Under the pieces are notes generated by a model. That model worked only from the letters and a program-made list of their open reading frames with translations, had not been told where the DNA came from and searched no databases. A DNA stretch of 64,000 bases from Streptomyces shenzhenensis (GTDB taxonomy: Bacteria; Actinomycetota; Actinomycetes; Streptomycetales; Streptomycetaceae). The position numbers were made by a program, and so were the translations under genes. Of the stretch, positions 1 to 64,000 are shown one piece after another (positions within the stretch are counted from its first letter, which is position 1; each line of letters begins with the position of its first letter). The stretch spans positions 186,001 to 250,000 of the forward strand of contig NZ_JAJONF010000008.1 of the NCBI RefSeq assembly GCF_021462265.1, read 5' to 3'.

Positions 1-1895
1 GTCTGTTCGTGGTCGGCCGGCTGTCCCAGCGGCACGGCATCCGCATCCAGCTGCGCCCGTCCGACTCCGGTGGTACGACCGCGCTGGTCATGCTCCCCGT
101 CGACGTGGCCCAGGGCGGCAAGAAGCCCGCTCCCGGCAAGCCCGGCGCCCCGGCGCCGTCCGGTGGTCCGGCCGCCGCGCAGGCCGCGGCCGGTGCGGCC
201 GCCGCCCGTCGCGGCAACGGCCAGGGGGGCGCTCCCGGTCCGCTCGGCGCGGGTGCCCCGGCCCCGGCGCTCGGCGGCGGTGCGGGTTCACGCGGCCAGG
301 TCGGCGCCGGTCTCGGCCCCCGGGCCGCGCTGCCCGGCGCGGGCCCGAACGGCGGCCGTCCCGGTGGACCGGGCGGCGGCCGCGGCTCGCAGGGCCGGCC
401 GAACACCGGTGCCGGTGCCTTCGGCAACCAGGACGCGTTCGGCAACCCGCAGGACTCCTTCGGGGGTCAGGACGCCTTCGGCGGTCAGGACGCCTTCGGC
501 AACCGCGGCCAGGTGCCGCCCCAGCGCTCCGCGAACTCCTCCGACCAGGGCCGTCAGCCCCAGCTGCCGCCGCGTGGTGGCCCGCGGGCCGAGCTGCCCG
601 GCGGCAACCCGTCGGCGGGCCGGCCCAGCTGGAGCGACGACAACGCCCAGCCGCCGCTCTCCCGTGCCTCGCTGGACACCCCGCGCGGCCACGACGAGCA
701 GGACCCGACCCACACCGCGCCGATGCCCCGCATCGACGACCGGCAGGACCTCGGCGCCACCTCCCAGATGCCGGCGATCCCGCAGTCCCCGCCGACCGGT
801 GAGTTCCCGCGCCCCGACTTCAACACGCCGAACGGCACGCAGAACACGGGCTCGTTCCCGCGGCCGGGCACCACCGGCCCCCAGGACACCGGCTCCTTCC
901 CGCGCCCGAACGGCAACGGCCAGTACGACACGGGCTCGTTCCCGCGCCCGAACGGCAACGGCCAGCAGGACACCGGCTCCTTCCCGCGCCCGAACGGCAA
1001 CGGGCAGTACGACACGGGCTCGTTCCCGCGGCCGGGCACCAGCGGCCCCCAGGACACCGGCTCGTTCCCGCGCCCGAACGTCAACGGCCAGCAGGACTCC
1101 GGCCAGTTCGTGCGCTCCGATGTCTTCGGCACGCCGCCCGCCCCGCAGAACGGCTCGCAGAACACCGGGCAGTTCGCCGCTCCGCAGGCCTACGACAACG
1201 GCTCCACCGGCCAGTACGCCGCGCCGTCCTTCGACGGCGGCTCCACCGGACAGCACTCCCTGCCCGGCCGCCAGAACGGCTACCCGGGCAACGGCCAGAA
1301 CGGCAACGGCCGGCACGGCACGGGCCAGTTCGAGCGTCCGGGGACCAACGGCCGCGGCATCGACTACGGCGCGCCGCAGCGGCCGCCGGTCCGCCAGGAG
1401 CCGGAGGCGTTGCCGCCGGCCACCGGTCCCGGTGACGGTCGTACCCCGCTGTACGACACGCTGGAGACCAACTGGTTCCACGGCGGCCAGCAGGAGCAGG
1501 TACAGCAGCCGCAGAGCAACGGCAACGGCGCGGCCTCGATTCCGCCGGTGCCCTCCCAGCCGCCGGCGTCCGCCGCGGCCCCCCAGCGTCCCGCCCAGAC
1601 TGCCTGGCGCACCTCCCCGAACGACGACCTCGTCCGGCAGGCGGAGCGTGTACGGCAGCCGGCGGCGGGCGGCGTCACCACCTCCGGCCTGCCGCGCCGG
1701 GTGCCCCGGGCGAACCTCGTGCCGGGCACGGCTCAGCAGCAACAGCACCACACCGGTCCGCAGGTCTCGCGTGCGCCTGATGACGTCCGCGGCCGGCTGA
1801 CCAACCTCCGTCGGGGTATCGCACAGGGTCGACAGGCCGGCACCCCCCCGCAGACCGGCAACTTCCCGAGCCCCACTCACCAGCAGGAGCGTTAG
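1..1895 (+). CDS. Conservon sensor-kinase-like protein (CvnA type), C-terminal part
   Basis: This is the 3' part of a membrane-bound histidine-kinase-like protein, first complete codon at base 3. The visible protein opens in the G2 end of a HATPase domain (LFVVGRLSQRHGI, then GTTALVMLP), matching the same stretch of the complete paralogue at 3776-7066. The rest is a roughly 590-residue low-complexity tail rich in Gly, Pro, Gln and Asn, including six 14-residue repeats. The last 75 residues are again conserved with the paralogue (GLPRRVPRANLVPG, then VSRAPDDVRGRLTNLRRG). In conservons CvnA is a membrane sensor that assembles with CvnB, CvnC and CvnD; that is family knowledge, mainly from S. 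coelicolor cvn9. The roadblock gene starts on the base after the stop, so expression is operonic. The sensor and membrane segments lie outside the window. Confidence 0.9.
   Translation, partial: LFVVGRLSQRHGIRIQLRPSDSGGTTALVMLPVDVAQGGKKPAPGKPGAPAPSGGPAAAQAAAGAAAARRGNGQGGAPGPLGAGAPAPALGGGAGSRGQVGAGLGPRAALPGAGPNGGRPGGPGGGRGSQGRPNTGAGAFGNQDAFGNPQDSFGGQDAFGGQDAFGNRGQVPPQRSANSSDQGRQPQLPPRGGPRAELPGGNPSAGRPSWSDDNAQPPLSRASLDTPRGHDEQDPTHTAPMPRIDDRQDLGATSQMPAIPQSPPTGEFPRPDFNTPNGTQNTGSFPRPGTTGPQDTGSFPRPNGNGQYDTGSFPRPNGNGQQDTGSFPRPNGNGQYDTGSFPRPGTSGPQDTGSFPRPNVNGQQDSGQFVRSDVFGTPPAPQNGSQNTGQFAAPQAYDNGSTGQYAAPSFDGGSTGQHSLPGRQNGYPGNGQNGNGRHGTGQFERPGTNGRGIDYGAPQRPPVRQEPEALPPATGPGDGRTPLYDTLETNWFHGGQQEQVQQPQSNGNGAASIPPVPSQPPASAAAPQRPAQTAWRTSPNDDLVRQAERVRQPAAGGVTTSGLPRRVPRANLVPGTAQQQQHHTGPQVSRAPDDVRGRLTNLRRGIAQGRQAGTPPQTGNFPSPTHQQER
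843..1094 (+). repeat. Six in-frame 42-bp repeats in the CvnA tail
   Basis: Six consecutive 14-residue units of the form DTGSFPRPNGNGQ plus one residue, beginning at bases 843, 885, 927, 969, 1011 and 1053. A degenerate seventh (DSGQFVRS) follows. The units alternate NGNGQ and GT(S/T)GPQ linkers. Copies differ mainly at third positions, so the protein repeat is selected or recently expanded. The paralogous kinase lacks this repeat and has QDAFSAEAF-type motifs in its tail instead. Confidence 0.9.
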
Positions 1896-2318
1896 TTGAG
1901 TCAGATGAGCCAGGCGGCACAGAACCTCAACTGGTTGATCACCAACTTCGTGGACAACACCCCGGGGGTGTCCCACACCGTCGTCGTGTCCGCCGACGGT
2001 CTCCTCCTGGCGATGTCCGAAGGCTTCCCACGCGACCGCGCCGACCAGCTGGCGGCCGTCGCGTCCGGGCTCACCTCGCTGACGGCCGGGGCCTCCCGGA
2101 TCTTCGAGGGCGGCAACGTGGCGCAGACGGTCGTCGAGATGGAACGCGGCTTTCTCTTCCTGATGTCCGTCTCCGACGGCTCGTCCCTCGCCGTACTGGC
2201 CCACCCCGAGTGCGACATCGGCCTCGTCGGCTACGAGATGGCGCTGCTGGTCGACCGCGCGGGCGCGGTCCTCACGCCCGACCTGCGCGCCGAACTGCAA
2301 GGCAGTCTGCTCCACTGA
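1896..2318 (+). CDS. Roadblock/LC7 domain protein (CvnB type)
   Basis: A 140-residue cytosolic roadblock/LC7-fold protein, the usual second gene of a conservon. Bacterial proteins of this fold act as partners or GAP-like regulators of small GTPases such as MglA; here the expected partner is the P-loop protein encoded at 2808-3383. The sequence has the typical start (MSQAAQNLNWLITNFVDNTP) and the VVVSADGLLLAMSEGFPRD segment. The likely start is TTG at 1896, placed 6 bases after AGGAG (1885-1889) and directly abutting the kinase stop; ATG at 1905 is the alternative. It is nearly identical to the product at 7068-7490, which supports tandem duplication of the whole operon. Confidence 0.93.
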   Translation: MSQMSQAAQNLNWLITNFVDNTPGVSHTVVVSADGLLLAMSEGFPRDRADQLAAVASGLTSLTAGASRIFEGGNVAQTVVEMERGFLFLMSVSDGSSLAVLAHPECDIGLVGYEMALLVDRAGAVLTPDLRAELQGSLLH

Positions 2319-2428
2319 CCGCCCGGATCCAACCCGCCTCACCAAATCACCGTCCGGCCGCCACAATCCCCCCACCGGCCCCGTCAGACGGCTAGCCCGA
2401 CCGACTTGCTGTCCCGCCCGGAGGAACG

Positions 2429-2827
2429 ATGACCCCGCCCACCGCCTCTCATGACCCGTACGCGGAGCCGTACGGGGATGAGGGCGACCAGCCGCTGGTA
2501 CGTCCTTACGCGATGACCGGCGGCCGGACCCGGCCGCGCTACCAGCTCGCCATCGAGGCGCTGATCAGCACGACGGCCGACCCGGCAGCGCTCATGGGGC
2601 TGCTCCCGGAGCACCAGCGCATCTGCCACCTGTGCCGCGAGGTGAAGTCGGTGGCCGAGGTCTCGGCGCTGCTCGCCATGCCGCTCGGTGTGGCCCGGAT
2701 CCTGGTGGCCGACCTCGCCGAGGCCGGCCTGGTCGCCATCCACCAGCCGGGCGGCGACGAGAACAACGGCGGCGCTCCTGACGTGACGCTGCTCGAAAGG
2801 GTGCTCAGTGGACTTCGCAAGCTCTGA
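2429..2827 (+). CDS. DUF742 protein (CvnC type)
   Basis: A 132-residue DUF742 protein, third member of the conservon. The N-terminal 25 residues are variable; the conserved core begins at LVRPYAMTGGRTRPRYQLAIEAL and runs through a winged-helix-like segment (EHQRICHLCREVKSVAEVSALLAMPLGVARILVADLAEAGLV) to VTLLERVLSGLRKL. DUF742 proteins bind neighbouring conservon partners; the helix pattern resembles a winged HTH, but DNA binding is not shown. A GGAGGAACG ribosome site directly precedes ATG 2429. The 3' end overlaps the next gene by 20 bases, so the two are probably translationally coupled. Confidence 0.93.
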   Translation: MTPPTASHDPYAEPYGDEGDQPLVRPYAMTGGRTRPRYQLAIEALISTTADPAALMGLLPEHQRICHLCREVKSVAEVSALLAMPLGVARILVADLAEAGLVAIHQPGGDENNGGAPDVTLLERVLSGLRKL

Positions 2828-3383
2828 CGGAGGCCGGGCCACCACCTCCGCGAAGATCGTGGTGGCGGGCGGCTTCGGCGTCGGCAAGACCACGTTCGTG
2901 GGAGCGGTCTCCGAGATCAATCCGCTGCGCACGGAGGCCGTGATGACGTCCGCCTCGGCGGGCATCGACGACCTGACCCACACCGGGGACAAGACCACCA
3001 CCACGGTGGCCATGGACTTCGGCCGTATCACGCTCGACCAGGACCTGATCCTGTACCTCTTCGGCACGCCGGGCCAGGACCGTTTCTGGTTCATGTGGGA
3101 CGACCTGGTCAGGGGTGCCATCGGCGCGGTGGTGCTCGTGGACACCCGGCGCCTGGCCGACTGCTTCCCGGCGGTGGACTACTTCGAGAACAGCGGCCTG
3201 CCGTTCGTCATCGCCCTCAACGGCTTCGACGGACACCAGCCCTACACACCCGAAGAGGTGCGGGAGGCGCTGCAGATCGGACCGGACGCGCCGATCATCA
3301 CGACCGACGCGCGGCACCGGGCCGACGCGAAGAGCGCGCTGATCACGCTGGTCGAGCACGCCCTCATGGCGCGCCTGCGGTAG
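2808..3383 (+). CDS. P-loop ATP/GTP-binding protein (CvnD type)
   Basis: A 191-residue small-GTPase-like protein of the conservon family. A Walker A/G1 motif, GGFGVGKTTFVG, lies near residues 21-32. A switch/G3-like region LYLFGTPGQDRFWFMW follows, then VIALNGFD in the position of the G4 NKxD motif, where Asn and Asp are kept but Lys is replaced by Gly. In conservons this subunit binds guanine nucleotide and shuttles on and off the membrane complex. It starts at GTG 2808 inside the DUF742 gene. Two strong hairpins downstream suggest that transcription of the first conservon ends here. Confidence 0.93.
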   Translation: MDFASSDGGRATTSAKIVVAGGFGVGKTTFVGAVSEINPLRTEAVMTSASAGIDDLTHTGDKTTTTVAMDFGRITLDQDLILYLFGTPGQDRFWFMWDDLVRGAIGAVVLVDTRRLADCFPAVDYFENSGLPFVIALNGFDGHQPYTPEEVREALQIGPDAPIITTDARHRADAKSALITLVEHALMARLR

Positions 3384-3435
3384 CGGCGGCGCCGTACCCG
3401 AATCAGTCGTCATGTACGGCGGTTGTCGTACGGAA

Positions 3436-3475
3436 ACCGGAGCCGACTGTGGCCTTTGACACGGTCGGCTCCGGT
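3436..3475 (+). terminator. Hairpin after the first conservon
   Basis: A perfect 12-bp inverted repeat (3436-3447 with 3464-3475) with a 16-base loop starts 53 bases after the CvnD stop. It has no T-run, as is normal for Streptomyces terminators. Confidence 0.6.
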
Positions 3476-3551
3476 GTTCATAACGTTTCGGCAGAGGAAT
3501 CCGGTGGTGTCGCAACGCGTCGCGGTCATGCGATGCCGCTGTGCTCACAAC

Positions 3552-3573
3552 AGCCCCGCCTTTTGGCGGGGCT
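3552..3573 (+). terminator. Second hairpin downstream of the first conservon
   Basis: A perfect 9-bp stem, AGCCCCGCC (3552-3560) with GGCGGGGCT (3565-3573), and a TTTT loop. A T-rich stretch follows (CTCTTTATGACCGTTTT). The interval 3384-3775 holds these two hairpins and presumably the promoter of the second conservon; no gene was seen in it. Confidence 0.6.
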
Positions 3574-3775
3574 CGCTCTTTATGACCGTTTTATCTGTGG
3601 CTTACATCGCCGTACTCTGCCCCGATGGACTGTTTGGAAGTGCACCGGCCCCCATGCTGGAATGCCTGAACTGCCCAATGGTCCGAGACGTACTGAGTAG
3701 TGGTCTGTGACACACCGGGCTCTGAGAGACTGCGGCACGACGACAGGTGCCCGCCGCCGAGAGGTTGTTGGTCGA

Positions 3776-6700
3776 GTGAGGCGAAGCAAGAACGGTCCCG
3801 AGCCGTCGGCACGGGGCAACTTCACCCCGCCGCCGCGCGCTGCGGCGCCCACCCCTGTGCCAGCCGCGGAACCACCGGCCGCGCCCGCGAAGAGCGGCGG
3901 CCGTTTCTCGCCGCGGAACTGGCGTGTGCCGACCAGGCTGAACGCGATTCTGCTCATACCCGTGGCCGTCGGTCTGGTCATGGGCGGCTTCCAGGTGAAG
4001 AGCTCCATCGACACCTGGCAGGACGCCCGGGACGCGGAGAACACCGCGCGCCTGGTCCGTGCCGCCCTCACCTACGGCGACGCCCTCTACAACGAGCGTG
4101 ACGTCAGCGCGGCACCGCTGCTCCTGAACAAGGACAAGGCGACGGTCACCCAGGCGCGTGCCGAGACCGACAAGGCCGCCGACGCGTTCGACGCCGCCGC
4201 GAAGAACATGCCGAAGAAGCCGGGCCTGGAGCGCCGCCTGAAGCTGTTCCGCGAGGCCGAGCCCAAACTCGCGGCCCTGCGTACCCTCGCGTACACCAAC
4301 AAGCTCACCGGTGTGAAGACCGAAGAGGGGTACGTCGAGGTCGCCCACCCCCTGATGGAGTTCGCCAACGAGCTCGGTCTGGGCACCGGAAACATCACCT
4401 CCTACGGCCGTACCGTCTACGCCATCTCGCTCACCAAGGCGGCCCTGTCGCTGGAGCGGTCGATCGGCATGCACCTGCTGGTCAAGCCCGGCCCGGACGA
4501 CGGCAACCTGGCCACCCAGCGGGTCGCCCTCTCGTCGTACGCCTATCTCGAAGGCATCGCCGTCGAGGAGTACCTCGGCGGTGGTACCGAGGCCGACGCG
4601 CAGAAGCTGACCGACCTCGAAAAGAAGATCAAGGCCGACGGCGCGGCACTGGTCCAGCAGGCCAAGGCCAAGGACCCGAAGTACGTGGCTCCGCCGTCCA
4701 AGACCACCACGATGGTCTCGGCGCTGGCGACGCTGCAGAACACCGACCCCGTCACCCGCCAGGCGCTGGCCGCCCAGGGCATCACCGCCGAGAACTGGTG
4801 GACGGTCAACACCCTCAAGTACCAGGCCTACCGCACCATCGAGTCGGACCTGGCCGACAAGGCGGTGAGTGAGGCCTCCACCATCGCCGACAACGCCAAG
4901 ACGGACGCCTTCATCACCGGTGCGGCGGTCATGGTCGCGCTGCTCGCCGCGTTCATCCTGGCCGGCATGGTGGCCCGGCAGATGTCCCGCTCGATGCGCC
5001 AGCTGCGCAACGCCGCCTTCGGCATCGCCGAGCAGCGCCTGCCGATGCTGGTCGACCAGCTCTCCCGCACCGACCCCGGCCGGGTCGACACCCGGGTGGC
5101 GCCGATCCCGATCACCACCACCGACGAGATCGGCGAAGTCGCCCGCGCGTTCGACCAGGTCCACCGCGAGGCCGTCCGGCTCGCCGCCGAGCAGGCCCTG
5201 CTGCGGGGCAACATCAACGCGATCTTCACCAACCTGTCGCGCCGCAACCAGTCGCTGATCGAGGGCCAGCTGACCCTGATCACCGACCTGGAGAACAACG
5301 AGGCCGACCCGGACCAGCTGGAGAACCTCTTCAAGCTGGACCACCTCGCGACCCGTATGCGCCGCAACGGCGAGAACCTCCTGGTCCTCGCCGGCGAGGA
5401 GCCCGGCCGCCGCTGGGACCAGCCGGTCCCGCTGGTGGACGTGCTGCGCGCCGCCTCCTCCGAGGTGGAGCAGTACGAGCGCATCGAGCTCTCCGGCGTC
5501 CCGGAGGCGGAGATCCACGGCCGCGCGGTCACCGACCTCGTGCACCTGCTCGCCGAGCTCCTGGAGAACGCCACCACGTTCTCCTCCCCGCAGACCAAGG
5601 TCCGCGTCACCGCGACCCGTCTCCCCGACGGCCGCGTCATGATCGAGATCCACGACAAGGGCATCGGCCTGACCGTCGAGGACTTCGCGGACATCAACCA
5701 CAAGCTGGCCAACCCGCCGACCGTGGACGCCGCGATCTCCCAGCGCATGGGCCTCTTCGTGGTGGGCCGGCTGTCCGACCGGCACGGCATCCGGGTCCAG
5801 CTGCGCCCCTCCGGCGAGCAGGCCGGCACCACCTCGCTGGTCATGCTGCCGGACGCGATCACGCACGGCGGTGGCGGCGAACAGCCGCTGGACCGCGACG
5901 AGTTCACCGTCTCGCAGATCATCCCGGAGCAGCAGTTCCAGGGTGAGAGCTTCCAGCAGCCGCAGCTCCAGCCGATGCGTACGGCGGCCGAACTCGGCTT
6001 CGACGACAGCCGCTACATCGAGGTCCCCGACGACATCCGCGACCTCGACCCCGTGGGCCGCTCCCTGCTGCGCGAGGAGCGCCGCGCGGCCCTGGAGTCC
6101 CAGGCGCAGCCCCCGCAGGGCGCGGAGCTCCCCCAGACCGCCCAGAACCCGCAGGAGACCGCGGAGATCCCGGCGTACGCCGACGAGTTCGACAGCGGCC
6201 AACAGGGCTACGGCACGAACGGCACAGGCTTCCAGGAGCAGCCCACGGGCTACGACGGGCAGCCGGCGTACCAGGAACAGCCGCAGAGCACGTACGACGG
6301 GCAGTACTACGCGCCGAACGGCGGCCTGCCGCAGAACGACGCGTTCTCAGCCGAGGCGTTCACACCCGAGGCTTTCTCGCCCGAGGCGTTCTCCGCGAAC
6401 GGCGGCTATCCCGAGACCGCCTACCAGGAGCCGGTCCAGGAGGAGCCCTCGGCCACGCAGGCCGCCGCCGAGGCGTTCCCGGCCTTCGGCGAGCAGCCCT
6501 ACCAGGACGACTGGCCGCAGCAGGACGGCTACCAGAACGGCTACCCGGCCCAGTACGCTCCGGAGGCCGAGTCCGCGCAGGCCGGTGACGTGGACGAGCG
6601 GAACCGCGTAGGCTTCGACCGTCCGGGCGCGGCTCCCGCCGCCGGCCACCAGCTGACCGACGCCGGGCTGCCCCGCCGGGGCTCCGCCGCCGGCAGCCCG

Positions 6701-7066
6701 AACGGCGCGGGTCCCGAGCAGCAGGCTCCGGCCTCGGCACCGGCGGCCTCGGCTCCGGAGCCGGGCGGCGACAGCTCCTGGCGTTCGCAGAACGACGAGC
6801 GCTGGCAGCAGGCCTCGGCGCTGCGCAAGCCCAAGGCGGGCGGGGTCACCTCCTCCGGCCTGCCGAGGCGGGTGCCCAAGGCCAACCTGGTCGAGGGAGC
6901 CGCCGCGAGCACCCCCCAGGGAGGCCCACAGGTCTCCCGCGCTCCGGAGGATGTCCGGGGCAGGCTGAGCAACCTGCGCCGAGGCGTCCAACGCGGGCGT
7001 AACGCAGGCAGTGAAACGAACGGCCAGGGCTTCGGTCCTGACAGCACCTACAACCAGGAGCGTTAG
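3776..7066 (+). CDS. Conservon sensor kinase (CvnA type) with nitrate/sulfite-sensor-like domain
   Basis: A complete 1096-residue membrane histidine-kinase-like protein. In order: a Pro/Ala-rich N-terminus; a first membrane helix near residues 55-72 (LNAILLIPVAVGLVMGG); a helical extracytoplasmic domain of about 300 residues; a second membrane helix near 378-400 (FITGAAVMVALLAAFILAGMV); a HAMP-like linker; and a dimerisation segment with LDHLATRMRRNGENLL. The HATPase domain has an N-box (LLAELLENATTF), G1 (DKGIG) and a G2 region. A 430-residue disordered, Gln/Ala/Glu-rich tail follows, closed by the conserved GLPRRVPKANLVEG segment. GTG 3776 was chosen because MRRSKNGPEPSARGNF is a plausible start; an in-frame start at 3707 adds 23 uncharacteristic residues. 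The roadblock start is 2 bases beyond the stop. Confidence 0.93.
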   Translation: MRRSKNGPEPSARGNFTPPPRAAAPTPVPAAEPPAAPAKSGGRFSPRNWRVPTRLNAILLIPVAVGLVMGGFQVKSSIDTWQDARDAENTARLVRAALTYGDALYNERDVSAAPLLLNKDKATVTQARAETDKAADAFDAAAKNMPKKPGLERRLKLFREAEPKLAALRTLAYTNKLTGVKTEEGYVEVAHPLMEFANELGLGTGNITSYGRTVYAISLTKAALSLERSIGMHLLVKPGPDDGNLATQRVALSSYAYLEGIAVEEYLGGGTEADAQKLTDLEKKIKADGAALVQQAKAKDPKYVAPPSKTTTMVSALATLQNTDPVTRQALAAQGITAENWWTVNTLKYQAYRTIESDLADKAVSEASTIADNAKTDAFITGAAVMVALLAAFILAGMVARQMSRSMRQLRNAAFGIAEQRLPMLVDQLSRTDPGRVDTRVAPIPITTTDEIGEVARAFDQVHREAVRLAAEQALLRGNINAIFTNLSRRNQSLIEGQLTLITDLENNEADPDQLENLFKLDHLATRMRRNGENLLVLAGEEPGRRWDQPVPLVDVLRAASSEVEQYERIELSGVPEAEIHGRAVTDLVHLLAELLENATTFSSPQTKVRVTATRLPDGRVMIEIHDKGIGLTVEDFADINHKLANPPTVDAAISQRMGLFVVGRLSDRHGIRVQLRPSGEQAGTTSLVMLPDAITHGGGGEQPLDRDEFTVSQIIPEQQFQGESFQQPQLQPMRTAAELGFDDSRYIEVPDDIRDLDPVGRSLLREERRAALESQAQPPQGAELPQTAQNPQETAEIPAYADEFDSGQQGYGTNGTGFQEQPTGYDGQPAYQEQPQSTYDGQYYAPNGGLPQNDAFSAEAFTPEAFSPEAFSANGGYPETAYQEPVQEEPSATQAAAEAFPAFGEQPYQDDWPQQDGYQNGYPAQYAPEAESAQAGDVDERNRVGFDRPGAAPAAGHQLTDAGLPRRGSAAGSPNGAGPEQQAPASAPAASAPEPGGDSSWRSQNDERWQQASALRKPKAGGVTSSGLPRRVPKANLVEGAAASTPQGGPQVSRAPEDVRGRLSNLRRGVQRGRNAGSETNGQGFGPDSTYNQER

Positions 7067-7067
7067 T

Positions 7068-7490
7068 GTGAGCCCGATGAGCCAGGCGGCACAGAACCTG
7101 AACTGGTTGATCACCAACTTCGTGGACAACACCCCGGGGGTGTCCCACACGGTGGTGGTCTCCGCCGACGGACTCCTTCTGGCGATGTCCGAAGGCTTCC
7201 CCCGCGACCGCGCCGACCAGCTCGCGGCCGTCGCCTCCGGTCTGACGTCTCTGACGGCAGGCGCCTCCCGGATTTTCGAGGGCGGCAGTGTGAATCAGAC
7301 GGTTGTGGAGATGGAGCGGGGGTTCCTGTTCATCATGTCCATTTCCGATGGTTCCTCGCTTGCGGTCCTGGCCCACCCGGAGGCCGACATCGGCCTGGTT
7401 GGGTACGAGATGGCCCTTTTGGTGGACCGTGCGGGCACAGTTCTTACCCCGGATCTGCGTGCGGAACTCCAGGGAAGCCTTCTCAACTAA
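7068..7490 (+). CDS. Roadblock/LC7 domain protein (CvnB type), second conservon
   Basis: A 140-residue roadblock protein, close paralogue of the one at 1896-2318 (same MSQAAQNLNWLITNFVDNTP opening, and EADIGLVGYEMALLVDRAG near the end). It is expected to bridge the sensor kinase and the P-loop protein of the same operon. GTG 7068 was chosen because AGGAG ends at 7060, a 7-base spacing; ATG 7077 would be spaced 16. Part of the gene (about 7290-7430) uses more T-ending codons than the first copy, which shows that the two copies have diverged at silent sites while the protein is kept. Confidence 0.93.
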   Translation: MSPMSQAAQNLNWLITNFVDNTPGVSHTVVVSADGLLLAMSEGFPRDRADQLAAVASGLTSLTAGASRIFEGGSVNQTVVEMERGFLFIMSISDGSSLAVLAHPEADIGLVGYEMALLVDRAGTVLTPDLRAELQGSLLN

Positions 7491-7586
7491 TAGTCAGACG
7501 GTGCGTTTTGGCGTCCCGGGGCCGTAAGGTTTCGGGACGCGGCTCCACAAGGATGGGTGCCCGGCACGGTCGGAGGAGGAGAGAGA

Positions 7587-8156
7587 GTGGCAACACCCCC
7601 AGGCGGTTCTAATCACGGCGACTGGTCGTACGGGCCTGCGCAGGGCCCGACCGACGGTTCCGGGAACCGGTACAACTTCCCCTCCGCTCCACGCCACCGG
7701 CAGCCGTACGCGCCACAGGGCCCTGGCCCGTCGCCGTACGACCAGCCGCCGGCGCCGCGCATCCAGCCGGTGCAGCCGCAGCGCCGCCCCGAGTCGGCAC
7801 CGGCCTCCGGGGCGCACAACCCCCTGGTGCGTCCGTACGCCATGACCGGCGGCCGGACCCGCCCGCGGTACCAGCTCGCCATCGAGGCGCTGGTGCACAC
7901 CACCGCGCAGCCGCACCAGATGCAGGGCCAGTTGCCCGAGCATCAGCGGATCTGCAACCTCTGCCGGGAGATCAAGTCGGTGGCCGAGATCTCGGCCCTC
8001 CTGACAATCCCTCTCGGCGTGGCCAGGATCCTCGTCGCCGACTTGGCGGAGGCGGGCCTGGTCGCCATCCATCAGCCCGGCGGCGACGAGAACGCCGGCG
8101 GCCAGCCAGACGTGACACTGCTCGAAAGGGTGCTCAGTGGACTTCGCAAGCTCTAG
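7587..8156 (+). CDS. DUF742 protein (CvnC type), second conservon
   Basis: A 189-residue DUF742 protein. Compared with the first conservon it carries about 57 extra N-terminal residues rich in Gly, Pro, Gln and Tyr before the shared core LVRPYAMTGGRTRPRYQLAIEAL. The core ends in the same VTLLERVLSGLRKL. GTG 7587 follows a strong GGAGGAGAGAGA site (7572-7583); an in-frame GTG at 7557 lacks one. The gene overlaps the CvnD gene by 20 bases, exactly as in the first conservon. A 96-base gap separates it from the roadblock gene. Confidence 0.92.
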   Translation: MATPPGGSNHGDWSYGPAQGPTDGSGNRYNFPSAPRHRQPYAPQGPGPSPYDQPPAPRIQPVQPQRRPESAPASGAHNPLVRPYAMTGGRTRPRYQLAIEALVHTTAQPHQMQGQLPEHQRICNLCREIKSVAEISALLTIPLGVARILVADLAEAGLVAIHQPGGDENAGGQPDVTLLERVLSGLRKL

Positions 8157-8718
8157 CGGCGGTCCTTCCCGCTCCACCACCTCCGCGAAGATCGTGGTGG
8201 CGGGCGGCTTCGGCGTGGGCAAGACCACGTTCGTCGGCGCTGTCTCGGAGATCAACCCGCTGCGCACAGAGGCCGTGATGACGTCCGCGTCTGCCGGCAT
8301 CGACGACCTCACCCACACCGGGGACAAGACGACCACCACGGTCGCCATGGACTTCGGCCGCATCACCCTGGACCAGGACCTGATCCTGTACCTGTTCGGC
8401 ACCCCCGGTCAGGACCGCTTCTGGTTCATGTGGGACGACCTGGTACGCGGCGCCATCGGCGCGATCGTCCTGGTCGACACCCGCCGCCTCGCCGACTGCT
8501 TCCCCGCGGTCGACTACTTCGAGAACTCGGGCCTGCCGTTCGTCATCGCCCTCAACGGCTTCGACGGCAACCAGCCCTACAACCCCGAAGAGGTCCGCGA
8601 GGCGCTGCAGATCGGGCCTGACACGCCGATCATCACGACCGACGCGCGGCACCGGGCCGATGCGAAGTCGGCGCTGATCACGCTGGTGGAGCATGCTCTT
8701 ATGGCTCGGCTGCGCTGA
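8137..8718 (+). CDS. P-loop ATP/GTP-binding protein (CvnD type), second conservon
   Basis: A 193-residue P-loop GTPase-like protein. It is almost identical to the product at 2808-3383 from GGFGVGKTTFVG to the C-terminal LITLVEHALMARLR; differences cluster in the first dozen residues (SSGGPSRSTTS against SSDGGRATTS). It starts at GTG 8137 within the DUF742 gene and is the last gene of the second conservon. A cluster of four hairpins follows. Confidence 0.93.
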   Translation: MDFASSSGGPSRSTTSAKIVVAGGFGVGKTTFVGAVSEINPLRTEAVMTSASAGIDDLTHTGDKTTTTVAMDFGRITLDQDLILYLFGTPGQDRFWFMWDDLVRGAIGAIVLVDTRRLADCFPAVDYFENSGLPFVIALNGFDGNQPYNPEEVREALQIGPDTPIITTDARHRADAKSALITLVEHALMARLR

Positions 8719-8790
8719 GTTCGGCGACCGGGCTGCCGCGACTGGTCGCTCGCCGACTGCGGGTAGTCCGTGGCCTGTCGCGCAGTTCCT

Positions 8791-8973
8791 CCCCCAGCCG
8801 AAGGCTGGGGGCACCCCCAGCGCCCCTGAAGGGGCGCGTGCAGGGCCCCTTCCGGTGAAGGGGCCCGAACTTTTTCCCGCGGCAACGGCGCTGAGTCCCG
8901 ACGGCGGTGCCGGACGGCCTGAGAGCCCTTGGCGCACACGGAGAAGGGCCCCTCTCAAGCAAGAGGGGCCCTT
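8791..8973 (+). terminator. Cluster of four hairpins between conservon and accE
   Basis: Four inverted repeats lie in 183 bases: 8791-8799/8803-8811 (9 bp, loop GAA), 8820-8826/8831-8837 (7 bp), 8843-8852/8857-8866 (10 bp), and 8944-8955/8962-8973 (12 bp, loop CAAGCA). The last is the best terminator and separates the rightward conservon from the leftward accBE operon, so it may act in both directions. The first resembles a dispersed Streptomyces palindrome. No gene was seen in 8719-9004. Confidence 0.65.
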
Positions 8974-9004
8974 GTCCTACGTGCTGTCGGCTGAGCGGCG
9001 CAGC

Positions 9005-9208
9005 CTAGCCGTGCCAGCTGTGCGGGGCGCGGAAGCCGTTCTCGCGCTCCAGGCGGCGCCAGCCGGCCTTGGCGCGGCCTCGGTGGGTCTGCTCGGTGTC
9101 GTCGGCGGTCGGCCGGGCGGCCGCGCGGGCCAGGAGGACCGCCGTGATAGCGGCGACTTCCTCCGGGTCGGCATTGCCCTTCTCGACGCGGATGTCAGGC
9201 ACGTTCAT
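9005..9208 (-). CDS. accE: Acyl-CoA carboxylase epsilon subunit
   Basis: A 67-residue protein of the small actinomycete epsilon-subunit family, which stabilises and activates the biotin-dependent acyl-CoA carboxylase formed with the beta subunit and a biotinylated alpha subunit. Recognisable elements are the N-terminal IRVEKGNADPEEVAAITAVL stretch, a Thr/Gln-rich linker, and the C-terminal WRRLERENGFRAPHSW signature. It lies 35 bases downstream of accB in the same direction, the usual pairing. The start is ATG 9208 with GGAG about 10 bases upstream. The biotin carboxylase/BCCP alpha subunit is not in the window. Confidence 0.9.
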   Translation of the reverse strand: MNVPDIRVEKGNADPEEVAAITAVLLARAAARPTADDTEQTHRGRAKAGWRRLERENGFRAPHSWHG

Positions 9209-9243
9209 GGGTGTCAGTCTCCGTGAGAGAGGTTTCCGCAGGA

Positions 9244-10839
9244 TTACTGCGGGGGGTTGCCGTGCTTACGGGACGGCAGGTCGGCGTGCTTGGTCTGCAG
9301 CATCGCCAGGGACCTGGCAAGCACCTCGCGCGTCTCGGCCGGGTCGATGACGTCGTCGACCAGACCGCGCTCGGCCGCGTAGTAGGGGTGCATGAGCTCG
9401 GCCTTGTACTCCTTGACCATCTTCTGCCGCATGGCCTCGGGGTCCTCGGCCGCGCCGATCTGACGGCGGAAGATCACGTTGGCCGCTCCCTCGGCACCCA
9501 TGACCGCGATCTCGTTCGTCGGCCAGGCGTACGTCAGGTCGGCACCGATCGACTGGGAGTCCATCACGATGTAGGCACCTCCGTACGCCTTGCGCAGGAT
9601 CAGGGAGATCCGGGGCACGGTCGCGTTGCAGTAGGCGTAGAGGAGCTTCGCACCGTGGCGGATGATCCCGCCGTGCTCCTGGTCGACACCCGGGAGGAAG
9701 CCCGGTACGTCCAGGAATGTGACGATCGGAACATTGAAAGCGTCACACATCTGAACAAAGCGCGCAGCTTTTTCACTCGCCTCGATGTCCAGGACGCCCG
9801 CCAGCACCTGCGGCTGGTTGGCGATGATGCCCACCACCTGGCCGTCGATCCGGGCCAGCGCGCAGATGATGTTCCGCGCCCAGCGCTCGTGGACCTCCAG
9901 GTACTCGCCGTCGTCGACGATCTCCTCGATGACCTTGGTCATGTCGTACGGCCGGTTGCCGTCGACCGGGACGAGGTCGAGGAGGGCGTCGCCGCGGCGT
10001 TCGATCGGGTCCGCCGACTCCGCCCGGGGCGGGTTCTCGCGGTTGTTCTGCGGGAGGAGGGAGAGGAGGTAGCGGACCTCCGCGATGCAGGTCTCCTCGT
10101 CGTCGTACGCGAAGTGGCAGACGCCGGAGGTCTCCGCGTGCACGTCGGCGCCGCCGAGGCCGTTCTGGGTGATCTCCTCGCCGGTGACCGCCTTGACGAC
10201 GTCCGGGCCGGTGATGAACATCTGCGAGGTCTCGCGGACCATGAAGACGAAGTCGGTGAGGGCGGGGCTGTAGGCCGCGCCGCCCGCGCACGGGCCGAGC
10301 ATCACGCTGATCTGCGGGATGACACCGGACGCCTTGGTGTTGCGCTGGAAGATGCCGCCGTAGCCGGCGAGGGCGCTGACGCCCTCCTGGATACGGGCGC
10401 CGGCGCCGTCGTTCAGCGAGACCAGCGGGGCGCCGGCCGCGATGGCCATGTCCATGATCTTGTGGATCTTGGTGGCGTGGGCCTCGCCCAGGGCGCCGCC
10501 GAAGATCCGGAAGTCGTGCGCGTAGACGAAGACCGTACGACCGTCGACCGTGCCCCAGCCGGTGACGACACCGTCGGTGTACGGCTTCTTGGCCTCCAGG
10601 CCGAAGCCCACCGCGCGGTGCCGGCGCAGCTGCTCGACCTCCTGGAAGGAACCCGGGTCCAGGAGCAGCTCGATGCGCTCCCGGGCCGTCAGCTTGCCCT
10701 TGGCGTGCTGCGCCTCGGTCGCCTTCTCGCTGGGGCCCGCCACGGCCACCGCACGGATGTCGTGCAGCTCGGCGACCCGCCCGCGCGCGTCCGTCGGTTC
10801 ACCGGTGGGGTCGCCCGTCGTCTCTTCCAAAACGGTCAT
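9244..10839 (-). CDS. accB: Acyl-CoA carboxylase beta (carboxyltransferase) subunit
   Basis: A 531-residue carboxyltransferase that moves CO2 from carboxybiotin to acetyl- or propionyl-CoA, giving malonyl- or methylmalonyl-CoA for fatty acids and polyketides. Both crotonase-like halves are present, with GDGAGARIQEG-type and GGAYIVMDS signatures. The specificity position in GGAY-x-VM is Ile424, as in acetyl/propionyl-accepting AccB, rather than the Asp of propionyl-specific PccB; this rests on published S. coelicolor mutagenesis and supports AccB. ATG 10839 has AAGG seven bases upstream. The accE gene follows in the operon. Confidence 0.93.
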   Translation of the reverse strand: MTVLEETTGDPTGEPTDARGRVAELHDIRAVAVAGPSEKATEAQHAKGKLTARERIELLLDPGSFQEVEQLRRHRAVGFGLEAKKPYTDGVVTGWGTVDGRTVFVYAHDFRIFGGALGEAHATKIHKIMDMAIAAGAPLVSLNDGAGARIQEGVSALAGYGGIFQRNTKASGVIPQISVMLGPCAGGAAYSPALTDFVFMVRETSQMFITGPDVVKAVTGEEITQNGLGGADVHAETSGVCHFAYDDEETCIAEVRYLLSLLPQNNRENPPRAESADPIERRGDALLDLVPVDGNRPYDMTKVIEEIVDDGEYLEVHERWARNIICALARIDGQVVGIIANQPQVLAGVLDIEASEKAARFVQMCDAFNVPIVTFLDVPGFLPGVDQEHGGIIRHGAKLLYAYCNATVPRISLILRKAYGGAYIVMDSQSIGADLTYAWPTNEIAVMGAEGAANVIFRRQIGAAEDPEAMRQKMVKEYKAELMHPYYAAERGLVDDVIDPAETREVLARSLAMLQTKHADLPSRKHGNPPQ

Positions 10840-11178
10840 GTAGTGACCTTACGAAGGACACCAAGGAATGCGAGACGTCGACTCCGTACAGTCTCCGGCG
10901 TGTTTTCCTGGAACCACCGAACAGAACCAGGACCGCATGCAGCCGTTCCGACTGCTCAGGGGGCTTGGCTGTTGTAGGGGTGCCACAAAGCGGATACTGA
11001 GACCCGCCTCACATTCACGGCCGGTCCATACCACCCACGGAGTGACGAAGGACTCCGGACGGCGGTTCACCCACACAGAGCCTAGCCCCCCAGCAGATCC
11101 CTGCCACCCCGGCAGGCGGCGCGACAGCACGACAAGCGACGACTCCGACACCCCGACACTCCGACACACCCCAATGAT

Positions 11179-11232
11179 GTTGAATATTGAACGGAATAGG
11201 TCTACGGTGTCTCCCGTTGAGTTCATTGAACT
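11179..11232 (+). promoter_or_regulatory. AT-rich inverted repeats upstream of the YceI gene
   Basis: Two symmetric sites lie 55-108 bases before the YceI start: GTTGAATATTGAAC (11179-11192, palindromic except one pair) and AGTTCATTGAACT (11220-11232, a perfect 5-bp inverted repeat around ATT). They share the half-site TTGAA and lie in the most AT-rich stretch of the neighbourhood, so they look like an operator over the YceI promoter. The interval 10840-11286 also holds the divergent accB promoter; no gene was seen in it. Confidence 0.5.
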
Positions 11233-11286
11233 TTAAACATCAAGGCCGCACCGAAGTCGCGACCCCCGTCCCCCAAGGAGCACGTC

Positions 11287-11883
11287 ATGGGTATCTTCAG
11301 CCGCAAGAACGACGAGACGACCGCCGCCGGCACGACCGCGGACACCGCCGCGCTGACCGGTGACTACACGATCGACCCCTCGCACACCACGCTCGGTTTC
11401 GTGGCCCGCCACGCGATGGTCACCAACGTCAAGGGCAGCTTCCAGGAGTTCGAGGGCTCCCTGCACCTGGACGGCGTGGACCCGTCGAAGTCCACGGCGT
11501 CGCTGGACATCAAGATGGACAGCATCACCACCGGCAGCCCCGACCGTGACGGTCACCTGAAGTCGGCCGACTTCTTCAAGACCGACGAGTTCCCGACGAT
11601 GACCTTCCGTTCCACCAAGGCGGAGTCCCTCGGCGGCGACGACTACCGCATCACCGGCGACCTCGAGATCCTCGGTGTCACCAGGCCGGTCACCATCGAC
11701 CTGGAGTTCAACGGCGCCGCCAAGGACCCGTTCGGCAACGAGCGCGTCGGCTTCGAGGGCAAGGCCGAGATCAAGCGCTCCGACTGGGGCGTCACCTGGA
11801 ACGCGGCGCTGGAGACCGGCGGCGTCCTCGTCTCCGACAAGATCAAGCTGCACTTCGACATCTCGGCGATCAAGAACGCGTGA
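11287..11883 (+). CDS. YceI family lipocalin-like protein
   Basis: A 198-residue YceI-family protein. The domain spans about residues 30-195: TGDYTIDPSHTTLGFVARH, the TGSPDRDGHLKSADFF segment, and a C-terminal FGNERVGFEGKAEIKRSDWG. The family folds as an extended lipocalin-like barrel that binds polyisoprenoids or other amphiphiles. Unlike periplasmic E. coli YceI this copy has no signal peptide (it starts MGIFSRKNDET), so it is probably cytoplasmic. AAGGAG (11275-11280) precedes ATG 11287. The gene is monocistronic, with an inverted-repeat-rich promoter and a strong terminator. Confidence 0.9.
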   Translation: MGIFSRKNDETTAAGTTADTAALTGDYTIDPSHTTLGFVARHAMVTNVKGSFQEFEGSLHLDGVDPSKSTASLDIKMDSITTGSPDRDGHLKSADFFKTDEFPTMTFRSTKAESLGGDDYRITGDLEILGVTRPVTIDLEFNGAAKDPFGNERVGFEGKAEIKRSDWGVTWNAALETGGVLVSDKIKLHFDISAIKNA

Positions 11884-11920
11884 GCCCGCGGCGCCGCCCC
11901 GCCGACCCCCTCACTGCCCA

Positions 11921-11961
11921 CCGAGCGCCCGCCTCCCACTCCCCTGAGGCCGGGCGCTCGG
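11921..11961 (+). terminator. Terminator of the YceI gene
   Basis: A perfect 11-bp stem, CCGAGCGCCCG (11921-11931) with CGGGCGCTCGG (11951-11961), 38 bases after the stop codon. Confidence 0.65.
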
Positions 11962-12057
11962 CCGTGTCCGGCCCCCGGAGACCGGCCCGCTCGACGCGAC
12001 GTCGCGAGCCGGGTGCCACCGGCGTCCAGGTCGCCGGGCCCTTCGAGGTCACCTGGC

Positions 12058-13542
12058 TCACTCACCTTCGTACAGACGCGCCAGGTCGACCAGCACCACC
12101 TCTCCCCGGTCGCCCGCCGCCCGGAGGTCGTCGGTGAACCCGGCTCCGCTGTAGCAGGCGAGCCGGACGGCGGACATGTCGGCTCCGCGGCCGGCCAGCA
12201 GCGTGGCGACGTGACGCAGCCGCTCCAGATGCCCCAGCCCCATCACCTGGTCCCACTTGGCCTCGCCCAGGGACAGCAGCACTCCGCTGTCCTGGCCCAC
12301 AGCTCCCCGTACGACCACGTCGATCTCATGTCCGGTGCGCTCCGCCTGATCCGGGACGGTCCCGTACGAGACATCGATCGGCATGCCCCCGAAGGTCTCT
12401 GGAGCCGCGAAGTGGGTGACCCATTCCCGGCAGATCTGTTCGAAGTGCGGCCCCACCACGGCGGAGAGGAACCGTGCCCGGGAGCTCTCCCAGACCTGCT
12501 CCGCCATGCCCCGGTCCAGCAGAGGGAGTCTGGGCCGGGAGATGGCATGGTCGAAGGCGATGAGCGGCTCGCCGACACGGTAGACGCTGCGGTTCCTGCG
12601 GAACGCGTCCTTCTCCCGGCGCACCAGTCCGCAGTCCTGGAGCACGGTGAGGGGATGGGTGATGTCGCTGGTGGGCCGCTCCAGACTGCCGGCGATCCGG
12701 CCCGCCGTGGCGTTGCCGGACGCGAGCGCCGCGAGTACCGAGTGATACAGGGCCCGATCCCGCAGGTCGGACTCGTCCGCCAGGAGGTAGCGGGCCTCAC
12801 GGTAGAGCGGCGAGCGGGGCGAGAGCGCGGTACGGCAGACCCAGGCGTCGAAGTCGGCCGGGCCGGCAGGCGTGTCGTCGCGTACGAACTCCCTGCGATA
12901 GGCGGGAGTTCCGCCGACGACGCTGTGGACGAGGAGCGCGAGCCGGTGGTCGTCGATGCCCCAGAAGGCCGCGGCCTGGCGGAAGTCGAGCGGATGCACG
13001 ACGAGTTCGAGACCGGCGCGGCCGCGGAGCGGCGACGTGCCGCTGAGCAGCTTGCCCATGAAGGACAGAGAGCTTCCGCAGAGCAGGAGGCGGGTTCGGG
13101 ACTCCAGCCGCTCCGGCCGCCGGGGGCCGTACGCCACCTGCACGATCGAGGGCAGTGAGGGGGTCGCTCTGGCCAGGTAGGGGAACTCGTCGATGACCAC
13201 GGGGAGGGGCCGCTCCTTCCCGAGGACGAGGAGCGCGTCGATCGCCTGTTCCCAGCGGTCGAACCGCATCGGCGCGATGCTGCCGCCGTACTGGCCGAGT
13301 TCCTCACCGAAGCGGCGCAGCGACTCGGCCTCCGTGGCCTCGTAGGCACAGAAGTAGAAGCCCCCGGCCGCTCGGGCGAGCGAGTCGAGCAGGAAGGACT
13401 TGCCCTGCCGCCGCCGACCGGAGACGACGGCCATGGTGGCCTCCGGCCCTTCGTCGCCCGCGAAGGCGGTGAGCTCGCTCCACTCCCAGTCGCGGGCGAA
13501 CATGTCCGGGGGTTTCGGAAGGTGGGAGCGAGACCGGGGCAT
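12058..13542 (-). CDS. AAA-type ATPase with DUF234-like C-terminus
   Basis: A 494-residue ATPase of the archaeal-ATPase class. The N-terminal nucleotide-binding domain has a Walker A (VVSGRRRQGKSFLLD, residues about 38-52) and a Walker B-like PVVIDEFPYL near 113-122. A middle winged-helix region contains SGNATAGRIAGSLERPTSDI. The C-terminal third (IDVVVRGAVGQDSGVLLSLGEAKW) reads like a PD-(D/E)XK-type DUF234 fold, with D and E-x-K in place. Proteins of this architecture are common but mostly uncharacterised; nuclease activity is inference. ATG 13542 follows GGAGG at 5 bases. Two copies of an operator-like 14-mer lie 25-54 bases upstream, suggesting autoregulation. Confidence 0.8.
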   Translation of the reverse strand: MPRSRSHLPKPPDMFARDWEWSELTAFAGDEGPEATMAVVSGRRRQGKSFLLDSLARAAGGFYFCAYEATEAESLRRFGEELGQYGGSIAPMRFDRWEQAIDALLVLGKERPLPVVIDEFPYLARATPSLPSIVQVAYGPRRPERLESRTRLLLCGSSLSFMGKLLSGTSPLRGRAGLELVVHPLDFRQAAAFWGIDDHRLALLVHSVVGGTPAYRREFVRDDTPAGPADFDAWVCRTALSPRSPLYREARYLLADESDLRDRALYHSVLAALASGNATAGRIAGSLERPTSDITHPLTVLQDCGLVRREKDAFRRNRSVYRVGEPLIAFDHAISRPRLPLLDRGMAEQVWESSRARFLSAVVGPHFEQICREWVTHFAAPETFGGMPIDVSYGTVPDQAERTGHEIDVVVRGAVGQDSGVLLSLGEAKWDQVMGLGHLERLRHVATLLAGRGADMSAVRLACYSGAGFTDDLRAAGDRGEVVLVDLARLYEGE

Positions 13543-13566
13543 GGACGCCTCCAGAGCGAAGTTACG

Positions 13567-13595
13567 GGAAGTACGTTTCCCGGAAGTACGTTTCC
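13567..13595 (-). repeat. Tandem operator-like repeat upstream of the DUF234 ATPase
   Basis: GGAAGTACGTTTCC occurs twice with no mismatch (13567-13580 and 13582-13595), a 15-base period, about one and a half helical turns. Each copy is itself partly symmetric (GGAA ... TTCC). The position 25-54 bases upstream of ATG 13542 fits a transcription-factor site. Confidence 0.6.
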
Positions 13596-13616
13596 CCTAA
13601 CGAGGCTCGGCTCGCA

Positions 13617-13790
13617 TCAGTCACGGCCCGTACCTGTGGCCATGCCCGAGATCACCCCCCACTTGTCCGCGAGCAGGCTGGCCAGCAGCAGCCCCCGGCC
13701 GTTTTCCGAGTGCGTCGGGATGCAGTCGTGGCGGCTCGGGCTGCACCCGGACCAGCCCTCCGCCGCCGTCAACGGGCCTTCCCCGCCCGC
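13617..13790 (-). pseudogene. Remnant of an anti-sigma-factor-like ATP-binding protein
   Basis: Reading leftward, the frame ending at TGA 13617-13619 encodes HSENGRGLLLASLLADKWGV, the G2-box region of the HATPase_c_2 (RsbW-like) proteins abundant in Streptomyces. The upstream part has no recognisable N-box. Downstream of WGV the usual GKTVWAEL-type ending is missing (ISGMATGTGRD then stop). No start codon with a ribosome site was found in this frame. It is best read as a decayed 3' fragment of about 55 codons. Confidence 0.5.
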
Positions 13791-13814
13791 CTGGTGACAT
13801 GCCGCCGGGCTGCG

Positions 13815-14885
13815 TTACGCCACCGCGTGTCCGGCTTCGTCCTGATGGTGGCGTGCTGCGGCCCGGCGTTTCGGGACCGGCAGCAGCCACCACGCCGAGG
13901 CCACCGACAGGGCCGCGCCCACCGCGATGGCCGCCAGGCGGGTCGGCAGCAGGGACGCCGCGTCTTGGCCGAAGTAGCCGAGGAGCAGGGACAGGGCCGT
14001 GGTCATGCCGGCTGCCCAGTACGCGTAGTTGAGGGGGCGCAGCCACAGGGCGACGGCCAGGACGGCGAACATCAGGGCCACGGAGGTGTGGCCCGTGACG
14101 CCCGCCTCCGCCACCGCCGTCGCCAGGAGCGTCCCCACGCACGCCCCGGCCAGGCGCTCGATCCCCTTGCGCAGGACGTCGGTCCGGCCGCGGTTGCCGC
14201 TCGCGGCGACATACGCGGTCAGGACGGCCCACGGCCAGTGGTTGTCGAAGAGGAAACGGCCCAGCACGAAGGCGGTTGCGACGGCCGCCGCCATTTGCAG
14301 GGCCATGCGGGTGCTGGGGCGTGGGTGGAGACGGGAGCGGCGCGGGGGCGGGTCGGGAGCCGGGGACGCGCGCCAGGGGCCGTAGCGGTCGGCCAGGCCC
14401 TGGACCAGCCACACCGAGCAGCACGCCATGAGCCCGATCAGCGCGGACCAGCCCCAGGTCACCAGCCCGCTCTGGGCCCGCGCCGGGAGTGCGGGGCCGG
14501 GGACCACGAGCAGGGCCACCAGGGGGAGGGCGATCAGCGTGCCGGCCTTGGTGGCAGCCGGGCCGTAGCGGCGGATCCAGATGGCCAGTGCCATCCCGGC
14601 CGTGTAGACGGCCGCGCCCGCCGTGTAGTGGGAGGCGAGCAGGCGGCCGACGAGGATCGAGGCGGCGGCCGTCGCCGGGAGCAGCACCAGTGAGATCAGC
14701 CGTCGGCGGGTGTCTGCGGTGCGCTGGGTCGAGGCGAGGGTCAGGGTGAGGGCGACCGCGAGGACCAGCACGTCGGTGTGCAGCCCGGCCGTCCTCTCCA
14801 GTGCCAGCGCGGCTCCCCAGGAGAGCAGCACGGCCGCCATCGTGAGAGCTGCTTCGTACGCATTGCGTATGAGTTTGACGGTCAC
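13815..14885 (-). CDS. FUSC-family membrane protein, possible aromatic-acid exporter
   Basis: A 356-residue integral membrane protein with two blocks of several hydrophobic helices: residues about 10-130 (AALTMAAVLLSWGAALAL, VLVLAVALTLTLAS, AGMALAIWI) and about 210-340 (MAAAVATAFVLGRFLFDNHWPWAVLTAYVA). The second block carries the NRGRTDVLRKGIERLAGACVGTL signature of FUSC/DUF939-type proteins, which include aromatic-acid exporters. GTG 14885 (VTVKLIRNAYE) is the proposed start because longer versions would run through the divergent MarR gene; the ribosome site is weak. The divergent MarR gene probably controls it. Confidence 0.75.
   Translation of the reverse strand: MTVKLIRNAYEAALTMAAVLLSWGAALALERTAGLHTDVLVLAVALTLTLASTQRTADTRRRLISLVLLPATAAASILVGRLLASHYTAGAAVYTAGMALAIWIRRYGPAATKAGTLIALPLVALLVVPGPALPARAQSGLVTWGWSALIGLMACCSVWLVQGLADRYGPWRASPAPDPPPRRSRLHPRPSTRMALQMAAAVATAFVLGRFLFDNHWPWAVLTAYVAASGNRGRTDVLRKGIERLAGACVGTLLATAVAEAGVTGHTSVALMFAVLAVALWLRPLNYAYWAAGMTTALSLLLGYFGQDAASLLPTRLAAIAVGAALSVASAWWLLPVPKRRAAARHHQDEAGHAVA
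14857..14869. promoter_or_regulatory. Palindrome between the FUSC and MarR genes
   Basis: TACGCATTGCGTA is a perfect 6-bp inverted repeat around one T, the size and symmetry of MarR operators. It overlaps the first codons of the proposed FUSC reading frame and lies about 80 bases upstream of the MarR start. Confidence 0.4.
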
Positions 14886-14948
14886 AGAGGCGAGAGTACG
14901 GGTATTTCGCGGCGGCCAGTAGTAAGTTTGCGCGTACGATCTGCTGCC

Positions 14949-15371
14949 ATGGAGCACCTCACCGAAGCCGCCCGTATCCGTCGTGCCGTCCTCCGGTTCA
15001 ACCGTCGGCTGCGGCAGGAGCGCGGGGACGGGAGCCTCAGTCCCAATCAGCTGTCGGTGCTCGGCCATCTGTACCGGCACGGGCCGTCCACGCCCGGCGA
15101 GGTCGCGGCCGCCGAGCGGCAGCGGCCGCAGTCGCTGACCCGGGTCTTCGCGGAGCTGGAGGCGGAGGGGCTGGTCGGGCGGGCGCCGGACCCGTCGGAC
15201 CGGCGGCAGTCCGTGCTGAGCCTGACCGGGGCGGGGCGGCGGGCGCTGGAGGACGACATGGCGCAGCGGGACGCCTGGCTGGCGGGGGCCCTTGAGTCAC
15301 TGGGCGAGACCGAGCGCGGGGTCCTGCTGCTCGCGGCCGCCGTGATGGAGCGGCTGGGCGACGCCGGGTAG
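14949..15371 (+). CDS. MarR-family transcriptional regulator
   Basis: A 140-residue winged-helix regulator. The sequence has an N-terminal dimerisation helix (MEHLTEAARIRRAVLRFNRRL), the HTH (LSVLGHLYRHGPSTPGEVAAAERQRPQSLTRVFAELEAEGLV), and the wing with the MarR-typical DPSDRRQSVLSLT. Many MarR proteins repress a divergent transporter gene and release DNA on binding phenolic ligands, which fits the divergent FUSC exporter; the ligand is unknown. ATG 14949 is chosen at the family's usual N-terminus; no good ribosome site precedes it, so a leaderless transcript is possible. It ends 1 base before the convergent membrane protein gene. Confidence 0.88.
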   Translation: MEHLTEAARIRRAVLRFNRRLRQERGDGSLSPNQLSVLGHLYRHGPSTPGEVAAAERQRPQSLTRVFAELEAEGLVGRAPDPSDRRQSVLSLTGAGRRALEDDMAQRDAWLAGALESLGETERGVLLLAAAVMERLGDAG

Positions 15372-15372
15372 G

Positions 15373-16737
15373 TCAGAAGCCGCCGCCGAAGTCCCCGCTG
15401 TCCCCGCCCCCGCCGCCGAAGTCGCCCCCGCCCCCGAAGTCGCCGAAGTCCCCGGGGTCGAAGTCCGCGCCCGAGACGTCGCCGCCCTGGTAGCCGCCGG
15501 TGCCGAAGTCGCCGTACCCGGTGCCGTAGTCGGCCGCGTAGGCGGGCGCGGACATCCAGCCGCCCAGAGCCGTGCCGATCAGGAGGCCGGGGAGGATGCC
15601 GCCGCCGAAGTAGCCGCCCGCCCAGGGGCCGTAGGCCGGGCCCGCGTCCCAGTAGGGGCGGCGGCCGTATTCGGTGTCGACCTCGCGGACCGCCGGGTCG
15701 CGGCCGTCGGCCAGGCGGGTGGCGTCGGCCGCGCAGACCGGGACCTCGCGGGGCGCGCCGCCGGGCGGCGTCCAGGTGGCGTCCGTGACCGAGGGGCCGT
15801 GCCGGGGGTCGAAGAAGCAGGGCGGGCGGCGCTCCGGGAGCGGGCGGCCCTCCCGGCGGGCGGCCAGCTGGGCGAGCGAGAAGCGGCCGCCTCCCAGCGC
15901 CTCGGTGACGGACCTGACGTCCTCCGGTCCGCGGGCGGCGGCCATGGCGGACTTCGCCTGGTCGTAGGCGTTCAGTGCCCGCTCGTAGTCCGCTCGCATC
16001 GCGTCGTCGGCGCCCGGCTCGGCCGGGTGGAATTCTAGGCGGTCCAGTTCCTCGCCGAACGCGGTGATGTCCTCGTCCACGACCACCCGGAGCCGGTCCA
16101 GGGCGGCCCGCCGCTCCTCCTCGTGACGCCGGCGGCTCCGGCGGACCAGCGCGTACGTGCCCGCCCCGGCGGCCACGACCACGGCTCCGATCGCGATCAG
16201 CGCCGTACCGGACGCCCCTGAGCCGCCCGTGCCGCGGCTGCCCCAGGACGCGGGCGCCTTGCCGCCCATGTTGGTCAGGGCGCGGTCGGTGAAATCGGTC
16301 AGCTGGGTCTTGGCGGTCTCGCCCTGGACGCTGGTGACCAGGTTCTGCACGGCCGTCCGCGGGACGACGGAGGAGTCGGCGCGGGCGTCGAAGCGGTCGC
16401 CGAGGCGGATCGCGTAGAGGCCGGTGACGCCGGTGGCGGTGCGCAGGTTCGTGAAGAGGTTCCCGGTGGGGTAGCCGGCCGGCAGGACGGCGATGAACAG
16501 CGGCTTGTCCGCGTCCTTGATCTGCCGGGCCAGGCTGTCGGCGTCGGCCGCGGAGAGCTGGCCGGCGGCCGCCGGGTCGACGTACACCGGGCTGCGGCGC
16601 AGGGCGTCGGCGATCGCCGAGACGCCGGTCGCCGCGCCGGCCGGCCGGGCGGACGCGGTCAGGGCGACCAGCGCCAGCGCGCACGCCAGGAACAGCAGGG
16701 CCGGGAGGCTTCGGGTGGTCCGTCGCACCGCCTTCAT
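15373..16737 (-). CDS. Secreted/membrane TPM-domain protein with Gly-Asp-Phe tail
   Basis: A 454-residue protein with a signal peptide (residues 1-36, LPALLFLACALALVALTASARPAGAA). An extracytoplasmic domain of about 150 residues resembles the TPM/DUF4350-like fold (PVYVDPAAAGQLSAADADSLARQI, PLFIAVLPAGY). A membrane helix follows at about 180-200 (GTALIAIGAVVVAAGAGTYALV). The cytoplasmic part includes a coiled segment (RRSRRRHEEERRAALDRLRVVV). The C-terminus has a second hydrophobic segment and a striking tail of DFGGGGDFGG-type repeats. The function is unknown. It is convergent with the MarR gene and is not obviously in an operon. Confidence 0.75.
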   Translation of the reverse strand: MKAVRRTTRSLPALLFLACALALVALTASARPAGAATGVSAIADALRRSPVYVDPAAAGQLSAADADSLARQIKDADKPLFIAVLPAGYPTGNLFTNLRTATGVTGLYAIRLGDRFDARADSSVVPRTAVQNLVTSVQGETAKTQLTDFTDRALTNMGGKAPASWGSRGTGGSGASGTALIAIGAVVVAAGAGTYALVRRSRRRHEEERRAALDRLRVVVDEDITAFGEELDRLEFHPAEPGADDAMRADYERALNAYDQAKSAMAAARGPEDVRSVTEALGGGRFSLAQLAARREGRPLPERRPPCFFDPRHGPSVTDATWTPPGGAPREVPVCAADATRLADGRDPAVREVDTEYGRRPYWDAGPAYGPWAGGYFGGGILPGLLIGTALGGWMSAPAYAADYGTGYGDFGTGGYQGGDVSGADFDPGDFGDFGGGGDFGGGGGDSGDFGGGF

Positions 16738-16779
16738 GGTTCGAAAGTACCCCGAAGCCTCCCGGAGCGGGATGTCCCC

Positions 16780-19700
16780 CTACGCTGCCCGGTACGCCTC
16801 CGTCAGCTTCTCCACCGCCGCCGCGTACCTGCCGGTCAGCAGCAGGTGGTCCGCGTCGGCGAAGGGCTTCGAGACGGCCGCCGTGAGCGACTGCCCGGCC
16901 TTCGCCTGGACCAGCAGCCGCGCCTCGGTGACCAGCTTCCGGCCGGCCGGGCCGGAACCCGCCCGTTCAGCCGCCCTCGCCGCCGCGCCGAGCGCCTTCA
17001 GGGTGGCCTCGCCGCCCTTGGGCGCCTTCGTCAGGGTGGTCAGCCCCCAGCCGTACGGGTACTGCGGGTCGTACGACGCGTCGCCCACGTTGATCGGCAG
17101 CTGCGCCTCGGACTTCGGCCAGGTGACCGGGAGCTGACCGGTGAAGGCCTTCCTGCCGTAGAGCACGTCGGCCACCCCGTCGCCCTCCGTGCCCGGCAGC
17201 CAGGACGCCACCAGGGCGTCGATCTCGCCGAGTTGGCCGCCGATCAGCTGCGGCCGTCCGGAGACGACCAGCACCGCGCACTTCATGGCCGCGCACACCT
17301 TGTCCACGGCCGCCCGGTCGGCGGCGGACAGCACCAGGTCGTTGCCGTTGCCGACGTCTCCGACGCCCTCGGCGTACGGGGTCTCGCCGACCACGACCAC
17401 ACCCACGTCGTAGCCGCTCGTCGGCGCCGAGGCGTCCTGGGAGTAGGTGACGTCTCCCCCGGCGTTCCTCATGCCCTGGAGGATGGTGGTGCCGGTGGTG
17501 TGGGTGCCGGAGGCGCCCTGCCAGGTGATGGTCCAGCCGCCGGTCTGGTTGCCGAGGTCGTCGGCGTCGGACCCGGCCACGTACACCTTCTGGGACTTCT
17601 TCAGGGGCAGGACGCCACCGGAGTTCTTCAGCAGCACCTGCGACTCGGCGGCCGCCTGCCGGGCGACGGCCCGGTGCGCGGTGGAGCCGATCCTCGCGGC
17701 GCCGGACGTGTCGGTGTACGGGTGCTCGAAGAGGCCCAGCTTGAACTTCTGGGTGAGGATGCGGGACACCGCGTCGTCGACGCGCTGTTCGGTGACGCGG
17801 CCGGCCTTCACCTCGTCGATCAGGGTCGAGCTGAAGTCCTTGTAGCCGTAGGGGACCATCATCATGTCGACGCCCGCGTCGACGGCCGTGCGGACGTGGG
17901 CGGCGTAGTCGCCGGGGAGCTGGTCGATGGCGTTCCAGTCGCTGATCACGAAGCCCTTGAAGCCCATCCGGCCCTTGAGCACCCCGGTGATCATGTCGGC
18001 CCGGGCGTGCATCTTCACCGGGCCCTGGCCGTCCCCGACGATCTCCAGGGACGAGTACGAGGGCATGACGCTGCCGATGCCCCGGTCGACGGCGGTCCGG
18101 TACGGCGCCAGGTGGATCGCCTCCAGCTGCTGCCGGGTGACCGTGGTGACGCCCTGGTCGATGGTGTAGGTCCCGGTCGTGGACGAGCCGTACGCGGTGC
18201 CGCCGTCGCCGACGAAGTGCTTGGCGGTGGCCAGGACCTTGTCGGCGTCCTTCAGGTCGCGTCCGTCCGCGCGCCCCTGGAGGCCCTGGATGACGGTCTC
18301 CATGGTCTTCACCAGCGCCGGGTCCTCGCCGAAGGACTCGTAGGAGCGGCCCCAGCGTTCGTCACGGGTGACGCAGAGGCAGGGTGCGAAGTCCCAGGAG
18401 ACGCCGGTCGCGCGGACCTCGGACGCGGTCACCGCGCCGGTCCGCTCGGCGAGCCGGGGATCGCGGGTGGCGCCGATGCCGATGTTGTGCGGCATGATCG
18501 TGGCGCCGGCCAGGTTGTTGTGGCCGTGCACGGCGTCGGCGCCGTAGATCAGCGGGATCTGGAACCGGGTGGCCTGCGCCCGGAGCTGGAAGTCGTCGAT
18601 CATCCGCGCCCAGGCCGCGGGCGTGTTGGGCGTGGGCGTCGAGCCGCCGCCGGAGAGCAGCGAGCCCAGGTCGTACGCGGTGACGTCACCGCCGCTGCCC
18701 ACGGCCCCGCGTTCGGCCTGGGTCATCTGGCCGGCCTTCTCCTGAAGGGACATCCGGGCGAGGAGGTCGGCGACCCGCTTCCGCACCGGCAGTCTGGTGT
18801 CCAGATAGGGCAGTCCGTGGGCGTCGATGACGACCTGCGGGGTCTCGGCGGGGGCCTTGGCGCCGGTGACCGTGAGCTTCAGCGGGACGGTCTCGGCCGG
18901 TTCGGCGGACCGGTCCCGCAGCGTCGGCACCTCGACGGTCCGCGTGGCCCCGGAGGCCGTGCCCGCGGGGAAGGTGAGGGTGCCGGAGACGGGGGCGTAG
19001 TCCTTGCCCGCGCCGGCGGTCCCGCCCGTCGTCTCGTACGCGACGGTGACCGGGTCGTCGAGCGGGGCGGATCCGGTGGTCGCGACGGTGACCTTCACGG
19101 TCGCCGTGCCGCCCTCCCTGACCGGGTAGACGGCCGCGTCCGTGCTGACGGAGGCCCGCAGCGCCTGGTCCGCCTTGCCGTACAGCTCGACGTCGTCCAT
19201 GGCGAACCGGCCCTGGACCCCGACGGGGAGGGTGACCGCGTAGCCCCACATCTGGGTGAGGCCGAGGACGTGGTCGATGCCGCCGACGGGCTGGTAGTCG
19301 GTCCGGTACACGAAGTCGGTGAACGGGATCTCGATCTGCTTCCAGCCGGAGAAGTCGTCGGTGAACGACGTCGTCCACAGCTCCGAGGCCTCGCCGTTCG
19401 CACCGCCGTCCTTGATCTCGAAGGCGACCTTCCCGCCGTTGTCCTGGCCGTCCCACCAGAAGCGGATGCCCTGGTGGGCGGACCAGTCGTGGGCGGGTTC
19501 GGTGGCGGCGAAGTCGTGGGTGAAGCCGCCGTAGCCGCTGATGTCGTAGGTCCCGGAGAGGACCTTGGCTCCCTCGGGGGCGTCGGCGCGGTCGGCGAAC
19601 CGGAGCGCGGGCGGGTCGTCGCTGTCGCTTCCCCAGGTGAAGATGCCCTCGGCGGGCTGGGAGGCGAAGGGGACCTCGCCCTCGAAGCGGTCGACGGGGG

Positions 19701-19800
19701 TGGGGGCCGGGTCGGCGGCGCCGGCGGCGGCATCGGCGGCCGACAGCGGGATCAGGGCTGCGAGCAGGGCGGTGGAGACGAGCAGGGCGGTTCTTGCCAT
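16780..19800 (-). CDS. Secreted glycoside hydrolase family 3 beta-glucosidase-like enzyme
   Basis: A roughly 1006-residue exported enzyme. Order: signal peptide (MARTALLVSTALLAALIPLSAADA); a CBM11-like jelly-roll module (about 30-205, RFEGEVPFASQPAEGIFTWG); a Calx-beta-like module (about 210-310, VREGGTATVKVTV); the GH3 N-terminal barrel with GADAVHGHNN, KHFVGDG and the nucleophile region GFVISDWNAID, Asp about residue 621; and the GH3 C-terminal domain (LLKNSGGVLPLKK to YPYGWGL). A short helical tail closes the protein. It likely trims beta-glucosides or beta-glucan oligomers outside the cell. ATG 19800 has AGGGAAGG just upstream. The divergent GH30 gene suggests a shared polysaccharide substrate. 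Confidence 0.9.
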   Translation of the reverse strand: MARTALLVSTALLAALIPLSAADAAAGAADPAPTPVDRFEGEVPFASQPAEGIFTWGSDSDDPPALRFADRADAPEGAKVLSGTYDISGYGGFTHDFAATEPAHDWSAHQGIRFWWDGQDNGGKVAFEIKDGGANGEASELWTTSFTDDFSGWKQIEIPFTDFVYRTDYQPVGGIDHVLGLTQMWGYAVTLPVGVQGRFAMDDVELYGKADQALRASVSTDAAVYPVREGGTATVKVTVATTGSAPLDDPVTVAYETTGGTAGAGKDYAPVSGTLTFPAGTASGATRTVEVPTLRDRSAEPAETVPLKLTVTGAKAPAETPQVVIDAHGLPYLDTRLPVRKRVADLLARMSLQEKAGQMTQAERGAVGSGGDVTAYDLGSLLSGGGSTPTPNTPAAWARMIDDFQLRAQATRFQIPLIYGADAVHGHNNLAGATIMPHNIGIGATRDPRLAERTGAVTASEVRATGVSWDFAPCLCVTRDERWGRSYESFGEDPALVKTMETVIQGLQGRADGRDLKDADKVLATAKHFVGDGGTAYGSSTTGTYTIDQGVTTVTRQQLEAIHLAPYRTAVDRGIGSVMPSYSSLEIVGDGQGPVKMHARADMITGVLKGRMGFKGFVISDWNAIDQLPGDYAAHVRTAVDAGVDMMMVPYGYKDFSSTLIDEVKAGRVTEQRVDDAVSRILTQKFKLGLFEHPYTDTSGAARIGSTAHRAVARQAAAESQVLLKNSGGVLPLKKSQKVYVAGSDADDLGNQTGGWTITWQGASGTHTTGTTILQGMRNAGGDVTYSQDASAPTSGYDVGVVVVGETPYAEGVGDVGNGNDLVLSAADRAAVDKVCAAMKCAVLVVSGRPQLIGGQLGEIDALVASWLPGTEGDGVADVLYGRKAFTGQLPVTWPKSEAQLPINVGDASYDPQYPYGWGLTTLTKAPKGGEATLKALGAAARAAERAGSGPAGRKLVTEARLLVQAKAGQSLTAAVSKPFADADHLLLTGRYAAAVEKLTEAYRAA

Positions 19801-19921
19801 GGACCTTCCCTCGACTCTCTGGTTCACTCGGGGCTCTCACAGTTCACTCATGGCTTAGATCACGTCGTGAGTTAACTAACGGCTCGCACCCCCGTCAAGA
19901 CGTCCCGTCAGGAAGGGCGAT

Positions 19922-21793
19922 GTGTCCATGAGAAGCACCCCCCACGCACTGCGCCTGCTGCTGGCCGGCCTGCTCACCGCGGCCGGCTTCAGCGCCGTCG
20001 TGCCCCCGGCGCACGCGGCCGGTGAGCAGGTCACCGCGTACCTCACCACCACCGACGACTCCGCGGGACGCCATGTCACCCGCGGGCTGCAGGCGCAGAC
20101 GCCGTTCGCCTTCCAGTCCGGGACCGGGGGCGGCGGCACGAACATCACGGTCGACGAGAACACCCGCTACCAGACCTTCACCGGCGGCGGCGCGTCCTTC
20201 ACGGACACCGCGGCCTGGCTGATGAACAGCAGCGGGGCGCTGTCCCAGGCCACCCGGGACGCCACCATGCAGAAGCTGTTCTCGCCGACGAACGGGATCG
20301 GGCTGTCGTTCCTGCGCAATCCGATGGGCGCCTCGGACCTGGCGCGGTACGGGTACACCTACGACGACGTACCCGCCGGGCAGACCGACCCCAGCCTGAA
20401 CGGCTTCTCCATCGCGCACGACCTGGCGGACGTCGTGCCGCTCACCAGGCAGGCGCTCCAACTGAACCCCTCTCTGACTGTCATGGCCTCGCCATGGACG
20501 GCGCCGGCCTGGATGAAGGACAGCGGCTCGCTCAACGGGGGCTGGCTCAAGTCGGAGGACTACGCCGCCTACGCCGCGTACTTCGTGAAGTACCTCCAGG
20601 CCTACCAGGCCCAGGGCGTCAACGTCTCCTACGTCACCCCGCAGAACGAACCCACCTGCTGTTCCGGCTACCCGTCGATGAGCTGGAACGCCTCCGGCCT
20701 GCAGTACTTCCTCAAGAACGACCTGCTGCCGCAGCTCCAGTCGGCCGGCCTGTCCACCAAGGTCCTGGCCCACGACTGGAACTGGGACGTGTACGACTCC
20801 TACGCGGCCGCCCTCGTCGACGACCCGGCGATCCGCGACCACCCGAACTTCGGCGGGATCGCCTGGCACGGCTACGGCGGCGACGTCTCCGAGCAGACCA
20901 CCGTGCACGACAAGTACCCCACGCTGGACGCCTTCGGCACCGAGCACTCCGGCGGCACCTGGGTCGCCGACCAGCAGAAGGAGGACATGTCCAACATCAT
21001 CGACTACACCCGCAACTGGGCAAAGTCGGTGACCAAGTGGTCGCTGGCCGTGGACCAGAACATGGGCCCGCACAACGGCGGCTGCGGCACCTGCACCGGT
21101 CTGATCACCGTGCACAACGGGGACGGCGCGAGCGGGACCGTCGACTACACCGTCGAGTACTACGACATGGGCCACCTGACCAAGTTCGTGCGGCCCGGCG
21201 CCCAGCGGATCGCCTCCACCGCGTCCAGCGCCGTGCCGAACGTGGCCTGGCGCAACCCGGACGGCTCGAAGGCGCTGATCGCCTACAACGACTCGTCCAG
21301 CGCGCAGACGGTGACCATCAACTGGGGTGCGCAGCACGCCACTTACTCGCTCCCCGGGAAGACCTCGGCGACCTTCACCTGGTCCGGCACCCAGTCGGGC
21401 GGCGCCGCGCGGACCGGCGCGTTCGTGGGGCTCGCGAGCAAGTGCCTGGACGTGGCGGGCGGTTCGAGCGCGAACGGCACGGCCGTCCAGCTCTACGACT
21501 GCAACGGCACCACCGCCCAGCAGTGGACGGTGGGAACCGACGGGACCGTCCAGGCGCTCGGCAAGTGTCTGGACGTGACGTCCGGTTCGACGGCGGACGG
21601 GGCGAAGGTGCAGTTGTACGACTGCAACGGAACCGGTGCGCAACAGTGGTCGTACAACTCGTCCACCGGTGATGTCGTGAACACGGCGGCGAACAAGTGC
21701 CTGGACGTCACCGACAACTCGTCGGCGAACGGGGCCAGGGCACAGATCTGGTCCTGCACGGGTGCCGCCAACCAGAAGTGGCATCTGCAGTAG
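19922..21793 (+). CDS. Secreted glycoside hydrolase family 30 enzyme with ricin-type lectin domain
   Basis: A 623-residue exported GH30 enzyme. A signal peptide (ending PPAHAAGE) is followed by a TIM barrel and side beta domain (about 50-490). The predicted acid/base is Glu243 (VTPQNEPTCC) and the predicted nucleophile Glu341 (FGTEHSGGTW). A C-terminal ricin B/CBM13 trefoil (about 497-623) has three CLDV...QLYDCNG-type repeats with QQW or QKW motifs. GH30 members cleave beta-1,6-glucan, beta-1,6-galactan or glucuronoxylan; the exact substrate cannot be read from sequence. AGGAAGG (19910-19916) serves GTG 19922 or ATG 19928. The stop codon overlaps the ribosome site of the next gene. Confidence 0.9.
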   Translation: MSMRSTPHALRLLLAGLLTAAGFSAVVPPAHAAGEQVTAYLTTTDDSAGRHVTRGLQAQTPFAFQSGTGGGGTNITVDENTRYQTFTGGGASFTDTAAWLMNSSGALSQATRDATMQKLFSPTNGIGLSFLRNPMGASDLARYGYTYDDVPAGQTDPSLNGFSIAHDLADVVPLTRQALQLNPSLTVMASPWTAPAWMKDSGSLNGGWLKSEDYAAYAAYFVKYLQAYQAQGVNVSYVTPQNEPTCCSGYPSMSWNASGLQYFLKNDLLPQLQSAGLSTKVLAHDWNWDVYDSYAAALVDDPAIRDHPNFGGIAWHGYGGDVSEQTTVHDKYPTLDAFGTEHSGGTWVADQQKEDMSNIIDYTRNWAKSVTKWSLAVDQNMGPHNGGCGTCTGLITVHNGDGASGTVDYTVEYYDMGHLTKFVRPGAQRIASTASSAVPNVAWRNPDGSKALIAYNDSSSAQTVTINWGAQHATYSLPGKTSATFTWSGTQSGGAARTGAFVGLASKCLDVAGGSSANGTAVQLYDCNGTTAQQWTVGTDGTVQALGKCLDVTSGSTADGAKVQLYDCNGTGAQQWSYNSSTGDVVNTAANKCLDVTDNSSANGARAQIWSCTGAANQKWHLQ

Positions 21794-21800
21794 GAGCGCC

Positions 21801-22292
21801 GTGAGACGTACGACGGGGGCGGCGGCCGTGCTGGGCACGGCCGCCGGTGCGTTGCTGCTGAGCGGGTGCGGGGCCGTCGATCTGCCGCTGGCCGGAGTGC
21901 AGGCTGGGGCGGACGGGTCCCCGTACGCGCTGATCCGGCCGTGCGGCGACGACCACTACCAGGGGCTCGCGCTCGACGGCTGGGCCAGGGGCACACAGGA
22001 GAGGCCGGTCACCACCGGCTGGGACGCCAAGGGCGAACGGTCCGGGGATGCCCGGTTCCCGCTGTTCTCGCCGCCCGGCACGTGGCGGGCACGGCATCGT
22101 GGGGCACAGAAGCTGCTCCCCCGGCACCACTACACGCTGAGCTTCGGGCACTACGTGACCGGTGACTCGTACAACGGCATCGCCGACTTCACCACCGAAC
22201 AGATCACCGCGCTGCGCCCCGGCCAGGTCTGGGCCGACGGCCGGGTGATGGGCCTCGGCGAGTTCGAGAAGCTCGCCGAGGACTCCTGCTGA
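21801..22292 (+). CDS. Small secreted lipoprotein
   Basis: A 163-residue predicted lipoprotein. The signal sequence RRTTGAAAVLGTAAGALLLSGC ends in the lipobox LSGC, so the mature protein should be lipidated at Cys and held on the outer face of the membrane. The mature part has no recognisable domain. GTG 21801 is preceded by AGGAG (21792-21796), which overlaps the TAG stop of the GH30 gene, so the two are very likely co-transcribed and coupled. A role in binding or signalling for the glycosidase substrate is only suggested by position. It converges on cimA with a 7-base gap. Confidence 0.75.
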   Translation: MRRTTGAAAVLGTAAGALLLSGCGAVDLPLAGVQAGADGSPYALIRPCGDDHYQGLALDGWARGTQERPVTTGWDAKGERSGDARFPLFSPPGTWRARHRGAQKLLPRHHYTLSFGHYVTGDSYNGIADFTTEQITALRPGQVWADGRVMGLGEFEKLAEDSC

Positions 22293-22299
22293 ACCGGGG

Positions 22300-23910
22300 C
22301 TACTCGGCGGGCTCCACGCCCGCGCGCAGCAGGCCATAGGTGTACGCGTCCTCCAGGGCCTGCCAGGAGGCGGCGATGACGTTCTCCGCGACGCCCACCG
22401 TCGACCACTCGCCGCTGCCGTCGGAGGTGGAGATCAGCACGCGGGTGGTGGACTCGGTGCCGTGCTTGCCCTCCAGGATGCGGACCTTGTAGTCGACCAG
22501 GTCCAGCTTGGCGAGCTGCGGGTAGATCTTTTCGAGGGCCACCCGCAGGGCGCGGTCGAGGGCGTTGACCGGGCCGTTGCCCTCGGCCGTGGCGACGATG
22601 CGCTCGCTCTTGGCCCAGAGCTTGACCGTGGCCTCGTTGGCGTGGGTGCCGTCGGGGCGGTCCTCGACGATGGCCCGCCAGGACTCGACCCGGAAGTACG
22701 AGCGCGGCCTGCCCTCGACCTCGGCGCGCAGCAGGAGCTCGAAGGAGGCGTCGGCGGCCTCGTAGGTGTACCCCTGGAGCTCGCGTTCCTTGACTCGCTC
22801 CACCACCCGGCCGACCAGTTCACGGTCGCCGCCGAGGTCGACGCCGAGCTCCTTGCCCTTGAGCTCCACCGAGGCACGGCCGGCCATGTCGGAGACCAGC
22901 ATGCGCATGGTGTTGCCGACCAGGGCCGGATCGGTGTGCTGGTAGAGGTCGGGGTCGACCTTGATCGCGGAGGCGTGCAGGCCGGCCTTGTGCGCGAAGG
23001 CCGAGACTCCCACGTACGGCTGATGCGTCGAGGGCGTCAGGTTGACGACCTCGGCGATGGCGTGCGAGATACGGGTCATCTCGCGGAGCCGGCCCTCGGG
23101 CAGCACCTTCTTGCCGTACTTCAGCTCCAGGGCCGCGACCACCGGGAACAGGTTGGCGTTGCCGACCCGCTCGCCGTAGCCGTTCGCCGTGCACTGGACG
23201 TGGGTGGCGCCGGCGTCGACCGCGGCCAGGGTGTTGGCGACCGCGCAGCCGGTGTCGTCCTGGGCGTGGATGCCGAGCCGGGCCCCGGTGTCCGCGAGGA
23301 CGGTGGAGACGACAGCGTTGACCTGGGCGGGAAGCATGCCGCCGTTGGTGTCGCAGAGGACGACCACGTCGGCGCCGGCCTCGGCGGCGGCCCGGACGAC
23401 GGCCTTCGCGTACTCGGGGTTGGCGCGGTAGCCGTCGAAGAAGTGCTCGCAGTCGACGAAGACCCGGCGGCCCTGGTCCTTCAGGAAGGAGACCGTGTCG
23501 CGGACCATCTCCAGGTTCTCGTCCAGGGTGGTGCGCAGGGCCAGCTCGACATGCCGGTCGTGGGACTTGGCCACCAGGGTGATCACCGGGGCGCCGGACT
23601 CCAGCAGTGCTCTGACCTGGGGGTCCTCCGCCGCCTTGGCGTTCGCCCGGCGGGTGGCGCCGAAGGCGACCAGCTGGGCGTTCCTGAAGTCGATCTCCTG
23701 CTGGGCACGGGCGAAGAACTCGGTGTCCCGGGGGTTGGCGCCCGGCCAGCCGCCCTCGATGAAGCCCACCCCGAAGTCGTCCAGGTGCCGTGCGATGGCC
23801 AGCTTGTCCGCGACGGTGAGGTTGATGCCCTCGCGCTGGGCGCCGTCGCGCAGCGTGGTGTCGAAGACGTGGAACGAGTCGTCCAGCTCGTGGGTTTCCG
23901 TCTCGGTCAT
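22300..23910 (-). CDS. cimA: (R)-citramalate synthase
   Basis: A 536-residue homologue of citramalate synthase, which condenses acetyl-CoA and pyruvate to citramalate, the first step of a threonine-independent route to 2-ketobutyrate and isoleucine. The DRE-TIM catalytic domain shows FDTTLRDGAQREG, the VFVDCEHFFDGYR segment, the metal-site HAQDDTGCAVAN region and GYGERVGNANL. The C-terminal LeuA-dimer-like regulatory domain (about 400-530) ends before EPAE. The length and the GYGERVGNAN motif point to CimA rather than 2-isopropylmalate synthase. ATG 23910 lies about 10 bases after AGGAG. A leader peptide and a terminator precede it, so attenuation by isoleucine is inferred. Confidence 0.9.
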   Translation of the reverse strand: MTETETHELDDSFHVFDTTLRDGAQREGINLTVADKLAIARHLDDFGVGFIEGGWPGANPRDTEFFARAQQEIDFRNAQLVAFGATRRANAKAAEDPQVRALLESGAPVITLVAKSHDRHVELALRTTLDENLEMVRDTVSFLKDQGRRVFVDCEHFFDGYRANPEYAKAVVRAAAEAGADVVVLCDTNGGMLPAQVNAVVSTVLADTGARLGIHAQDDTGCAVANTLAAVDAGATHVQCTANGYGERVGNANLFPVVAALELKYGKKVLPEGRLREMTRISHAIAEVVNLTPSTHQPYVGVSAFAHKAGLHASAIKVDPDLYQHTDPALVGNTMRMLVSDMAGRASVELKGKELGVDLGGDRELVGRVVERVKERELQGYTYEAADASFELLLRAEVEGRPRSYFRVESWRAIVEDRPDGTHANEATVKLWAKSERIVATAEGNGPVNALDRALRVALEKIYPQLAKLDLVDYKVRILEGKHGTESTTRVLISTSDGSGEWSTVGVAENVIAASWQALEDAYTYGLLRAGVEPAE

Positions 23911-24019
23911 GGTCTCAAGGCTCCTGATGTCTTGTCTCGGTCGTACCGGAATGACCGGCTCCACCGTCCCTCCATGGTCCCTCGCGCTCGCCGTCCGGCT
24001 GTAGGTGGGCCGGAAAACG

Positions 24020-24045
24020 AAAAAACCCCTCGCGGGTGCGAGAGG
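24020..24045 (-). terminator. Attenuator terminator in the cimA leader
   Basis: On the minus strand a GC-rich stem (24038-24045 with 24026-24033, one mismatch, loop of 4) is followed by six T residues (24025-24020). Streptomyces rarely uses T-run terminators, so its position 110 bases upstream of cimA ATG marks it as an attenuator. Confidence 0.75.
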
Positions 24046-24100
24046 TCTGCGCGCGGGTCGAGGACGACGATGGCCACCCGTACCTGGTCGTACGTGGTGG

Positions 24101-24151
24101 TCACTGCGGACCGGCGCGCCTGCTGCCAATAATCGTGGCGAACGAGAGCAC
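24101..24151 (-). CDS. Putative cimA leader peptide with tandem ATT Ile codons
   Basis: A 16-codon frame starting GTG at 24151 encodes MLSFATIIGSRRAGPQ and stops at TGA 24101-24103. The two adjacent isoleucine codons are both ATT (24133-24128), a rare isoleucine codon in this GC-rich genome. The stop lies 55 bases upstream of the terminator stem, so a ribosome stalled at ATT-ATT would favour an alternative fold. The design mirrors the ilvB leader at 46849-46890. No clear ribosome site precedes GTG, which is the weak point. Confidence 0.6.
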   Translation of the reverse strand: MLSFATIIGSRRAGPQ

Positions 24152-24248
24152 GGAGGCAGTCTGGCACAGCCCCGCCCCCGGCTCACGCACCGTCTCAGGA
24201 TGCGGTCGCCGCCGAGGCACCGCATGAGACGCCAGCCGCGGCTGAAGG

Positions 24249-24323
24249 CTCACGACTCACGACTCACGACTCACGACTCACGGACGCGGCTCACGGCTCA
24301 CGGCTCACGGCTCACGGACGCGG
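24249..24323. repeat. Composite heptamer tandem repeat
   Basis: Four copies of CTCACGA (24249-24276) and CTCACGGACGCGG (24277-24289) are followed by three copies of CTCACGG (24290-24310) and again CTCACGGACGCGG (24311-24323). It lies in the gap between the cimA leader and the TetR gene. The stretch 24152-24492 holds this repeat and no recognisable gene. Confidence 0.9.
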
Positions 24324-24492
24324 GGTGTTGGACGAAGACGTCGCGCACGCCGCCGGCGTCGCGTCGCCCGGTACCAGGTCACGGGCGCCGGAGAGCAACC
24401 CGGCCGCGCGGCCGCCGGCGCCGGACCGCACGTCGGTGAGCCGGCCCCGCTACGGCGGCGGGAACCTCATCGCGTACGGCCCGGCCGGAAGG

Positions 24493-25092
24493 TCAGGCGT
24501 CCGCGAACAGATCCGCCCGGAGGAACTCGCGCACATGGCCGAGGACCTGCGCGCGGTCCGTGCCGCGCAGCCCGATCGCCACATGGATGGAGAAGCCGTC
24601 GAGCAGGGCGCGCAGGCGGGCGGCGAACCGGTCGGGGTCGACGGGCCGGAACTCGCCGCGCGAGACGCCCTCCGCGAGCAGCGCCACCAGGTCACGGTGC
24701 CAGGCGCCCTCGATGGCGGCCTGCCGGTCGCGGGCCGTGTCGTCGGCGTTCTGCGAGCGGTTCCAGACCTCAAGCCAGAGGGTCCAGTGCGGGTCCCGGT
24801 GCCCGTCGGGCACGTACAGGTCGACGTAGGCGTCGAGGCGGGCGCGGGCGGTGCCGCGCCGGGTGAGCAGCCGGCCGCGCTCGGCGCCCAGCCGGCCCTC
24901 GCTCCACTCCAGGGTCTCCAGCAGCAGTTCGTCCTTGGAGTGGAAGTAGTAGAGGAGATGGCCGCTGCTCATGCCGACCTCGCGGCCGAGCGCGGCCATG
25001 GTCAGCTTCTCCAGGCCCCGTTCGGCGATCATCGACATGGCGGCGGCGAGCACGTCCTCGCGGGGCGGGGCCTGTCTGCGCCCACCGGCCAT
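24493..25092 (-). CDS. TetR-family transcriptional regulator
   Basis: A 199-residue TetR-type repressor. The N-terminal HTH reads DVLAAAMSMIAERGLEKLTMAALGREVGMSSGHLLYYFHSKDELL (about 13-57). The C-terminal ligand domain is longer and hydrophobic (WTLWLEVWNRSQNADDTARDR, GFSIHVAIGLRG). It resembles the class that controls nitrogen-compound catabolism and transport. It follows agmatine deiminase by 9 bases in the same direction and is the last gene of the urease/agmatine operon, so autoregulation of the whole operon is plausible. The ligand is unknown. Confidence 0.88.
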   Translation of the reverse strand: MAGGRRQAPPREDVLAAAMSMIAERGLEKLTMAALGREVGMSSGHLLYYFHSKDELLLETLEWSEGRLGAERGRLLTRRGTARARLDAYVDLYVPDGHRDPHWTLWLEVWNRSQNADDTARDRQAAIEGAWHRDLVALLAEGVSRGEFRPVDPDRFAARLRALLDGFSIHVAIGLRGTDRAQVLGHVREFLRADLFADA

Positions 25093-25101
25093 CTTCCGCT
25101 C

Positions 25102-26166
25102 CTAGATCCTCGGCTGCTGTTGCGTGATGCAGTGGATGCCGCCACCGCCGGAGAAGATCGTACGGGCGTCCACCAGGGTCACCGTCCGCTCCGGGAACAG
25201 CCGGCGGAAGATCCCGGCGGCCGTCTCGTCGCGCGGGTCGTCGAAGCCGCACAGCACCACGGCGCCGTTGCAGAGGTAGTGGTTGATGTAGGAGTAGTCC
25301 GCCCAGTGGCCGTCGGCCTCCAGGACGGTCGGCGCCGGGACCTCGACGACCTCCAGCGCGCGGCCGCGCGCGTCGCTCTGGGACCGCAGCAGGCCGATGA
25401 CCTCCTTGGTCACCTCGTGGTCGGGGTGTGCCGGGTCGGGCTGGGAGTGCGCGACCACGACTCCCGGGCGGGCGAAGGCGGCGACGATGTCGACGTGCCC
25501 GAGGGTGCCGAAGCCGTTGGAGGTCCCCCCACGCCTTTCGGGCAGCGGGGGAGGGTAGTCCCCGGTGAGGCCGCGCGGCAGCCATATCGCCTTGCGGGTG
25601 CCGAGCATCCCGTGGATCTCGGCCTCGGCCTCCTCCTTCGTCCAGCCCGGGTTGCGCTCGGGGCCGAGCTGCACGGTCTCGGTCAGCAGCACGGTTCCCT
25701 CGCCGTCGACGTGGACGGCACCGCCCTCGTTGACCAGACGCGAGGCGTACGTCCGCGCGCCCGCGAGGTCCGCGACCTCCGCGGCGATCTTCGCGTCGTG
25801 CTCCCAGCGGGCCCAGTGCTGGGCGCCCCAGCCGTTGAACGTCCAGTCCACGGCGGCCAGTTCACGGCCGTTCGTGAGGAACGTGGGGCCGATGTCCCGC
25901 ATCCAGGCGTCGTCCAGTTCGCGCTCGACGGTGTCGACGCCCGGACCGAGCAGCGTCCGCGCGTCCGCCGACTGACCGGGGCCGCACACCACCGTCACCG
26001 GTTCGAAGCGGCGGACCGCACGGGCCACCGACGCCCAGGCCGTCCGTGCGGCGAGGAGGTCGCCGGGGTCGTCGAAGGTGGGGTTGGGGCCCGGCCACGC
26101 CATCCAGGTGCGCTCGTGCGGGGTCCATTCGGCGGGCATCCGGAAGCCGTCGGCGGCAGCGGACAT
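25102..26166 (-). CDS. aguA: Agmatine deiminase / peptidyl-arginine deiminase-like enzyme
   Basis: A 354-residue guanidino-group-modifying enzyme. Agmatine deiminases hydrolyse agmatine to N-carbamoylputrescine and ammonia. Seen here are PAEWTPHERTWMAWPG at the N-terminus, DDAWMRDIGPTFL, the NEGGAVHVDGEG segment with catalytic His, GHVDIVAAFA, and the nucleophile Cys in GGGGIHCITQQQP near the C-terminus. ATG 26166 has GAGGATC upstream; an in-frame start 24 bases earlier is poorer. The segment at about residues 204-216 (PPPLPERRGGTSN) is encoded by a repeat inserted in frame. It lies 37 bases after ureC; polyamine and urea nitrogen may be handled together. Confidence 0.88.
   Translation of the reverse strand: MSAAADGFRMPAEWTPHERTWMAWPGPNPTFDDPGDLLAARTAWASVARAVRRFEPVTVVCGPGQSADARTLLGPGVDTVERELDDAWMRDIGPTFLTNGRELAAVDWTFNGWGAQHWARWEHDAKIAAEVADLAGARTYASRLVNEGGAVHVDGEGTVLLTETVQLGPERNPGWTKEEAEAEIHGMLGTRKAIWLPRGLTGDYPPPLPERRGGTSNGFGTLGHVDIVAAFARPGVVVAHSQPDPAHPDHEVTKEVIGLLRSQSDARGRALEVVEVPAPTVLEADGHWADYSYINHYLCNGAVVLCGFDDPRDETAAGIFRRLFPERTVTLVDARTIFSGGGGIHCITQQQPRI
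25522..25556. repeat. Dispersed palindromic repeat inside the agmatine deiminase gene
   Basis: A 22-base core (25522-25543, beginning GGTCCCCCCACGCC) is repeated with one mismatch at 31278-31299 in the leuB 3' flank. Here it is followed by a G-run that can pair with the C-run. It is read in frame and adds about a dozen residues to the enzyme. Confidence 0.7.
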
Positions 26167-26203
26167 GGTGATCCTCACAGGCTGTGGCATTTCATGGGAG
26201 ATA

Positions 26204-27916
26204 TCAGAGGAAATAAAGGCGGTTGAGAGAGACGGAGTCGGCGGGCTCGGACTGGATCGGCTCGCCGTCGAGGGTGACCAGGCCGGTGCGCTGGTCGACG
26301 TCGACCGCTCCGGTACGGGAGTTGCGCCGCAGGTCGGCGGGGCCGATGCCGCGGGTGCCGCGGACGGCCACCCGGCGGCGCCGGGTGGGCATGGTGTCGT
26401 GGCCCTGGTCGAGGGTGGCCTGGGCCACGAACGCGACGGAGATGTCGGCGGGGGTGGCGCCGTGCGCCCCGAACTGCGGCCCCAGTACCAGGGGTTCGCA
26501 GGTGTCGGTGGCCGCGCCCGGGTCGCCGGTGACGCCGAACGCCGGGAATCCGGCCTTCAGCACCAGCTGTGGCTTGGCCCCGAAGTACTCCGGTGCCCAC
26601 AGCACGATGTCGGCGAGCTTGCCGACCTCGATCGAGCCGATCTCGTGGGCGAGGCCGTGGGCGATCGCGGGGTTGATGGTCAGCTTGGCCAGGTAGCGCA
26701 GCACGCGCTCGTTGTCGTGGCCGTCGCCCGGGGCGCCGAGTTCGGCCTTCATCTTCCCGGCCATGGCGAAGGTCCGGCGGACGGTCTCCCCGGCCCGGCC
26801 CATGCCCTGCGCGTCGGAGGAGGTGATGCCGATCGCGCCCAGGTCGTGCAGCACGTCCTCGGCGCCCATGGTTCCGGCGCGGATGCGGTCGCGGGCCATG
26901 GCGGCGTCACCGGGCAGGTCGGTCTTCAGGTCGTGGACGGAGACGATCATCCCGTAGTGCTCGGCGACCGCGTCCCGGCCGAAGGGCAGGGTGGGGTTGG
27001 TGGAGGACCCGATGACGTTGGGGACACCGGCCATCTTCAGGACGTTGGGCACGTGCCCGCCGCCACAGCCCTCGATGTGGAAGGCGTGGACGGTCCGGCC
27101 CTCCAGCACCCGCAGGGTGTCCTCGACCGACAGGCACTCGTTCAGCCCGTCGCTGTGCAGGGCGACCTGGACGTCGTGCTCCTCGGCGACCCGCAACGCC
27201 GTGTCCAGCGCCCGCGTATGGGCGCCCATGTCCTCGTGCACCTTGAAGCCCGAGGCGCCTCCCTCGGCGAGGGCCTCGATCAGCGGGGCCGGGTGCGAGG
27301 ACGAACCCCGCCCCAGGAAACCGATGTTGACCGGCCAGGCGTCGAAGGCGCCGAACGCGTGCCGCAGCGCCCAGGGCGAGTTGACGCCGACGCCCCACAC
27401 CGGACCGAACTCCTGGCCGATGACGGTGGTCACGCCGGAGGCCAGCGAGGCCTCCAGGACGCGCGGCGACAGCAGGTGGACGTGCGTGTCGACGGCCCCG
27501 GCGGTGGCGATCAGCCCCTCGCCGGACACGATCGAGGTGCCGGTGCCGACCACGACGTCCACCCCGTCGAGGGTGTCGGGGTTCCCGGCCCGCCCGATGG
27601 CGCAGATCCGCCCCTCGCGGATGCCGATGGAGACCTTGCGGATCCCCAGCACGGCGTCGATCACGACGACGTTGCTGACGACGACGTCACAGGTCTCCCG
27701 GACCGCGGCGGCCTTCAGGTGCAGTCCGTCCCGGGCGGTCTTGCCGAAACCGGCCAGGAACTCGTCGCCGGGGCGCTGGGAGTCGTCCTCGACCCGGATC
27801 ACCAGCCCCGAGTCCCCGAGGCGGACGCGGTCGCCGGCGCGGGGGCCGTGGGTGGCCGCGTACTCGTGCGGGGTGAGGCGGCGGGCCTCGGCGGGATGCC
27901 CTCCGGGGCGGCTCAT
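26204..27916 (-). CDS. ureC: Urease alpha subunit, divergent actinobacterial type
   Basis: A 570-residue catalytic subunit for hydrolysis of urea to ammonia and carbamate. The nickel-site residues are all present: the His pair in DTHVHLLSP, the carbamylated Lys225 in GFKVHEDMG with its His, ALHSDGLNE, GCGGGHVPN, and the Asp in SSDAQGMGR. It differs from classical UreC at several sites: the flap CHH is replaced by Val327-His328-Asp329 (SVHDLKT), HEDWG reads HEDMG, and a VIGSSTNPTLPFGRD stretch is kept. It starts ATG 27916, overlapping the ureAB stop as ATGA. No ureE, F, G or D accessory gene lies nearby, so nickel insertion must come from elsewhere. Confidence 0.9.
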   Translation of the reverse strand: MSRPGGHPAEARRLTPHEYAATHGPRAGDRVRLGDSGLVIRVEDDSQRPGDEFLAGFGKTARDGLHLKAAAVRETCDVVVSNVVVIDAVLGIRKVSIGIREGRICAIGRAGNPDTLDGVDVVVGTGTSIVSGEGLIATAGAVDTHVHLLSPRVLEASLASGVTTVIGQEFGPVWGVGVNSPWALRHAFGAFDAWPVNIGFLGRGSSSHPAPLIEALAEGGASGFKVHEDMGAHTRALDTALRVAEEHDVQVALHSDGLNECLSVEDTLRVLEGRTVHAFHIEGCGGGHVPNVLKMAGVPNVIGSSTNPTLPFGRDAVAEHYGMIVSVHDLKTDLPGDAAMARDRIRAGTMGAEDVLHDLGAIGITSSDAQGMGRAGETVRRTFAMAGKMKAELGAPGDGHDNERVLRYLAKLTINPAIAHGLAHEIGSIEVGKLADIVLWAPEYFGAKPQLVLKAGFPAFGVTGDPGAATDTCEPLVLGPQFGAHGATPADISVAFVAQATLDQGHDTMPTRRRRVAVRGTRGIGPADLRRNSRTGAVDVDQRTGLVTLDGEPIQSEPADSVSLNRLYFL

Positions 27917-28614
27917 CGCTCGTCCTGCGCTGTCTGCCGTACGCCCAGGTACCCGCAGGCGGCGGCGCGGCGCAGCGCCTCCTCGCGGGCGCCGGGCGCG
28001 TCCAGCGGGCCGTCGACGAGCCCGGCGAAGCCGATGGCGGCCCGGTCGCCGCCGATCGGTACGAGACCGACCTCCAGCGACTCCCCCGGCCCGAACCGCA
28101 CGGACGACCCGGCGGGCACGGCGAGCCGCAGACCGTAGGCCGCGGCGCGGTCGAAGTCGAGGCGCGGATTGGCCTCGAAGAAGTGGAAGTGCGAGGTGAC
28201 CGAGACCGGGACGGCCGCGGTGTTGGTGACGGTCAGCACCACGACCGCCTCCGGATCGGCGTGCGCGGGCGCCGGAAGCAGGGCACCGGGCCCCTCCTCT
28301 CCCAGCCCCCCGCCCCCGATGGGGTCGGTGACGACCGCGAGCCGTGAGCCGTCGTCGAAGACGGCCTCGACGTGCACCTCGGTGACGATGTCGGCGACGC
28401 CGGGCAGCACGTCGGCCGGGCCGAGGACGGAGCGGGCCGCCTCGACCGCCTCGGCGAGCCGCCTGCCGTCCCGGGCCGCCTCGCAGACGGTGTCCGCGAT
28501 CAGCGCGGTGGCCTCCGGCACGTTGAGCCTGAGGCCCCGCGCGCGCCGGGCCCGGGCCAGCTCGGCGGCCCCGAAGAGCAGCAGCCGGTCACGCTCCGTG
28601 GGAGTCAGTCGCAC
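27913..28614 (-). CDS. ureAB: Fused urease gamma-beta subunit
   Basis: A 233-residue fusion. The gamma part (about 1-100) shows MRLTPTERDRLLLFGAAELARARRARGLRLNVPEATALI and the VLPGVADIVTEVHVEAVF junction. The beta part (about 120-225) shows TNTAAVPVSVTSHFHFFEANPRLDFDR and GSSVRFGPGES. Fusion of ureA and ureB also occurs in Helicobacter and in a second actinobacterial urease lineage. GTG 28614 has AGGAGG about 9 bases upstream. It is the first gene of a leftward operon ureAB-ureC-aguA-tetR. Confidence 0.9.
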   Translation of the reverse strand: MRLTPTERDRLLLFGAAELARARRARGLRLNVPEATALIADTVCEAARDGRRLAEAVEAARSVLGPADVLPGVADIVTEVHVEAVFDDGSRLAVVTDPIGGGGLGEEGPGALLPAPAHADPEAVVVLTVTNTAAVPVSVTSHFHFFEANPRLDFDRAAAYGLRLAVPAGSSVRFGPGESLEVGLVPIGGDRAAIGFAGLVDGPLDAPGAREEALRRAAACGYLGVRQTAQDER

Positions 28615-28653
28615 AGCCCGGCACCTCCTTCGATTCCTCGTTTCCTCCTCGAA

Positions 28654-28724
28654 TTAGAACATCACTCTAAACGCGGAAGCAAGGAGAAGACCGGTTGACG
28701 CCGACCATGAGATCATTCACATGG
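28654..28724 (-). promoter_or_regulatory. Promoter region with two palindromes upstream of ureAB
   Basis: TTAGA (28654-28658) and TCTAA (28666-28670) form a 17-base inverted repeat 40 bases before ureAB. A second palindrome, CCATGAGATCATTCACATGG (28705-28724), lies about 90 bases before. Both lie in AT-rich sequence. One could be the operator of the TetR protein encoded at the end of the operon; which one is unknown. Confidence 0.5.
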
Positions 28725-28780
28725 AATGCCACTCAAAACATGCGCCCGAACATCGCGGACCGCCCTGGACGACCGGGCCG

Positions 28781-29788
28781 CTAGGCGGCGATCAGCACGG
28801 CCAGCATCGCCACCCAGCACAGTGAGACGAAGGCCGGAAGCAGCATCATCACCAGCCCCGTGGGAGACGAATGCAGCCAGGCCGCCGCCGGATCGGCCGC
28901 CTGCCGCCCCACGATCCGCTGCCCGCCGTGCCAGGCCATGTGCTCCTCCAGGTCCACCACCGCGCTCTTACGGGCCTGCAGATACCGCCGCCCGAAGCGC
29001 AACATGACGGCGAACGCCAGCGCCGACGCGAATCCGACCACCGTGATGATCACCCCGATGCCCCGGGCCACCCCCTCGGACTGCGCGCCGTCCTTGCCGA
29101 GGACGAACGCCAGCGTGGCCGCGAGACCCGCCGTGATGTAGAGGAAGTTGGTGAGCTTGTTCCAGTTGGTGTTGTCCTCGTGCTTGTACAGGTCCACGGC
29201 GATCGCGTACTGCGCCTGCAGCATGGACTCGCGAGGCTTCCGCCACACCCACACCGTCCGCAGCCGGCCGTCCGGCGGCCTCAGCCGCGTCAGCTCCTCG
29301 AACCCCAGCTTCCCGTGAAACCGTGTCGACGCCTGGTTCGGCGGCTCGCTCACCACCGCCGCGATCACCGGGCTGGACGTCCACTGCTCCAGCACATGGT
29401 GGTAGAGCAGCGACGCGACCCCCTGACGTGCCGCGGCGCGGGCCACACACACCTGCTTGATCACCAGGAAACTGCCGAGGGTGGTCTTGATCCGGCGGTT
29501 CAGCCACTCGTCCTGTTCGATCCGCTCGTCGCTGTACGCCAGCAGAAACGCCAGGACGTCGGCCCCTTTGACCGCCACGTAGAAGTGTTCCGCGCGCACC
29601 ACCTGCGCGCGGTACACCTCCTCTGTGTACTCCGAGACCAGGAACCCCTCCTGGCTCGCGGCGGCCGGATCAGTGCCCTGCAGGCTCCTGGACCGCGCCA
29701 GTTCGAGGATCTTCGGGACATGCTCCTGGGTCGCGCGCACGATCTCGATCCGCTCCCCGCCAGGCGCGCTCACGCCCTCACCCCCCAT
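28781..29788 (-). CDS. GNAT acetyltransferase domain fused to a membrane domain
   Basis: A 335-residue two-part protein. Residues about 15-195 are a GNAT-like N-acetyltransferase fold; the acetyl-CoA-binding loop is represented by VCVARAAARQGVASLLYHH, followed by PPNQASTRFHGKLGFEEL. The second half has three hydrophobic helices: FLYITAGLAATLAFVLG, GIGVIITVVGFASALAFAVML and VMMLLPAFVSLCWVAMLAVLI. The linker YAIAVDLYKHEDNTNWNKL precedes the first. The helix-turn-helix pair is reminiscent of SLATT-type or RipA-type two-helix membrane modules; that likeness is weak. The substrate is unknown. An alternative start is GTG 29773. Confidence 0.7.
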   Translation of the reverse strand: MGGEGVSAPGGERIEIVRATQEHVPKILELARSRSLQGTDPAAASQEGFLVSEYTEEVYRAQVVRAEHFYVAVKGADVLAFLLAYSDERIEQDEWLNRRIKTTLGSFLVIKQVCVARAAARQGVASLLYHHVLEQWTSSPVIAAVVSEPPNQASTRFHGKLGFEELTRLRPPDGRLRTVWVWRKPRESMLQAQYAIAVDLYKHEDNTNWNKLTNFLYITAGLAATLAFVLGKDGAQSEGVARGIGVIITVVGFASALAFAVMLRFGRRYLQARKSAVVDLEEHMAWHGGQRIVGRQAADPAAAWLHSSPTGLVMMLLPAFVSLCWVAMLAVLIAA

Positions 29789-29850
29789 ACGGCCGTGTGC
29801 ACCAAACTACCGTCAGCGACGTGTCTTTGACGATCCGTCCGATGCGCGCC

Positions 29851-29882
29851 GGTCCCCGCGCTCCGGCTGGGAGGCGGGGACC
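29851..29882 (-). terminator. Terminator of ilvE
   Basis: A 9-bp perfect stem, GGTCCCCGC (29851-29859) with GCGGGGACC (29874-29882), about 40 bases beyond the ilvE stop on its coding strand. Confidence 0.55.
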
Positions 29883-29920
29883 GGGGGACGTGTGAGGGGC
29901 CGGCGGGTCCAGCGGCGGCG

Positions 29921-31009
29921 TCAGCCGAGCTGGTGCATCCAGCCGTGCTTGTCCTCGGCCGTGCCGCGCTGGATGTCGAGGAGGGCCTCGCGGAGCCTGA
30001 GGGTGACCTCGCCGAGTTCGCCGCCCGACTGCTGCCACTGGGCGCCGGTGCGCTTGACCGTGCCGACCGGGGTGATCACGGCCGCGGTGCCGCAGGCGAA
30101 GACCTCGGTGAGGGTGCCGTTCTCGGAGTCGCGCTGCCACTGGTCGATGGAGATCCGGGCCTCCTCGGACTCGTAGCCGAGGTCACGGGCGACGGTGAGG
30201 AGCGAGTCGCGGGTGACGCCTTCTAGGATGGAGCCGGTGAGGGTCGGGGTGACGATCTTGTTTCCGTACACGAAGTACAGGTTCATGCCGCCGAGTTCCT
30301 CGACCCACTTGTGCTCGACCGCGTCGAGGTAGCAGACCTGGTCGCAGCCCTCGGCGGCGGCCTCGGCCTGGGCGAGCAGGGAGGCCGCGTAGTTGCCGCC
30401 GGTCTTGGCGTCGCCCATGCCGCCGGGAACGGCGCGGACGCGGTCCTCGGAGGCCCAGATGGAGACGGGCCTGACCCCGCCGGGGAAGTACGCGCCGGCC
30501 GGGGAGGCGATGACCAGGAAGAGGTACTCGTTGGCCGGCTTGACGCCCAGGCCGACCTCGGTGGCGATCATGAAGGGGCGCAGGTAGAGCGACTCCTCGC
30601 CGCCGTGTGCCGGGACCCACTCCTTGTCCTGCTGGACCAGCAGGTCACAGGCCTCGACGAAGGTCTCCACCGGTAGCTCGGGCATGGCGAGGCGGCGGGC
30701 GGAACGCTGGAAGCGCTTGGCGTTCTGGTCGGGGCGGAAGGTGGCCACCGAGCCGTCGGGACGGCGGTAGGCCTTCAGGCCCTCGAAGATCTCCTGGGCG
30801 TAGTGCAGGACGTTGGTGGCCGGGTCGAGGGGGATCGGCGCGTACGGAACGAGCTGGCCGTCGTGCCAGCCGCGGCCCTCGGTCCACTTGATCGTCACCA
30901 TGTGGTCGGTGAAGTGGCGGCCGAATCCGGGGTTGGCCAGGATCGCCTCGCGCTCCGCGGCAGGCAGCGGGTGCGCGGACGGCTTGAGCTCGATCGTGGG
31001 CGTCGTCAT
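29921..31009 (-). CDS. ilvE: Branched-chain amino acid aminotransferase
   Basis: A 362-residue PLP enzyme of fold type IV that makes valine, leucine and isoleucine from their 2-keto acids with glutamate, in the cytosol. Visible signatures are [33 protein letters not shown], the [13 protein letters not shown] segment, the Schiff-base Lys in [17 protein letters not shown], and [16 protein letters not shown] 31009 is the start; the ribosome site (AAGGACACC) is modest. A separate terminator lies between leuB and ilvE, so they are probably independent transcripts. Confidence 0.95.
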
Positions 31010-31220
31010 GAGTAGGTGTCCTTCACCAGTTGTAGTGATGGGCCGCGCTCACACCCGTACGGCCGGTGCCCCGTAGCAGGGCGAATGCCCTGTCATAGGA
31101 CGTCCGAGCATTCCCTCACGGCGCGGCTCCGCGTTCGATTATCGCGCGGGCGCCCGGGGTGGAAGGAATCGGGGTGAATGCGGACCAGGGTAGATGGTGG
31201 CACCCGGCGGGAGGCATGGG

Positions 31221-31255
31221 GAAGCCGCCGGGCGCGTGTGCGACCCGGCGGCTTC
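31221..31255 (-). terminator. Terminator of leuB
   Basis: A perfect 12-bp stem, GAAGCCGCCGGG (31221-31232) with its complement 31244-31255, and an 11-base loop, 50 bases past the leuB stop. Confidence 0.7.
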
Positions 31256-31277
31256 GAAGTCCTGCGGGAGACCCGGG

Positions 31278-31299
31278 GGTCCCCCCAGGCCTTTCGGGC
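31278..31299. repeat. Dispersed repeat copy downstream of leuB
   Basis: Begins GGTCCCCCCAGGCC and matches the repeat within aguA (25522-25543) at 21 of 22 positions. It lies 9-30 bases after the leuB stop. Confidence 0.7.
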
Positions 31300-31307
31300 T
31301 TTGAGGG

Positions 31308-32351
31308 TCAGCCGGCTACTCGTACCGCCAGCGCGTCGCCGATCTCCGAGGTGGAGCGGGCGGGCTTGCCCTGACGGTCGGTGAGGTCGGCGGTGACGGC
31401 CTCGTCGATCCGGGCGGCCTCGGCCTCGTAGCCGAGGTGGCGCAGCAGCAGGGCGACGGACAGGACCGTGGCGGTGGGGTCGGCCTTGCCCTGGCCGGCG
31501 ATGTCGGGCGCGGAGCCGTGGACCGGCTCGAACATCGAGGGGAACTCGCGGGAGGGGTTGATGTTCCCGCTCGCCGCGACGCCGATGCCGCCGGAGACGG
31601 CCGCGGCGAGGTCGGTGATGATGTCGCCGAAGAGGTTGTCGGTGACGATGACGTCGAAGCGGCCGGGGTCGGTGACGAGGTAGATCGTCGCCGCGTCGAC
31701 GTGGATGTAGTCCGTGGTGACCTCGGGGAACTCCGCGGCCACCTGGTTGAAGATGTTCGTCCACAGGTGCCCGGCGAAGGTCAGCACGTTGTTCTTGTGG
31801 ACCAGCGTGAGCTTCTTGCGCGGGCGGGCCTGGGCGCGGGCGAACGCGTCCCGGACGACCCGCTCGACACCGAAGGCCGTGTTGACGGAGACCTCGGTGG
31901 CGACCTCGTGCTCGGTGCCCTTGCGGATGGTGCCGCCGTTGCCGGTGTACGGACCCTCGGTGCCCTCGCGGACCACGACGAAGTCGATCTGCGGCTCACC
32001 GGCCAGCGGGGTGGCGACACCGGGGAGCAGCTTCGACGGGCGCAGGTTGACGTGGTGGTCGAAGGCGAAGCGGAGCTTCAGCAGGAAGCCGCGCTCCAGG
32101 ACGCCGGAAGGGACGCTCGGGTCGCCGATGGCGCCCAGCAGGATGGCGTCGTGCTGCTTCAGCGCGTCGAGGTCGGCGTCGGTGAGGGTCTCACCGGTGA
32201 CGTGGTAGCGCCTGGCACCGAAGTCGTACTCCTTGGTCTCCAGCTTCACGTCCTCCGGGAGGACGGCGGAGAGGACCTTGAGGCCTTCGGCCACGACTTC
32301 CTGCCCGATGCCGTCACCGGGGATCACTGCGAGATCGATGCTGCGAGACAT
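31308..32351 (-). CDS. leuB: 3-isopropylmalate dehydrogenase
   Basis: A 347-residue NAD-dependent oxidative decarboxylase of leucine biosynthesis, converting 3-isopropylmalate to 2-ketoisocaproate. The sequence shows [12 protein letters not shown], the RPSKLLPG and [15 protein letters not shown] substrate segments, [20 protein letters not shown], the metal-binding Asp region [18 protein letters not shown], and [21 protein letters not shown] 32351 is the start. leuA and leuCD are not in the window. The product feeds IlvE, whose gene is the next one downstream. Confidence 0.95.
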
Positions 32352-32613
32352 GTCGGCACCCTACCCCTCGTCCCATGGGATGACATGCGGCGTCCGGCAT
32401 ACGGACACCGCGCGTCGTCCCGTCAGCCGTGTGACGGCGGGGGCCGCAGGGGGGCGGCGGGCTGGTCACCGGCCGCCCGGAGGCGTCGGCGCGGGCAGTG
32501 CTCCGCAGGGTACGGCGCGACTGTCCCGGCCGCGCCGCACCCCTTGCGGGCGCGGCTCCCGTCAGGGGTTGTCAGACGTGTCGCCAACGGTGCGCCAACG
32601 GCTCGTCAGCGGC

Positions 32614-32745
32614 TCAGTGGCCGGTCTCGCCGCCGTTGTCCCGGCGGTCGAGGGCGCGCTGGAGGGCGGCGGCGGCGTTCTTGCGGTCGGACTCGCTCGT
32701 GCGGGACACGTGGCGGACGCGGCGGCGGACGGTCGTCTCGGCCAT
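32614..32745 (-). CDS. 43-residue basic small protein
   Basis: A short frame MAETTVRRRVRHVSRTSES... ending in RRDNGGETGH. ATG 32745 is preceded by AAGGAG with a 9-base spacing, a strong ribosome site. Arg-rich, predicted helical, no cysteine. Function unknown; the start signal and codon usage make it a likely real gene. The flanking stretches 32352-32613 and 32746-33047 show no other gene; the latter contains an AT-rich patch near 32890-32905. Confidence 0.7.
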   Translation of the reverse strand: MAETTVRRRVRHVSRTSESDRKNAAAALQRALDRRDNGGETGH

Positions 32746-33047
32746 GGAAATCGACTCCTTCGGCATACCTGGAGTACGGCAGGGGGGATACGAGACGCCG
32801 GAAGGGGCGGGGAGCGGTGCCGCAGGGGTTGCCTGCACGGGGCCCGGCTCACGACCGCCATTCGCTTGATCTAGCGAGACGTTCGGCTCCTACAAAAATA
32901 AGGGAGCGGCCCGGTTCTGTCTGCACAATTACTCGGACTTCCTACTATCTGAGACGCTGGACGCGCCACGGGGCCACGAACCGGGACTTTTCGGGAGCCA
33001 CTCGCCAGAGGCGCGCGGGGCGTTGGTACGACGGCCGTCCCGCGCGG

Positions 33048-34346
33048 TCAGGCGCCCGTGGGCCACGAACGAGGCGGCGCCGCGGGGGTCCCGGCGGCCA
33101 CCGGGTCGTGGCGGATACGGTCCGCGCGGAGCCCCAGACCGGTCAGCAGCCGCACGGCGGTGGTGACCAGCCCGGACGGGCCGCTGACGTAGGCCGTGTG
33201 CCCCCTGAGGTCGCCATGCCCGGCCAGCGCCTCGGCGATCGGCGGGTGCGCGGACCCCCCAGGGCCGTCGTCGATCACGGATACCACCCGCAGCCAGGTG
33301 CAGCGGCTCTGCAGCCGGGCCAGGGCCGGCGCGTCGTACAGGTCGTCGGCTGTGCGGGCGCCGAGGAACAGGTGAGCGCGGCGGCCCGACGGGCGCCGGG
33401 CGGCCAGGTCCTCCAACAGGGCCCTGGCGGTGGCCCAGCCGGTGCCGCCGGCCACGACGAGGACGTCGGAAGTGATGTCGGCGTCCAGCGTGGTCGTCCC
33501 CTGCGCGGGTCCCAGGCGCAACGTTTCACCGACGCCGGTCCGTGTCACGAGGGCGTCACTCACCCCGCCGGGGCCGGTACGCCGGATGTGGAATTCCAGT
33601 TCGCCGTCCGGGCCCGGGGCGCCGGCCAGCGAGTACGGGCGCCAGGTATGCGGCAGCAGGGGGGTCTGCAGGGTCGCGTACTGACCCGGGCGGTACGGGT
33701 ACGGTTCGCCGGGGCGGACGCGCAGCACCGCGAGATCCGGGCGGCGCCGCTGGTGGTCGACGACCGTGCCGCTCCAGGACGCCGGTTCGGCCAGCGCCCC
33801 CGCGGCGCCGTCCACCATGGCGGCGGCGGCGAACCGCACCATGCGCACCCACGCCCGCTCCACGTCCACGCCCAGCCGGCCACCCGCACTGCGGTGCAGC
33901 GCCTCGACAAGGGCCTCCTCGAACACCCGGTAGTGCACGGGCAGCACGCCGAGTTTGCGGTGGTCACGGCCGAGCCGCGTGCAGAAGGCGGTCACGTCGT
34001 CGGGGCGGTGCAGGTTCTCGATCAGGTACCAGAGCGCCCGTTCCAGGTGGGTCTGCTGGAACTCCATGGACTGCGGGAACAGCTTCCGCAGATACGGATG
34101 CCGGCCGAACATGGCCTCGTAGAGGTGGGCGATGAGCCGGTCGAACGGCGCGGCCTGAGCCAGGTTCAGGGTGATGACCTGCTGGTCGGCGGCCCCGTCG
34201 TAGGCGCCGGCCGGGCGGGTGTCGTGGCCGGGCGCGGGTGCGAGCGGCGCGGCGGCGCTTCCCGCGCGCGGGGCGGGGGCGAGCAGGCGATCGCGCAGGC
34301 GCATGGCTTCCCGGCGGGCGAGCAGCGCGTGGTAGTCGTCGGTCAT
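33048..34346 (-). CDS. Globin-ferredoxin reductase fusion (flavohaemoprotein-like)
   Basis: A 432-residue fusion of a flavohaemoglobin-type globin (about 50-185) and an FAD/NAD reductase (about 195-425). In the globin the B10 Tyr region LYEAMFGRHPYLRKLFP, the E7 Gln region FQQTHLERALWYLI, and the proximal His in RDHRKLGVLPVHYRVFEEAL are visible. In the reductase RPYSLAGAP binds FAD and VVAGGTGWATARALLEDL binds NAD(P)H. Such proteins usually detoxify nitric oxide as dioxygenases. The 45-residue N-terminal extension is not part of the globin. ATG 34346 overlaps the stop of the preceding small ORF as ATGA. Confidence 0.88.
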   Translation of the reverse strand: MTDDYHALLARREAMRLRDRLLAPAPRAGSAAAPLAPAPGHDTRPAGAYDGAADQQVITLNLAQAAPFDRLIAHLYEAMFGRHPYLRKLFPQSMEFQQTHLERALWYLIENLHRPDDVTAFCTRLGRDHRKLGVLPVHYRVFEEALVEALHRSAGGRLGVDVERAWVRMVRFAAAAMVDGAAGALAEPASWSGTVVDHQRRRPDLAVLRVRPGEPYPYRPGQYATLQTPLLPHTWRPYSLAGAPGPDGELEFHIRRTGPGGVSDALVTRTGVGETLRLGPAQGTTTLDADITSDVLVVAGGTGWATARALLEDLAARRPSGRRAHLFLGARTADDLYDAPALARLQSRCTWLRVVSVIDDGPGGSAHPPIAEALAGHGDLRGHTAYVSGPSGLVTTAVRLLTGLGLRADRIRHDPVAAGTPAAPPRSWPTGA

Positions 34347-34567
34347 GCGTGGACCTTTCTCACGCGGGTGCCGCATGCCCCGCTGTTCGCGCAGCCGCCG
34401 GCCGCGGTCGCGTGCTCCCGGGACTTCGCCCCGCGGGCGCGGTACCAGGCGGTACCGGCCGTCAGCAGCCGGGCCGCCCCCGCCCGGGATCCCCGGGCGA
34501 AGGACAGCACGGCGACACCCGCGGCCAGGAGGCGGATGCCCGCGACGGCGACGGCTCGGCGGAACAT
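34343..34567 (-). CDS. 74-residue hydrophobic small protein coupled to the flavohaemoprotein
   Basis: MFRRAVAVAGIRLLAAGVAV begins a short N-terminal hydrophobic segment; the C-terminal half is Arg/Gly-rich with two Cys (GGCANSGACG). ATG 34567 follows GGAGG with a short spacing, and the stop overlaps the next start codon by ATGA, strong evidence for translational coupling. Its shape loosely resembles DUF2892-type membrane proteins. A membrane or metal-binding role is only a guess. Confidence 0.65.
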   Translation of the reverse strand: MFRRAVAVAGIRLLAAGVAVLSFARGSRAGAARLLTAGTAWYRARGAKSREHATAAGGCANSGACGTRVRKVHA

Positions 34568-34747
34568 CGGTGCCCTCCTGCCGGCTCTCGTGGTGCGTGC
34601 GCCCTGACCGTCACGGATGCCGAACGGCCACGCGCGACGGCATGTCCGCGGTCCCGTCGTCGGCACCCTCGGGAGGAGGCCGGAGACCGCCTCCGCATCT
34701 CATCACCGGGAGGCGGCGCACCGGCAGTGCCGACAGGCCCCCTGTGG

Positions 34748-34765
34748 CAGGGACTTTGGGCCCTG
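34748..34765 (-). promoter_or_regulatory. DevR/OsdR-like box upstream of the globin operon
   Basis: The palindromic CAGGGACTTTGGGCCCTG resembles the dormancy-regulator consensus GGGAC(n)4-5GnCCC bound by DevR/DosR and Streptomyces OsdR. It lies about 180 bases upstream of the small ORF. The interval 34568-34872 has no gene. Confidence 0.45.
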
Positions 34766-34872
34766 GTGGAAACCGGCGCGCCGTGCCGTCGGCCGGCGCC
34801 CGGGCCTGCGGACGGGCGTGCGGCCCCGCTCGCGGGCCGGGCTTCCCGGGCCGTGGCGGGGCCGGCCGGGGG

Positions 34873-36504
34873 TCAGCCCATGTGCGGGTACGCGTAGTCG
34901 GTCGGCGGGACCAGGGTCTCCTTGATCGCGCGGGTCAGGGTCCAGCGCAGCAGGTTCTGCGGGGCGCCGGCCTTGTCGTTGGTGCCGGAGGCGCGGCCGC
35001 CGCCGAAGGGCTGCTGGCCGACGACGGCGCCGGTCGACTTGTCGTTGATGTAGAAGTTGCCGGCCGCGTAGCGCAGCTTCTCCATCGTGTACGCCGCCGC
35101 CGCGCGGTCGTTGGAGATGACCGAACCGGTCAGCGCATAGTCGGACACCGACTCCATCTGCGTCAGCATCTCGTCGTACTTGTCGTCCTCGTAGACGTGT
35201 ACGGCGAGGAACGGGCCGAAGTACTCGGTGCGGAAGACCTCGTTCTCCGGGTCGCTGCAGACGACGACCGTCGGGCGGACGAAGTAGCCCACCGAGTCGT
35301 CGTAGGAGCCGCCCGCGACGATCTCGCAGGACGGGTCGGTCTTCGCGCGGTCGATCGCGGCCTTGTTCTTGGCGAAGGCACGCTCGTCGATCACGGCGCC
35401 GATGAAGTTCGACAGGTCGGTGACGTCACCCATGGTCAGGTAGTCGACCTCGGCGGTGAACTCCTCGCGGAAGCCGTTGTTCCAGATGGACGCGGGGAGG
35501 TACGCGCGGGAGGTCGCCGAGCACTTCTGGCCCTGGTACTCGAAGGCACCGCGGGTGAGGGCCGTCTTGAGGACGGCCCGGTCGGCGCTCGGGTGGGCGA
35601 CGAGGAAGTCCTTGCCGCCGGTCTCGCCGACCAGACGCGGGTACGAGCGGTACTTCTCGATGTTCTCGCCGACCGTCTTCCACAGGTACTGGAAGGTCTT
35701 GGTGGAGCCGGTGAAGTGGATACCGGCCAGGTCCCGGTGGACCAGCGCGACCTTCGACACCTCGATGCCGTCGCCGGTGACGAGGTTGATGACGCCCTTG
35801 GGCAGTCCCGCCTCCTCCAGCAGCCGCATGAGCAGGACGGCCGCGTGGGTCTGGGTCGGGGACGGCTTCCAGACCACGACGTTGCCCATGAGGGCGGGAG
35901 CCGTCGGCAGGTTGCCTGCGATCGCGGTGAAGTTGAACGGCGTGATCGCGTAGACGAAGCCCTCCAGCGGGCGGTGGTCGAGGCGGTTCCAGACGCCCGG
36001 GGAGTTGGCCGGGGGCTGCTCGGCGAGGATCTGACGGGCGTAGTGGACGTTGAACCGCCAGAAGTCGATCAGCTCGCAGGGCGCGTCGATCTCGGCCTGC
36101 TGGGCGGTCTTGGACTGGCCGAGCATGGTGGCGGCCGCGATGGTCTCGCGCCAGGGGCCGGCGAGCAGTTCGGCGGCGCGCAGGATGATCGCGGCGCGGT
36201 CGTCGAAGGACATCGCGCGCCAGGCGGGCGCGGCGGCGAGGGCCGCGTCGATCGCGTCCTGGGCGTCCTGCCGGGTGGCGTGCCGGCCAGTGCCGATGAC
36301 GGCCTTGTGGTTGTGCGGCTGGACGACCTGGAAGGGCTCGCCGCCGCCGAGGCGCTTCTCACCGCCGATGGTCATCGGCAGCTCGATCGGGTTCTCGGCG
36401 AGCTCCTTGAGCTTCGCCTCCAGGCGGGTGCGCTCGGCGGAGCCGGGGGCGTAGCCGTGCACCGGCTCGTTGACGGGGGTGGGGACCTGGGTCACAGCGT
36501 CCAT
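34873..36504 (-). CDS. rocA: 1-pyrroline-5-carboxylate dehydrogenase
   Basis: A 543-residue aldehyde dehydrogenase-fold enzyme oxidising glutamate semialdehyde (from P5C) to glutamate with NAD. The sequence shows ITPFNFTAIAGNLP, the general-base Glu in VGETGGKDFLVAHP, and the nucleophile Cys in FEYQGQKCSATSR. The length and the PLEGFVYAITPFNF segment match P5C dehydrogenase, not generic ALDH. ATG 36504 follows GGAAGAGG. It is the second enzyme of proline catabolism; putA lies 385 bases upstream on the same strand. The two activities are separate proteins here, unlike PutA fusions in Proteobacteria. Confidence 0.95.
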   Translation of the reverse strand: MDAVTQVPTPVNEPVHGYAPGSAERTRLEAKLKELAENPIELPMTIGGEKRLGGGEPFQVVQPHNHKAVIGTGRHATRQDAQDAIDAALAAAPAWRAMSFDDRAAIILRAAELLAGPWRETIAAATMLGQSKTAQQAEIDAPCELIDFWRFNVHYARQILAEQPPANSPGVWNRLDHRPLEGFVYAITPFNFTAIAGNLPTAPALMGNVVVWKPSPTQTHAAVLLMRLLEEAGLPKGVINLVTGDGIEVSKVALVHRDLAGIHFTGSTKTFQYLWKTVGENIEKYRSYPRLVGETGGKDFLVAHPSADRAVLKTALTRGAFEYQGQKCSATSRAYLPASIWNNGFREEFTAEVDYLTMGDVTDLSNFIGAVIDERAFAKNKAAIDRAKTDPSCEIVAGGSYDDSVGYFVRPTVVVCSDPENEVFRTEYFGPFLAVHVYEDDKYDEMLTQMESVSDYALTGSVISNDRAAAAYTMEKLRYAAGNFYINDKSTGAVVGQQPFGGGRASGTNDKAGAPQNLLRWTLTRAIKETLVPPTDYAYPHMG

Positions 36505-36756
36505 GGGTTACCTCTTCCGAGTGATTCCCTGGCTTCAGCCCGAGGGAGCTGAAGCAGTTGCGTATGGTGAGCAGCGGTCAGGGCTTGACCGTCACGGACT
36601 CGCTGTGGCGAGCCATGAGAAGCCCCTTCGGGGGCGGAGTCACGGGATCCGTAACTCCTTTCCACGGATCTGGGTCCGGCTCAGCCGGCCGCAGGGCTGC
36701 GGCTGTTGGCCTCCGAAACTCCTCGGAGACCGACAGCCGTGGCTCATCCAGCGCGA

Positions 36757-36825
36757 TCACCCCTTGCTGATCATCGAGCGGACGAAGAAGCGCAGGTTGG
36801 CAGGCTTCTCCGCGAGCCTGCGCAT
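36757..36825 (-). pseudogene. Duplicated 3' end of putA
   Basis: An in-frame remnant encoding MRRLAEKPANLRFFVRSMISKG and a stop, paralogous to the last 23 residues of the intact putA (LRFFLRSMITHG). It shares 43 identical bases with the gene (36784-36826 with 36917-36959) and then diverges. It has no start or promoter of its own. It lies in the 385-base putA-rocA gap, which otherwise shows only short hairpins. Confidence 0.8.
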
Positions 36826-36889
36826 GCTGTGCCCTCCCGGGGGGCAACCCCCGGACCCCTGGCCGGGGCCACGGCACAGGTCGGTCGCA

Positions 36890-37870
36890 TCAGCCATGAG
36901 TGATCATGCTCCGCAGGAAGAAGCGCAGGTTGGCAGGCTTCTCCGCGAGCCTGCGCATGAAGTAGCCGTACCAGTCGGTGCCGTAGGCGGTGTAGACGCG
37001 CATCCGGTGGCCCTCGGCGGCCAGGCGCAGGTGCTCGTCGCCGCGGATGCCGTACAGCATCTGGAACTCGTACTCGTCGGGCTTGCGGCCGGCGCGCCGG
37101 GCGAGTTCCTGGGCGACGGAGATGAGGCGCGGGTCGTGGGAGCCGACCATCGGGTACCCCGCGCCCTCCATCAGGGTCTTCAGGATCCGCACGTACGCCT
37201 TGTCGATCTCGTGCTTCTGCTGGTAGGCGACCTCGGCGGGCTCCTTGTAGGCGCCCTTGACCAGCCGGACCCGGCTGCCCGCGGCGGCGAGACGCCGGGC
37301 GTCGGCCTCGGTGCGGAAGAGGTAGGCCTGGATGACGCAGCCGGTCTGCGGGAAGTCCTTCCGCAGTTCCTCGTGGATGGCGAACATCGAGTCGAGGGTG
37401 GTGTGGTCCTCGGCGTCGAGGGTGACGGTCGTACCGATGGCGGCGGCGGCCTCGACGACCGGGCGGACGTTGGCGAGGGCCAGTTCGTGGCCTTCGTCGA
37501 ATGTAGGGGCGGGCCCGGAGGGCCCTTCGAACAGGGCGGTGGTGGGCGACGGGAGGGCCTGCCCGAACATGGACAGCTTGACCGACATCTCGACCCGCTC
37601 GCCGAGGTCCAGCTCGCGCAGCCGGTCGATCAGCGCGAGATAGGCGTCCCGGGCGGCGGCGGCCTGCTCGGGGGTCGTGATGTCCTCACCCACGACGTCC
37701 ATCGTCAGCTCCAGGCCGCGGCCCGTGAGCTCCTCGATGATCGGGACGATGTCGGCGACCGACTCCCCGGGGATGAAGCGGTCGACGACCTGCTTCGTCA
37801 CCGGGGCCGCCGAGATCAGACGTCGCATCCGGTCGCTGCGCGAAGCGGCGAGAATCACGGGACCCAGCAC
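36890..37870 (-). CDS. putA: Proline dehydrogenase
   Basis: A 326-residue monofunctional flavin-dependent enzyme oxidising proline to P5C. The PRODH beta-alpha barrel runs through most of the protein, with EMSVKLSMFGQ, LDAEDHTTLDSMF, the FAD-site segment RLVKGAYKEPAEVAYQ, and YEFQMLYGIRGDEHLRL before the typical RVYTAYGTDWYGYFMRRLAE end. GTG 37870 is chosen because GGAGG precedes it by 6 bases; upstream residues are unlike the family. Divergent from a PucR-family regulator gene, with a CACGG-n7-CCGTG inverted repeat at 37927-37943 between them. Confidence 0.95.
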   Translation of the reverse strand: MLGPVILAASRSDRMRRLISAAPVTKQVVDRFIPGESVADIVPIIEELTGRGLELTMDVVGEDITTPEQAAAARDAYLALIDRLRELDLGERVEMSVKLSMFGQALPSPTTALFEGPSGPAPTFDEGHELALANVRPVVEAAAAIGTTVTLDAEDHTTLDSMFAIHEELRKDFPQTGCVIQAYLFRTEADARRLAAAGSRVRLVKGAYKEPAEVAYQQKHEIDKAYVRILKTLMEGAGYPMVGSHDPRLISVAQELARRAGRKPDEYEFQMLYGIRGDEHLRLAAEGHRMRVYTAYGTDWYGYFMRRLAEKPANLRFFLRSMITHG

Positions 37871-37926
37871 GGGGCACCTCCACAGCACATGCCAGACAGG
37901 CCGCGATCCGACGGTTGTGGACACGG

Positions 37927-37943
37927 CACGGGGAACCACCGTG
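37927..37943. promoter_or_regulatory. Inverted repeat in the putA/pucR-like intergenic region
   Basis: CACGG (37927-37931) and CCGTG (37939-37943) around a 7-base spacer, 57 bases upstream of putA GTG. It is a candidate operator for the divergent regulator. Confidence 0.4.
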
Positions 37944-38053
37944 AAAGTTAAGGATCCCTCCCGATCGTGGGCCATCGACAGCTGTCACGCATCCGTGCCG
38001 CGGATCTCAGACAGATGTATGAAGGCGGCCGTGAATTGCGGGAGAATGCCCGG

Positions 38054-39307
38054 GTGACGTCGGAATTCAAGGGTGACTACCAGGAGCTGGTCGACGAGAT
38101 CTCGGAGCTGCTGGGCGTCCCGGCGACCCTGGAGAACCGCGACTTCGAGCTGATCGCCTTCGGCGCGTACGACAGTGAGGGCGACCTCGATCCGTCGGCG
38201 CTGGACCCGGTCCGCACCCGCTCGATCCTGACCCGGCGCTCCACGGCGGCGGTCCGCACCTGGTTCGAGGGCTTCGGCATCACCCGGGCGGCCGCACCGG
38301 TCCGGATCCCGCCGACCCCGGAGGCCGGGGTGTACCGGGGGCGGATCTGTCTGCCGGTACGCCATCGGGGCGTCGTCCTCGGCTACGTCTGGCTGCTCGA
38401 CTCCGAGCCGGGCCCGACGGACGCCCAGCTGGCCGCCGCCATGGGGGTGGCCGGGCGGATCGGGGCGCTGCTCGCGGACGAGGCGCAGGCGGGGGCGGGG
38501 CTGGGCCGGGAGCTGCGGGCGGTGCTGGTCGCGGAGGGCGGCTGGCAGCGGGAGATGGCGGTGGCCGAACTCCGTACCGCCCTCGGGGCCCGCGCGGACG
38601 GACCGCACACCCTGCTCTGTGCCGCCCCCTGGCCGGCCGCCGCCCCGGACGACGCCCCCTCCCCGCGCACGGTCCCGCACGCCACCGCGCTGTGCGTCCT
38701 GCCCTGGGGAGCCGCCGGCCACAGCCTCGCCGTGCTGGTCCGGCTGCGCAGCACGGACACGGCCACCCCCGCCCTGACGGCCGCCGCCCGGCTGCTCAAG
38801 GAGGCGGAGGAGGCCCGGTCGGCGGCCGCCCGGGGGGCCGGGGGGCGGCCGGCGGCGGGGGCCGCGGGATCCGCGGGACCGGTGCCTGCGGTGCAGGACT
38901 GCGCCGTGGGCGTGGGCGAGGCCCGGACCGGCCTGGCGGAGCTGGGCGCGGTCTGGCAGGAGGCGTCGGCGGCCGCCCGGGCCGCGCTGGCGGAGCCGCG
39001 GTTCGGGCCGGTCGCGCGGTGGGCGGACATCGGCCCGTACCGCCTGCTGACCGCGCTGCCGCCACAGGCGTCCCACGACCGGGCCGTGGCCCCGCTGCTC
39101 ACCCCGGCCCACCACGAACTGGCCCGTACCGCCGAGGTCTACCTCGACCACGCGGGCCAGGCGGGCCGCACGGCCACCGCGCTCGGCGTCCACCGGCAGA
39201 CCCTGTACTACCGCCTCTCGCGCGTCGAACAGCTCACCGGCCTCGACCTGGACGACGGCGAGGACCGGCTGCTGCTGCACATGGCACTGAAGAGGGCGCG
39301 GCTGTAA
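38054..39307 (+). CDS. PucR-family transcriptional regulator
   Basis: A 417-residue regulator with an N-terminal sensory part and a C-terminal PucR-type HTH ([41 protein letters not shown]). The middle carries a low-complexity Ala/Gly stretch ([17 protein letters not shown]). Divergently placed next to putA, it probably activates proline catabolism when proline is available, as PutR-like regulators do in actinobacteria; this is inference from position. GTG 38054 has GGGAG 9 bases upstream; longer frames starting at 38015 or 37967 are possible. Confidence 0.82.
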
Positions 39308-39348
39308 CCCACCCCCTCCGTCCGAGGCCCTGCTGCGGGCGGGACGGG

Positions 39349-39606
39349 TCACTTGCGAGTGGCGGCCTCGACGGTCTGGCGCAGGCCCTCAGTGAGCGCC
39401 TTGCCGTCGGGTGCGGTCGTCGGGTCGAAGGTCCACTGGGAGATCAGGTCCGACATCAGGGCCATGCAGCAGCGGCCGAGAGTGCTGGCGGCCTCGTCGG
39501 AGACGGCCTCCTCCGGTGCGTCCATCAGCAGCGAGACCAGCCCACGGCTGCCCTCGCGCTTCGCATGGGACAAATCGCCGCCCGCCGCGTCCTTGGAGCC
39601 GCATTG
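39349..39606 (-). pseudogene. Truncated TetR-like regulator, C-terminal part
   Basis: An in-frame stretch from the transposon edge to TGA 39349-39351 encodes GSKDAAGDLSHAKREGSRGL and then a helical segment ending in LTEGLRQTVEAATRK, which reads like the last part of a TetR ligand-binding domain. The N-terminal HTH is missing. The 5' side stops abruptly at the right end of the TnpB element, so insertion or deletion at that point truncated the gene. No matching N-terminal half was found beyond the transposon. Confidence 0.6.
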
Positions 39607-39760
39607 ACATCCTCCCCCTTATTAAAAGACGGGGATTCCAACCCAGGCGGGTTGAGGTTCACGGGCGCTCGAACGGCCGGTGGCCGTTGTCACCCCTCCG
39701 GCACCGGCTGTTCGCCGGGGGCGGGGGATCCCGCCCTGTCCTGCCGCGACATTGATGCTT
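39607..39760 (-). ncRNA. Predicted omega-RNA / right-end structure of the TnpB element
   Basis: The end of tnpB and its flank form hairpins typical of IS200/IS605 right ends: AACCC-n4-GGGTT (39640-39653) and a C/G-rich stem around the TTATTAAAAGAC loop (39611-39635). The tnpB stop (39622-39624) lies inside the last hairpin. In characterised TnpB systems the transcript of this region is the guide RNA, with the guide read from flanking DNA. The exact ends are not determinable here. Confidence 0.4.
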
Positions 39761-40911
39761 GCGTTCTCATCCGCGTTGCAGGTGAAGCCGCAGGACACGC
39801 AGACGAAGTCGGCTTGGCTCTTGCGCGACTTCTTCTCGATCCATCCGCAGGCACTGCACCGCAGACTCGTGTAAGGCGCGGGAACATCCTCGACCCGGCC
39901 CGGAGCCTTCTGCTCCGTGCGCCGACGCAGCAGACCCCAGCCCTGAGCGAGGATGCCCCGGTTCAGCCCGGCCTTCTGCCGGACATTCCTGCCGGGCTGC
40001 TCGACGGTTCCCTTCGCCGAGCGGGTCATGTTCTTGATGTTCAACTTCTCGAAACGCACCAGGCCGTACGACCTGGCAAGCATGGTGCTGGTCTTCTCGC
40101 ACCAGTCCTTGCGCCGATTCGCCTCGCGCGCCTTCAACCGGGCGACCTTCGCGTGCCCGGCGGCCTTGGCCTCACTGCCCTTGGGGGCGTGGGCGGCACG
40201 CCGCTGGTGTTTGCGGATCTGTGCCCGCTCTCTGACCGTGAGCTGGGGGCAGTTGAGTTTGCGGCCGTCGGACAGAGCGGCGGTGATGGTCACGCCCCGG
40301 TCGATGCCGATGACCTCACCCGTGGCCAGCACGTCGATGGGTTCAGGGACGACGGCGAACGCGATATGCCACTGTCCGTTACGGAAGGTGACCCGGAACG
40401 TCTTCGCGGCGGGCAGTTCGGCACGAGTGAGACGGAAACGCACCCAGCTGCAGCCGGGTACCTTCACCTGCGCCCACCGCCGGTTCAGCCTCTGCACGAC
40501 CACGGAGCGGGCCATCACCTGCTTACCAGTCTTCGGGTTCAGCCTCGCCCTGCCGTCCGGCTCGAACTCGGGCACGCGGTCAGTACCGATGACGCGGAAG
40601 CCCTCGTGCACGTGCTTGCTGCGCCAGGTCGGCTCGCCAAATCCGGAGGTGAAGCGGGCGTTCCTGGCCTTTGCGAAGTCCTTCAGGGCCTGCTGTTGCA
40701 CGTCCGCGTTCCCGGCTGCCAGCCACTCGTTCTCACACCGGGCTTCGGTCAGCTGGCGGCACTGCTCCGCAAAACCGGGCGCGGACCCGCGGCCCGGCCT
40801 CCAATACGCATGCTGCTCCACCGCCAAGTTCCACACGTACCGGGCGTGCGCGCAGTGCAGCAGCATCTGCTCCACCTGCACGGGCGTCGGGTACATCCGG
40901 AAACGCGACAT
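39622..40911 (-). mobile_element. tnpB: TnpB (IS200/IS605-type OrfB), RNA-guided nuclease family
   Basis: A 429-residue TnpB. The N-terminal helical domain begins MSRFRMYPTPVQVEQMLLHC. The split RuvC nuclease keeps all three acidic residues: Asp204 in IGIDRGVTI, Glu288 in VRFEKLNIKNM and Asp381 in CNADENASIN. A zinc ribbon CSACGW ... CVSCGFTC sits between the last two. So the protein looks intact, and active TnpB proteins are guide-RNA-directed DNA nucleases that favour transposon retention. No TnpA transposase gene is adjacent, so the element depends on others to move. The left end was not located; 40912-41240 shows no clear gene. Confidence 0.9.
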
Positions 40912-41244
40912 GCCACGAAACTAGCCACCACGTTCCCCACCCGTGCACGCCTTCGATCAACATCACCCGGGAGAGTGACCCCCACGCCCCGCCGTCCAGG
41001 CCCCCCGACCGCACGGCCTTCGACTCACCGCCACCACTGACCGTACGAGGTCGCCCGCAGGTCCACGGATGGAGACGAGGAATCGTAGGCGAGGTTGGTC
41101 CGTCGCAGGCGCTTCACCACGATGGGCACGAGATGCCTGCGGCGGGGCCTGGGAGACGCTGGGCGGCGACTTGGCCGGGCCGAACCGGTTCCGGACGGCA
41201 GCGGGGGGGGCGTGAGCCTGCGCAAGGACAGGTAGGTGGACAGC

Positions 41245-41287
41245 AGAACGCCGGTCGGCTGAGGAGCTCTCACCCGACCGGCGTTCT
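41245..41287 (-). terminator. Terminator of serA
   Basis: A perfect 14-bp stem (41245-41258 with 41274-41287), 13 bases past the serA stop, one of the strongest in the window. Confidence 0.75.
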
Positions 41288-41299
41288 TGATGCGTTGCG

Positions 41300-42889
41300 T
41301 CAGACCAGGTTCACCGAACGAGCCGACGTCGCCCCGATCTCCGCCTCCACCTCGGCCAGTACGCCGGGCGCCACCGTGTCGTCGACGGTGAGGACGGCCA
41401 ACGCCTCGCCGCCCGCCGCCGCGCGCGCGACCTGCATGCCGGCGATGTTGATGCCGGCCTCCCCGAGGATGCGGCCCACGGTGCCGACAACGCCCGGCCG
41501 GTCCTCGTAGCGCAGCACCAGCAGGTGGTCGGCGACCGCGAGATCGACGTCGTACTCGCCGACCGCGACGATCTTCTGCACGTTCTTCGGGCCGGCCAGC
41601 GTGCCCGAGACCGCGACCTCCTCGCCGCCCGCGAGGGTGCCGCGCACGGTGACGACGTTGCGGTGGTCGGCCGACTCCGAGCTGGTCGTCAGCCGTACCT
41701 CGACACCGCGCTCCTGCGCGAACAGCGGGGCGTTGACGTACGACACCGTCTCGTCGACGACGTCCTCGAAGACACCCTTGAGCGCGGACAGCTCCAGCAC
41801 CTTCACGTCGTGCTGGGTGATCTCGCCGTAGACCTCGACGTCGAGGCGGACCGCGACCTCACCGGCGAGCGCGGTGAAGATACGGCCCAGGCGCTCGGCG
41901 AGGGGCAGGCCCGGCTTGACGTCCTCGGCGATGACACCGCCCTGGACGTTCACCGCGTCCGGGACCAGCTCGCCGGCGAGGGCGAGGCGGACGGACCTGG
42001 CGACCGCGATGCCCGCCTTCTCCTGGGCCTCGTCGGTGGAGGCGCCGAGGTGCGGGGTGCAGACGACCTGGTCGAGCTCGAAGAGCGGGGAGTCGGTGCA
42101 CGGCTCCTTGGCGTAGACGTCGAGGCCCGCGCCGGCCACCCGGCCCTCCTTGAGCGCCGCGTACAGCGCCTCCTCGTCGACGATGCCACCGCGCGCGGCG
42201 TTGACGATCCGCACCGACGGCTTGACCTTGCGCAGCGCCTCGTCGCCGATCAGACCGACCGTCTCGGGGGTCTTCGGAAGGTGCACGGTGATGAAGTCGG
42301 CGACTTCGAGCAGCTCGTCCAGCGACAGCACCTTGACGCCCATCTGCGCGGCGCGGGCGGGCTGGATGTAGGGGTCGTACGCCACGACCTTCATGCCGAA
42401 GGCGGACATGCGCTGGGCGACCAGGGCACCGATGCGGCCGAGGCCGACGACACCGAGGGTCTTCTCGGCGAGCTCGACGCCGGTGTACTTGCTGCGCTTC
42501 CACTCGCCGTTCTTCAGCGCGGAGTTGGCCTGCGGAATGTGGCGGGCGCTGGAGATGAGCAGACCGCAGGCCAGTTCGGCGGCGGTCACGATGTTGGAGG
42601 TCGGGGCGTTGACGACCATCACGCCGGCCTTGGTGGCGGCGGAGACGTCGACGTTGTCCAGGCCGACGCCGGCTCGGGCGACGACCTTCAGCTTCCTGGC
42701 GGCCGCGATGGCCTCGGCGTCGACCTTGGTGGCGGAGCGGATCAGGATCGCGTCCACGTCGGCGATGGCGGGGAGCAGCTCGGCTCGGTCTGCTCCGTTC
42801 GCGTGCCGGATCTCGAAGTCCGGGCCCAGCGCGTCGACGGTGGCGGGCGACAGCTCTTCAGCGATGAGTACGACAGGTTTCGAGCTCAC
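41300..42889 (-). CDS. serA: D-3-phosphoglycerate dehydrogenase
   Basis: A 529-residue type-1 PGDH, first step of serine synthesis. An NAD-binding Rossmann domain (GVVGLGRIGALVAQRM) sits within the substrate domain (RSATKVDAEAI, VARAGVGLDNVD). Catalytic Arg, Glu and His are in NAARGGIVDEEAL, LDVYAKEP and TPHLGASTDEAQ. An allosteric ASB domain (about 310-450) and a C-terminal ACT domain (about 455-529, RYEDRPGVVGTVGRILGEAGINI) follow, so serine feedback is likely. GTG 42889 has AGGA six bases upstream and begins VSSKPVVLIAEE; longer N-termini are not family-like. It follows ilvC, but a terminator separates them. Confidence 0.95.
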   Translation of the reverse strand: MSSKPVVLIAEELSPATVDALGPDFEIRHANGADRAELLPAIADVDAILIRSATKVDAEAIAAARKLKVVARAGVGLDNVDVSAATKAGVMVVNAPTSNIVTAAELACGLLISSARHIPQANSALKNGEWKRSKYTGVELAEKTLGVVGLGRIGALVAQRMSAFGMKVVAYDPYIQPARAAQMGVKVLSLDELLEVADFITVHLPKTPETVGLIGDEALRKVKPSVRIVNAARGGIVDEEALYAALKEGRVAGAGLDVYAKEPCTDSPLFELDQVVCTPHLGASTDEAQEKAGIAVARSVRLALAGELVPDAVNVQGGVIAEDVKPGLPLAERLGRIFTALAGEVAVRLDVEVYGEITQHDVKVLELSALKGVFEDVVDETVSYVNAPLFAQERGVEVRLTTSSESADHRNVVTVRGTLAGGEEVAVSGTLAGPKNVQKIVAVGEYDVDLAVADHLLVLRYEDRPGVVGTVGRILGEAGINIAGMQVARAAAGGEALAVLTVDDTVAPGVLAEVEAEIGATSARSVNLV

Positions 42890-43080
42890 GTGAGTCCTCA
42901 CATGTCCAATGCGGACGGCCGTCCCGACGGCCGCAGGCGGTGGAGGTTGGCTAGCCGCGTGGAGACGCACGACGCTGTGGGCCTGACGCGTATGTAGTAC
43001 CGCAGTGTAGTGGCGTGGCGGAGGTCGTCCTGCGCCTCGGCGGAAGGATCACCCGTCTGGGATTCGACGGGACGGACAAC

Positions 43081-43105
43081 AGGGCCGGGGCACCGCCCCG
43101 GCCCT
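43081..43105 (-). terminator. Terminator of ilvC
   Basis: An 11-bp perfect stem with a 3-base loop (43081-43091 with 43095-43105), 12 bases past the ilvC stop. Confidence 0.7.
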
Positions 43106-43117
43106 GTCACCTGGGGC

Positions 43118-44257
<1,140 letters not shown>

Positions 44258-44782
44258 TTACGCAGATCGGTCGAGGGCGCGCAGCGACCGGTCGGTGATC
44301 GAACGGGCCCCGCGCCCGATCGCGATGGTGCCGGACTGCACCAGTTCCTTGATGCCGAACGGCTCCAGCATCTTGAGCATGGCGGTCAGCTTCTCGCTGC
44401 TGCCGGTCGCCTCCACGGTGACGGCCTCCGGGGAGACGTCGACGGTCTTGGCGCGGAAGAGCTGGACGATCTCGACGATCTGGGAGCGCGTCTCGTTGTC
44501 GGCGCGCACCTTCACCAGAACGAGTTCCCGCTGAACGGCCGCACCCGGCTCCAGTTCGACGATCTTGAGCACCTCGACGAGCTTGTTGAGCTGCTTGGTG
44601 ACCTGCTCCAGCGGCAGCGCCTCGACGCTCACCACGATCGTGATGCGGGAGATGTCGGCGTGCTCGGTGACGCCGACGGCGAGCGAGTCGATGTTGAAGC
44701 CGCGACGGGAGAACAGGGCCGCGATCCGGGCGAGGATGCCCGGCTTGTTCTCCACCAGGACGGAGAGCGTGTGCTTGGACAT
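44258..44782 (-). CDS. ilvN: Acetolactate synthase small regulatory subunit
   Basis: A 174-residue regulatory subunit with an N-terminal ACT domain (MSKHTLSVLVENKPGILARIAALFSRRGFNIDSLAVG) that binds valine, and a C-terminal conserved domain (VELVLVKVRADNETRSQI-like, VDVSPEAVTVEATGSSEKL). It activates and confers feedback on the large subunit. The ribosome site upstream of ATG 44782 is poor (CAGAAGAAA), yet the 32-base spacing after ilvB implies coupled expression. Confidence 0.94.
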   Translation of the reverse strand: MSKHTLSVLVENKPGILARIAALFSRRGFNIDSLAVGVTEHADISRITIVVSVEALPLEQVTKQLNKLVEVLKIVELEPGAAVQRELVLVKVRADNETRSQIVEIVQLFRAKTVDVSPEAVTVEATGSSEKLTAMLKMLEPFGIKELVQSGTIAIGRGARSITDRSLRALDRSA

Positions 44783-44814
44783 TTTCTTCTGCGTCTCTCT
44801 CTTGCGTCTCTCGC

Positions 44815-46680
44815 TCAGTCGTCTTCGTTGTCGCCGAAGTCGGGGCGGACGTCCCGGGCGGCCATGATCTCGTCGTTGGAGGTGCCGGCGGCGACCATCG
44901 GCCACACCATGGCGTCCTCGTGGACGATGAAGTCGACGACGACGGGGCGGTCGTTGATCGAGTTCGCCTCTTCGATGACCTTGTCCAGGTCGTCCGGGGA
45001 CTCGCAGCGGATGGCGTGGCAGCCCATGGCCTCCGACAGCTTGACGAAGTCGGGGACCCGGGTGCCGCGGGCGTCCGGGTTGACGTCGTCGGGCCCGGAG
45101 TGCAGCACCGTGTTGGAGTACCGCTGGTTGTAGAAGAGGGTCTGCCACTGGCGGACCATCCCGAGGGCGCCGTTGTTGATGATGGCGACCTTGATCGGGA
45201 TGTTGTTCAGGGCGCAGGTGGTCAGTTCCTGGTTGGTCATCTGGAAGCAGCCGTCGCCGTCGATCGCCCAGACCGTCTGGCCGGGAACACCGGCCTTGGC
45301 GCCCATGGCCGCCGGGACCGCGTATCCCATGGTTCCGGCGCCGCCGGAGTTCAGCCAGGTGGCGGGCCTCTCGTACTGCACGTAGTGCGCGGCCCACATC
45401 TGGTGCTGGCCGACGCCCGCCGCGAAGATCGTGCCCTGCGGGGCGAGCTGCCCGATGCGCTCGATGACCTGCTGCGGCGAGAGCGAGCCGTTGTCGGGCA
45501 GGTCGTAGCCCAGCGGATAGGTCTCGCGCCAGCGGCTGAGGTCCTTCCACCAGGCCGCGTACCTTGTCCTGGCGGCCTCGCCCTGGTGGCCCTCGCTGTG
45601 CTCCTTCTGCACCGCCTGGATCAGGTCGGCGATCACCTCGCGGGCGTCGCCGACGATCGGCACGTCGGCGACGCGGTTCTTGCCGATCTCCGCGGGGTCG
45701 ATGTCGGCGTGGACGATCTTCGCGTACGGGGCGAAGCTGTCCAGCTTGCCGGTGACGCGGTCGTCGAAGCGGGCTCCGAGGGCGACGATCAGGTCGGCCT
45801 TCTGCAACGCGGTGACGGCGGTGACCGCACCGTGCATGCCCGGCATTCCCACGTGCAGCGGGTGGCTGTCGGGGAACGCGCCGAGCGCCATCAGGGTGGT
45901 GGTGACGGGCGCTCCGGTGAGTTCGGCGAGGACCTTCAGCTCGGCGGTGGCGCCGGCCTTGATCACGCCGCCGCCGACGTAGAGGACGGGCCGCTTCGCG
46001 GAAGTGATCAGCTTGGCGGCCTCGCGGATCTGCTTGGCGTGCGGCTTGGTCACCGGGCGGTAGCCGGGCAGGTCCAGGACCGGCGGCCAGGAGAAGGTGG
46101 TCTTCGCCTGGAGGGCGTCCTTGGCGATGTCGACCAGGACCGGGCCGGGGCGGCCGGTGGAGGCGATGTGGAACGCCTGCGCGATCACCCGGGGGATGTC
46201 CTCGGCCTTGGTGACCAGGAAGTTGTGCTTGGTGATCGGCATGGTGATGCCGACGATGTCCGCCTCCTGGAAGGCGTCCGTGCCGATCGAGGAGGACGCG
46301 ACCTGCCCGGTGATCGCCACGAGCGGCACCGAGTCCATGTGCGCGTCCGCGATCGGCGTCACCAGGTTCGTCGCCCCCGGGCCGCTCGTCGCCATGCAGA
46401 CGCCGACCTTGCCGGTGGCCTGCGCGTAGCCGGTGGCCGCGTGTCCGGCGCCCTGCTCGTGCCGGCACAGGACGTGGCGCACCCGGGTGGAGTCCATCAG
46501 CGGGTCGTAGGCCGGCAGGATCGCGCCGCCGGGGATGCCGAATACCGTGTCAGCGCCGACCTCCTCAAGCGAGCGGATGAGGGACTTCGCACCCGTGACG
46601 TGCTCGACGGGGGCGGACTGCTGTCCTCCGGAACGGGGCCGCGGCTGCGGATGGTGGGCCCCGGTGGCCTGCTCGGTCAT
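44815..46680 (-). CDS. ilvB: Acetolactate synthase large catalytic subunit
   Basis: A 621-residue ThDP- and FAD-dependent enzyme making 2-acetolactate or 2-aceto-2-hydroxybutyrate, the first common step for valine, leucine and isoleucine. The ThDP-binding pattern is clear: the catalytic Glu region [14 protein letters not shown], the activating [14 protein letters not shown] segment, and the C-terminal diphosphate motif [32 protein letters not shown] 46680 ([10 protein letters not shown]) has GAGAAG 9 bases upstream; ATG 46686 is the alternative. It is preceded by a leader peptide and attenuator. Confidence 0.95.
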
Positions 46681-46760
46681 CGGCATTCTCTTCTCGATGC
46701 TGAGGGTTTTCGCGAGGTTCGTACGGATTTTCGCTGCCGTACGTCTGGTGCTGGTGCAAC

Positions 46761-46794
46761 AAAAAACCCCTCGTGCCAAAAGGCAAGCGAGGGG
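46761..46794 (-). terminator. ilvB attenuator terminator
   Basis: On the minus strand the stem CCCCTCG-cTTGCC / GGCA-CGAGGGG (46794-46767, loop AAAA complement) is followed by TTTTTT (46766-46761), 75 bases upstream of ilvB. Confidence 0.85.
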
Positions 46795-46821
46795 AGCGCG
46801 CCGGTGTGGTCGCTGGGGTTT

Positions 46822-46837
46822 CCGGAGTCTTCTCCGG
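46822..46837 (-). promoter_or_regulatory. Pause-type hairpin in the ilvB leader
   Basis: CCGGAG-TCTT-CTCCGG forms a compact stem between the leader peptide stop and the terminator, where a pause or anti-antiterminator hairpin is expected. Confidence 0.5.
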
Positions 46838-46848
46838 TGGGTCCCAGC

Positions 46849-46890
46849 TCAGCCGACGCGCTGTCCAAGTACGAGGATTCGGGTGCGCAT
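46849..46890 (-). CDS. ilvB leader peptide
   Basis: ATG 46890 to TGA 46849 encodes MRTRILVLGQRVG. The adjacent Ile-Leu-Val-Leu codons are the stalling signal for branched-chain amino acid control. It is the same type of leader peptide known upstream of ilvB in Streptomyces. Confidence 0.85.
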   Translation of the reverse strand: MRTRILVLGQRVG

Positions 46891-47045
46891 GGAACTGACC
46901 CTCCCCCCGACGCGCACCACGTGTCAAGTGAGTGGGACGGGAGTCTCATCATGTGAGCGTAGGGGAACTTCCGCCGCCTGGTACTACGGGCACGCCAGCG
47001 TGCACCCCACCGGTGTACACCCCTGAGCCTCTTCTCATGGTCCGC

Positions 47046-50000
47046 TCACCTCCGGGGCGCTCCCGTCGGTGTCGGGGCCACGACCGTGCTCAGTCCTTCG
47101 GGCCTCCGTGCGGCCGCGCCCTCGACACCGACGCGCCCCTCCGGCTCTCTCACGACGCCCGCGAAGGCCGGCTCGGCGGGTGCGTGCGGAACCGGGTAGT
47201 GGCCGGAACCGAGCGCCCGGCGCAGCCGGTACTCGTCCACCGGGCCGGAGAACGCCATGCCCATCCCGTGCGTGCAGCCCATCGCGCGCAACGCCGTGAC
47301 CTGCTCGGGCAGGTCCACACCCTCGGCCACGGACTCCAGGCCCAGATCGCAGGCGATCCGCAGCAGACCACTGGTGATCTTGTGCAGCCGGGCCGACTCG
47401 ACGACTCCCTCGACCAGACCGCGGTCGAGCTTGAGCACGTCTACGGGGAGTTTCCGCAGCGCCGTGATCGCCGCGTAGCCGCTGCCGAAGCCGTCCAGGG
47501 CGATCCGGACACCGTGCCGGCTGAGCGCGGTCAGCCGCCGCTCCAGCTCGTCCAGCGGGACCCTGGGATCGGTGTCGGACAGCTCCAGGACCAGCGCGCC
47601 CGAGGGCAGCGCGTGCCGGGTGAGCAGGGCCTCCACGGAACCGAGCGGCGAGGACCGGTCGAGCAGCCGCCGGGCGGAGGTCCGGACGGCGACCGGCACC
47701 AGCAGCCCGCCGGCGGCCCGCTCGGCGGCCTGCTCGACCGCCTCCTGGAGGATCCAGCGGTCCAGCTCGGCCGTCTTGTCGCTGTCCTCGGCGACCCGCA
47801 GGAACTCGGCCGGCGTGAACAGCACCCCCTGCGAGGAACGCCAGCGCGCCTGCGCGGAGACCGATGCGATCCGGCCGCTCTCCAGGGAGACCACCGGCTG
47901 GTGCAGCAGCGCGAACTCACCGTCGTGCAGGGCGGCCCGCAGCCGGGTGGCCAGTTCCGCCTTGCGTACGACGTCCTGCTGCATCTGCGGCTTGTACAGC
48001 TTGACGCGGCCCTTTCCGGCCGCCTTGGCGCGGTACATCGCCAGGTCGGCGTTGCGCAGCAGTTCACCGGCGCCGAGGCCCGGTTCGGCGAAGGCGACAC
48101 CGATGGACGCGTTGACACGGACATCGTTGCCGTCAATGGCGTACGGCTGGGAGAGGGTCACCCTGAGGCGGTCGGCGAGCTCCAGGATGTGCCGCTCCCG
48201 GGCACTGCGGTCACGGGTGCCGTCACCGACGATCAGCGCCGCGAACTCGTCGCCGCCCAGCCGGGACGCGGTGTCGCCCTGGCGGACCGCGTCCTGGAGT
48301 CTGCGCGCGGCCTGGACGAGCAGTTCGTCCCCGGCCTGGTGCCCGATCGTGTCGTTGACGGCCTTGAACCCGTCCAGGTCGATGAAGAGCACCGCCGTGT
48401 TCCTGAGGGCGGGGCCCCGGTCGGAGGAACGGCGGCCGGACAGGGCCTGCTGCACGCGCCGGGTGAACAGGGCGCGGTTGGGCAGGTCGGTGAGCGGGTC
48501 GTGCTCGGCGTTGTGCTGGAGCTGCGCCTGCAGGCGCACTCTTTCGGTCACGTCCCGGCTGTTGAAGATGAGGCCGCCGTGGTGGCGGTTGACGGTGGAC
48601 TCGACGTTGAGCCAGCCGCCGTCGCCGGAGCGGAACCGGCACTCGATGCGGGTGGTGGGTTCCTCCTGGGGCCTGGCGGCGAGGAAGCGGCGCACCTCGT
48701 GCACCACGCAGCCCAGGTCCTCCGGGTGGATGAGGTTGGCCAGTTCAGAACCCACCAGCTCGTCGGCGGGCCGTCCGTAGACCCCGGCGGCGGCCGGGGA
48801 GACGTACCGGAGGATGCCGTTGGGCGCGGCGATCATGATGACGTCGCTCGAGCCCTGCACCAGGGACCGGAAGTGGTTCTCCTGCTGGGCCAGTTCCTGG
48901 GTGAGGGTGATGTTGTCGAGCAGCATGATGCCCTGGCGCACGACGAGCGCGAGGACCACGCAGCCGGCGGTGATCAGGACGACGTGGTCGGGGCTGCGGC
49001 CGTTGAGGACGTTGTAGAGGATGCCCAGGGTGCACACGGCGGCGGCCAGGTACGGGGTGAGCGCGGCCAGGGAACCGGTGATCGGCCGGCCCGCCGGGTA
49101 CCGGCCGTGATCGCCTCCCGGCGCGGGCGCGGACGGCTGCTTGGGCGCCGTGGCCCGCCCGCCGGGCATGTGCTCGTGCACCACGCGCGTGTGCCCCTCG
49201 GGATCGGGGGCGCCCTGCGACTGGGGTGCGGCCCAGGGGGCGTACGCCAGCAGCAGCGAGCCGGCGAACCAGCCCGCGTCCAGCAGCTGGCCGGAGCGGT
49301 AACTGCTGTGCAGCAGCGGCGAGGTGAACAGTGCGTCGCACATCACGGTCAGGGCGAGGGCGCCGATCGCGGTGTTCACCGCGGTGCGGTTGCCCGGCGA
49401 GCGCCGGAAGTGCAGCGCGAGCACCATGCTGACCAGAGCGATGTCCAGCAGCGGGTAAGCCAGCGAGAGCGCGGTGTGCTCGACGCTGGGTCCGTCGAAC
49501 CGGGCGGCCTGGGCGAGCGCGAGGCTCCATGAGAGGGTGAGCAGGGAGCCGCCGATCAGCCAGGCGTCCAGCGCCAGGCAGATCCAGCCGGCCCTGGTCA
49601 TGGGCCGCTTGGCCAGCACCAGCAGGCCGACGATGGCGGGCGGCGCGAAACAGAGGAAGAACAGGTCGGCGTAGCTGGGGCTGGGCACCGGCCGCTGGAG
49701 CACGACCTCGTACCACCCCCAGACCGCGTTGCCGAGGGCCGCCATCGCCGAGGAGAGGGCGAACAGCAGCCAGGCGGGTCGAAAGCGGACCCGCGGGGAG
49801 CGGGCGTAGAGGAAGCACGACACGGCGGCGGTGCCGGCGGCCGCGGTCAGACCGAAGTCGCCCATGAACAGGGCGATCTGGTTCGAGCCCCAGTCGAACG
49901 CGGCACCGACGGCGTATCCCGCGCAGATCAGGGCCAGGACGAGTTGGCGGACCATGCCGGTCCCGCCGTCGGTGACCGGCGGCCGGGGGTGCGGCATCCC

Positions 50001-50063
50001 CACCGGAGGCTGTGCCCGCAGCCTCCCGGGGAGGGTGGTCGTCACAGGCGTCGACGCTGTCAC
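47046..50063 (-). CDS. Membrane PAS-GGDEF-EAL protein with degenerate EAL domain
   Basis: An approximately 1005-residue c-di-GMP signalling protein. Eight to ten membrane helices (about 35-395) are followed by a PAS domain (FRSLVQGSSDVIMIAAPNG) and a GGDEF domain near residues 520-680. The GGDEF motif is intact (RLGGDEFAAL, about 603-607), with an RxxD inhibitory site (RQGD) five residues before, so cyclase activity with product inhibition is expected. The EAL domain is degenerate: the EAL triplet is SAQ (ASVSAQARW), and DDFGTG reads DGFGSG. KLD and AEGVD remain. GTG 50063 has GGGAG 6 bases upstream; ATG 50243 is the alternative and adds 60 Pro-rich residues. Confidence 0.85.
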   Translation of the reverse strand: MTASTPVTTTLPGRLRAQPPVGMPHPRPPVTDGGTGMVRQLVLALICAGYAVGAAFDWGSNQIALFMGDFGLTAAAGTAAVSCFLYARSPRVRFRPAWLLFALSSAMAALGNAVWGWYEVVLQRPVPSPSYADLFFLCFAPPAIVGLLVLAKRPMTRAGWICLALDAWLIGGSLLTLSWSLALAQAARFDGPSVEHTALSLAYPLLDIALVSMVLALHFRRSPGNRTAVNTAIGALALTVMCDALFTSPLLHSSYRSGQLLDAGWFAGSLLLAYAPWAAPQSQGAPDPEGHTRVVHEHMPGGRATAPKQPSAPAPGGDHGRYPAGRPITGSLAALTPYLAAAVCTLGILYNVLNGRSPDHVVLITAGCVVLALVVRQGIMLLDNITLTQELAQQENHFRSLVQGSSDVIMIAAPNGILRYVSPAAAGVYGRPADELVGSELANLIHPEDLGCVVHEVRRFLAARPQEEPTTRIECRFRSGDGGWLNVESTVNRHHGGLIFNSRDVTERVRLQAQLQHNAEHDPLTDLPNRALFTRRVQQALSGRRSSDRGPALRNTAVLFIDLDGFKAVNDTIGHQAGDELLVQAARRLQDAVRQGDTASRLGGDEFAALIVGDGTRDRSARERHILELADRLRVTLSQPYAIDGNDVRVNASIGVAFAEPGLGAGELLRNADLAMYRAKAAGKGRVKLYKPQMQQDVVRKAELATRLRAALHDGEFALLHQPVVSLESGRIASVSAQARWRSSQGVLFTPAEFLRVAEDSDKTAELDRWILQEAVEQAAERAAGGLLVPVAVRTSARRLLDRSSPLGSVEALLTRHALPSGALVLELSDTDPRVPLDELERRLTALSRHGVRIALDGFGSGYAAITALRKLPVDVLKLDRGLVEGVVESARLHKITSGLLRIACDLGLESVAEGVDLPEQVTALRAMGCTHGMGMAFSGPVDEYRLRRALGSGHYPVPHAPAEPAFAGVVREPEGRVGVEGAAARRPEGLSTVVAPTPTGAPRR

Positions 50064-50465
50064 CGGATGCTCCCGGTCCCCGTCGCCTTCGGGTCCCTCG
50101 GGTCCCGGTGCGCCGGGTGGGAGTGCCTCCCGCGTCCGCCGTGCCCGCGGTGGTGGTGATGGCTGGTGTGGTGGCCGCGTCTGCGCGCAGCCGTGCGCCA
50201 GGGTCGCCGCCGGCGGCTCCGCCGCGTCGGATCGTTCGTCCATAGGCCGTGCATCGCCCGTCGCCCCCCTCACGAATCTGAAATGTCCAACCCCGGCGCC
50301 GAACGGTGCACGGCGCTGCCCCCTCCCGGACGATACACCAGTCTCGTCACTCAGGGACATAGCTTCTCTACGCTCCGTGACGACCAGCGGCTATGCGCGT
50401 ACGCACCGCGCCCGGAGGATTGCGGAACGTACCGGAAGCGGATCGCACGCCTCTTGCCGCGACGG

Positions 50466-51416
50466 TCAGTTGTCGGTGGACCCCGTCGTCAAAATCACGT
50501 TCCGCAACGGCTCCTGGTTCACGAACCGCTTCAACTGCTCGGTGACGAGGCGCCTGGCGCGCGGCAGGAACGCCGAGGTGGGGCCGCCGACATGAGGGCT
50601 GATCAGCACACCGGGCGCCTGCCACAAGGGGTGTCCGGCGGGCAGCGGCTCGGGGTCGGTGACGTCCAGGGCGGCGGTGAGGCGGCCGGTCTCCAGCTCG
50701 CCGAGGAGGGCCTTGGTGTCCACGACGGGCCCGCGGGCGACGTTCACGAGCAGCGCGCCGTCCTTCATCCGCGCGAGGAACTCCGCGTCGACCAGGCCAC
50801 GCGTGGTGTCCGTGAGGGGCGTGGAAAGGATGACGACATCGGCTTCCGGAAGCAGATTCGGCAGTTCGGTGAGCGGAAGCACGGGACCGCGCGCCGAGGC
50901 GCGCCCGGAGCGCGCGACGCGCGCCACCCGCGCAACCTCGAAGGGCGCGAGCCGGTCCTCGATGGCCGCGCCGATGGCGCCGTAGCCGACGATGAGGACG
51001 GACTTGTCGGCGAGGGCCGGGCGGAAGCCCCCCTCCCAGTGCTCCCGCTGCTGGGCACGCACGAACCCCGGGATGCCGCGCAGGGACGCCAGCGTGAGCG
51101 TGAGCGCGAGTTCGGCGGTGCTCGCCTCGTGCACGCCGCGCGCGTTGCACAGCGGTACGCCGGGCGCGATGAGGCCGATCGCGGCGATCATGTCGTCGAC
51201 ACCGGCGGTGAGGGTCTGGATGAGCCGGACGTTCCGCATCTCCGCCAGCGGCCGCACCTTGACCTGCTGCCGCTTCATGTAGGGGACGACGTACACGGCG
51301 CAGTCGGCGGGGTCACCGGGAAACTCCTGGCCGCCGTCCCAGAAGAGGTAGTCGAGCCCTTGGGGGAGCTCCTGGAACTCGGCCGGCGGGATGGGGAGCC
51401 ATACGTCGGAGGTCAT
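50466..51416 (-). CDS. D-isomer-specific 2-hydroxyacid dehydrogenase
   Basis: A 316-residue NAD(P)-dependent enzyme. It has VGYGAIGAAIEDRLAPF (Rossmann), the catalytic Arg in NVARGPVVDTKALL, Glu in DVTDPEPLPAGHPLWQ and the His in VLISPHVGGPTS. These are the marks of the hydroxyacid reductase family (glyoxylate, hydroxypyruvate or phenylpyruvate reductases), but the N-terminal substrate domain does not match SerA. ATG 51416 begins MTSDVWLPIPPAEF. It is convergent with nothing and lies alone; the substrate is unknown. Confidence 0.85.
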   Translation of the reverse strand: MTSDVWLPIPPAEFQELPQGLDYLFWDGGQEFPGDPADCAVYVVPYMKRQQVKVRPLAEMRNVRLIQTLTAGVDDMIAAIGLIAPGVPLCNARGVHEASTAELALTLTLASLRGIPGFVRAQQREHWEGGFRPALADKSVLIVGYGAIGAAIEDRLAPFEVARVARVARSGRASARGPVLPLTELPNLLPEADVVILSTPLTDTTRGLVDAEFLARMKDGALLVNVARGPVVDTKALLGELETGRLTAALDVTDPEPLPAGHPLWQAPGVLISPHVGGPTSAFLPRARRLVTEQLKRFVNQEPLRNVILTTGSTDN

Positions 51417-51490
51417 GGTCAGGAGGCTATGTCAGAGGTGTGGGGGCGAGCGGGTTAGGTTGGGGGACGGAGAAGGAGGTTCACGGGCTG

Positions 51491-52489
51491 GTGGAGCGCA
51501 GGACGATCGGCGCGGGGGCGCTCGCGGTGGGGGCCGTCGGACTCGGGTGCATGCCGATGAGCTGGGCGTACAGCGGGTCGCGGCAGCGGGGCGACGAGTC
51601 GCTGCGGGCGGTGCACGGGGCGCTGGATCTGGGCGTGACGCTCCTTGACACGGCCGACATGTACGGCCCGTTCACCAATGAGCTGCTGCTGGGGCGGGTG
51701 CTCAGGCAACGCCGTGCGGAGGCCTTCGTGTCGACGAAGGTGGGCCTGCTGGTGGGCGAGCAGCACATCGTGGCGAACGGCAGGCCCGGCTACGTGAGGC
51801 GGGCGTGCGACGCGTCGCTGCGCAGGCTCCAGACCGATGTCATAGACCTCTACCAGCTGCACCGCGCCGACCCCGAGGTTCCGGTCGAGGAGACCTGGGG
51901 CGCGATGGCGGAACTGGTGCGGGCGGGGAAGGTGCGGGCGCTGGGGTTGTGCGCCGTGGGGGCGCGCGGGGGGCGCCGATCCGGCGCGCACCTGCATGAC
52001 GCGACCCTGCGGCAGCTTCGGCGGGTGCAGCAGGTGTTTCCGGTGACCGCGGTGCAGGCGGAGCTGTCGGTGTGGTCGCCGGAGGCGCTGGAGTCGCTGC
52101 TGCCGTGGTGCGCGGCCCGGGGGGTGGGGTTCCTCGCGGCGATGCCGCTCGGCAACGGGTTCCTGACCGGGACGCTCACGCCGGGTGAGGGGTTCGAACC
52201 CGATGACCTGCGGGCGCGGCATCCGCGCTTCACGGCGGAGATGATGGCGGCGAACCAGCCGATCGTGGCGGGGCTGCGGCGGGTGGCGGCCCGGCGGGGG
52301 GACGGTGTCACGGCCGCTCAGGTGGCGCTGGCGTGGGTGCTGGCGCAGGGGCGGCATGTGGTGCCGGTGCCGGGGGCGAAGCAGGGGCGGTGGGTGGCCG
52401 AGAACGCCGGGTCGGTGGATGTGCGGCTGACTGCGGAGGATCTGAGGGAACTGGGCGGGCTGCCTGCCGCGCAGGGGTCGTGGGACTAG
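51491..52489 (+). CDS. Aldo/keto reductase
   Basis: A 332-residue TIM-barrel NADPH oxidoreductase. The AKR catalytic tetrad is visible: Asp and Tyr in LLDTADMYGPFTN, Lys in FVSTKVGLL and His in DLYQLHRAD. The cofactor end (HVVPVPGAKQGRWVAENAGS) is typical. GTG 51491 has AAGGAGG about 11 bases upstream; a longer in-frame version from 51440 is possible. Divergent from the hydroxyacid dehydrogenase gene. The substrate cannot be read from sequence; the family includes sugar and ketone reductases. Confidence 0.88.
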   Translation: MERRTIGAGALAVGAVGLGCMPMSWAYSGSRQRGDESLRAVHGALDLGVTLLDTADMYGPFTNELLLGRVLRQRRAEAFVSTKVGLLVGEQHIVANGRPGYVRRACDASLRRLQTDVIDLYQLHRADPEVPVEETWGAMAELVRAGKVRALGLCAVGARGGRRSGAHLHDATLRQLRRVQQVFPVTAVQAELSVWSPEALESLLPWCAARGVGFLAAMPLGNGFLTGTLTPGEGFEPDDLRARHPRFTAEMMAANQPIVAGLRRVAARRGDGVTAAQVALAWVLAQGRHVVPVPGAKQGRWVAENAGSVDVRLTAEDLRELGGLPAAQGSWD

Positions 52490-52652
52490 CACGGCGATCG
52501 CCGTGCTCCGCGAGTGGTTCGGTGCGGCACCGTCGTGGCTGGTCGCGCCCACGCCGCGGAGCCGCATATCGGTACAGCCCCGCGCCCCCGACGGGGCGCT
52601 GCACTACCGTCGGTACCAGGATCCGCCTGGTCGTTTCGAAGGGACCGTGATC

Positions 52653-53828
52653 GTGCGACGTCGAGCTGTGCCCGCCCTGCTGGCCGCGGCCGGACTGCTG
52701 CTGGTGGCGGGTTGTTCCTCCGGGGGCGGCGGGGGTGGGGGGTTGCCCACGCCGTCCTGGGCCGGGGGGTCGTCGACGCGTTCCTCCGGAGCCGCCGCGT
52801 CCGCCGGGGCCGGCGAGTCGGCCGCCCCCGCCAAGGGGTCGGTGAAGGTGCTGCGTACGGTCGCCGAGGGGCTGAAGTCGCCCTGGGGGCTGGCTCCGCT
52901 GCCGGGCGGGGCCGGGCTGCTGGTGTCCGACCGGGACGACGGGACGATCAGCAAGGTCGACGAGAAGACCGGGAAGACCACGGAACTGGGCGTCGTCTCC
53001 GGGGTGTCCGCGGCCGGTGAGGGCGGCCTGCTGGGGATCGCCCTCTCCCCCGGCTTCGCCTCGGACCACATGATCTACGCGTACTTCACGTCGGCCTCCG
53101 ACAACCGCATCGTGCGCATGCTCTGGGACGAGGGCAAGCCGGCCAAGGAGCAGTTGGGCGCCCCCGACACGATCTTCAAGGGCATTCCCAAGGGGGTCAT
53201 CCACAACGGCGGCCGGATCGCCTTCGGCCCGGACGGCATGCTCTACGCGGGCACGGGAGAGAGCGGAAAGCGGAACCTCGCGCAGGACAAGGGCTCGCTC
53301 GGCGGGAAGATCCTGCGGCTGACGCCGGAGGGCGACCCGGCCCCCGGCAACCCGTTCCCGGGCTCCCCCGTCTACACCTACGGCCACCGCAACGTGCAGG
53401 GCCTGGCCTGGGACGACAAGGAGCGGCTGTTCGCCTCGGAGTTCGGGCAGGACACCTGGGACGAGCTGAACGCCGTCAAACCGGGCGGCGACTACGGCTG
53501 GCCGAACGCGGAGGGCAGGTCGTCCGACCCCAAGTACGTCAACCCGATCGCCCAGTGGCACACCGACGACGCCTCCCCCAGCGGCATCGCGTATGTCCAC
53601 GGCGTGATCTGGATGGCGGCCCTGAAGGGCCAGCGGCTGTGGCGCATCCCGCTGGACGGCACGACCGCGGCCGCCGCGCCGCAGGCCTTCCTCACCGGTG
53701 AGTACGGCCGCCTCCGCACCGTCGTGGCGGCCGGTGGCGACAAGGTGTGGCTGGTGACCAGCAACACCGACGGGCGGGGCAAGCCGAAGACCGGCGACGA
53801 CCGGATTCTGGAGCTGGAGGTGAAGTAG
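52653..53828 (+). CDS. PQQ-type sorbosone/glucose dehydrogenase-like lipoprotein
   Basis: A 391-residue predicted lipoprotein. The signal RRRAVPALLAAAGLLLVAGC ends in a lipobox, followed by a Gly/Ser-rich linker. The body is a GSDH beta-propeller: VLRTVAEGLKSPWGLAPLPGGAGLLVSDRDDG, GIALSPGFASDHMIYAYFT, IHNGGRIAFGPDGMLYAGTGE, and the GHRNVQGLAWD segment, which contains the catalytic His in soluble PQQ-glucose dehydrogenases. PQQ use in Streptomyces is uncertain, so calling it a quinoprotein is inference. GTG 52653 has GAAGGG 9 bases upstream; GTG 52647 is the alternative. It converges with the DUF6191-like gene at 53839. Confidence 0.85.
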   Translation: MRRRAVPALLAAAGLLLVAGCSSGGGGGGGLPTPSWAGGSSTRSSGAAASAGAGESAAPAKGSVKVLRTVAEGLKSPWGLAPLPGGAGLLVSDRDDGTISKVDEKTGKTTELGVVSGVSAAGEGGLLGIALSPGFASDHMIYAYFTSASDNRIVRMLWDEGKPAKEQLGAPDTIFKGIPKGVIHNGGRIAFGPDGMLYAGTGESGKRNLAQDKGSLGGKILRLTPEGDPAPGNPFPGSPVYTYGHRNVQGLAWDDKERLFASEFGQDTWDELNAVKPGGDYGWPNAEGRSSDPKYVNPIAQWHTDDASPSGIAYVHGVIWMAALKGQRLWRIPLDGTTAAAAPQAFLTGEYGRLRTVVAAGGDKVWLVTSNTDGRGKPKTGDDRILELEVK

Positions 53829-53838
53829 CCGCCGCCGC

Positions 53839-54048
53839 TCACGCCTCGTCGTCCCCGGCGTCCGCCGGGGGCTCCGCTTCGGGCTCCTCCTGCGGGAGGC
53901 GTATGACGACCTTGCCGGACGCGAGGTCTATCGGCCCGCGTCCTGGATCCGTGTCCCCCACGTCCTCCCGGGTCAGCTCCAGCCGCTTCTGCTCCTCGTG
54001 GGTGTGCTTGCGGCCGGGTGCGAAAAGCTCCTCGAACATGTTGAACAC
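53839..54048 (-). CDS. Small acidic protein (DUF6191-like)
   Basis: 69 residues starting VFNMFEELFAPGRKHTHEEQKR, with LELTREDVGDTDPGRGPIDLASGKVVIRLP and an acidic tail. The conserved core is seen widely in Streptomyces small proteins; the name DUF6191 is my recollection. GTG 54048 has AGGAGG upstream; ATG 54039 also fits. It follows the LuxR gene by 22 bases on the same strand, so it may belong to that operon. Function unknown. Confidence 0.7.
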   Translation of the reverse strand: MFNMFEELFAPGRKHTHEEQKRLELTREDVGDTDPGRGPIDLASGKVVIRLPQEEPEAEPPADAGDDEA

Positions 54049-54070
54049 GGTGCCTCCTCCGCCGGTCCCC

Positions 54071-57000
54071 CTACCTGGTCGGGTCGAGGGCCTCGACGGG
54101 GAACAACCCCAGTCTGTGGGCCACCGCCGCCGCCTCGCCCCTCCCTGCAACGCCCAGCTTGCCCAAAATGTTCGAGACATGGACGCTCGCGGTCTTCGGG
54201 GAGATGAAGAGCTCCTCGGCGATCTGCCGGTTGCTGCGGCCGGCCGACACCAGACGGAGGACGTCGCGCTCCCTGCCGGTGAGGCCGAGGCCCTCGGCCG
54301 GATCGAGAACCCGGGGGGCGGCGCGGGTGGTCAGGGTGAGGCGGGCGCGCTGGGCGAGGAGGGCGACGGCCCCGGCGAGCGGGCGGGCGCCCAGGTGGTC
54401 GGCGACGGCCCCGGCGAGCCGGAGGAGTTGCGTCGCGCGGTCGCGTTCGTCGTCGCCGGCGGCTTCTTCCAGCAGGGCCTCGGCGAGGCGGCGGCGGACC
54501 CGCGCGAGGTCGTAGGGGCGGTCCAGGCGCTCGAAGTCGGTGACCACGTCCGACCAGACCGCGGCGGTGCCGGTGCCCCGGGCCCGGTGCAGTTCGGCGC
54601 GGGTCCAGCGCTCGTACGCCTGCCACAGGGGCGCGCCGGTGGTGAGGGTGCGGGCGGTCCCGGCGAGCCGGTCGAGGGCCTCGGCGCGGCCGTCGGCCGC
54701 CGCGGGCAGGGTGCGGGCGTCGGCCTCGGCGGTGGCGGCGGCCAGCAGCAGGGGCCAGCCGTAGCGGTGGGTGCCGGGCGGGAAGCCGGCTGCCAGGGCG
54801 CGGTCCAGTTCGGCGCGGGCGTCGAGGAGTCTGCCCTCCTCGGCGGCGACGCCGATGGCGATGCGGGCGACCGGCAGCAGTACCTGGGGCATCGGGTCGT
54901 GGGTGCCGTAGTGGGCGTGGGCGATGGCCAGCCGGCGGGCGGCCTCCTCCGCGTCACCCCGGGCGAGAGCGATATGGGCGAGGTGCAGGGCGCCGACGCC
55001 CCGGGGCTTGGCGCTCGCCGCGGAGCCCAGGGCGCCCGTGGCGGCTTCGGCGGCCTCGTCCCACCGGCCGAGCGCGTACAGCGAGTCGGCGAGGTTGCCC
55101 CAGATCCACGCCTCGGAGTCCAGCAGGCCGTACCTGCGGGTGAAGGCGAGGCCCTCGCGCAGGATCGGCACGGCCTCTCGGGAGCGGCCGACCGACTCCA
55201 ACTCGGACGGCAGGTTCACATAGGCCCGGCCGACGACATGGGCCACGCCGTCCTGGAGCACGGCGTCCTTGACCCGGTACAGCTCCGCCAGGCCGTTGTC
55301 GACGTCACCCGAGTCGACCATGAGACAGCCGAGGGTGACGCGCGCGTTGAGCTCGATCTCCCGGGCGCCCACCATCCGCGCGTACTCCACGGCCCGCTCG
55401 GCGGCGGCGAAGGCCTCGGGGCCCGGCTGGTGCAGCATGGACCAGGTGGCGGCGTTGGCCAGGACGTCGGCGTGCACCTGGGACGGCGGCAGGCCGCGCA
55501 CCAGGTTCTGGGCGTTGGCGAGTTCCTGCCAGCCGTCACCGCGGGCCAGGCCCTGGACCAGCCGGGAGCGCTGCACCCAGAACCAGGCGGCGCGCTGCGG
55601 GTCGTGCTCGTCCTGGAGAATCCGCAGCGCCTTCTTGGTGATCTTCAGAGCGCGTTCGCGCTCCCCGCAGAAGCGGCCGGCGACCGCTGCCTCCGCCATC
55701 AGGTCGAGGTAGCGCAGCGGAGTGGTGGCGGGATCGCAGCCGCAAGGAGGGTAGACGTCGGTGAAGTCGACGGGGCGCAGGGCGGCGCGGACCTCCTCGG
55801 GGACGGTGTCCCACAGCTCCATCGCCCGCTCCAGAAGCCGTAGTTGCTCGCCGTAGGCGTGCCGGCGGCGGGCCACGACGGAGGCGTCGAGGACGGCGGG
55901 CAGGGCCTTGGCGGGGTCGTGGGCCTGATACCAGTAGCTGGCCAGCCGGGTCACGTGCGCGTCGGCCGCCACCAGGGTCGGGTCGCTCTCCAGGGCCTCG
56001 GCGTAACGCCGGTTGAGCCGGGAGCGTTCGCCGGGCAGCAGGTCGTCGGCGACGGCCTCGCGGACCAGGGAGTGCCGGAAGCGGTAGCCGTCGCCGGCCG
56101 GGGTGGCGGTGAGGAGGTTGGCGCCGACGGCGGCCCGCAGCGCCTCGATGAGGTCGTCCTCGGCGAGCTGGGCGACGGCGGCGAGCAGCCGGTACTCGAC
56201 GGTGGAGCCGCCCTCGGCGACGATCCGGGCCACCCGCTGGGCGCTTTCGGGCAGGGCCTCGACCCGGACCAGCAGCAGGTCGCGCAGCGAGTCGGTGAGC
56301 CCGGTGCAGCAGCCTTCGGCGGCGGCCACCGCGAGCTCCTCGACGAAGAAGGCGTTGCCGTCGGAGCGTTCGAAGATCTCGTCGACCTGGGCGGGGTCGG
56401 GTTCGGTGGCGAGGATGCCGGCGATCTGGCGGCCGACCTCCTCGCGGGTGAACCGGGCGAGTTCGAGGCGGCGGACGGTGCGCAGCCGGTCGAGTTCGGC
56501 GAGCAGCGGGCGCAGCGGGTGGCGGCGGTGGATGTCGTCGGAGCGGTAGGTGGCGAGGACGACGAGCCGGCCGGTGCGCAGGGTGCGCAGCAGGTAGGCG
56601 AGGAGGTGGCGGGTGGAGGCGTCGGCCCAGTGCAGGTCCTCCAGGGCGACGACCACCGTGCGCTCGGCGGCGACCCGCTCAAGCAGGCGCGCGGTGAGCT
56701 CGAAGAGACGGGCCATGCCCTGTTCGTCGTGGCGGCCGGAGGAGGCCTCGCCGAGTTCGGGCAGCAGTCGGGCCAGTTCGTCCTCCTGGCCGGCCGCGGC
56801 GGCGGCCAGTTCGTCGGGCAGGGCGGCCCGCAGCGCGCGCAGGGCGGTGGAGAAGGGGGCGAACGGCAGGCCGTCGGCGCCGATCTCCACACAGCCGCCC
56901 AGGGCGACGACCGCGCCCTGGCGGCAGGCGGCGGTGGCGAACTCCTCGACCAGCCGGGTCTTGCCGACGCCGGCCTCGCCGCCGAGCAGCAGCGCCTGCG

Positions 57001-57106
57001 GCTCGGCGGCGCCGGCACGCGCCAGCGCGTCGTTCAAGGTGTCCAACTCGTCGCTGCGGCCTACGAATACGGGACTCACGGACCTGGTTTCCACAGGCCA
57101 GAGCAT
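54071..57106 (-). CDS. LAL-type LuxR transcriptional activator
   Basis: A large ATP-binding LuxR-family regulator of about 1011 residues. It has an N-terminal AAA domain with Walker A LLLGGEAGVGKTRLVEEF (about 37-54) and Walker B VVVALEDLHWADAST near 150. A long middle of TPR-like helical repeats follows (RRLAIAHAHYG, GALHLAHIALARGDAEEAAR). The LuxR HTH lies at about 944-1003 (LTGRERDVLRLVSAGRSNRQIAEELFISPKTASVHVSNIL). Such LAL proteins often activate secondary metabolism, but no pathway genes are adjacent. ATG 57106 begins MLWPVETRS; GTG 57079 (VSPVFVGR) is also possible. Confidence 0.88.
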   Translation of the reverse strand: MLWPVETRSVSPVFVGRSDELDTLNDALARAGAAEPQALLLGGEAGVGKTRLVEEFATAACRQGAVVALGGCVEIGADGLPFAPFSTALRALRAALPDELAAAAAGQEDELARLLPELGEASSGRHDEQGMARLFELTARLLERVAAERTVVVALEDLHWADASTRHLLAYLLRTLRTGRLVVLATYRSDDIHRRHPLRPLLAELDRLRTVRRLELARFTREEVGRQIAGILATEPDPAQVDEIFERSDGNAFFVEELAVAAAEGCCTGLTDSLRDLLLVRVEALPESAQRVARIVAEGGSTVEYRLLAAVAQLAEDDLIEALRAAVGANLLTATPAGDGYRFRHSLVREAVADDLLPGERSRLNRRYAEALESDPTLVAADAHVTRLASYWYQAHDPAKALPAVLDASVVARRRHAYGEQLRLLERAMELWDTVPEEVRAALRPVDFTDVYPPCGCDPATTPLRYLDLMAEAAVAGRFCGERERALKITKKALRILQDEHDPQRAAWFWVQRSRLVQGLARGDGWQELANAQNLVRGLPPSQVHADVLANAATWSMLHQPGPEAFAAAERAVEYARMVGAREIELNARVTLGCLMVDSGDVDNGLAELYRVKDAVLQDGVAHVVGRAYVNLPSELESVGRSREAVPILREGLAFTRRYGLLDSEAWIWGNLADSLYALGRWDEAAEAATGALGSAASAKPRGVGALHLAHIALARGDAEEAARRLAIAHAHYGTHDPMPQVLLPVARIAIGVAAEEGRLLDARAELDRALAAGFPPGTHRYGWPLLLAAATAEADARTLPAAADGRAEALDRLAGTARTLTTGAPLWQAYERWTRAELHRARGTGTAAVWSDVVTDFERLDRPYDLARVRRRLAEALLEEAAGDDERDRATQLLRLAGAVADHLGARPLAGAVALLAQRARLTLTTRAAPRVLDPAEGLGLTGRERDVLRLVSAGRSNRQIAEELFISPKTASVHVSNILGKLGVAGRGEAAAVAHRLGLFPVEALDPTR

Positions 57107-57267
57107 CGCATGGGCCCCGAAGCCCACGGCAGCGGTTTTCCACAGCGCCGGTGCGCTTGTCGTACCGGTGGGCGGCAAGGGGGGAAGCCGGTGGCCCGTC
57201 CCCGTACGGCCACCGGCTTCCCCGTTCCCGGTCTTCGGGCGGTCGGCGCCGCCCGGCCGCCCCGTGG

Positions 57268-57471
57268 TCACGCCGCGCGCTGGAGCCGGCCCCGGCCGCG
57301 GCGGTCGGTATGGGACTCACGCGCCGCCGCGTCGTCTGCCGGCACCGCGTCCTGCCGGGCGTCGCGGCGTGCGGCGCGGCGGGAGCGGACGGCCTCGCGG
57401 ACGAGACGGGCCTCGTCGGCCTGCCGGCGCAGTTCGGCGGAACGGATCTGGTGGAGTTCGTACTCGAACAT
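57268..57471 (-). CDS. 67-residue basic protein
   Basis: MFEYELHQIRSAELRRQADE opens a helical, Arg-rich protein. ATG 57471 follows AAGGGACACCAC. The composition (over 25 percent Arg) and short length suggest nucleic-acid binding or coiled-coil formation. Not recognised. The frame and ribosome site support a real small gene. Confidence 0.6.
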   Translation of the reverse strand: MFEYELHQIRSAELRRQADEARLVREAVRSRRAARRDARQDAVPADDAAARESHTDRRGRGRLQRAA

Positions 57472-57600
57472 GTGGTGTCCCTTGGGAGAGAGGGTGATCG
57501 GAGTTCGCTTTCCGCGATGCCTCCACCTTCGTCTCCCAGGGGGGTGCGCCACATCGGGAGAGTTCCGCATCTTCGCGGGGCCGCCGGCCCCCGGACACGC

Positions 57601-57655
57601 ATAAGGGGCCTTAGGCCGTCCGCAAGGTGCTTACGGACGGCCTAAGGCCCCTTAT
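57601..57655. terminator. 22-bp perfect inverted repeat terminator
   Basis: 57601-57622 pairs completely with 57634-57655 around an 11-base loop. It lies 23 bases past the stop of the membrane protein gene. It is symmetric and unusually long, so it can end transcripts from both sides. Confidence 0.8.
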
Positions 57656-57678
57656 GACCTGGGGTTGTCGCGGCCGGG

Positions 57679-58335
57679 TCAGCTGGTCGAGGGCAGCGCG
57701 AGGAGTGCGTCGGAGTACTTGAGGACGGCCAGCAGCAGGCCGATGACGCCGAGCGCCACGCCGGCCCAGGCAACCGACTTGATCCACGGCGCCTGCGGCT
57801 TTCCGGGGGCGCCGAACGCGGGCCGTGCCAGCACCACGACGCCGGTGAGCAGCGCGGCCAGCGCGAACAGGCCGGCCCACAGCGCCGTGGTCGCCCACGC
57901 GTCGCCGTACACCTCCTTGACCTGCTTGGCGACGCTCGCGGACGACGAGGTCTGCAGCTGGCCGATGAGGGTCTCGCGGGCGGCGGCCACGGTACCGATC
58001 CAGCCACCCGTGAGGGAGACCAGGCCGAGCACGACGGAGACGACGGCGCCGGCGCCCTGGCCGACCCCGGACGGGCCCGCCGGCTCGTCCTCGGTGAGGG
58101 CCGCCGGTTCGTCCTCGGCCGGTTCGTCGTCGGTCTCGCCGGTCTCCTCGGCGGACTGCTCCGCCTCCCGCGCGTCCTTCGCCTCGGCGGCCTCCGCGGA
58201 GACCTCGCCCTCGGGCCCGGCGGCGGCCTCGGTGACCTCCGCCGCCGTCTGGTCGGTCGCCGTCTCGCCGGTCGCCGTCTGGTCGTTCTTCGCCTCGGCG
58301 CCGGTCCCGGCCCCGTCCACTGTCTTGGTTCCCAT
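57679..58335 (-). CDS. Acidic membrane protein
   Basis: 218 residues. An acidic N-terminal half (about 25-110, EVSAEAAEAKDAREAEQSAEETGETDDEPAEDEPAAL) is followed by three hydrophobic segments: VVSVVLGLVSLTGGWIGTV, TTALWAGLFALAALLTGVVVL and SVAWAGVALGVIGLLLAVL. ATG 58335 is proposed; the ribosome site is weak. It lies 35 bases after the GNAT gene and may be co-transcribed. Not recognised as any named family. Confidence 0.65.
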   Translation of the reverse strand: MGTKTVDGAGTGAEAKNDQTATGETATDQTAAEVTEAAAGPEGEVSAEAAEAKDAREAEQSAEETGETDDEPAEDEPAALTEDEPAGPSGVGQGAGAVVSVVLGLVSLTGGWIGTVAAARETLIGQLQTSSSASVAKQVKEVYGDAWATTALWAGLFALAALLTGVVVLARPAFGAPGKPQAPWIKSVAWAGVALGVIGLLLAVLKYSDALLALPSTS

Positions 58336-58370
58336 ACCTCGCACCGTACGGACGCTGTCTGAGAGGTCTC

Positions 58371-58946
58371 TTAATGATCGTTCGCGGCGCCGCGCGCGCG
58401 TGCCGCACGCCACTCGGGAGCCAGCACCGACCAGACCTCGGTGTCCGTGCGCACACCCCGGTGGGGGTAGTTCTCCCGCATCACGCCCTCGCGGGTCATG
58501 CCCAGCCGCCGGGCCACGTTGATGCTCGCCTCGTTGGCCGACGACGCGTGCCACTCCACACGGTGCATGCCACGCTCGTCAAACGCCCAGTCCAGAAGCG
58601 TCCGCATCCCGCGGGTCACCAGACCGCGCCCGACGGCCGCCGGCTCCAGCCAGCAGCCGGCCTCGCAGACCCCGGTCGGCGTGTCCCAGACCCGGAACAG
58701 CAGCCCGCCCACGAGCTTCCCGTCCAGCCACACCCCGTGCAGGCTGCCGGCGTCGGCGGCGCGCTTGTCGGCGTAGGAGCGCAGATAGGCGCGGGCCTGC
58801 TCGACGTTCCCGATCACGTCGGGCAGGGCGATGTGCCGGCCGATGTGCTCCCGCCCCCGGTCGATGTCGGCCAGCAACTCCTCGGCGTGCCAGACCTCCA
58901 GGGGCCGCAGCTCGGCGCCGTCGTCACCCAGGGATGTCGCGTACAT
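58371..58946 (-). CDS. GNAT acetyltransferase (RimJ/RimL-like)
   Basis: 191 residues. The RimJ/L-type GNAT pattern is clear: LRPLEVWHAEELLADIDRGREHIGRHI, the acetyl-CoA loop region GRGLVTRGMRTLLDWAF, and the C-terminal VEWHASSANEASINVARRLGMTREGVMRENY. These enzymes acetylate N-terminal amines of proteins or small molecules. ATG 58946 has GAGGAG upstream. It follows a small membrane protein gene at a distance of 68 bases. Confidence 0.88.
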   Translation of the reverse strand: MYATSLGDDGAELRPLEVWHAEELLADIDRGREHIGRHIALPDVIGNVEQARAYLRSYADKRAADAGSLHGVWLDGKLVGGLLFRVWDTPTGVCEAGCWLEPAAVGRGLVTRGMRTLLDWAFDERGMHRVEWHASSANEASINVARRLGMTREGVMRENYPHRGVRTDTEVWSVLAPEWRAARARGAANDH

Positions 58947-59014
58947 CGTGCGATCGCTCCTCGTCCCGTTCCCTCACCACGCCGCCGAGCCTCTCATGGC
59001 CCGGCGCGGACGCG

Positions 59015-59341
59015 TCAGTCGAACTGGTCACCGAGCGCCATCACCATGGTGCCAAGGATCATCAGCCACAGGGCCCAGCGGGTACGGCCGCGGGCCCCGA
59101 CCGCCCCCGCGAGCACGCACACGGCGGATCCGGAGCCGTAGGCGGCCGGCACCAGGGCGGGTACGCCCCCGCCCACTCTCATCGACGCGGCGGTGAGCCC
59201 CATCAGGGCCAGCAGCACCCCGGTCACGGTGGCGGTCCAGCGGGCCCGGCGGGCGTCCTCGTAGAGTTCCTCGTCCTCGTCGTCCGCAGTCTCCGTCCCG
59301 GGCACCTCGGGTTCGGCCTCGGACTCGGCGTGTGCGGTCAT
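59015..59341 (-). CDS. Small membrane protein with acidic N-terminus
   Basis: 108 residues. An acidic N-terminus (ESEAEPEVPGTETADDEDEELYEDA) is followed by three hydrophobic segments: TVTGVLLALMGLTAASM, VPAAYGSGSAVCVLAGAV and WALWLMILGTMVMALG. ATG 59341 is the chosen start; no good ribosome site is seen. Not recognised. Confidence 0.6.
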   Translation of the reverse strand: MTAHAESEAEPEVPGTETADDEDEELYEDARRARWTATVTGVLLALMGLTAASMRVGGGVPALVPAAYGSGSAVCVLAGAVGARGRTRWALWLMILGTMVMALGDQFD

Positions 59342-59867
59342 GGCGGGCGAGCGTAGTACCCGCACCTGGGGAAACCGGCTGCGGACCAGGTCGACAACTG
59401 CTGGCTTCCGCTGGTCAGCCCTGACCGGCCCCTCGCCTACGACCGAAGCGGGTGCGTTGTCTGACGGTCCGAATGAGCTCCTGCGCATCGCCTTCCACTA
59501 CGAAGATCACAAGGAGCCCGTTCAGCCATGGCCGACGCCGTCTCTCCCGCACCCTCGAAGGACACCTCCCCCACTGACCGTCTGCCCCTCCCCTGCGGAG
59601 CATCTGAGGGCGCAATGGGACCCCGGTTTCCGGGCGTTGCGCTCCCCCCGGCTGGTGGCACCGCCACTGGACGCGCAGCGGGGCCGTGCAGGTCGAGGCC
59701 CCGACTGGCTGGAGGACGGGCTGGCGCGACCGGCTGCTGTGGAGCGAGGTGTGCGCCGCGGAGAGCCCGTACCCCGAGATGGCCCGGATGGCCCGGGAGT
59801 CGGTGGAACTGCTGACCGCCGACCGGGGGCGACTGCTCGGCTTCGCCCGGATCGTGGGCCGCCGCCG

Positions 59868-59982
59868 CTGACCCGGTACGGCCACGGAACTCCGGCTGAC
59901 GCGATACGGTCCCGAGAGCGCCGGCTGACGCGATACGCCCCCGGGAACGCCGCATGACGCGATACGGCCCCGGAAGCGCCGC
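59868..59982. repeat. Four tandem 28-29-base repeats before gatB
   Basis: Units begin at 59868, 59896, 59925 and 59954, each with CTGACGCGATACGG-like start and a GAGCGCCGG-like end. The first is the most diverged; the last merges into the gatB terminator stem. Confidence 0.8.
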
Positions 59983-59996
59983 CTCCGGGGCCGTAT
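59962..59996 (-). terminator. Terminator of the gat operon
   Basis: A 13-bp perfect stem (59962-59974 with 59984-59996) lies 18 bases past the gatB stop on its coding strand. Its left arm is part of the last 29-base repeat unit. Confidence 0.7.
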
Positions 59997-60014
59997 TCAC
60001 GTGCGGGTGGCTGT

Positions 60015-61529
60015 TCAGCCCTCGCTGACGCCCAGCTTCTCCAGGATCAGCTCCTTGACGCGGGCCGCGTCCGCCTGGCCACGGGTCACCTTCATGACGG
60101 CACCGACCAGGGCACCGGCCGCGGCCACCTTGCCGCCGCGGATCTTGTCGGCGACACCCGGGTTGCCGGCGATGGCCTCCTCGACGGCGGCGGTCAGCGC
60201 GCCCTCGTCGGAGACGACCTTCAGGCCGCGCTTGTCGACGACCTCGTCCGGGGTGCCCTCACCCGCGAGGACGCCCTCGATGACCTGCCGGGCCAGCTTG
60301 TCGTTCAGGTCACCCTTCGCGACCAGCTCGGTGACCCGGGCGACCTGCGCCGGGGTGATCGCCAGCTCGTCGAGCGAAACGCCCGACTCGTTGGCGCTGC
60401 GCGCCAGTTCGCCCATCCACCACTTGCGGGCGGCGGCCGCGTCGGCCCCGGCGTCGATGGTGGCGACGATCAGGTCCAGCGCACCGGCGTTGAGGATCGC
60501 CTGCATGTCGGTGACCGAGATGCCCCACTCGGCGAGCAGCCGGGTGCGGCGGACCAGCGGCAGCTCCGGCAGCGCGGCGCGGATCTCCTCGACCCACGCG
60601 CGGGACGGCGCCACCGGGACCAGGTCGGGCTCCGGGAAGTACCGGTAGTCCTCGGCTTCCTCCTTCACGCGGCCGGAGGTCGTGGACCCCGTGTCCTCGT
60701 GGAAGTGCCGGGTCTCCTGGATGATCGTCCCGCCGCCGCCCAGCACGGCCGCGTGCCGCATGATCTCGAAGCGGGCCGCACGCTCCACGGACCGCAGCGA
60801 GTTCACGTTCTTCGTCTCGGAGCGGGTGCCGAACTTCGCGGTGCCGTGCGGGCGCAGCGACAGGTTCACGTCGCAGCGCATCTGGCCCATCTCCATACGG
60901 GCCTCGGACACGCCGAGCGCCCGGATGACCTCGCGCAGCTCACGGACGTACGCCCGCGCGACCTCCGGAGCCCGCTCGCCCGCGCCCTCGATCGGCTTGG
61001 TGACGATCTCGATGAGCGGGATGCCGGCGCGGTTGTAGTCGAGCAGCGAGTGCGAGGCGCCGTGGATACGGCCGGTCGCGCCGCCCACGTGGGTGGACTT
61101 GCCGGTGTCCTCCTCCATGTGGGCGCGCTCGATCTCCACGCGGAAGGACGTGCCGTCCTCCAACTGCACGTCGAGGTAGCCGTTGAAGGCGATCGGCTCG
61201 TCGTACTGGGAGGTCTGGAAGTTCTTCGGCATGTCCGGATAGAAGTAGTTCTTCCGGGCGAAGCGGCACCACTCGGCGATCTCGCAGTTCAGCGCGAGAC
61301 CGATCTTGATCGCGGACTCGACGCCGGTCTCGTTGACGACCGGGAGCGCGCCGGGCAGGCCGAGGCAGGTCGGGCAGGTCTGGGTGTTCGGGTCGGCGCC
61401 CAGCGTCGTCGAACAGCCGCAGAACATCTTGGTCTTGGTGCCGAGTTCGACATGGACCTCAAGGCCCATGACGGGGTCGTACGACGCCAGCGCGTCCTCG
61501 TACGACACCAGGTCGGTCGTGGTGGTCAC
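60015..61529 (-). CDS. gatB: Glu-tRNA(Gln)/Asp-tRNA(Asn) amidotransferase subunit B
   Basis: A 504-residue subunit of the GatCAB complex, which converts misacylated Glu-tRNA(Gln) (and Asp-tRNA(Asn)) to the correct amidated form. It phosphorylates the tRNA-bound acid and holds the tRNA. Signatures are [31 protein letters not shown] with the zinc Cys, and the helical YqeY-like tail ([25 protein letters not shown]). GTG 61529 has AGAGGGAAG upstream. Encoded after gatA with a small membrane protein gene between them. Confidence 0.95.
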
Positions 61530-61544
61530 GGTGAAACTTCCCTC

Positions 61545-61783
61545 TCAGCCCAGCAGGACGTCGTCGTCGCCCAGCCGCTTCAGCTCGCGGTAGAGGATGG
61601 CGAGGCCGGTGACGATCGCGACGGCGGACACGGTGGCGTCGATCAGCCGGAGCGTGTCGTGCTCGGCGCGGGCCTTCTTGATCTGCTTGGTGACGCCGAC
61701 CGCGCCGAACGCGGTGGTGGCCATGGACAGGTAGGTACCGGACTTCGACTTCTTGAAGCCCTTGGCCTTCGACAGTGCGTTGC

Positions 61784-61787
<4 letters not shown>
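61545..61787 (-). CDS. Small membrane protein between gatA and gatB
   Basis: 80 residues ([20 protein letters not shown]...), with hydrophobic stretches [11 protein letters not shown] and [21 protein letters not shown] 61787 overlaps the gatA stop by GTGA, and GGAGG lies about 10 bases upstream, so it is translated with gatA. The gene ends 15 bases before gatB. Its conserved-looking position inside the gat operon is unusual, because GatCAB has no such subunit. Function unknown. Confidence 0.75.
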
Positions 61788-63277
<1,490 letters not shown>

Positions 63278-63283
63278 GGCTGT

Positions 63284-63580
63284 CTAGTCCTCCCCCAGGA
63301 TCTGCGGCACCTTGAAACGCTGCTGCTCCTGGGCCGGGGCGCCGGAGAGCGCCTGCTCGGGGGTGAGCGAGGGACGGACCTCGTCCGCGCGCATGACGTT
63401 CGTCAGCGGCAGCGGGTGCGAGGTCGGCGGTACGTCTTGGTCGGCGACCTCGCTGACGCGGGCGACCGCGCCGATGATGTCGTCCAGCTGGCCGGCGAAG
63501 TGTTCGAGTTCTTCGGGCTTCAGCTCCAGACGCGCCAGCCGGGCGAGGTGGGCGACCTCCTCGCGCGTGATGCCAGGCAT
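63284..63580 (-). CDS. gatC: Glu-tRNA(Gln)/Asp-tRNA(Asn) amidotransferase subunit C
   Basis: A 98-residue scaffold subunit that wraps around GatA and GatB. The sequence is typical: [20 protein letters not shown] opening, [18 protein letters not shown], and the [23 protein letters not shown] tail. ATG 63580 follows AGAGGAACG. First gene of the leftward gat operon. The stretch 63581-63741 has no gene. Confidence 0.95.
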
Positions 63581-63741
63581 GCAGCGTTCCTCTGGGGTGA
63601 GTGTGTGTGGTTTGGAGCCAATCCTATGGGGCGGGGCCCGATGACCGTGAAACGGTTTCCCCCGGACCCCGGAACCTGCGTCTCCTCCGCGCCCGCCGCG
63701 CCCTCCCCTCCGCGCCCCCGTGCCCTCCGCGCGGCCGCGGC

Positions 63742-64000
63742 TCAGTGCCGGGTGTCCCAGGCCTCGCTGCGCAGGAAGTGGTTGTCGTACAGCTCCTGCA
63801 CCGCAAGGAGGCTCTCCGGGGTGGCCTCGCCCAGACGCAGGCGCTGGAGGTGGCGGAAGTACTCGAAGCGCTCCACACCCGGGGTGATGACGATCAGGAT
63901 GTCCGCGGTGCTGCCGGGGACGGCGGCGAAGGCGTGCGGCGCTCCGGGCGGGACGACGACCAGGTCGCCGCGCTCGGCGGTGACGACGTCGTCGCCGGAG
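63742..64000 (-). CDS. Cupin-domain protein, C-terminal part
   Basis: A leftward open frame enters from the window edge without a start and ends at TGA 63742-63744. The visible 85 residues include [20 protein letters not shown], the second cupin motif with a metal-site His (PPGAPHAF), and [20 protein letters not shown], ending [14 protein letters not shown]. Single-domain cupins are metal enzymes or ligand-binding regulators. Only the 3' end is seen, so the substrate and length are unknown. Confidence 0.75.

Follow-up and report, generated by a model that had tools for sequence, protein, structure and literature searches.

A candidate isoleucine-responsive leader-peptide attenuator upstream of the citramalate synthase gene cimA in Streptomyces and related Actinobacteria

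The citramalate synthase gene (cimA) on contig NZ_JAJONF010000008.1 of Streptomyces shenzhenensis is preceded by what is very likely an isoleucine-responsive leader-peptide transcription attenuator, sensing charged isoleucine tRNA. Two broad hallmarks of such a device were found: a short frame with Ile codons, in all 54 leaders that we could parse, and a predicted intrinsic terminator between leader and gene. Judged from its occurrence in relatives, the attenuator is conserved and probably functional. This kind of attenuator is already known, and cimA is a new gene for such control. A sequence-only reading of the window (the whole 64,000-nt stretch analyzed, G + C content 71%) had proposed isoleucine attenuation by ribosome stalling at a pair of ATT codons, and conservation of the ATT codons, the frame and two stems, P1 and T, supports this proposal. 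Stem P1, which was absent from that reading, is likely the switch. The features of the element, and of a related one in the window, are as follows.

24158 to 24163, minus strand: -10-like hexamer CAGACT, ending 6 nt before the leader start, which would imply a leaderless transcript from near 24151.
24101 to 24151, minus strand: leader peptide frame MLSFATIIGSRRAGPQ and stop, GTG start, one of 38 distinct peptides in 54 loci.
24128 to 24133, minus strand: regulatory codons ATT ATT; at least one ATT at -16 to -6 of P1 in each of the 54 loci.
24109 to 24119, minus strand: 5' arm of P1, GCGCGCCGGTC, within the leader frame; covarying stem.
24074 to 24100, minus strand: P2 hairpin within the P1 loop, variable; from folding and covariation counts.
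24049 to 24059, minus strand: 3' arm of P1, GACCCGCGCGC, abutting the terminator; covarying stem, gap 0 in 53 of 54 leaders (free-gap search).
24020 to 24048, minus strand: predicted intrinsic terminator T, AGACCUCUCGC ACCC GCGAGGGGUUU, U-tract at 24025-24020; from folding, site scan and covariation.
22300 to 23910, minus strand: cimA, citramalate synthase, ATG at 23910, the presumed regulated gene; TIGR00977.
46761 to 46890, minus strand: ilvB leader of the same design (MRTRILVLGQRVG and stop, P1 abutting T), frame 46890-46849; a related element outside the cimA unit.

The 16-codon frame noticed earlier in front of cimA is real (24151-24101, minus strand; VLSFATIIGSRRAGPQ and stop), and could be refined: it starts with GTG, and no Shine-Dalgarno-like motif was found before this GTG. 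Since such a motif is missing and CAGACT ends 6 nt upstream of the start, the cimA leader mRNA is probably leaderless. The adjacent ATT ATT was present at 24133-24128 (minus strand), and ATT is as rare as had been supposed, with one occurrence among 5,912 codons, or among 190 Ile codons, in ten open reading frames of the window. The terminator with a six-T tail upstream of cimA was also recovered, as an 11-pair hairpin spanning 24048-24023 and followed by the six T (24025-24020). The identity of the gene was borne out by the TIGR00977 model (643.8 bits, cut-off 450); SCO5529 we take to be the cimA of S. coelicolor. One terminator-like site was found, compared with 0.3 expected in shuffled sequences, and the fold z-score was -3.33, both calculated from this one sequence. 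This single-sequence evidence is modest, so that the reality of the element was settled by its conservation in relatives. Upstream of the leader promoter there are 7-base repeats, GTGAGCC / GTGAGTC (24246-24316, minus strand). A second candidate leader, a frame at 23907-24167 with an IVVL run, was rejected because the run is altered elsewhere (ACC for ATC in L002, CATCGTGCC in L017).

To assess conservation, we inspected 61 cimA-type upstream regions, drawn from a search of 61 genomes. The element (-10 box, short frame with rare ATT, P1 and T) was found in 55 of these regions, belonging to 55 genomes and including all 37 genomes of the same genus, the S. shenzhenensis genome counted. The positives comprise 54 parsed leaders plus L010, which was counted by eye, the parser having missed it for the A-C pair at the outer end of its P1. 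The element was absent from six of the 61 regions, L032, L041, L050, L060, L052 and L043, and in L043 the contig ends there. L032, L041, L050 and L060 are diverged second cimA-like copies, and the other copy in those genomes has the leader.

The sequence-only reading had staked its claim on conservation in other species and on a transcription start upstream of the stem. At least one ATT was retained in 54 of the 54 parsed leaders, the frame, stop, stem and T-run were conserved across families, and the promoter, as predicted from sequence, lay upstream of the stem in all 54 loci. The Ile codons at -16 to -6 of P1 were 87 ATT and 14 ATC; the second one was sometimes ATC, and even ATG, one ATT always staying. 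Leaders started with GTG (39) or ATG (15), and a Shine-Dalgarno-like motif was seen in one of the 54. All 54 leaders had the hexamer nAnnnT 5–8 nt ahead of the leader start, versus 70 of the 710 remaining ATG/GTG triplets of these regions; the parser accepted leader frames only with a -10-like hexamer, a rule that cost none of the loci having P1 and T (54 of 54 kept). The layout agrees with what is described for S. lividans, where the mean distance from -10 box to start is 6.3 nt and 17% of the transcripts are leaderless (PMC8079986).

Insertions and deletions within the leaders pointed to two kinds of constraint. One nucleotide is missing after the Ile codons in L018, L021, L022, L023, L027, L028 and others, which turns the peptide tail SRRAGPQ into an SSAPVRSDH-like one and leaves the RNA arm GCGCGCCGGUC identical. 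Upstream of the Ile codons, L054 has lost a whole codon relative to L053, with the frame intact. Together, the frame-shifting tail indels with an unchanged P1 arm and the codon-sized upstream indel suggest that the constraint is on the frame as far as the Ile codons and on the RNA beyond them.

Covariation was examined in an alignment of 26 leaders, in which 24119-24109 pairs with 24059-24049 to form P1. For P1 and T together, 94.9% of the cells were paired, dropping to 31–56% in slid controls, and 24 cells were changed on both sides, compared with 6.3 (sd 2.1) in shuffles. The covariation is uneven: both-side changes hit four of the ten P1 pairs and one of the nine T pairs, and the number of pair types was not above that of the shuffles (13 vs 13.9). 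Three P1 pairs were invariant across the 26 leaders, and a C-C position within P1 was unpaired in 19 of them. P2 had 9 both-side-changed cells, versus 2.9 in shuffles, and 81.9% of its cells were paired. The P1 loop ranged from 4 to 57 nt, leaving no room for P2 in the short forms. A pairing of P1-loop pyrimidines with the right shoulder of T, suggestive by eye in same-genus loci, was discarded, having no room in the forms with a 4-nt loop (L049, L051).

In free RNA, P1 and T were predicted to form together, with a mean pairing of 0.90 for P1 (54 loci) and 0.96 for T (the 45 loci with a parsed stem; in the other nine the simple stem parser failed and gave no T value). The 5' arm of T was paired downstream with a mean of 0.98 and a minimum of 0.88 across all 54 leaders. 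Because both stems co-form, equilibrium pairing shows no switch. The terminator of the full-length E. coli trp leader, our control, also formed at 0.96, so that full-length folding does not discriminate and only the pairing before the 3' arm of T exists does. As a check for an anti-antiterminator, we calculated that the 5' arm of P1 is paired elsewhere with a mean of 0.62 before its partner exists.

The parser had set the position of P1 relative to T; this fixed spacing was later freed in a separate stem search, in which the one gap found measured 3 nt (L045). P1 and T overlapped by 0 nt in 45 leaders and by 1 nt in nine. The front edge of the ribosome was assumed to lie 12 nt beyond the first base of the A-site codon. 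With a ribosome on the first of the Ile codons that fall within 18 nt of P1, the first base left free would then be at -2 to +3 of P1 in all 54 leaders. By this calculated register, the structure would depend on ribosome position at all 54 loci. In 16 loci the stop codon is 23 nt into or past the P1 start, and in one it is 27 nt; there, a terminating ribosome would cover just part of the P1 arm.

A same-genus trp leader pattern was matched in five of 16 genomes, and E. coli trp (L201) served as the control instead. Computed before the terminator 3' arm is made, the terminator 5' arm of trp was paired upstream at 0.62 with the ribosome stalled on Trp; the value was 0.30 without a ribosome and 0.01 for a ribosome that had reached the stop. 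The corresponding value in the 54 stalled cimA leaders was 0.05 on average and 0.40 at most. Compared with the trp control, no classical shared-arm device was thus found: none of the 54 leaders gave a trp-type antiterminator with an arm in common with the terminator. Of the Corynebacterium glutamicum ilvBNC arrangement, the 54 leaders had the adjacency of the hairpins and lacked the shared boundary trinucleotide.

A classical attenuator with a T-sharing antiterminator that escaped us, for example because P1 slides into T or a pseudoknot forms, is unlikely but deserves some weight. Such a slide has its precedent in C. glutamicum ilvBNC, whose adjacent hairpins overlap at a GCC trinucleotide (PMC11857589); P1 could take one base of T in nine of the 54 cimA leaders, and the upstream pairing of 0.40 was reached in at least one. 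Against it stand the 45 leaders with zero overlap and the low mean pairing of the T 5' arm before its partner exists, 0.05 compared with 0.62 in stalled trp. Still less probable is that P1 acts as a pause or pro-termination hairpin, at which the polymerase waits for the ribosome and the switch is one of timing. The place of P1 immediately before T would suit such a role, and pausing is the role suggested for H1, a hairpin of C. glutamicum ilvBNC (PMC11857589), but the stall register spares P1 exactly at the Ile codons, a better fit to an antiterminator than to a general pause.

Binding of a protein or small molecule to P1/P2, with the peptide setting only the timing, would account for the strong conservation of P1. 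We consider it very improbable, as a loop of 4 to 57 nt is unlike a binding pocket and the window had no match to any Rfam family at the gathering score (riboswitch, T-box or other RNA). A slightly lower rank goes to the reading that T ends transcripts of the upstream gene or acts as a constant insulator, the frame being incidental. A TetR-type gene does lie upstream on the same strand (24493-25092, minus strand), but the frame, ATT, P1 and T are conserved together across families, what lies upstream of the promoter shows no likeness by eye, and P1 covaries. That GATTAT is a promoter -10 box and not Ile codons, although it is retained in the 30 cimA loci of one comparison, can be set aside almost entirely, since CATTAC (L045, L046) or ATCATTAC (L044, L049) replaces it elsewhere while the Ile codons and the frame persist.

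For the preferred reading, ribosome stalling at the Ile codons, we propose the following course of events, the broad mechanism being drawn from the leader anatomy and from relatives in which attenuation was measured (M. tuberculosis ilvB1 and C. glutamicum ilvBNC). When isoleucine is plentiful, the ribosome would run to the stop and cover or melt the 5' arm of P1; with this arm blocked, T would form and transcription would stop ~110 nt before cimA. When isoleucine is scarce, the ribosome would stall on ATT, placing its front edge at the base of P1, P1 would form, and RNA polymerase would read through T. P1 and the ribosome docked at its base might then hinder T from closing inside the exit channel of the polymerase. 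Antitermination would in this case come from crowding and not from alternative pairing, as suggested by P1 and T having no pairing bases in common. This is the least certain step, and we put its chances somewhat below even. For the ilvB leader of S. coelicolor, altering the candidate codons is described as leaving regulation unaffected (PMC1262725; primary source Craster 1999), a result that would count against stalling and that any model must face.

As in E. coli trp, a ribosome stalled on regulatory codons would decide on termination; in trp, however, antiterminator and terminator have a common arm, as computed in the control. The trp leader also has its own ribosome-binding site. The closest published relative of the predicted cimA leader is Corynebacterium ilvBNC, which likewise has a leader peptide with branched-chain codons and side-by-side antiterminator and terminator, a start codon one nucleotide from the transcript start, and an antiterminator that forms on ribosome pausing (PMC11857589). 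It differs in the GCC trinucleotide overlap and a proposed anti-antiterminator, whereas the cimA leaders have an overlap of 0–1 nt and Ile codons; its attenuation was measured with hairpin mutants (PMC11857589). In M. tuberculosis ilvB1, stalling at branched-chain amino acid (BCAA) codons picks antiterminator or terminator, as proposed here, and attenuation was measured with codon mutants; ilvB1 has reporter support, while the cimA leader is known from its sequence (PMC13236596). The Streptomyces leuS leader described in PMC1262725 combines a short Leu-rich peptide with an antiterminator and a terminator, and differs in its Leu codons and its tRNA synthetase gene.

The Streptomyces ilvB leader is alike in its leaderless peptide, its BCAA codons, located 7–16 nt upstream of P1, and the abutment of P1 on T, and differs in its Ile, Leu and Val codons (Ile alone in cimA), its gene and its terminator sequence. 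The ilvB leader that the earlier reading had placed in the same window was indeed found there (frame 46890-46849). It encodes a leaderless peptide with GTA and CTT codons, its P1 stands directly against T, and the peptide is one residue off the S. lividans IlvL given in Table 4 of PMC8079986. Among 30 ilvB leaders (L062-L091), ATT was present in 28 and GTA and CTT in all 30. We parsed 55 of 57 non-cimA leaders (50 ilvB regions and seven others), with a parser that accepted only leaders with a -10-like hexamer, with BCAA codons and with stems above set minimum scores; the gap between P1 and T was 0 in 46 of them, 1 in eight and 4 in one.

We built a covariance model from 26 cimA leaders and searched the class with a threshold of E 0.001 or better. 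In S. shenzhenensis itself, the second match was the ilvB leader (E 7.7e-4), which the cimA model had thereby recovered, and the third reached only 0.36. The model matched 158 of 296 class genomes and 75 of 114 genera, not always before cimA; a few of the matched genomes had also supplied training sequences. For 39 matches we identified the following gene, the cimA type being judged by an N-terminal motif: 32 were cimA-type, two ilvB (L162, L169), two leuS (L170, L180), one leuA (L168), one ilvA-type and one ACT-like. The 39 were chosen for diversity with second matches included, and 32 of 39 is not a random rate. With the weak ACT case L172 set aside, 38 of the 39 following genes were identifiable or cimA-like and belong to branched-chain or leucine metabolism. 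The ilvA-type gene, a threonine ammonia-lyase, follows the leader MQLHLMAIT and stop (L171). L172 has a leader, MFALVIIM and stop, with P1 and T before an ACT-like protein of 107 residues, whose ACT match is below the Pfam cut-off. Nine extra weak matches include full-length weaker ones in L152 (1018-1105, plus strand) and L181 (101-185, plus strand), where the main match is on the other strand.

Among the listed class genomes without a model match we followed 20, of which 11 have cimA, with a readable upstream region in ten. The element was seen by eye in three of these ten (L188, L193 and L194), showing that the model misses some; by eye, none was found in the other seven readable regions.

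Taken together, we tentatively suggest that Actinobacteria may use one attenuator design, with no bases common to switch stem and terminator, for ilvB and cimA, joined in some lineages by ilvA, leuA and leuS. P1 would be a strut that holds the ribosome, stalled on rare codons, close against the terminator base, and the ribosome itself, instead of an alternative pairing, would block terminator closing; we regard this general model as more doubtful than probable, roughly a one-in-three prospect.

As far as the available parts of the literature go, cimA is not among the genes with such elements. In the portion of PMC1262725 consulted, the Actinobacteria elements are those of ilvB, trp, trpS, leuS, leuA, cys and ileS, with cimA unnamed, and the eight S. 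lividans leader peptides in Table 4 of PMC8079986 do not include it. The words 'citramalate' and 'isopropylmalate' are absent from the main texts of PMC8269248 and PMC8914203. A search of titles and abstract openings in one open library gave, among the matches listed, no report pointing to a cimA attenuator.

In Streptomyces and relatives, cimA provides a threonine-independent route to isoleucine, and 2-oxobutyrate also feeds polyketide precursors. A conserved isoleucine attenuator on cimA would add a control point on the supply of 2-oxobutyrate, and it places cimA under one leader design alongside ilvB and, for some relatives, also ilvA, leuA and leuS. The abutting, non-overlapping hairpins and the precise ribosome register bear on the paradox reported for the ilvB leader of S. 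coelicolor, and the design may be a case of antitermination by the ribosome rather than by an alternative helix. If the isoleucine switch is true, an isoleucine pathway is probably turned on only when a shortage of isoleucine makes ribosomes stall.
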